Positions 1 through 16,243 of a DNA stretch of 16,243 nucleotides are shown piece after piece. Positions within the stretch are counted from its first letter, which is position 1. Each line of letters opens with the position of its first letter. The notes below the pieces were generated by a model. It did not search any database. It was not told where the DNA came from and worked only from the letters and a program-made list of their open reading frames with translations. The position numbers and the translations under genes are program-made. This stretch comes from Candidatus Desantisbacteria bacterium CG1_02_49_89 (GTDB lineage: Bacteria; Desantisbacteria; UBA1551), in contig MNUP01000140.1 of the NCBI GenBank assembly GCA_001871075.1, forward strand, positions 1 to 16,243. Reading direction: 5' to 3'.

Positions 1-386
1 TGCGCCGGCTCCTGAAGCTCAACCGCAACCTTAACCTTGTATATATCCTCAAGGATGACCTGAAAAGGCTGTGGGACTATAGCTACCCTGCCTGCGCCAG
101 AAGGTTTCTTTCGGACTGGATCCAAAGAGCAAATGCTTCAGGGATAAGACCCTTAAAGGCTTTTGCAAAGACGCTTGATAGATACAGCTATGGGTTGATC
201 AATCACTGCCTTTACCCCATAAACACGGCAAAGCTTGAAGGCATGAACAACAAGATAAAAGTCATTAAACGTAAGGCCTACGGGTTTCACGATGACGAAT
301 ACTTTATGTTAAAGATAAAACAGGCTTGCAGCGGCTATACATAGATACATTGATTATATTATGCAACAACATTTGGAGAAGAACCC
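1..386 (+). mobile_element. right end of an ISL3-family insertion sequence (left end outside window)
   Basis: The first 386 bases carry the 3' part of a transposase gene and then a short tail ending in ...GGAGAAGAACCC at 375-386. Read outward-in on the minus strand this is GGGTTCTTCTCCAAATG, which has the GG(G/C)TCTT-type start typical of ISL3-family inverted repeats. I therefore place the element boundary at 386. ISL3 elements usually make 8-bp target duplications, so TTAAATTT (387-394) is the expected duplication. The matching copy lies outside the window, so this cannot be tested here. The insertion falls inside a small minus-strand gene. Confidence 0.72.
3..344 (+). CDS. ISL3-family transposase, C-terminal part (5' end outside window)
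   Basis: Frame 3 is open from the left edge for 113 codons to a TAG at 342-344. The protein has the C-terminal signature of the DDE_Tnp_ISL3 domain. A block reading LEGMNNKIKVIKRKAYGF, about 30 residues before the stop, holds the last catalytic acid (the E of LEG) and the conserved NNKIK-IKR-AYG string, followed by the usual hydrophobic/charged tail (EYFMLKI). The upstream part (LKRLWDY, LSDWIQRANASGI, PLKAFAKTL) matches the helical region that precedes this block in the family. The start lies outside the window, so I cannot tell whether the full enzyme is intact. It is the only plus-strand gene in the window. Confidence 0.9.
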   Translation, partial: RRLLKLNRNLNLVYILKDDLKRLWDYSYPACARRFLSDWIQRANASGIRPLKAFAKTLDRYSYGLINHCLYPINTAKLEGMNNKIKVIKRKAYGFHDDEYFMLKIKQACSGYT

Positions 387-541
387 TTAAATTTAACTAT
401 ATAATCTAAATATCTATCGTTTTTAAGATAGAGCTTCCTGTAATCGGGACTGATTGACTCATAGGCCCATAAGGCCGTAGAATTAAAGATGAGTAATGTT
501 AAAATATTCACTATCAAGATCGAATAAATTTTTTTTTGCAT
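359..541 (-). pseudogene. small exported protein gene truncated by the ISL3 element
   Basis: The open frame is 60 residues: a Lys-rich start (MQKK), a hydrophobic stretch at about residues 5-26 ending near ALWAYES that looks like a Sec signal peptide, then a short polar tail. A weak GAGAG site precedes the ATG. Residues 1-51 come from host DNA. The last eight (GSSPNVVA) and the stop are encoded by the IS terminal repeat, with residue 52 straddling the junction at 386/387. The original protein was therefore longer and its C-terminal part has been displaced by the insertion. I do not recognise the family. Base composition is AT-rich like the next genes to the right. It may still make a short peptide, but I treat it as a broken gene. 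Confidence 0.6.
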
Positions 542-615
542 TTTCTATCACTCTCAATGGTTTTAAAAATTAAACTGGAATGCACCAATTAAATTACAGC
601 TTTCTGAAAATACGA

Positions 616-1392
616 TTAATTAGTTTGCGTGCCTTGTTTAATATGATAATCAATCTTTTTTTGTCTGCAGAATTTTATCACAAAAGAAGCGGAGCTGTTA
701 TAAAATTCTTTCGTATATTTAAATTCCGAGGATTTTACATTATAATTTAACCGGCCGAAGATGATCTTGTTAACGAAAGATACAGCATCCAATATTTCCA
801 TCAAATCCTGCTTAATTATATTCGGTGTAGGATATGGTTCCATGCTAACCCATGTTTTAAATCCCTTTTCATGCAAATGCTCTAATGCTTTTATCCTTTC
901 TTTAAAACTAGCCGAATTGGGTTCGTAGTTTCTTTTAAAACCTTCATTAAGCGAAACCAGTGTAATTCCATATTCATTATTTCTGCTGAAACCGTTCATA
1001 TCTCCTAATTCTTTTGGGAAGATTCCCTTTGTTAAAACAGTGCAGCGGATATCATTGGAATTTAACTTATTAATGATTTTCAAGCTTAAATCTTTCACTT
1101 CATCCTGTTTATACATAAAGGGATCTGTTGAAAAACAAAGATGCACGTACTTTATCTTTTTTCTATATTTTGGAATTTCTTTCTCTAAAAGATCTAAAGC
1201 ATTTGAAACTATCTTAGGGTCACACCATTCTTCATAGGTTTTAACCGTGCCGCATCTTTTCTTCATCATAAAGGCATAACAGGGATACTTGCATCCATGA
1301 GAACAGCCTTCAATGTGATTCAGGCAGAAATCAGCGTATTCTACTCCGCTCTTATACAAAAGTGTCTTCCGTTCCACACGCTTTAATTTCAT
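616..1392 (-). CDS. SPL/SplB-like radical-SAM-type protein with Cx3Cx3C cluster
   Basis: This 258-residue protein resembles the COG1533 (spore photoproduct lyase-like, 'DNA repair photolyase') branch of radical SAM proteins. Near the N-terminus (about residues 30-38) is GCSHGCKYPCYAFM. It resembles the family's CxHxCxYCYA iron-sulfur motif, but one extra residue makes the spacing Cx3Cx3C instead of the canonical Cx3Cx2C. Downstream are a beta-strand block with HLCFSTDPF, then TVLTKG, GITLVSLNE and a WVSMEPYPTP block, which match the later strands of the barrel. Length suits a minimal SPL-like core. The cofactor and substrate are unknown, and the altered spacing may mean a non-standard cluster. 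The gene sits alone in its gap, 76 bp downstream of the nucleotidyltransferase gene on the same strand, in AT-rich DNA. A TTGACA lies upstream at 1442-1447 (minus) but has no good -10 partner. Confidence 0.72.
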   Translation of the reverse strand: MKLKRVERKTLLYKSGVEYADFCLNHIEGCSHGCKYPCYAFMMKKRCGTVKTYEEWCDPKIVSNALDLLEKEIPKYRKKIKYVHLCFSTDPFMYKQDEVKDLSLKIINKLNSNDIRCTVLTKGIFPKELGDMNGFSRNNEYGITLVSLNEGFKRNYEPNSASFKERIKALEHLHEKGFKTWVSMEPYPTPNIIKQDLMEILDAVSFVNKIIFGRLNYNVKSSEFKYTKEFYNSSASFVIKFCRQKKIDYHIKQGTQTN

Positions 1393-1468
1393 CTAATGCT
1401 CTATTAACTTTATCTTAAATCCTGTTTGTCCGAAGGGAAGGTGTCAAAATGAAATACCGATAGAAAAA

Positions 1469-2065
1469 TTAAGATTTCCAAATTTTTGTCTGTGTAAATT
1501 TAACTCTATATTTTTTAAAAAAATTAAACAGTGCTTCTTCTTTGCTATAAGGTATTATAATGCAGCCAGGGGAAACTTTTTCTCCACCCAATTCTTTCAG
1601 AAGTCCCTTATATGTATATTTCCCCTTTGTTTGCTCATACAATTCTCGGTTAAATACAGCTTTTTGTTTTTGGTTGAGACCATTAAGGTTGAATGAGAAG
1701 ATAATATAGGGCTTCTGTTCCAGTAAAGACACCGCTGGAATTTCCAAAGGTTCTTTTGTATAAAGGACTTTCCCTTCCTGGAATACATTTTGCAATAGTC
1801 CGGAATCGGTTTTTTCTAATTCCTCCATTGTCCTTATAGTTGGCTGAATATCATTACCTATCTCTCGTTCTAACCGAACAATCTCTTTTTCTACTTTTTC
1901 TATTGTATCTTTTTTACCGGTAACTATGAACAAATCCATATCAGACTTCGGCCCAAAATCACCGCGTGCAAAACTGCCATAGAGCACGATTGCCCTGACA
2001 TCGTTGATTTTTAACAGAGATTCTGTTATCTTTTTAGATATTAATTTCAGGTTCAATTTTTTCAT
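1469..2065 (-). CDS. MNT-type nucleotidyltransferase domain protein (likely antitoxin partner)
   Basis: This 198-residue protein has a minimal nucleotidyltransferase fold at its N-terminus. Residues 30-44 read GSFARGDFGPKSDMD, the GSx10DxD signature with metal-binding D42 and D44; a possible third acid is D72 in NDIQPT. In MNT/HEPN modules this enzyme AMPylates and silences the HEPN partner. The C-terminal ~100 residues (GLLKELGGEKVSPGCIIIPYS region) are an extension beyond the minimal domain, seen in some archaeal and bacterial stand-alone NTases. I chose the ATG at 2063-2065 because AAGGAAAG stands 5 nt upstream; a longer frame from 2095 has no such site. The start lies 32 nt inside the preceding HEPN-like gene, so the two are probably translationally coupled. 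Confidence 0.78.
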   Translation of the reverse strand: MKKLNLKLISKKITESLLKINDVRAIVLYGSFARGDFGPKSDMDLFIVTGKKDTIEKVEKEIVRLEREIGNDIQPTIRTMEELEKTDSGLLQNVFQEGKVLYTKEPLEIPAVSLLEQKPYIIFSFNLNGLNQKQKAVFNRELYEQTKGKYTYKGLLKELGGEKVSPGCIIIPYSKEEALFNFFKKYRVKFTQTKIWKS

Positions 2066-2405
2066 CGAGTCTTTCCTTAAAGAAAGTGACAACACTCTTT
2101 AAATTTTCCATTACTGTTCTTGCCCTTTTTCCGTTTACTCCGTCATAACCTAAATCTCCATAGGCAAACCAGACTTTTCTCATACTCTCGTTAATCTCGG
2201 GTGGAAAATTCTTATTACAATATTCATGTCTTTCCTTATGTGTCCCAAAATGCTGGTTTTTCTTGGCTGCCTCTGCTTCTACAAGTTGTTCAACCACTTT
2301 AGTAGCAAGATCGCCAACAACCGTGTGTTGTTTATTTTGATAAGCAGTTACTGTTGCCTGTAATTTTTCCTTTGCCAGCGCAAGATGTTTTTTAAAATTT
2401 CCCAT
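2034..2405 (-). CDS. HEPN-like small alpha-helical protein (likely toxin partner of MNT)
   Basis: The protein has 123 residues, appears all-helical and highly charged, and is encoded immediately before and overlapping an MNT nucleotidyltransferase. This is the standard layout of HEPN/MNT toxin-antitoxin modules. The body (LALAKEKLQATVTAYQNK, then GDLATKVVEQLVEAEAA, then a C-terminal helix VMENLKSVVTFFKERL) matches the four-helix HEPN arrangement. I do not find the RNase motif Rx4-6H; the closest element is HKERHEYC at about 56-63. Assignment therefore rests mainly on context and helix pattern. The start at 2405 is chosen because AAAGGA lies 5 nt upstream; a frame opening at 2426 lacks a ribosome site and sits inside operator 2. 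It is the first gene of the operon. Confidence 0.6.
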   Translation of the reverse strand: MGNFKKHLALAKEKLQATVTAYQNKQHTVVGDLATKVVEQLVEAEAAKKNQHFGTHKERHEYCNKNFPPEINESMRKVWFAYGDLGYDGVNGKRARTVMENLKSVVTFFKERLDEKIEPEINI

Positions 2406-2413
2406 ATAAATCC

Positions 2414-2434
2414 TTTTCGATATCATAACGAAAA
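2414..2434. promoter_or_regulatory. operator 2 of the HEPN/MNT operon (imperfect palindrome)
   Basis: A 21-bp palindrome centred on base 2424 with a single mismatched pair (2420/2428). Its right half, ATAACGAAAA, is shared with operator 1. It lies in the 5' leader, just upstream of the ribosome-binding site of the HEPN-like gene. The centre is exactly 40 bp from that of operator 1, and TATCATAACGAA recurs at 2421-2432 and 2461-2472. Confidence 0.6.
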
Positions 2435-2455
2435 ATACCCCGAATCAGCCACTTT

Positions 2456-2472
2456 TTCGTTATCATAACGAA
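2456..2472. promoter_or_regulatory. operator 1 of the HEPN/MNT operon (perfect palindrome)
   Basis: TTCGTTATCATAACGAA is a perfect 17-bp odd palindrome centred on base 2464. It covers the predicted transcription start (about 2471) just downstream of the -10 box, where a bound protein would block initiation. It is a site for an unknown dimeric repressor. Neither operon protein shows an obvious DNA-binding domain. Confidence 0.65.
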
Positions 2473-2477
2473 TTAAT

Positions 2478-2506
2478 ATTATACTATATTTTTCTTCAAA
2501 AGTCAA
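2478..2506 (-). promoter_or_regulatory. sigma-70 promoter of the HEPN/MNT operon
   Basis: Minus strand: TTGACT (2501-2506), 17-bp spacer, TATAAT (2478-2483). This is within one base of consensus with ideal spacing and points at the HEPN-like gene, with a predicted start near 2471. The palindromic operators lie directly downstream. Confidence 0.75.
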
Positions 2507-2560
2507 TTTCCAGGCCGATGCCCCTCTTTGTTTTTAAAACCGGCATTATTCTGCCTTAAT

Positions 2561-2595
2561 AGATTGCTTCGTCGCTTTGCTTCTCGCAATGACAG
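2561..2595. repeat. degenerate half copy of the GTCATTGCGAG / GAAGCAATCT dispersed repeat
   Basis: AGATTGCTTCGTCG at 2561-2574 and CTCGCAATGACAG at 2583-2595 match, in reverse orientation, one arm of the palindromic element at 16053-16086 (TGTCATTGCGAG...GAAGCAATCT). It lies 2 bp beyond the stop codon of the dehydrogenase gene, so it would be transcribed as that gene's 3' tail. Confidence 0.65.
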
Positions 2596-2597
2596 CT

Positions 2598-3617
2598 TTA
2601 CGGTTTTATTATGACTTTAATGGATTCGCCGGCGCTTGCCACAAGCCGGAACCCTTCTCCTGTTTCCGAAAGGGGCAGGCGATGGGTTATCATGTCCTCT
2701 ACAGGGACCCTTTTCGCTTTCAGGAGCTCAAGCGCGATAGCGAGGTCGTTAGGCGCTGCGCCGTAGGATGTCATCATTTTAACCTCGTTGCGCCACAGAT
2801 CGGCTATCGGGACAGGGATGTCGGTCCCGGGCTTTGGGACAGCGAAGAACAGTATGGTGCCGCCAGGCTCCACGCATTTCAACGCGGTCGCGCACGCGGA
2901 TTCAGCTCCGGTACAGATGATAACGATATCCGCAAGCCTTCCCTCGTTTAAATTTTTCAGCTGTTCAGTGACATTTCCCTTCGCGCTGATAACATTATCC
3001 GCTCCGGATTCAAGGGCTTTTTTCATCCTGTATTCACTTATGTCGGATGCTATTATCCTTCCTGCGCCCATAACCTTCGCAAGCCGGAGGTGTAGAAGGC
3101 CGGATATGCCGCTTCCGATTATTAATATGGTTGAACCGGGAGTTATACCTATCTGCCTCTGGCCCCTTGCAACGCACCCAAGCGGCTCTATGAACGTTGC
3201 TGTTTCGTAGGACATATCATCCGGGAGCAGGAAAGTTCCCCTGTCAGCGTTTATCGCCGGTATCCTTATATATTCCGAGAACCCGCCCGGGTCATAGTTC
3301 GTGTGGTGCAGGGTATCGCAGGCTGTGTGGTGTCCGTTAAGGCAGTAATGGCAGGTGTTGCACGGCACGTGGTGGGTCACGAACACCCTGTCGCCCTTTT
3401 TGTATTTCTTCACATTCGCGCCTGTTTCGGTTATTTCCCCGGCCATTTCGTGGCCCAGCACCCGCGGGGCTGTCTTTATGCGGTACCATTCAAGCACGTC
3501 GGTTCCGCAAACGCCCGACGCTTTTACTTTGACGAGGAATTCATCCGGCCCGATCCTGGGCACGGGTTTTTCTTCCAGGCGCACATCCTTATTATTATAG
3601 TACATCGCGACTTTCAT
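2598..3617 (-). CDS. zinc-dependent medium-chain alcohol/polyol dehydrogenase
   Basis: This 339-residue cytosolic enzyme belongs to the medium-chain dehydrogenase/reductase family (sorbitol, threonine and alcohol dehydrogenase branch), which oxidises a secondary alcohol or polyol with NAD(P). Catalytic zinc ligands are visible at C37 (GVCGTD), H56-E57 (GHE) and the E144 region (FIEPLGC). The structural zinc lobe has C86, C89, C92 and C100. The Rossmann motif is GSGISG at 168-173, with D192 at the end of the second strand, which favours NAD over NADP. Length is normal for the family. GGAG lies 7 nt before the ATG. The substrate cannot be read from sequence. Downstream of the glycosyltransferase gene across a 110-bp repeat-filled spacer, it could be co-transcribed with it. 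Confidence 0.92.
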   Translation of the reverse strand: MKVAMYYNNKDVRLEEKPVPRIGPDEFLVKVKASGVCGTDVLEWYRIKTAPRVLGHEMAGEITETGANVKKYKKGDRVFVTHHVPCNTCHYCLNGHHTACDTLHHTNYDPGGFSEYIRIPAINADRGTFLLPDDMSYETATFIEPLGCVARGQRQIGITPGSTILIIGSGISGLLHLRLAKVMGAGRIIASDISEYRMKKALESGADNVISAKGNVTEQLKNLNEGRLADIVIICTGAESACATALKCVEPGGTILFFAVPKPGTDIPVPIADLWRNEVKMMTSYGAAPNDLAIALELLKAKRVPVEDMITHRLPLSETGEGFRLVASAGESIKVIIKP

Positions 3618-3632
3618 TTTTTTCTCCTTAAT

Positions 3633-3730
3633 GATTACGGTGATTTTAAAAGATGATTACGGTGATTATTTTTAGTATCAAGCATCAAGCAGAAGAGAAA
3701 TCCGTGAAAATCCGTGTTAATCCGTGGTTA
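3633..3730. repeat. modular word-repeat spacer A
   Basis: Three tandem modules lie in a row: GATTACGGTGATT twice (3633-3645, 3655-3667), a 7-bp TATCAAG/CATCAAG pair (3677-3690), and three perfect-register 10-bp units AATCCGTGAA, AATCCGTGTT, AATCCGTGGT (3699-3728). The final GTGGTTA supplies the stop codon of the glycosyltransferase (TTA, 3728-3730, read on minus). The same modules in the same order occur at 13510-13624. Confidence 0.8.
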
Positions 3731-4867
3731 ACTCTGCTCAAGCTGCTGGACCACGAATTTTGCTATTTCGTCAGCGCCGGATTTCAGGCCCAGCTTCTTC
3801 GTGTTTTCCTTGTATGTTTTGAGTATATCCGTGTTCTGTATTTCCCTGATTATGCTGAAGAACGTTTTTGCGTCCGGCGCGTACCAGCCCGCCTTGTTGT
3901 CCATCGCGAATTCCACGTTCGTCCATTCGTTGCACGCTGCCCAGTCCGTGTAAATTATGGGGCAGCTCATTATCAGGGATTCCATTGTGGTGGAAGCGCC
4001 GGCTTTCGCTATGGTGAAGTCGGAAATGGAGAGGAGCTCGTTCATGTTGTTAATGTACCCGAACGGCACAAGCACCGTTCCCGATCTCACTTCCTTTTTC
4101 AGGCTGTCAAAATGCGCTTTCAGGCCTTCATTCCTCCCGCAGACAAAAAGCACGTTGAACGGCATGTTTTCCCGGTAGATCGTTTCCACGTATTTCGCGC
4201 TTGAGGCGCCTATGCCCTGGCCGCCGGCGCTTGTGAGTATCGTCGGTTTTGACGGGTCAAGGCCGTATAGCTTCACGAGCTCTTCCTTTGATTTTGTTAT
4301 GTTGAAGAAGCTGCGTCTGACAGGGAACGGCATGATAAGGATCTTCTTCTCTTCGATACCGAGTTTCAGAAGCTTCTGTTTCGCTATTTCGGACGCCACG
4401 ATTATCCAGTCCATCCTTTTTTCCGCCCACCAGGGGCAGGCGTCAAAAGGGTCTGTGATGTAGCCTATAAGCTTTATGGGCAGCATTAATTTTTCTCTGA
4501 TATAGGCGCAGGTGAAGAAGGAGAACATGTGTGGCGTGAAAACGATATCAGGCTTATAATTTCTGAGGTACTCGGTCCCTTTTTCCAGCCATTCCCTGGC
4601 AAAAAGGCTCAGGTATCCCTCTGAATCGTACCTGGTCGCCCACATTATCTTGTAGCCCAGCCGCGCCAGGACCGGGTATCTCAGAAGGAATTCCCAGCCG
4701 CCCTTGAGCGCCTTATCGTCCTTCAGGGCGCCTGATTCCTTGGCGAAATCCACCACGTCTATCTGGTACTTACCCGGGTAAAACGCCTCTATCGATTCCT
4801 TCACCGCCATCGCAGGGATCTTGTGCCCGCTTCCGGCTTCGATATGCGGCATGAATATCTTCTTCAT
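3728..4867 (-). CDS. MGDG synthase/UgtP- and MurG-like glycosyltransferase
   Basis: This 379-residue enzyme has two Rossmann-like lobes typical of GT28/GT-B. The N-terminal lobe has HIEAGSGHKIPAMAV (AGSGH at 11-15) as in monogalactosyldiacylglycerol synthase and diacylglycerol glucosyltransferase (MGDG_synth domain). The C-terminal lobe has the nucleotide-sugar region: TSAGGQGIG (about 213-220), VCGRNEGL (242-249) and KAGASTTMES (288-297), the family's GGxTxxE site with Ala in place of the first Gly. It probably transfers a hexose or GlcNAc from a UDP-sugar to a membrane lipid at the inner leaflet. I chose the ATG at 4865-4867, which follows GAGGTGATT; the longer frame from 4897 begins in spacer repeats without a ribosome site. 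The last codon and stop fall in a tandem repeat. The neighbouring UDP-galactopyranose mutase suggests glycolipid or glycan synthesis. Confidence 0.8.
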   Translation of the reverse strand: MKKIFMPHIEAGSGHKIPAMAVKESIEAFYPGKYQIDVVDFAKESGALKDDKALKGGWEFLLRYPVLARLGYKIMWATRYDSEGYLSLFAREWLEKGTEYLRNYKPDIVFTPHMFSFFTCAYIREKLMLPIKLIGYITDPFDACPWWAEKRMDWIIVASEIAKQKLLKLGIEEKKILIMPFPVRRSFFNITKSKEELVKLYGLDPSKPTILTSAGGQGIGASSAKYVETIYRENMPFNVLFVCGRNEGLKAHFDSLKKEVRSGTVLVPFGYINNMNELLSISDFTIAKAGASTTMESLIMSCPIIYTDWAACNEWTNVEFAMDNKAGWYAPDAKTFFSIIREIQNTDILKTYKENTKKLGLKSGADEIAKFVVQQLEQS

Positions 4868-4892
4868 AATCACCTCAGAAATATGAATTTTA

Positions 4893-4957
4893 ACCACGGA
4901 TTAACACGGATTTTCACGGATTTCAACTTTTAACCTTTAACCTTCAACTTTTAACTC
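4893..4957. repeat. word-repeat spacer B (10-bp units then 11-bp units)
   Basis: ACCACGGATT, AACACGGATT and TTCACGGATT (4893-4922) are the inverse orientation of the 10-bp units at 3699-3728. They are followed by a run built from TCAACTTTTAACC and its variants (4923-4957), which overlaps the last codons of the UDP-galactopyranose mutase gene. Confidence 0.75.
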
Positions 4958-6058
4958 TTTGAATCTGGCAAGCGAGGAAGCTATGATCGCGTCCATGTTG
5001 TAGTACTTATACTGGGCAAGCCTGCCAAGGAATATCACGTTTTTATTGTTCTTTGCTTCTTCCTCGTATTTTTTATAGAGCTTAACGGGTTCATCCGCAG
5101 GGATCGGATAATAGGGGATGTCGGTTTCCTTTTCGCACGCCTTTGAAAATTCCTTGATGATCGTTGTTGAATCAGCCTTCTGCCAGGTCAGGCGTTTGAA
5201 CTCGGTGATCCTGGTGAAGCCGTAGTCGTTTGGGTAGTTGATAACAGAGGCGTCCTGGTAGAATTCCTTCTTATGGTTCTCGAACCCGAAATCCAGGGAG
5301 CGGTAAGGGAGCTTCCCGAACTTATACTCAAAAAATTCATCCACAGGTCCCGTGTAAATAAGTTTTTTGTATTTCAGCTGGCCCCGGACCTTCCTGTAGT
5401 CTGTGTTAAGGTCCACCCTTATGTTCCTGTTCGAGAGCATCTTTTCGAATACCGGCGTGTAGCCTTTCACTGGCATTCCCTGGAACCTGTCCTGGAAATA
5501 CCTGTTGTCCCTGCTTACGAAGACCGGTACCCTTCCCGTGACTTCGGGCGAAAGGTCTTCGGGTTTCATTCCCCACTGCTTTTCCGTGTAATGCAGGAAG
5601 ACCTTTTCATATACGTAGTCCGCCAGGAACTTCAGGTCCGCGTCATCCGCCTTGCGCAGGTCAAGTATCGGCACCTTTTTGTTGAACCCGAATTTCTCAA
5701 GCAGTTTGTTTTCCAGCTTCTGGGCGAAGGATCCGGGGAAAAGCGCGCGGATAGAGTTAAGGTTGAACGGGACAGGGGCGTAATGGCCGTCTATGAACGC
5801 CAGCACCTCGTGCTGGTAAAGGTTCCATTCAGTGAAATTGGACACGTAATTCCAGGCTTCTTCGTTCACCGTGTGGAAGATATGAGGGCCGTACTTGTGT
5901 ATGAGTATGCCGTGTTCGTCAGGGCAGTCATAGCAGTTCCCCCCTATATGGCCGCGCTTGTCAATGACAAGCACCTTTTTATTGAGAACGCTTGCTATTC
6001 TTTCCGCCATCACGCTGCCGGCAAATCCCGCGCCGACTACAACATACTCTGCGTCCAT
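4937..6058 (-). CDS. glf: UDP-galactopyranose mutase
   Basis: This FAD-dependent mutase interconverts UDP-galactopyranose and UDP-galactofuranose in the cytosol, supplying Galf for cell-surface glycans. Recognition is clear over 373 residues: the dinucleotide motif VVGAGFAGSV (7-16), the FAD/substrate strand HIGGNCYD (37-44), KYGPHIFHT (55-63), a central YTEKQWG motif, SRDNRYFQDRFQGMPVKGY, and a C-terminal FLGRLAQYKYYNMD block that contacts FAD. Length is typical. AAGGAG lies before the ATG. The last five residues (LKVEG) and the stop are encoded by the tandem TTAAAAGTTGAAGG word run of the adjoining spacer, so the true family C-terminus may have been replaced by repeat sequence. It precedes the glycosyltransferase gene by 69 bp, and the two probably form a transcription unit. 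Confidence 0.95.
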   Translation of the reverse strand: MDAEYVVVGAGFAGSVMAERIASVLNKKVLVIDKRGHIGGNCYDCPDEHGILIHKYGPHIFHTVNEEAWNYVSNFTEWNLYQHEVLAFIDGHYAPVPFNLNSIRALFPGSFAQKLENKLLEKFGFNKKVPILDLRKADDADLKFLADYVYEKVFLHYTEKQWGMKPEDLSPEVTGRVPVFVSRDNRYFQDRFQGMPVKGYTPVFEKMLSNRNIRVDLNTDYRKVRGQLKYKKLIYTGPVDEFFEYKFGKLPYRSLDFGFENHKKEFYQDASVINYPNDYGFTRITEFKRLTWQKADSTTIIKEFSKACEKETDIPYYPIPADEPVKLYKKYEEEAKNNKNVIFLGRLAQYKYYNMDAIIASSLARFKELKVEG

Positions 6059-6072
6059 GTTAACTCCTTAAA

Positions 6073-6197
6073 CATAGTCCATAGTCCATTGTCCATAGAC
6101 CATAGTATGCTTGTAAAATAATAAGTTTTAAGTTTACAGAGTTTATACAGTTTACAAAGTAAAAAAATTCGTGAGAATTCGTGCTAATTCGTGGTTA
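6073..6197. repeat. word-repeat spacer C (three different word runs)
   Basis: Three runs follow one another: CATAGTCCATAGTCCATTG... (6073-6109), built from ATAGTCC/ATTGTCC/ATAGACC words; an AGTTTTAAGTTTACAG... run (6124-6160); and three 10-bp units AATTCGTGAG, AATTCGTGCT, AATTCGTGGT plus TA (6166-6197). The last run has the same architecture as 3699-3730 with TTCGTG in place of TCCGTG. Confidence 0.7.
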
Positions 6198-6214
6198 AGA
6201 ATTTAGTGGTTAGG

Positions 6215-6652
6215 TCAGACGGAATTGAATGTAAGGAAAAAGATAATTGCGGCCGGGATGCCCAGGTAAACATACATAGAGGGCACAGGGCCTATCCAGG
6301 CCTTGTGCCACCAGATCCCGCCTTTCCTGAATTTCCTGATGCCGTAATCCGGGTTCAGCGCGAACCACAAAAAATCTTCCGCGAGGAACAGCTCTATTAT
6401 CAATCCCGCTGTGAACAATTCCCTCCGAATGTTCCACCTGGCAAATAAAAATGTTATGTGTATGAAGGTTATTACGAAAAGCGCGAGGAATATGTGGTAG
6501 CCTGTGAGCGGCCTTCCGCCCATGGAAAATTTTTCGTTCCTCCAGCAAGGGAGTTTTTCAGCCCACCCGTTCTTGCCTTCGATCTGGATCTCCCACAGGG
6601 CGAGAATAAGGGCCAGGAACAGGACGTATACCATGAGCCCGAGCGCCGGCAT
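6215..6652 (-). CDS. small multi-pass membrane protein of unknown function
   Basis: About 145 residues with four probable membrane helices: one near the N-terminus (LMVYVLFLALILAL), one around YHIFLALFVITFIHITFLF, one around LFTAGLIIELFLAEDFLWFAL, and one at the C-terminus (YVYLGIPAAIIFFLTF). Between helices are conserved-looking aromatic and charged segments (GGRPLTGYH, NPDYGIRKF, GGIWWHKAWIGP), which suggest a real family. I do not recognise it. The start is uncertain: I list the ATG at 6650-6652, which has GGAGG only 3 nt upstream, but a TTG at 6662-6664 or an ATG six codons further in (6632-6634) are possible. It lies between the aldolase and mutase genes on the same strand and could belong to the glycan cluster. 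Confidence 0.65.
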   Translation of the reverse strand: MPALGLMVYVLFLALILALWEIQIEGKNGWAEKLPCWRNEKFSMGGRPLTGYHIFLALFVITFIHITFLFARWNIRRELFTAGLIIELFLAEDFLWFALNPDYGIRKFRKGGIWWHKAWIGPVPSMYVYLGIPAAIIFFLTFNSV

Positions 6653-6670
6653 GTGCCTCCGCAATAATAC

Positions 6671-6718
6671 TGTTAAAAGTTAAAGGTTGAAGACTAAATC
6701 CGTGCTAATCCGTGGTTA
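6671..6718. repeat. word-repeat spacer D
   Basis: TGTTAAAAGTTAAAGGTTGAAG (6671-6692; TTAAAAG-type words as in spacer B) is followed by two 10-bp units AATCCGTGCT and AATCCGTGGT (6697-6716) plus TA. The final GGTTA again supplies the stop codon (TTA 6716-6718) of the gene on the minus strand, here the aldolase. Confidence 0.75.
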
Positions 6719-7606
6719 TTCTTTTCTCTTTTTGGATTTTAAATCATTGTACATTTCAAGGGCTTTTTCGGGAGTAAGGTCCTTATGCACTACCGCGCTT
6801 ACCGCTTTTATCATCGCGACGGGATTTTCGCTCTGGAAAATATTCCTGCCCATATCCACTCCTGACGCACCTTCCTGTATCGCCTTGTACGCCATTGTCA
6901 GCGCTTCAAGTTCGCCTATCTTTTTGCCCCCGGCCATGACTATCGGCACCGGGCAGGAAGATGTAACCGTCCTGAATCCTTCCGGCACGTAGTATGTTTT
7001 GACAAAGTGAGCGCCGAGTTCAGCGCATATGCGGCAGGCAAGCCTGAAATATCTGGCATCCCTGACCATTTCCTTGCCGACCGCGGTAACAGCCATCACC
7101 GGAATGCCGTACCGCAGGCCCGCGTCCACGAGTTTCGTCATATTGTGCACCGAACGGGTCTCAAATTCGCCTCCGATGAAGACCTGTAAGGCGATCGCGG
7201 ACACGTTCATGCGTATCGCGTCCTCGATATCCACCGCTATTTCCTCGTTTGAGAGCTCCTTGAGTATGCTGGGCCCGCCGCTTGAGCGCATAACAATTGG
7301 CTTGTTCGAGTCCGGCGGCACAAGGGAACGCAGTATGCCGCGGGTGAGCATCAGGGCGTCCGCGTAGGGTATCAGCGGCACGATGCTTATATCCATGCGC
7401 TCAAGCCCGGTTGTGGGTCCCTGGAAATATCCGTGGTCTACCGCAAGCATTACCGTGTGGCCAGTTTTAGGGCTGAATATCCGGGAAAGCCTGTCCTTCA
7501 TTCCCCAGTCCAGAGAGCCTGAGCCTTTTAAAGAGAACACGGGGTTCTTCTGGGGGACATCCTCGTAAAACTTTTTTTCCTCTTTGCTTACGTCTGTTTC
7601 CGGCAT
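6716..7606 (-). CDS. LsrF-like class I aldolase (DhnA/DeoC superfamily)
   Basis: This 296-residue (beta/alpha)8 enzyme closely resembles E. coli LsrF, the thiolase acting on phosphorylated autoinducer-2 breakdown products. Shared stretches include [57 protein letters not shown] and [21 protein letters not shown]. The Schiff-base lysine is K203 in FVKTYYV, and D57-H58 lie in the AVDHGY strand. Compared with LsrF it has about 25 extra N-terminal residues. No lsr transport, kinase or regulator genes appear in the window. Related DhnA aldolases also act as archaeal-type fructose-bisphosphate aldolase or in the ADH/DKFP shikimate route, so the substrate is open. GGGAGG lies 7 nt before the ATG. 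The stop codon is supplied by a tandem repeat. Confidence 0.85.
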
Positions 7607-7625
7607 AATCTACCTCCCTTTAAAG

Positions 7626-7722
7626 ACAATTATGAGTTATGAATCAACGGCATGGAGTTAAATTTAAATAAAAATCCTTGTTTTTGACTCATAATCTACG
7701 ATCATTCATAATTCATCATTAA
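7626..7722. repeat. ~95-bp dispersed intergenic repeat, copy 1
   Basis: It begins ACAATTATGAGTTATGAATC (7626-7645), identical to 11066-11085. It ends with a 44-bp block at 7673-7716 identical to 11111-11154, holding the ATTTAAAT...ATCCTTG core and TTGACTCATAATC. The two ends are imperfect inverse complements (ATTATGAGTTATGA against TCATAATTCAT), so it can fold on itself. The plus strand also contains TTGACT-17-CATAAT (7684-7712). Its right end overlaps the 3' end of the next gene by a few bases. Confidence 0.85.
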
Positions 7723-7925
7723 TCTGGTTTAACAACAAGAAAGCCTTTCTGGATGAGCCAGTGATGGAATTCGTAGGTCGTGTGGACGCAGGCCTCCTTG
7801 CATTTGTTCCTTACCTTTTCGTATTCCTCAGAGCCTTCCTTTTTTGTTTCAAGCTCCGCCTGCACAGGGCATTTTATGTCCCTGCAGTATTCACGCCGCT
7901 TATATTCAGTATATCCGCTGATCAA
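7719..7925 (-). CDS. 68-residue Cys-containing small protein, TTG start
   Basis: A small acidic/basic cytosolic protein with four cysteines arranged C14-x4-C19 and C42-x3-C46 and histidines at about 48 and 54-55 (VHTTYEFHHW). This could form a small metal site, but I recognise no family. No ATG is available near the 5' end. The TTG at 7923-7925 is supported by a very strong ribosome site, AAGGGGG at 7930-7936, 4 nt upstream. A consensus promoter at 8128-8155 gives a leader of about 195 nt that contains a strong hairpin. The aldolase gene lies 112 bp downstream and may be co-transcribed. Reality is supported by the ribosome site, promoter and sensible composition, not by homology. Confidence 0.62.
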   Translation of the reverse strand: MISGYTEYKRREYCRDIKCPVQAELETKKEGSEEYEKVRNKCKEACVHTTYEFHHWLIQKGFLVVKPD

Positions 7926-7962
7926 GAAACCCCCTTAATATATTGTGAGATTGTGAGATTTA

Positions 7963-8001
7963 CCCCCTGCAGTCCCGATATAATCGGGACTAGACGCGGG
8001 G
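7963..8001 (-). promoter_or_regulatory. leader hairpin upstream of the small Cys protein gene
   Basis: A perfect 9-bp stem AGTCCCGAT/ATCGGGACT (7971-7979 with 7983-7991) with a 3-nt loop sits inside outer CCCC/GGGG arms (7963-7967 with 7998-8001). In the transcript the 5' CCCC could pair either with the hairpin's own G-run or with the G-run of the ribosome site at 7930-7934. That would give two mutually exclusive folds, one hiding the ribosome site. It could instead be a dispersed palindrome with no regulatory role. Confidence 0.45.
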
Positions 8002-8013
8002 ATTCCTTATGAA

Positions 8014-8093
8014 AGATTGTGAGAGTGAACTGAAGTTGATTTATTTAAATAAAATCCTTGCATCATAATTTTGCAATTTGCAATTTGCATTTT
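8014..8093. repeat. word-repeat spacer F with TTTAAATAAAATCCTTG core
   Basis: GATTGTGAGAGTG (8014-8026; the ATTGTGAG word also occurs twice at 7942-7957), then ATTTAAATAAAATCCTTG (8043-8060), then TTTGCAA, TTTGCAA, TTTGCAT (8070-8090, period 7). The core matches the centre of the ~95-bp repeats at 7626 and 11066, with different words on either side. Confidence 0.6.
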
Positions 8094-8127
8094 AACTTTT
8101 GCAATAAGTAGTTATTTATGTTACTTT

Positions 8128-8155
8128 ATTATACCAATAATTTAAAATTTGTCAA
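8128..8155 (-). promoter_or_regulatory. consensus sigma-70 promoter
   Basis: Minus strand: TTGACA (8150-8155), 16-bp spacer, TATAAT (8128-8133); both hexamers are perfect. It begins 7 bp beyond the stop of the TauE-like gene and points at the small Cys protein gene and the aldolase, with a predicted start near 8121. Confidence 0.72.
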
Positions 8156-8161
8156 ATTTCA

Positions 8162-8521
8162 TTACCTGCCAAAACACATCCTGGCCGCGATAACAAAAAG
8201 GAAGATGCCGAAGATCCTTTTGAGCATCACATCGGGTATGGGCTGTGCAAAGACAGCTCCTAAAAGCCCCCCGAAAAAGAATCCGGCCGCGATTATCAAG
8301 CCTATTTTTAAGTCAGCGCACCCGTTCTGATAGTATTTTAGAAAAGCAAGAAGCCCAATGGGCGGTAAAAGCGCGGCAAGAGAAGTTCCCTGCGCCTGGT
8401 GCTGGGTTAAACCGAACATATAGACAAGCACCGGAATGATTATAACCCCGCCGCCTATGCCCAGAAAGCCGCTTAAAACTCCTGCCGCAATCCCCAGAAT
8501 TATATAACCCAGAATTTGCAT
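8162..8521 (-). CDS. half-size TauE/SafE (TSUP) family membrane permease
   Basis: This 119-residue inner-membrane protein corresponds to one half of the usual ~250-residue TSUP transporter, whose members move sulfite, sulfonates or other anions. It shows about four membrane helices. The signature GIAAGVLSGFLGIGGGVIIIPVLV lies in helix 1-2, followed by HQAQGTSLAALLPP and a KIGLIIAAGFFFGGLLGA helix. The frame is clean, with a perfect AAGGAGG site 5 nt before the ATG and a proper stop. There is no trace of a second half downstream, where a promoter follows within 7 bp, so it is probably a natural single-repeat form that works as a dimer and not a truncation. The substrate is unknown. It lies downstream of the DUF6259-like gene by 44 bp and could be its operon partner. 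Confidence 0.85.
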   Translation of the reverse strand: MQILGYIILGIAAGVLSGFLGIGGGVIIIPVLVYMFGLTQHQAQGTSLAALLPPIGLLAFLKYYQNGCADLKIGLIIAAGFFFGGLLGAVFAQPIPDVMLKRIFGIFLFVIAARMCFGR

Positions 8522-8565
8522 ACGTTCCTCCTTAGTAGATTACTGTTGGATACGAATTTTTCTCC

Positions 8566-11052
8566 TTAAGCTTTGTGGCCGGTTATTTCAAGAAGGTAGA
8601 TTTTGCGCGGCTCAAGCGTAAACCTTATTCTGCCTATGGGCTCAGCCATTTCCCCCAGATGCGCGGGTTCCTTGTTACTCGACACAAGGGATAATTTCCA
8701 GGGCCCTCTGGGTATTGCGTATTTCCGCAGGTCCAGGTCCACTATGACTATCTGGGATTTCCCGTAGAGGTTCACAAAAAGCAGGCCCATGGTTTTGTCC
8801 TGGTGGGTCCACGCTTCGTGTATCACGGCGGGGACCGTCTGGGTCCCGCTGTCCCTGCGGCTCGCGGAACCGCTGTAATGGTACCAGTCCATCTCCACGT
8901 ATTCTACTTCGGAAATAAGTTTCGCGGGCCTTGCCATTTTCCCGTAGGCAAGATACGGTTTTGCGAACCCGGTGCGCGCCGCCGCTATTTCCCTGAGGAA
9001 TTCAAGTTTTTCCGGGTCAGCCTGGAAAGGATTTTCGTCTTCTATAAAAGTGCGGTCGTGCGTGATGTATACGCTTTTCCCGGACATTTCCGGCAGGAGT
9101 TCCGGTGAGGAATATTCGTAGTTGAGTTCCACGATGCTTCCTTCAAGGCATACCCTTGAGGCAATGTAGTAAAAATAGTTCCCGAAGTCCTTTGACAGCT
9201 TGCACAGCCCGTCCATGCAGACAGGCCCGAACTCGTGATAGACATACGGCCACATAGGGATGCGTCGGGCAAAGCCGTTTTTCAGAAGCTGGAGGAACTG
9301 CGCCCCCTCCATGTCATTCTGCACCTCGGCGCCGGAGCGGCAGTGCGCGAAATCAATGACGTTTATGAAATTCTCCGCAATGGCCTCTGTCCCGCGCGGC
9401 ACGCACGCGCGGGCGGCTTTCATCGTTGCTTCTTTGCTTGCACTGTAAACCCTGCGGTATGCCTCGATAAGGTTCCTGCCTTTGCCCGCGGGGCAGCCGA
9501 GGTCCGTCCTGTCTGAAAAATTTCCCAGGCTGGAGGCGGAAAGGTCGTAGTAATTCGCGTCAACGCCGCATTGCTTCACCGCTTCCGCGTCGCGCAGGGC
9601 GTGGAAGTCCTGCCAGTATTTCGAGGAAGGGTGCATCCAGTTGTCCAAGAATTCGGAGGCCAGGTTTTCCCTGAGTTCCCTCGAGAGCAGCCCGTATCTG
9701 TCCAGGTTGTGCCCGTAGGAAAGAAAATCAAAAAGAAAAAGCGCGAAGCGGTCACCGTTCTTCTTTACCGCCTCGGAATTCTTAGGGTCCATGTTGGAAG
9801 GGAACCACTGTGCCGGGTCGGAGATATCTTCAAATTCGGGCCTGAATCTTTGATACAGCCTGAACGCCTCCCGCAGGTCTTCTATGCGCGAAGCGGATAT
9901 GTCAACCCCGATCTCCTTCATGGCGTTTTTAAGCCTGGTTTCATCCGTAACGTCGTGGGGCGCAAAATTTTTCAGTTCCGCGTGCATCCTGATAAGCGTT
10001 GCGTATCCGGGTTTAAGCCCGATCTTCCCAAGTATCTCCCTTAGTCCAGGGAGGGGCCCCCGCTCAAGGCGCGACCATCCGGCCCAGTCATAACCCAGGA
10101 CGTGGAATACGGGTGTTGAAGCGACGCCGTGGAACGCTTCTATCCATTTCGAGACGTCTAAGGATGAAGGCATGCCGAAAGTGCAGAAACCGGTTTGTTC
10201 TGCGAGCCATTTTGCTGCCGTGCCTTTCTTTACCCTGTCCTCAAGTTTTCCCTCGTTGCACCAGGCGGGAGAATCTTTTTCCGCGCCGGCAGCCCAGGCC
10301 CTGTAGCGGTCAGCGGCTTCGCGCCAGTCGCCTTCGTTTAAAACTCCGATTATCACGGGGTACCCGGGGTCAAGGGCATTACCCGGTTTCAGGTCCCAGG
10401 ATTCATGCATTATTGACGCGGCAAGCGCGCCGGCATCCCTGAAGAAATTGAATTCTTTGGCTGTGTTTTTTGGGTCCCGGCAGATGAAATAAAAGCCGCC
10501 GGCGTCCTTAAGGTAATAAGCGAAGAACTGCATCGTGCTGCCGGAGCCGCTGGGGTAGGGAACATGGCGCAGAAGCCCGGGATCCGCAAGGGTCTTAAAA
10601 GGCGCGCGGAACAGGAAGCCGCGGGCTACGGGATGGGCAAGATACGTATTGTTCAGCTCATTGCCGAGGATACCTATACCGCTGATCAGGGGGAATTCGA
10701 GGGATGATATTATTTCTTTTGTTTTGTTCTCAACCCTGAAGACCAGGGTGAGTTCGGGGCTGTCCTTGGGGAGGCTTGCCGTTGCTTTTATTGAAAGTCC
10801 TTCTTTTATCTTCCAGGTAAAATCAACGTCCTTTCCGTTCGTCCTGGGCATAACGTCGCAGCTTTCGAAAGATGATGTCTGCCTGGGAGGAGCTGAAAGG
10901 TTTTCCTTCATGCGGAGGATCCAGGGGGGTGAATCGGGTTTGAATTTTTCCGAAACGAGATGCAGGTTGGCAGGGCGGTTCAGTATTTCCACGAACGCGC
11001 CATGCCAGGTGTTTATTTCAACATGTATCCATTTATTTTCAAGCACAACCAT
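8566..11052 (-). CDS. DUF6259-like glycoside hydrolase candidate
   Basis: This 828-residue protein has no signal peptide. Residues ~1-240 look like a beta-sandwich of galactose-mutarotase/GH supersandwich type (alternating strands, VENKTKEIISSLEFPL, PGYPVIIGVLNEGDW). About 270-620 looks like a TIM barrel: FHVLGYDWAGW (316-326), QCGVDANYYDLSAS (494-507, with D498 and D503 in a strand typical of a retaining nucleophile) and RGTEAIAENFINVID (553-567, with E560). The C-terminal ~150 residues form a second beta domain (TMGLLFVNLYGK, RFTLEPRKIYLLEI). This fits proteins annotated DUF6259 that resemble GH families acting on alpha-linked sugars; the family call is from memory of its pattern. The start is supported only by a weak GGAT site. 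The nearby Gfo/Idh and MDR dehydrogenase genes fit a carbohydrate-use role. Confidence 0.62.
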   Translation of the reverse strand: MVVLENKWIHVEINTWHGAFVEILNRPANLHLVSEKFKPDSPPWILRMKENLSAPPRQTSSFESCDVMPRTNGKDVDFTWKIKEGLSIKATASLPKDSPELTLVFRVENKTKEIISSLEFPLISGIGILGNELNNTYLAHPVARGFLFRAPFKTLADPGLLRHVPYPSGSGSTMQFFAYYLKDAGGFYFICRDPKNTAKEFNFFRDAGALAASIMHESWDLKPGNALDPGYPVIIGVLNEGDWREAADRYRAWAAGAEKDSPAWCNEGKLEDRVKKGTAAKWLAEQTGFCTFGMPSSLDVSKWIEAFHGVASTPVFHVLGYDWAGWSRLERGPLPGLREILGKIGLKPGYATLIRMHAELKNFAPHDVTDETRLKNAMKEIGVDISASRIEDLREAFRLYQRFRPEFEDISDPAQWFPSNMDPKNSEAVKKNGDRFALFLFDFLSYGHNLDRYGLLSRELRENLASEFLDNWMHPSSKYWQDFHALRDAEAVKQCGVDANYYDLSASSLGNFSDRTDLGCPAGKGRNLIEAYRRVYSASKEATMKAARACVPRGTEAIAENFINVIDFAHCRSGAEVQNDMEGAQFLQLLKNGFARRIPMWPYVYHEFGPVCMDGLCKLSKDFGNYFYYIASRVCLEGSIVELNYEYSSPELLPEMSGKSVYITHDRTFIEDENPFQADPEKLEFLREIAAARTGFAKPYLAYGKMARPAKLISEVEYVEMDWYHYSGSASRRDSGTQTVPAVIHEAWTHQDKTMGLLFVNLYGKSQIVIVDLDLRKYAIPRGPWKLSLVSSNKEPAHLGEMAEPIGRIRFTLEPRKIYLLEITGHKA

Positions 11053-11065
11053 GATTAATCCATAA

Positions 11066-11158
11066 ACAATTATGAGTTATGAATCTACTGCAAGGTATTA
11101 ATTTAAATAGAATCCTTGTTTTTGACTCATAATCTACGATCATTCATAATTCATAATT
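11066..11158. repeat. ~95-bp dispersed intergenic repeat, copy 2
   Basis: Second copy of the repeat at 7626-7722: the same first 20 bases (11066-11085), a divergent ~25-bp middle, then the identical 44-bp block (11111-11154). It also carries TTGACT-17-CATAAT on the plus strand (11122-11150). It sits between the TPR gene and the DUF6259-like gene. Confidence 0.85.
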
Positions 11159-11168
11159 ATATTTTCAA

Positions 11169-12143
11169 TCAGCGGATAAGTTCCTGAAATTCAGGTTTTT
11201 CCCTTATTAGGCCAAAGTCCTCGTCCTGCACGGCGTCTTTTTTAAACGCGGGATTTTTTTCTATCGCCTTCCTGAGCCACTCTGTGCTGTTTTTAACATC
11301 GGCTTTTTTCGCGTAAGCGCAGGCTATGTTATACATAAAACCCGATTCCTCCGGGGCAATGTCAAGGCCGTATAGATATTCTTCTATCGCGTTGTCATAT
11401 CTTCCGGTTTTTAAATAACTTGTGGCAAGAAAATAATAGAAAAACGGATCCGCTTCATATCCGGGCCTTGCCCTTTCGAAATTTAAAGCCGCGCTTTCAA
11501 AATTATTGTGTTTGAAATAGATCTGGGCGAGGAAGTAGCAGTTTTGGTCATAGGCTATTTCGGTTTGTTCGGAGCGCATTACCATGTAATACTTTTCTTT
11601 CATCTCCCGGTCTTTCAGTTCTTTGAAAAAGGCATATTTTTCAAAAGATGCGATAGCACGGGAATCCTCGCCCCTTGACATCTGGATTATGCCCATGATC
11701 CCCCACGCGCCTAAAGAAGAGGAGTTTATGTCTATAGCTTTCCCGCATTCGGCTATAGCTTCGTCAGATCTTCTCATCCTGTTGTATGTTTCCGCGCGGT
11801 TCAGGTACGCGGCTTCAAGCTTCGGGTCCAGGGCAATGGCCTTTTTCAGGACTTTCAGCGATTCCGTTGTATTCCAGGTGCGGCAGTAAGCCCTTCCGAG
11901 TTCGGAATATGCTTTTGCATTTTTGGGTTCGAGCCTTATTACTTCTTTCAGGTACAAAATAGCGGTTTCATACTGTTCCCTTGCCAGGGCGGCAGCACCC
12001 ATGCCGTGCAGAAGCATAACGTTTTCCTCAAGCGGTTTTTTGCTCTTGGTTTTTGCTTTGATCTTGGCGGTTTTTGTTTCAGCCGCTTCAGCGGACGCAG
12101 CACAGATGATCACCATAAGGATTGTGACGAATATTTTTTTCAT
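11169..12143 (-). CDS. exported tetratricopeptide-repeat protein
   Basis: 324 residues. An N-terminal signal peptide (MKKIFVTILMVIICAASAEA, cleavage after AEA expected) and a Lys-rich linker are followed by six or seven TPR units from about residue 45 to 300. Recognisable units include AREQYETAILYLKEVIRLEPKN, KAYSELGRAYCR, AAYLNRAETYNRMRRSDEAI, FYYFLATSYLKTGRYDNAIEEY and FMYNIACAYAKKADVKNS. It is probably a periplasmic or outer-membrane scaffold for protein contacts; no lipobox is seen. The C-terminal tail (DFGLIREKPEFQELI) is common at the end of TPR proteins. The ribosome site before the ATG is weak (AAAG). It follows the homocitrate-synthase-like gene across a hairpin spacer of 110 bp, and no functional link between the two is evident. 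Confidence 0.88.
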   Translation of the reverse strand: MKKIFVTILMVIICAASAEAAETKTAKIKAKTKSKKPLEENVMLLHGMGAAALAREQYETAILYLKEVIRLEPKNAKAYSELGRAYCRTWNTTESLKVLKKAIALDPKLEAAYLNRAETYNRMRRSDEAIAECGKAIDINSSSLGAWGIMGIIQMSRGEDSRAIASFEKYAFFKELKDREMKEKYYMVMRSEQTEIAYDQNCYFLAQIYFKHNNFESAALNFERARPGYEADPFFYYFLATSYLKTGRYDNAIEEYLYGLDIAPEESGFMYNIACAYAKKADVKNSTEWLRKAIEKNPAFKKDAVQDEDFGLIREKPEFQELIR

Positions 12144-12200
12144 CTTTATTTACCGATTTGTTTTAAGCCATCAGCTACCGAAGAGCCATTAACCCAGCTC

Positions 12201-12251
12201 TGGCTCGTAGGTCCCTGCATTGAGTGCCGAAGGCACTGCAGGGATGAGCCA
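12201..12251. repeat. long bulged hairpin 2 nt after the homocitrate synthase-like gene
   Basis: Stems: TGGCTC (12201-12206) with GAGCCA (12246-12251), TCCCTGC (12212-12218) with GCAGGGA (12238-12244), AGTGCC (12223-12228) with GGCACT (12232-12237), loop GAA, bulge ATTG. A second GAGCCA at 12183-12188 can compete for TGGCTC. No T-run follows on the minus strand, so it is not a standard intrinsic terminator. It may stabilise the 3' end or be a dispersed palindromic repeat. Confidence 0.6.
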
Positions 12252-12253
12252 TG

Positions 12254-13492
12254 TTACGGGTTCATGGTCAATATTTTACACGCTATATCAGGATGGCTTG
12301 CGATGAATTTAAGCTCATCCTCGACCAGGGGTTTCTGTTTCGCGACGTTTGCATACCTTACGAGCTCCAGGACCCTGCGCGCCTCGTTGTCGTTCCTGAA
12401 TTTTACTTCCATTTTTTCGTAGACGTTGCGGAACCCCTTTATGCCGCTGTATTCCCCGGCGATGATCTGCCTGCCGGTTTCCACGACTTCCGGCTCGCCC
12501 CTGCCCAGGGCCTCGAAATCGTAAAGCTCGTAGTTGCGGCGGTCTTTTAGGGCGCCGTCCGCGTGTATCCCCGAAGAATGGGCGAATGCGTTGGACCCGA
12601 CCCCTGGCTGGTTTATCGGTATGGGAACGCCAAAGGCATAAGAAGCGTATTTGGCGATCTTCCACGCTTTGGACAGGTTCACTCGTTCTTCCAGGTGGTA
12701 TCTGCCGTGGAAACCGCTTGAATGTTTCAGCGCGAGTATGACCGATACAAGGTCCGCGTTCCCGGCTCTTTCGCCCATGCCGTTCACGGTCGTGTTTATG
12801 TAGGCATCCACTCCCGCGTCTGCCGCCGCCTTCGCTCCCGAGATGGACGTGGCTACCACCATGCCGAGATCATTGTGGCAGTGCAGTTCAACCGGCATCT
12901 GGATCTCCTTCGCGAGTTTTTTCACGCGTTCATAGATCGTGAAAGGATCATCGTAACCGAGCGTGTCGCAGTAGCGTATCCTGGCAGCTCCGGCCTGTTT
13001 CGCGGCTTTTGAAAACCTGATCAGGTATTCCATTCCGGTCCGCGAAGCGTCTTCCGCGTTTACGCCTATGGATTCAGCGCCGCACTGCCCGGCTTTTTTA
13101 ACGGCGTCAACCATTTCTCTGATCACGCCCTCGTGGTCTATCTTGCCCTTGAATTTATTCACTATCATCTGGTCTGATGTCGAAACCGAAAGGTTTAAGT
13201 GTTTGAGCTTCGGGACTTTCGCAAAAGCTTTCTTTACGTCTTCTGTTGTCGCCCTCATCCAGCCGCTGAGGCGTATAGGCGAAAGAGTTCCTGACCTTGC
13301 GAGTTCCAGGTTGGCGTTAAGGTAGTTTGTTTCGTGTCTGGTGACCGGGAACCCGAACTCGCTCTGGAAGATCCCCATTTCATTGAGGGAAATGTTTATC
13401 ATCGTCTTTTCCAGTTTTGCCAGCCCGAGTTTCGCGGTCTGCACGCCGTCGCGGTTCGTTACGTCAATTATGTATATTTTGTTCTTTTTCAT
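12254..13492 (-). CDS. homocitrate synthase / 2-isopropylmalate synthase family acyltransferase
   Basis: This 412-residue cytosolic enzyme belongs to the HMGL-like (DRE-TIM) superfamily and condenses acetyl-CoA with a 2-oxo acid. The N-terminal catalytic motif is DVTNRDGVQ (10-18) where most members have D-T-LRDGEQ; R14 and D15 are kept. Metal ligands H204 and H206 are in ELHCHNDLG, and the NGMGERAGN block is at 237-245. About 130 C-terminal residues follow the barrel, including a SSGIHADGALKD motif typical of the subdomain. There is no full-length leucine regulatory domain, so homocitrate synthase (NifV/AksA-like) or an (R)-citramalate/IPMS variant is more likely than feedback-regulated LeuA. 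AAGGAG stands 5 nt before the ATG. No nif, lysine or leucine genes are in the window, although the class I aminotransferase two genes upstream could serve an amino acid pathway. Confidence 0.82.
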   Translation of the reverse strand: MKKNKIYIIDVTNRDGVQTAKLGLAKLEKTMINISLNEMGIFQSEFGFPVTRHETNYLNANLELARSGTLSPIRLSGWMRATTEDVKKAFAKVPKLKHLNLSVSTSDQMIVNKFKGKIDHEGVIREMVDAVKKAGQCGAESIGVNAEDASRTGMEYLIRFSKAAKQAGAARIRYCDTLGYDDPFTIYERVKKLAKEIQMPVELHCHNDLGMVVATSISGAKAAADAGVDAYINTTVNGMGERAGNADLVSVILALKHSSGFHGRYHLEERVNLSKAWKIAKYASYAFGVPIPINQPGVGSNAFAHSSGIHADGALKDRRNYELYDFEALGRGEPEVVETGRQIIAGEYSGIKGFRNVYEKMEVKFRNDNEARRVLELVRYANVAKQKPLVEDELKFIASHPDIACKILTMNP

Positions 13493-13509
13493 TTCTACTC
13501 CTTAATTGT

Positions 13510-13624
13510 GATTACGGTGATTTTTAAATGATGATTGCGGTGATTATTTTTAGTATCAAGAGTCAAGTGTCAAGTATCAAGTTAAAACCAAAATATTTCT
13601 CTGTGTCTCCGTGCCTCCGTGGTT
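13510..13624. repeat. modular word-repeat spacer L (same layout as spacer A)
   Basis: GATTACGGTGATT (13510-13522) and GATTGCGGTGATT (13533-13545), then four 7-bp units TATCAAG, AGTCAAG, TGTCAAG, TATCAAG (13554-13581), then an 8-bp CTCCGTGC/CTCCGTGG run ending in CGTGGTTA (about 13599-13624). Two TTCGTG words follow, up to the stop of the Gfo/Idh gene. Read on the minus strand, the 7-bp units create several TTGACA/TTGACT -35-like hexamers. Confidence 0.78.
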
Positions 13625-13647
13625 ATTCTTTCGTGCTTTCGTGGAAA

Positions 13648-14640
13648 TTATTGTATCTTCACGGGTTTATTCGTTTTGGCGGATTCAAGCGCGGCGAAAA
13701 CCATCCCCAGGCTTTTCAGGTTATCCGCGCCGTTTGTCTGGGGCTGCCTTTTTTCTCTGATAGCCCGGACCATTTCATGGAACGTGTATTGTTGCCCTGC
13801 CAGGGGGTACTGTTCCGGTATTATCTCCGCGGGCGGATTTTCAGCCCCGGCCGATAGGAATATTTTATCATCCCTTGAGAGCAGGACGCCTCCGCCGCAT
13901 TCAAGCCTCCACTCCCCGTTCCACGGGGTTTCAATGCCTTTCGCGGCCCAGGACCCGTTATAGGAGCATACGGTCCCGTTCTTGAAAGTGAAAATAACAT
14001 TCGCGGAGGGGTCGCCTTTGAACCATGACCAGCCGGGCATATACGATTTCGCGTATACCTCAACCGGGTCGGAGCCGGTAAAAAATCTTATAAGATCGAA
14101 ATGGTGGATGGACATGTCTATCAGGAGCGGGTAGGGCATCTCCTCCCTGAACCCGCCGAACCTGGGCCCTTTCTGGAACAGGATCGTAACGTAACCTATG
14201 TTGTCCGCGAATTTTTCAGACAGGATTTTTTTAATTGTCCAGGCCCACGGCGAAAACCTGTAATTCTGGCTCACCATGATCTTTTTGTTGTATTTTTCCG
14301 CCTGATCAACGATATCCCTGGCGGATTCCATGGTGTCTGCCAGCGGTTTTTCAGTGATCACGTCCAGGCCCGCCCTGAAACCCTCAGCGCACACCTTCCT
14401 GTGGACCTGCGGCGGAGTCACGTTCACCAGTATGTCGGCTTTTTCCTTTTTCAGCGCTTCCGAAAGAGACGCGTAGCAGTGTTCAGCGGGTATCCCGCTT
14501 GCCGCAGCCTGCTGTTTCAGTACTTCGGGATTTGTGTCCACAAGCGCTATGATCTTTCCTTCAGGATGGTTTTTGAGGGCGTTCAGCCATGCATTGCCGA
14601 ACCCTCCAGTCCCCACCTGGATCACTTTCAGCTTTTCCAT
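13648..14640 (-). CDS. Gfo/Idh/MocA-family NAD(P)-dependent oxidoreductase
   Basis: About 330 residues. An N-terminal Rossmann domain begins KLKVIQVGTGGFGNAWL (GTGGFG near 10-15), with D36 at the end of strand 2 (ALVDTNP), which favours NAD. The family signature EKP lies at about 97-99 (VITEKPLAD). The C-terminal beta domain has DMSIHHFDLIRF (about 175-186), whose His and Asp form the catalytic site in inositol and glucose-fructose type enzymes. It probably oxidises or reduces a sugar, sugar acid or inositol; the exact substrate cannot be read. I chose the second of two adjacent ATGs (14638-14640) because AAGGA is 6 nt away; the first (14641-14643) has only 3 nt. It lies downstream of the aminotransferase gene across a structured, repeat-filled gap of about 160 bp. 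Confidence 0.9.
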   Translation of the reverse strand: MEKLKVIQVGTGGFGNAWLNALKNHPEGKIIALVDTNPEVLKQQAAASGIPAEHCYASLSEALKKEKADILVNVTPPQVHRKVCAEGFRAGLDVITEKPLADTMESARDIVDQAEKYNKKIMVSQNYRFSPWAWTIKKILSEKFADNIGYVTILFQKGPRFGGFREEMPYPLLIDMSIHHFDLIRFFTGSDPVEVYAKSYMPGWSWFKGDPSANVIFTFKNGTVCSYNGSWAAKGIETPWNGEWRLECGGGVLLSRDDKIFLSAGAENPPAEIIPEQYPLAGQQYTFHEMVRAIREKRQPQTNGADNLKSLGMVFAALESAKTNKPVKIQ

Positions 14641-14684
14641 CATGATTCCTTAGATTATTTAATTATGAATTATGAGTTATGAGT

Positions 14685-14756
14685 CAAGGAATCAGGGCTC
14701 CCTCCCAACAAGATTGGCGGGTCTTCGAGAAGCCCTGAGTTTCAATAAATTCCTTG
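14685..14756. repeat. 72-bp inverted-repeat spacer
   Basis: Outer arms CAAGGAAT (14685-14692) / ATTCCTTG (14749-14756), inner arms TCAGGGCT (14692-14699) / AGCCCTGA (14731-14738), with a small CCAA/TTGG (14705-14717) inside. It is preceded by an AATTATGAATTATGAG word run (about 14660-14684) like the start of the ~95-bp repeats, and ends with the same ...TCCTTG core. Confidence 0.65.
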
Positions 14757-14762
14757 TTGTTG

Positions 14763-14794
14763 CGTTGACACGTTGACACGTTGATACGTTGACA
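14763..14794. repeat. four tandem 8-bp units CGTTGACA
   Basis: CGTTGACA, CGTTGACA, CGTTGATA, CGTTGACA in perfect register (14763-14794), 6 bp from the stop codon of the aminotransferase gene. On the plus strand each unit holds a TTGACA or TTGATA hexamer. Confidence 0.85.
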
Positions 14795-14800
14795 CGCCTG

Positions 14801-15985
14801 CTACGCTTTTATTGTCTCTTCAATGCGCTTCAGGCCTTCCTTAATATTGTCCATGGAAGTCGCGTAGGAAAGCCTGATGTACCTGTCCGCGCCGAACGCT
14901 AAACCCGGGATAACAGCCACCTTCGCTTCATTCAGCAGCACTTCGGTAAGCGACATCGATCCTGTTATTTTTTGGCCCCTGATCTTTCTTCCGATCAGTT
15001 TTGATATATTGGGGAACGCGTAGAACGCCCCTTGCGGCTTAAGGCAGGATAAGCCGGGTATTAAATTCAATTTATCCACCATATAATCCCTTCGGGCCTT
15101 AAATTCAGCGACCATTTTGTGCAGGTCAGCGTCTTTTCCCGCAAGGGCGGCAAGAGCGGCTTTCTGAGATATCGATGCCGGGTTTGAGGTTGAGTGGTCC
15201 TGAAGGTTGGCCATCGCCGATATGATGTTTTTGGGCCCGGCCGCGTATCCGATGCGCCATCCGGTCATTGAATAGGACTTGGAAACACCGTTTATTACGA
15301 TCGTCAGGTCCTTTATCTCTTTTCCGAAGGAAGCGATGCTGGTATGAGTTCCTTCATAAATAAGCTTCTCGTAGACTTCGTCCGATATCACGAGGAAGCC
15401 GTTCTTGACCGCGAGTTCCGCGATCGTCCTGAGCTCGTCTTTTGAATAAACCATTCCCGTGGGATTGGCAGGTGAGTTCAGAATAAGGCATTTCGTCCTG
15501 GGAGTGACCGCGTGCCTGAGGGTTTTATGCAGGAGCTTGAACCCGTGTTTCTCCTCTGTTTCTATGATGACCGGCTTCGCGCCGGATAATTTTATCTGCT
15601 CGAGGTAAGTTACCCAGTAGGGCGACGGGAGTATTACCTCATCACCTTTGTCGCACGCGCACATTATTGCGTTGAAAAGCGAGTGTTTAGCCCCGCACGA
15701 AATAATAACCTGTGAAGTTTCATATTCAAGGCTGTTGTCCTGTCTGAGTTTCTGGCATACGGCTTTTTTAAGCTCTTCGGTCCCGGAGGTCGGGGTGTAT
15801 TTGGTGAAACCGGCGTCAATCGAAACTTTCGCCGCTTCCTTAATATATAAAGGCGTGTCGAAATCCGGCTCCCCGGCGCCGAAGCCTATCACGTCGATCC
15901 CCTGCGCTTTCATCTGTTTTGCTTTCGCGGTTATGGCAAGCGTCGGAGAAGGGCTTATAAGGCCGGTCCTTTTTGCAAGTTTCAT
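14801..15985 (-). CDS. class I/II PLP-dependent aminotransferase (AspC type)
   Basis: This 394-residue cytosolic fold-type I aminotransferase is of the aspartate/aromatic subgroup common in Gram-positives, Thermus and MAGs (AspC, PatA). The N-terminal GFGAGEPDFDTP motif is present. N174 is in NSPANPTG, D202 in ISDEVYEKL and the PLP-binding lysine K236 in NGVSKSYSMTGWRIGY. The C-terminal arginine in YIRLSYATS should bind the substrate carboxylate. Length is normal. I chose the ATG at 15983-15985, preceded by AAAAGGAAG; a longer frame from 16003 (MFKRKN) overlaps that ribosome site. Likely role: transamination of aspartate/glutamate or a 2-oxo acid. The homocitrate-synthase-like gene nearby makes a joint amino acid pathway possible but unproved. 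It is the rightmost gene; a palindromic repeat begins 31 bp upstream. Confidence 0.93.
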   Translation of the reverse strand: MKLAKRTGLISPSPTLAITAKAKQMKAQGIDVIGFGAGEPDFDTPLYIKEAAKVSIDAGFTKYTPTSGTEELKKAVCQKLRQDNSLEYETSQVIISCGAKHSLFNAIMCACDKGDEVILPSPYWVTYLEQIKLSGAKPVIIETEEKHGFKLLHKTLRHAVTPRTKCLILNSPANPTGMVYSKDELRTIAELAVKNGFLVISDEVYEKLIYEGTHTSIASFGKEIKDLTIVINGVSKSYSMTGWRIGYAAGPKNIISAMANLQDHSTSNPASISQKAALAALAGKDADLHKMVAEFKARRDYMVDKLNLIPGLSCLKPQGAFYAFPNISKLIGRKIRGQKITGSMSLTEVLLNEAKVAVIPGLAFGADRYIRLSYATSMDNIKEGLKRIEETIKA

Positions 15986-16015
15986 ATTCTTCCTTTTGAA
16001 CATAGATACTGGATC

Positions 16016-16185
16016 CTAGTGTGGTGTCTCTAACAGATCTTTACATTTGGGCTGTCATTGCGAGGAGTGTTAACGACGAAGCAATCTCGACCTAAAAATC
16101 GAGATTGCCACGCTCCCTTTGGTCGCTCGCAATGACAACTCAAAGCAGAATCAAATGTCAAGGGATTTATGTGACACCATACTAG
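16016..16185. mobile_element. palindromic MITE-like element, copy 1
   Basis: A 170-bp near-palindrome. Ends CTAGTGTGGTGTC (16016-16028) and GACACCATACTAG (16173-16185); then ACATTTG (16043-16049)/CAAATGT (16152-16158); TGTCATTGCGAG (16053-16064)/CTCGCAATGACA (16126-16137); GCAATCTCGA (16081-16090)/TCGAGATTGC (16099-16108). It has no coding capacity. CTAG at both ends could be a 4-bp target duplication as made by IS5-group transposases, or a TA duplication as for IS630/mariner types. Confidence 0.7.
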
Positions 16186-16243
16186 TGTAGTGTCTCTAAC
16201 AGATCTTTACATTTGGGCTGTCATTGCGAGGAGTGTTAACGAC
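16182..16243. mobile_element. MITE-like element, copy 2 (runs off right edge)
   Basis: The 62 bases 16182-16243 repeat 16016-16077 with one mismatch (GTAGTG for GTGGTG), a period of 166 bp. The CTAG at 16182-16185 is shared between the right end of copy 1 and the left end of copy 2, so the two are joined head to tail without a spacer. Confidence 0.8.

Follow-up and report, generated by a model that had tools for sequence, protein, structure and literature searches.

The spacers between genes in the bacterial genome analysed here carry a family of short words that is intergenic, polar, free in orientation and mosaic-forming, with a fixed GTGG end turned toward the gene edge. The window, by which we mean the whole 16,243-nt stretch of DNA, is contig 97 of a 2.48 Mb draft genome and contains four arrays of the polar form AATYCGTGNN, each ending in GTGGTTA, along with related words (Table 1). 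Tandem runs at these places, one of them inverted, had been described in a first-pass annotation and are confirmed by pattern searches; AATYCGTGNNAATYCGTGGTTA matches four times in the window and not once in 200 dinucleotide shuffles. The annotation gave the fixed GTGGTTA end to the plus-oriented runs, which is correct, and the inverted run has to be added to them.

Table 1. Arrays and associated words in the 16,243-nt window
Feature	Position	Strand	Composition and setting
Array 1	3699-3730	+	AATCCGTG x3 (3699-3726), linkers AA and TT, then GTGGTTA (3724-3730)
Array 2	4891-4922	-	inverted x3 (4895-4922), units and linkers as in array 1; inverted end TAACCAC (4891-4897)
Words 5' of array 3	6073-6160	+	CATAGTC 7-mers and AGTTTACA 9-mers
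Array 3	6166-6197	+	AATTCGTG x3 (6166-6193), linkers AG and CT, then GTGGTTA (6191-6197)
Array 4	6697-6718	+	AATCCGTG x2 (6697-6714), linker CT, then GTGGTTA (6712-6718)
Words 5' of the array at 13599	13502-13582	+	GATTACGGTGATT words and AGTATCAAG words
8-bp-period relative	13599-13625	+	CTCTGTGTCTCCGTGCCTCCGTGGTTA
Third family	13628-13643	+	CTTTCGTG x2, end GTGGAAA; 4 bp from stop of ORF 13648-14643

Each of the four arrays lies close to genes. At arrays 1 and 4 the TTA of GTGGTTA (3728-3730 and 6716-6718) is itself the stop codon of a minus-strand gene, as had been noted at first reading: a glycosyltransferase (ORF 3728-4867) and an LsrF-type aldolase (ORF 6716-7606), respectively. The aldolase is of native length, covering profile positions 1-290 of 291 and aligning with the PDB aldolase LsrF to residue 288 of 296, and array 4 therefore adjoins the gene at its natural end. 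Array 2 is flanked by genes for UDP-galactopyranose mutase and a glycosyltransferase and points its GTGG end toward the start of the latter, and roughly 20 bp separate the GTGGTTA end of array 3 from the stop codon of ORF 6215-6664.

Structure and placement of the arrays across the genome

The words are abundant throughout the 2.48 Mb genome. CGTGNNAATCCGTG has 86 matches and none in the reversed control, and CGTGN{1,6}CGTGGTT has 111 versus 4. Over-representation of the end sequence, which the first-pass annotation had predicted, is borne out by CGTGGTTA (191 matches versus 22 in the reversed control). Chance or base composition as the source of the words is excluded by the reversed controls and the window shuffles.

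Genome statistics were obtained from pattern searches and from 538 kb of stretches, 81% of which is coding. Genes were called with a simple hexamer-scored ORF finder checked against the window ORFs only. The sample yielded 150 arrays of the AATYCGTG, CTCYGTG and TTTCGTG families, compared with 26 in reversed sequence, a density that is inflated in that the stretches were mostly fetched around matches; we see no reason for measures of orientation or distance to be biased by this. All arrays but one (149 of 150) are intergenic. They lie before start codons as frequently as after stops, and of the two array ends it is the GTGG end that is closer to the gene (median distance to its edge 33 bp, against 99 bp for the other end; closer in 80 of 107 spacers; permutation p < 5e-5), both before starts and after stops. 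The predicted bias of the runs to gene edges is thus upheld. Orientation relative to flanking genes is balanced (73 sense, 67 antisense), and there is no leading-strand or transcription-strand bias in this genome.

A consistent grammar is apparent within the arrays. The G after the last CGTG is nearly fixed, being found in 77 of 83 AATYCGTG arrays genome-wide, and it is followed by TTA in 43 cases, TTG in 16 and CTG in 12, so that across the genome the full GTGGTTA end is no more than the commonest form. The two-base linkers depend on position, with GA commonest in first place (16 of 37) and TT in last place (24 of 82), and adjacent linkers are identical in 2 of 37 cases versus 3.5 expected. 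Linkers that differ within an array and are specific to their position argue against recent unit-by-unit slippage in place and favour the copying of whole words. We conclude that recent expansion in place is unlikely; the identical neighbouring units of a slippage-generated VNTR are not found.

Arrays of different families and other words also follow one another in a preferred order. Genome-wide, AGTTTACA (TTTACA) words lie upstream rather than downstream of arrays by 22:5 and AAAGTTGAA (AAGTT) words by 15:0, CTCYGTG arrays lie downstream by 10:1, and TTTCGTG arrays are downstream by 5:0. The order recurs in other phyla, where a CTCYGYG array follows in 12 of 108 cases compared with 7 of 1080 random positions. 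Words that recur at least five times account for 12.7% of intergenic 12-mers and for none in an equal amount of coding DNA.

Inverted structure is present in some spacers. Palindromic modules are inserted within arrays at one fixed place, just after CGTG, and 32 of 308 spacers score at least 30 as inverted repeats of other words, when about 6 are expected. Spacers of this genome also fold strongly (mean z -2.5 versus -0.26 in coding controls). The AATYCGTG arrays of this genome have a same-spacer inverted partner no more often than a cross-spacer one (2.9% versus 3.8%). Inverted arms, seen in Hymenobacter and in some spacers here, were accordingly rejected as a general rule.

Stop codons and gene ends

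To place stops relative to arrays we used frames that stay open for 100 codons or more, of which some are probably not genes. For arrays with the GTGGTTA end, 8 of 10 opposing frames of this length in this genome, and 14 of 19 elsewhere, end at the TTA. When all arrays are considered, the commonest gap between an opposing ORF stop and the GTGG end is 0 (5 of 28 here, 16 of 60 elsewhere, 6 of 18 in phages). The second commonest is -11, at which the stop is the internal TAA belonging to a TT linker (1 here, 5 elsewhere and 4 in phages; 10 in total). In each of three independent data sets arrays and stop codons coincide more often than chance would give, and in this respect the first-pass annotation was right. 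Specificity for stops does not survive: arrays supply stop codons in a minority of cases, most touch no stop, and those on the start side are equally common.

Two loci were followed across the genus Hymenobacter. In several species an array adjoins one orthologous gene at its stop, with a gap of 0 or 1; the stop is TAA, TGA or TAG, and the C-terminus is conserved. Because all three stop types adjoin arrays at this one gene, TTA is not a required target, and what counts is the location at the gene end more than the sequence TTA. The suggestion of targeted insertion at, or expansion from, gene termini therefore retains its gene-edge bias and loses the targeting of TTA; a donated stop is needless in Hymenobacter, and expansion in place is unlikely on the linker evidence given above.

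At the guaA locus the upstream arrays form inverted arms whose mutual score averages 39.8 for arms of the same locus and 23.5 for arms of different species, which indicates that the two arms evolve in concert. The second locus has one arm directly at the upstream gene's stop and the other 4 bp away from the next start codon, with a terminator-like hairpin between them; several array-free species have other inverted repeats there. The same arms also occur, by our reading, between predicted divergent promoters. Arrays persist at orthologous places in Hymenobacter while their words change, and this comparison of sequences suggests some constraint on position. Presence and absence of arrays are both seen at orthologous sites, where the spacers are too diverged to show a junction. 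No copying event was seen; we found no strain pair differing by one array, and the window's genome is without a close relative for comparison.

Occurrence in other bacteria and phages

Short tandem words of the form AATCCGTG..AATCCGTGG are found in intergenic DNA here and in that of bacteria and phages from no fewer than 10 phyla. The word AATCCGTGNNAATCCGTGGTTA has 20 fixed bases, for which we estimate a chance expectation of about 0.5 in 257 Gb. It occurs exactly in at least 102 stretches of GTDB genomes from at least 10 phyla. Among the matches listed are Planctomycetota, Poribacteria, Verrucomicrobiota, Lentisphaerae, Bacteroidota (isolates of Hymenobacter and Chryseobacterium), Balneolales, Acidobacteria, Treponema, Latescibacterota, Auribacterota, Neomarinimicrobiota and Betaproteobacteria. 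The identity of the word and of the composite order across phyla could also stem from a shared binding protein.

Occurrence is sporadic. The word was found in 2 of 98 diverse genomes, the window's genome included, and in 9 of 294 genomes of a single phylum (that of genome G102), and the nearest relative from the same order has no match to the strict form and one weak match to the loose form. Word-rich genomes have 8-20 copies each.

Some IMG/VR contigs are dense in the word, with up to 19 loose matches in 38 kb. Word-bearing contigs encode Mu-type transposase (3 records), Gp27, GemA, portal, terminase and scaffold proteins, from which we infer that several of them are phages; phages are plausible as the carrier between phyla. 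Arrays in two phage records are strongly strand-biased (18:1 and 8:0), which is not expected from neutral copying. Plasmids and named phages gave no good match to a 34-base array, and a literature search with the array sequence itself gave none.

Possible origins and comparison with known repeats

We favour, at a probability slightly below one half, a spacer repeat that exists at the level of DNA, is copied from one spacer or genome to another and halts at gene edges; we place it as a variant within the TAACTGA/STRR kind. The arrays would form one of the families of a lexicon whose members are polar, non-coding and dispersed through the spacers. Whole words rather than single units would pass from one spacer to another, by gene conversion or by template switching during repair or replication, and would be carried between species, probably by phages. 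Words would pile up in dispensable DNA until they met the first base under constraint, and would be bounded by selection on genes. Where a copied word ran into the 3' end of a reading frame, the TTA of GTGGTTA, or one further inside the array, would turn into a stop codon, giving the coincidence that drew attention to the arrays. No protein- or RNA-level function is needed under such copying. The further proposition that the arrays are an undescribed class of self-spreading DNA, with polar, unbounded word arrays that lack a transposase of their own, are moved across phyla by phages, set their GTGG end against gene edges and make a large part of intergenic DNA one shared lexicon, is possible but doubtful.

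An unlikely alternative is that the words are binding sites of a conserved DNA-binding or nucleoid protein, kept by selection at 7-10 bp spacing, with GTGG as the gene-proximal site edge. Such sites would account for the same word and end in many phyla, for the 10-bp spacing of the AATYCGTG family and for arrays kept at orthologous Hymenobacter gene edges despite sequence change, but they sit poorly with many different words of periods 7 to 10 in one genome, with the sporadic occurrence described above and with the absence of an orientation or gene-side preference. The balance of the two gene sides also bears on insertion targeted at TAA stops, or slippage expansion from them, as first proposed. 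ORF ends do spike exactly at GTGGTTA in three data sets; however, most arrays are away from stops, TGA and TAG stops adjoin arrays too, and the linkers of one array do not repeat. The existence of arrays on the start side, together with the three kinds of stop, largely refutes the proposal, which we consider highly improbable.

If the arrays were miniature mobile elements of REP, MITE or IS200/IS605-like type, having defined ends and mobilised by a transposase such as one of the Y1 enzymes encoded here, the palindromic modules after CGTG and the inverted arms of Hymenobacter would be explained; the genome has 10 Y1 transposase (PF01797) matches. Y1 transposases are, however, common in word-free genomes too and so do not discriminate, while one genome (G101, possibly incomplete) has four word copies and no PF01797 match. 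The arrays themselves are not palindromic, in this genome they have no same-spacer inverted partner beyond the cross-spacer level, and their left side has no sharp common outer boundary; we consider this origin quite unlikely. It is more doubtful still that the arrays act in RNA, as a terminator, an mRNA stabiliser or a stem that draws a gene's stop close to the start of its downstream neighbour. The strong folding of spacers and the Hymenobacter arms placed around a terminator-like hairpin at stop and start codons are in its favour, but sense and antisense arrays are equally represented here, the same arms stand between predicted divergent promoters, and the window has no match to Rfam, our test for a known structured RNA family.

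REP/BIME with RAYT, ERIC and NEMIS/Correia elements are palindromes with defined ends, present in high copy, in intergenic DNA only and in both orientations. The arrays resemble them in copy number, intergenic placement, use of both orientations and tolerance beside genes. Unlike REP/BIME, the array itself is not palindromic, and the palindromic inserts within arrays are the closer likeness. DNA uptake sequences (DUS/USS) are single or paired words, one per genome and confined to few families; they share with the arrays dispersed words near gene ends and taxon-specific dialects, whereas the arrays form a lexicon of tandem words.

The closest parallels are direct repeats with a unit of 7-10 bp at many intergenic loci, scattered in distant lineages and absent from near relatives, as the arrays are. 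TAACTGA repeats of Beggiatoaceae, Cyanobacteria and Bacteroidetes are 7-bp direct repeats, mostly intergenic, with 2-6 copies in the best-studied genome (MacGregor 2015, PMC4679880). They are mixed with other heptamers and have a patchy distribution, occurring in distant lineages while close relatives lack them, and no transfer mechanism was found by the author either (PMC4679880). Sets of them stand just before start codons or, reverse-oriented, just after stops, mostly pointing to starts (PMC4679880). The arrays are likewise short, direct, intergenic, scattered and at gene edges, but they occur equally on both gene sides and in many more phyla, and their period of 10 with variable linkers, fixed end unit, ordered lexicon and phage carriage are new. 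The STRR heptamers of cyanobacteria and the long simple sequence repeats (LSSR) are near-perfect iterations (PMC4679880). The arrays share with these tandem words of period 7-10 at many genome loci; in contrast, they are polar, and their linkers vary within an array, so that pure iteration is not found.

Intergenic repeats of this type have so far been noticed one word at a time, in few lineages and with no mechanism given. Transfer becomes directly testable now that a single exact word is seen in at least 10 phyla and in phages, with its fixed end unchanged and some of its neighbours shared. Unrelated genes can come to end in a stop codon that belongs to a repeat, and the spacers of some bacteria follow a lexicon rather than random drift, which bears on the calling of promoters, terminators and small RNAs there.

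Arrays at the glycosyltransferase gene and in other bacteria

Arrays 1 and 2, polar intergenic tandem words of the AATYCGTG family, bracket the glycosyltransferase gene as inverted repeats that point inward. When positions 3698-3730 and 4891-4923 of the window are compared, ~33 bp are identical, linkers included. One site is shared by two species: in two Phycisphaerales genomes (L114, L136) the same conserved small gene has an array at its stop codon. Hymenobacter species (L230, L233, L235, L236, L238) whose own glycosyltransferase gene lacks an array at its end have other inverted repeats in that place, of the GTCATCCTGAACGCAGTGAAGGACC type.

Palindromic modules and other inverted repeats

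Palindromic modules of 28-130 bp are found inside arrays (L001, L033, L038, L047, L054, L062 and other stretches), always inserted in the linker slot, immediately 3' of CGTG. Their stems vary from copy to copy with paired changes (GGGTCA/TGACCC, GAGCCA/TGGTTC, GCGCCA/TGGCGC), and modules can be nested, one within the loop of another. The arms of the ATTATGA spacer at 14650-14800 of the window are unlike, ATTATGA on one side and GTTGACACG on the other, as if arms had been exchanged.

Inverted-repeat features of the window
Feature	Position
Spacers of ATTATGA words as inverted arms, CAAGGAATTTT hairpin at centre	7618-7735; 11050-11170; 14650-14800
Palindromic module copy	near 12183-12245
gtgtctctaacagatctttacatttgggctgtcattgcgaggagtgttaacgac stretch, two copies flanking an inverted repeat of TCATTGCGAG type	16014-16243

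Strand distribution in phage genomes

Arrays are numerous in two phage genomes, IMGVR_UViG_3300031885_000054 (L183, L185) and 3300009285_005437 (L188, L191), where nearly all lie on a single strand (18:1 and 8:0), whereas the window genome is balanced.
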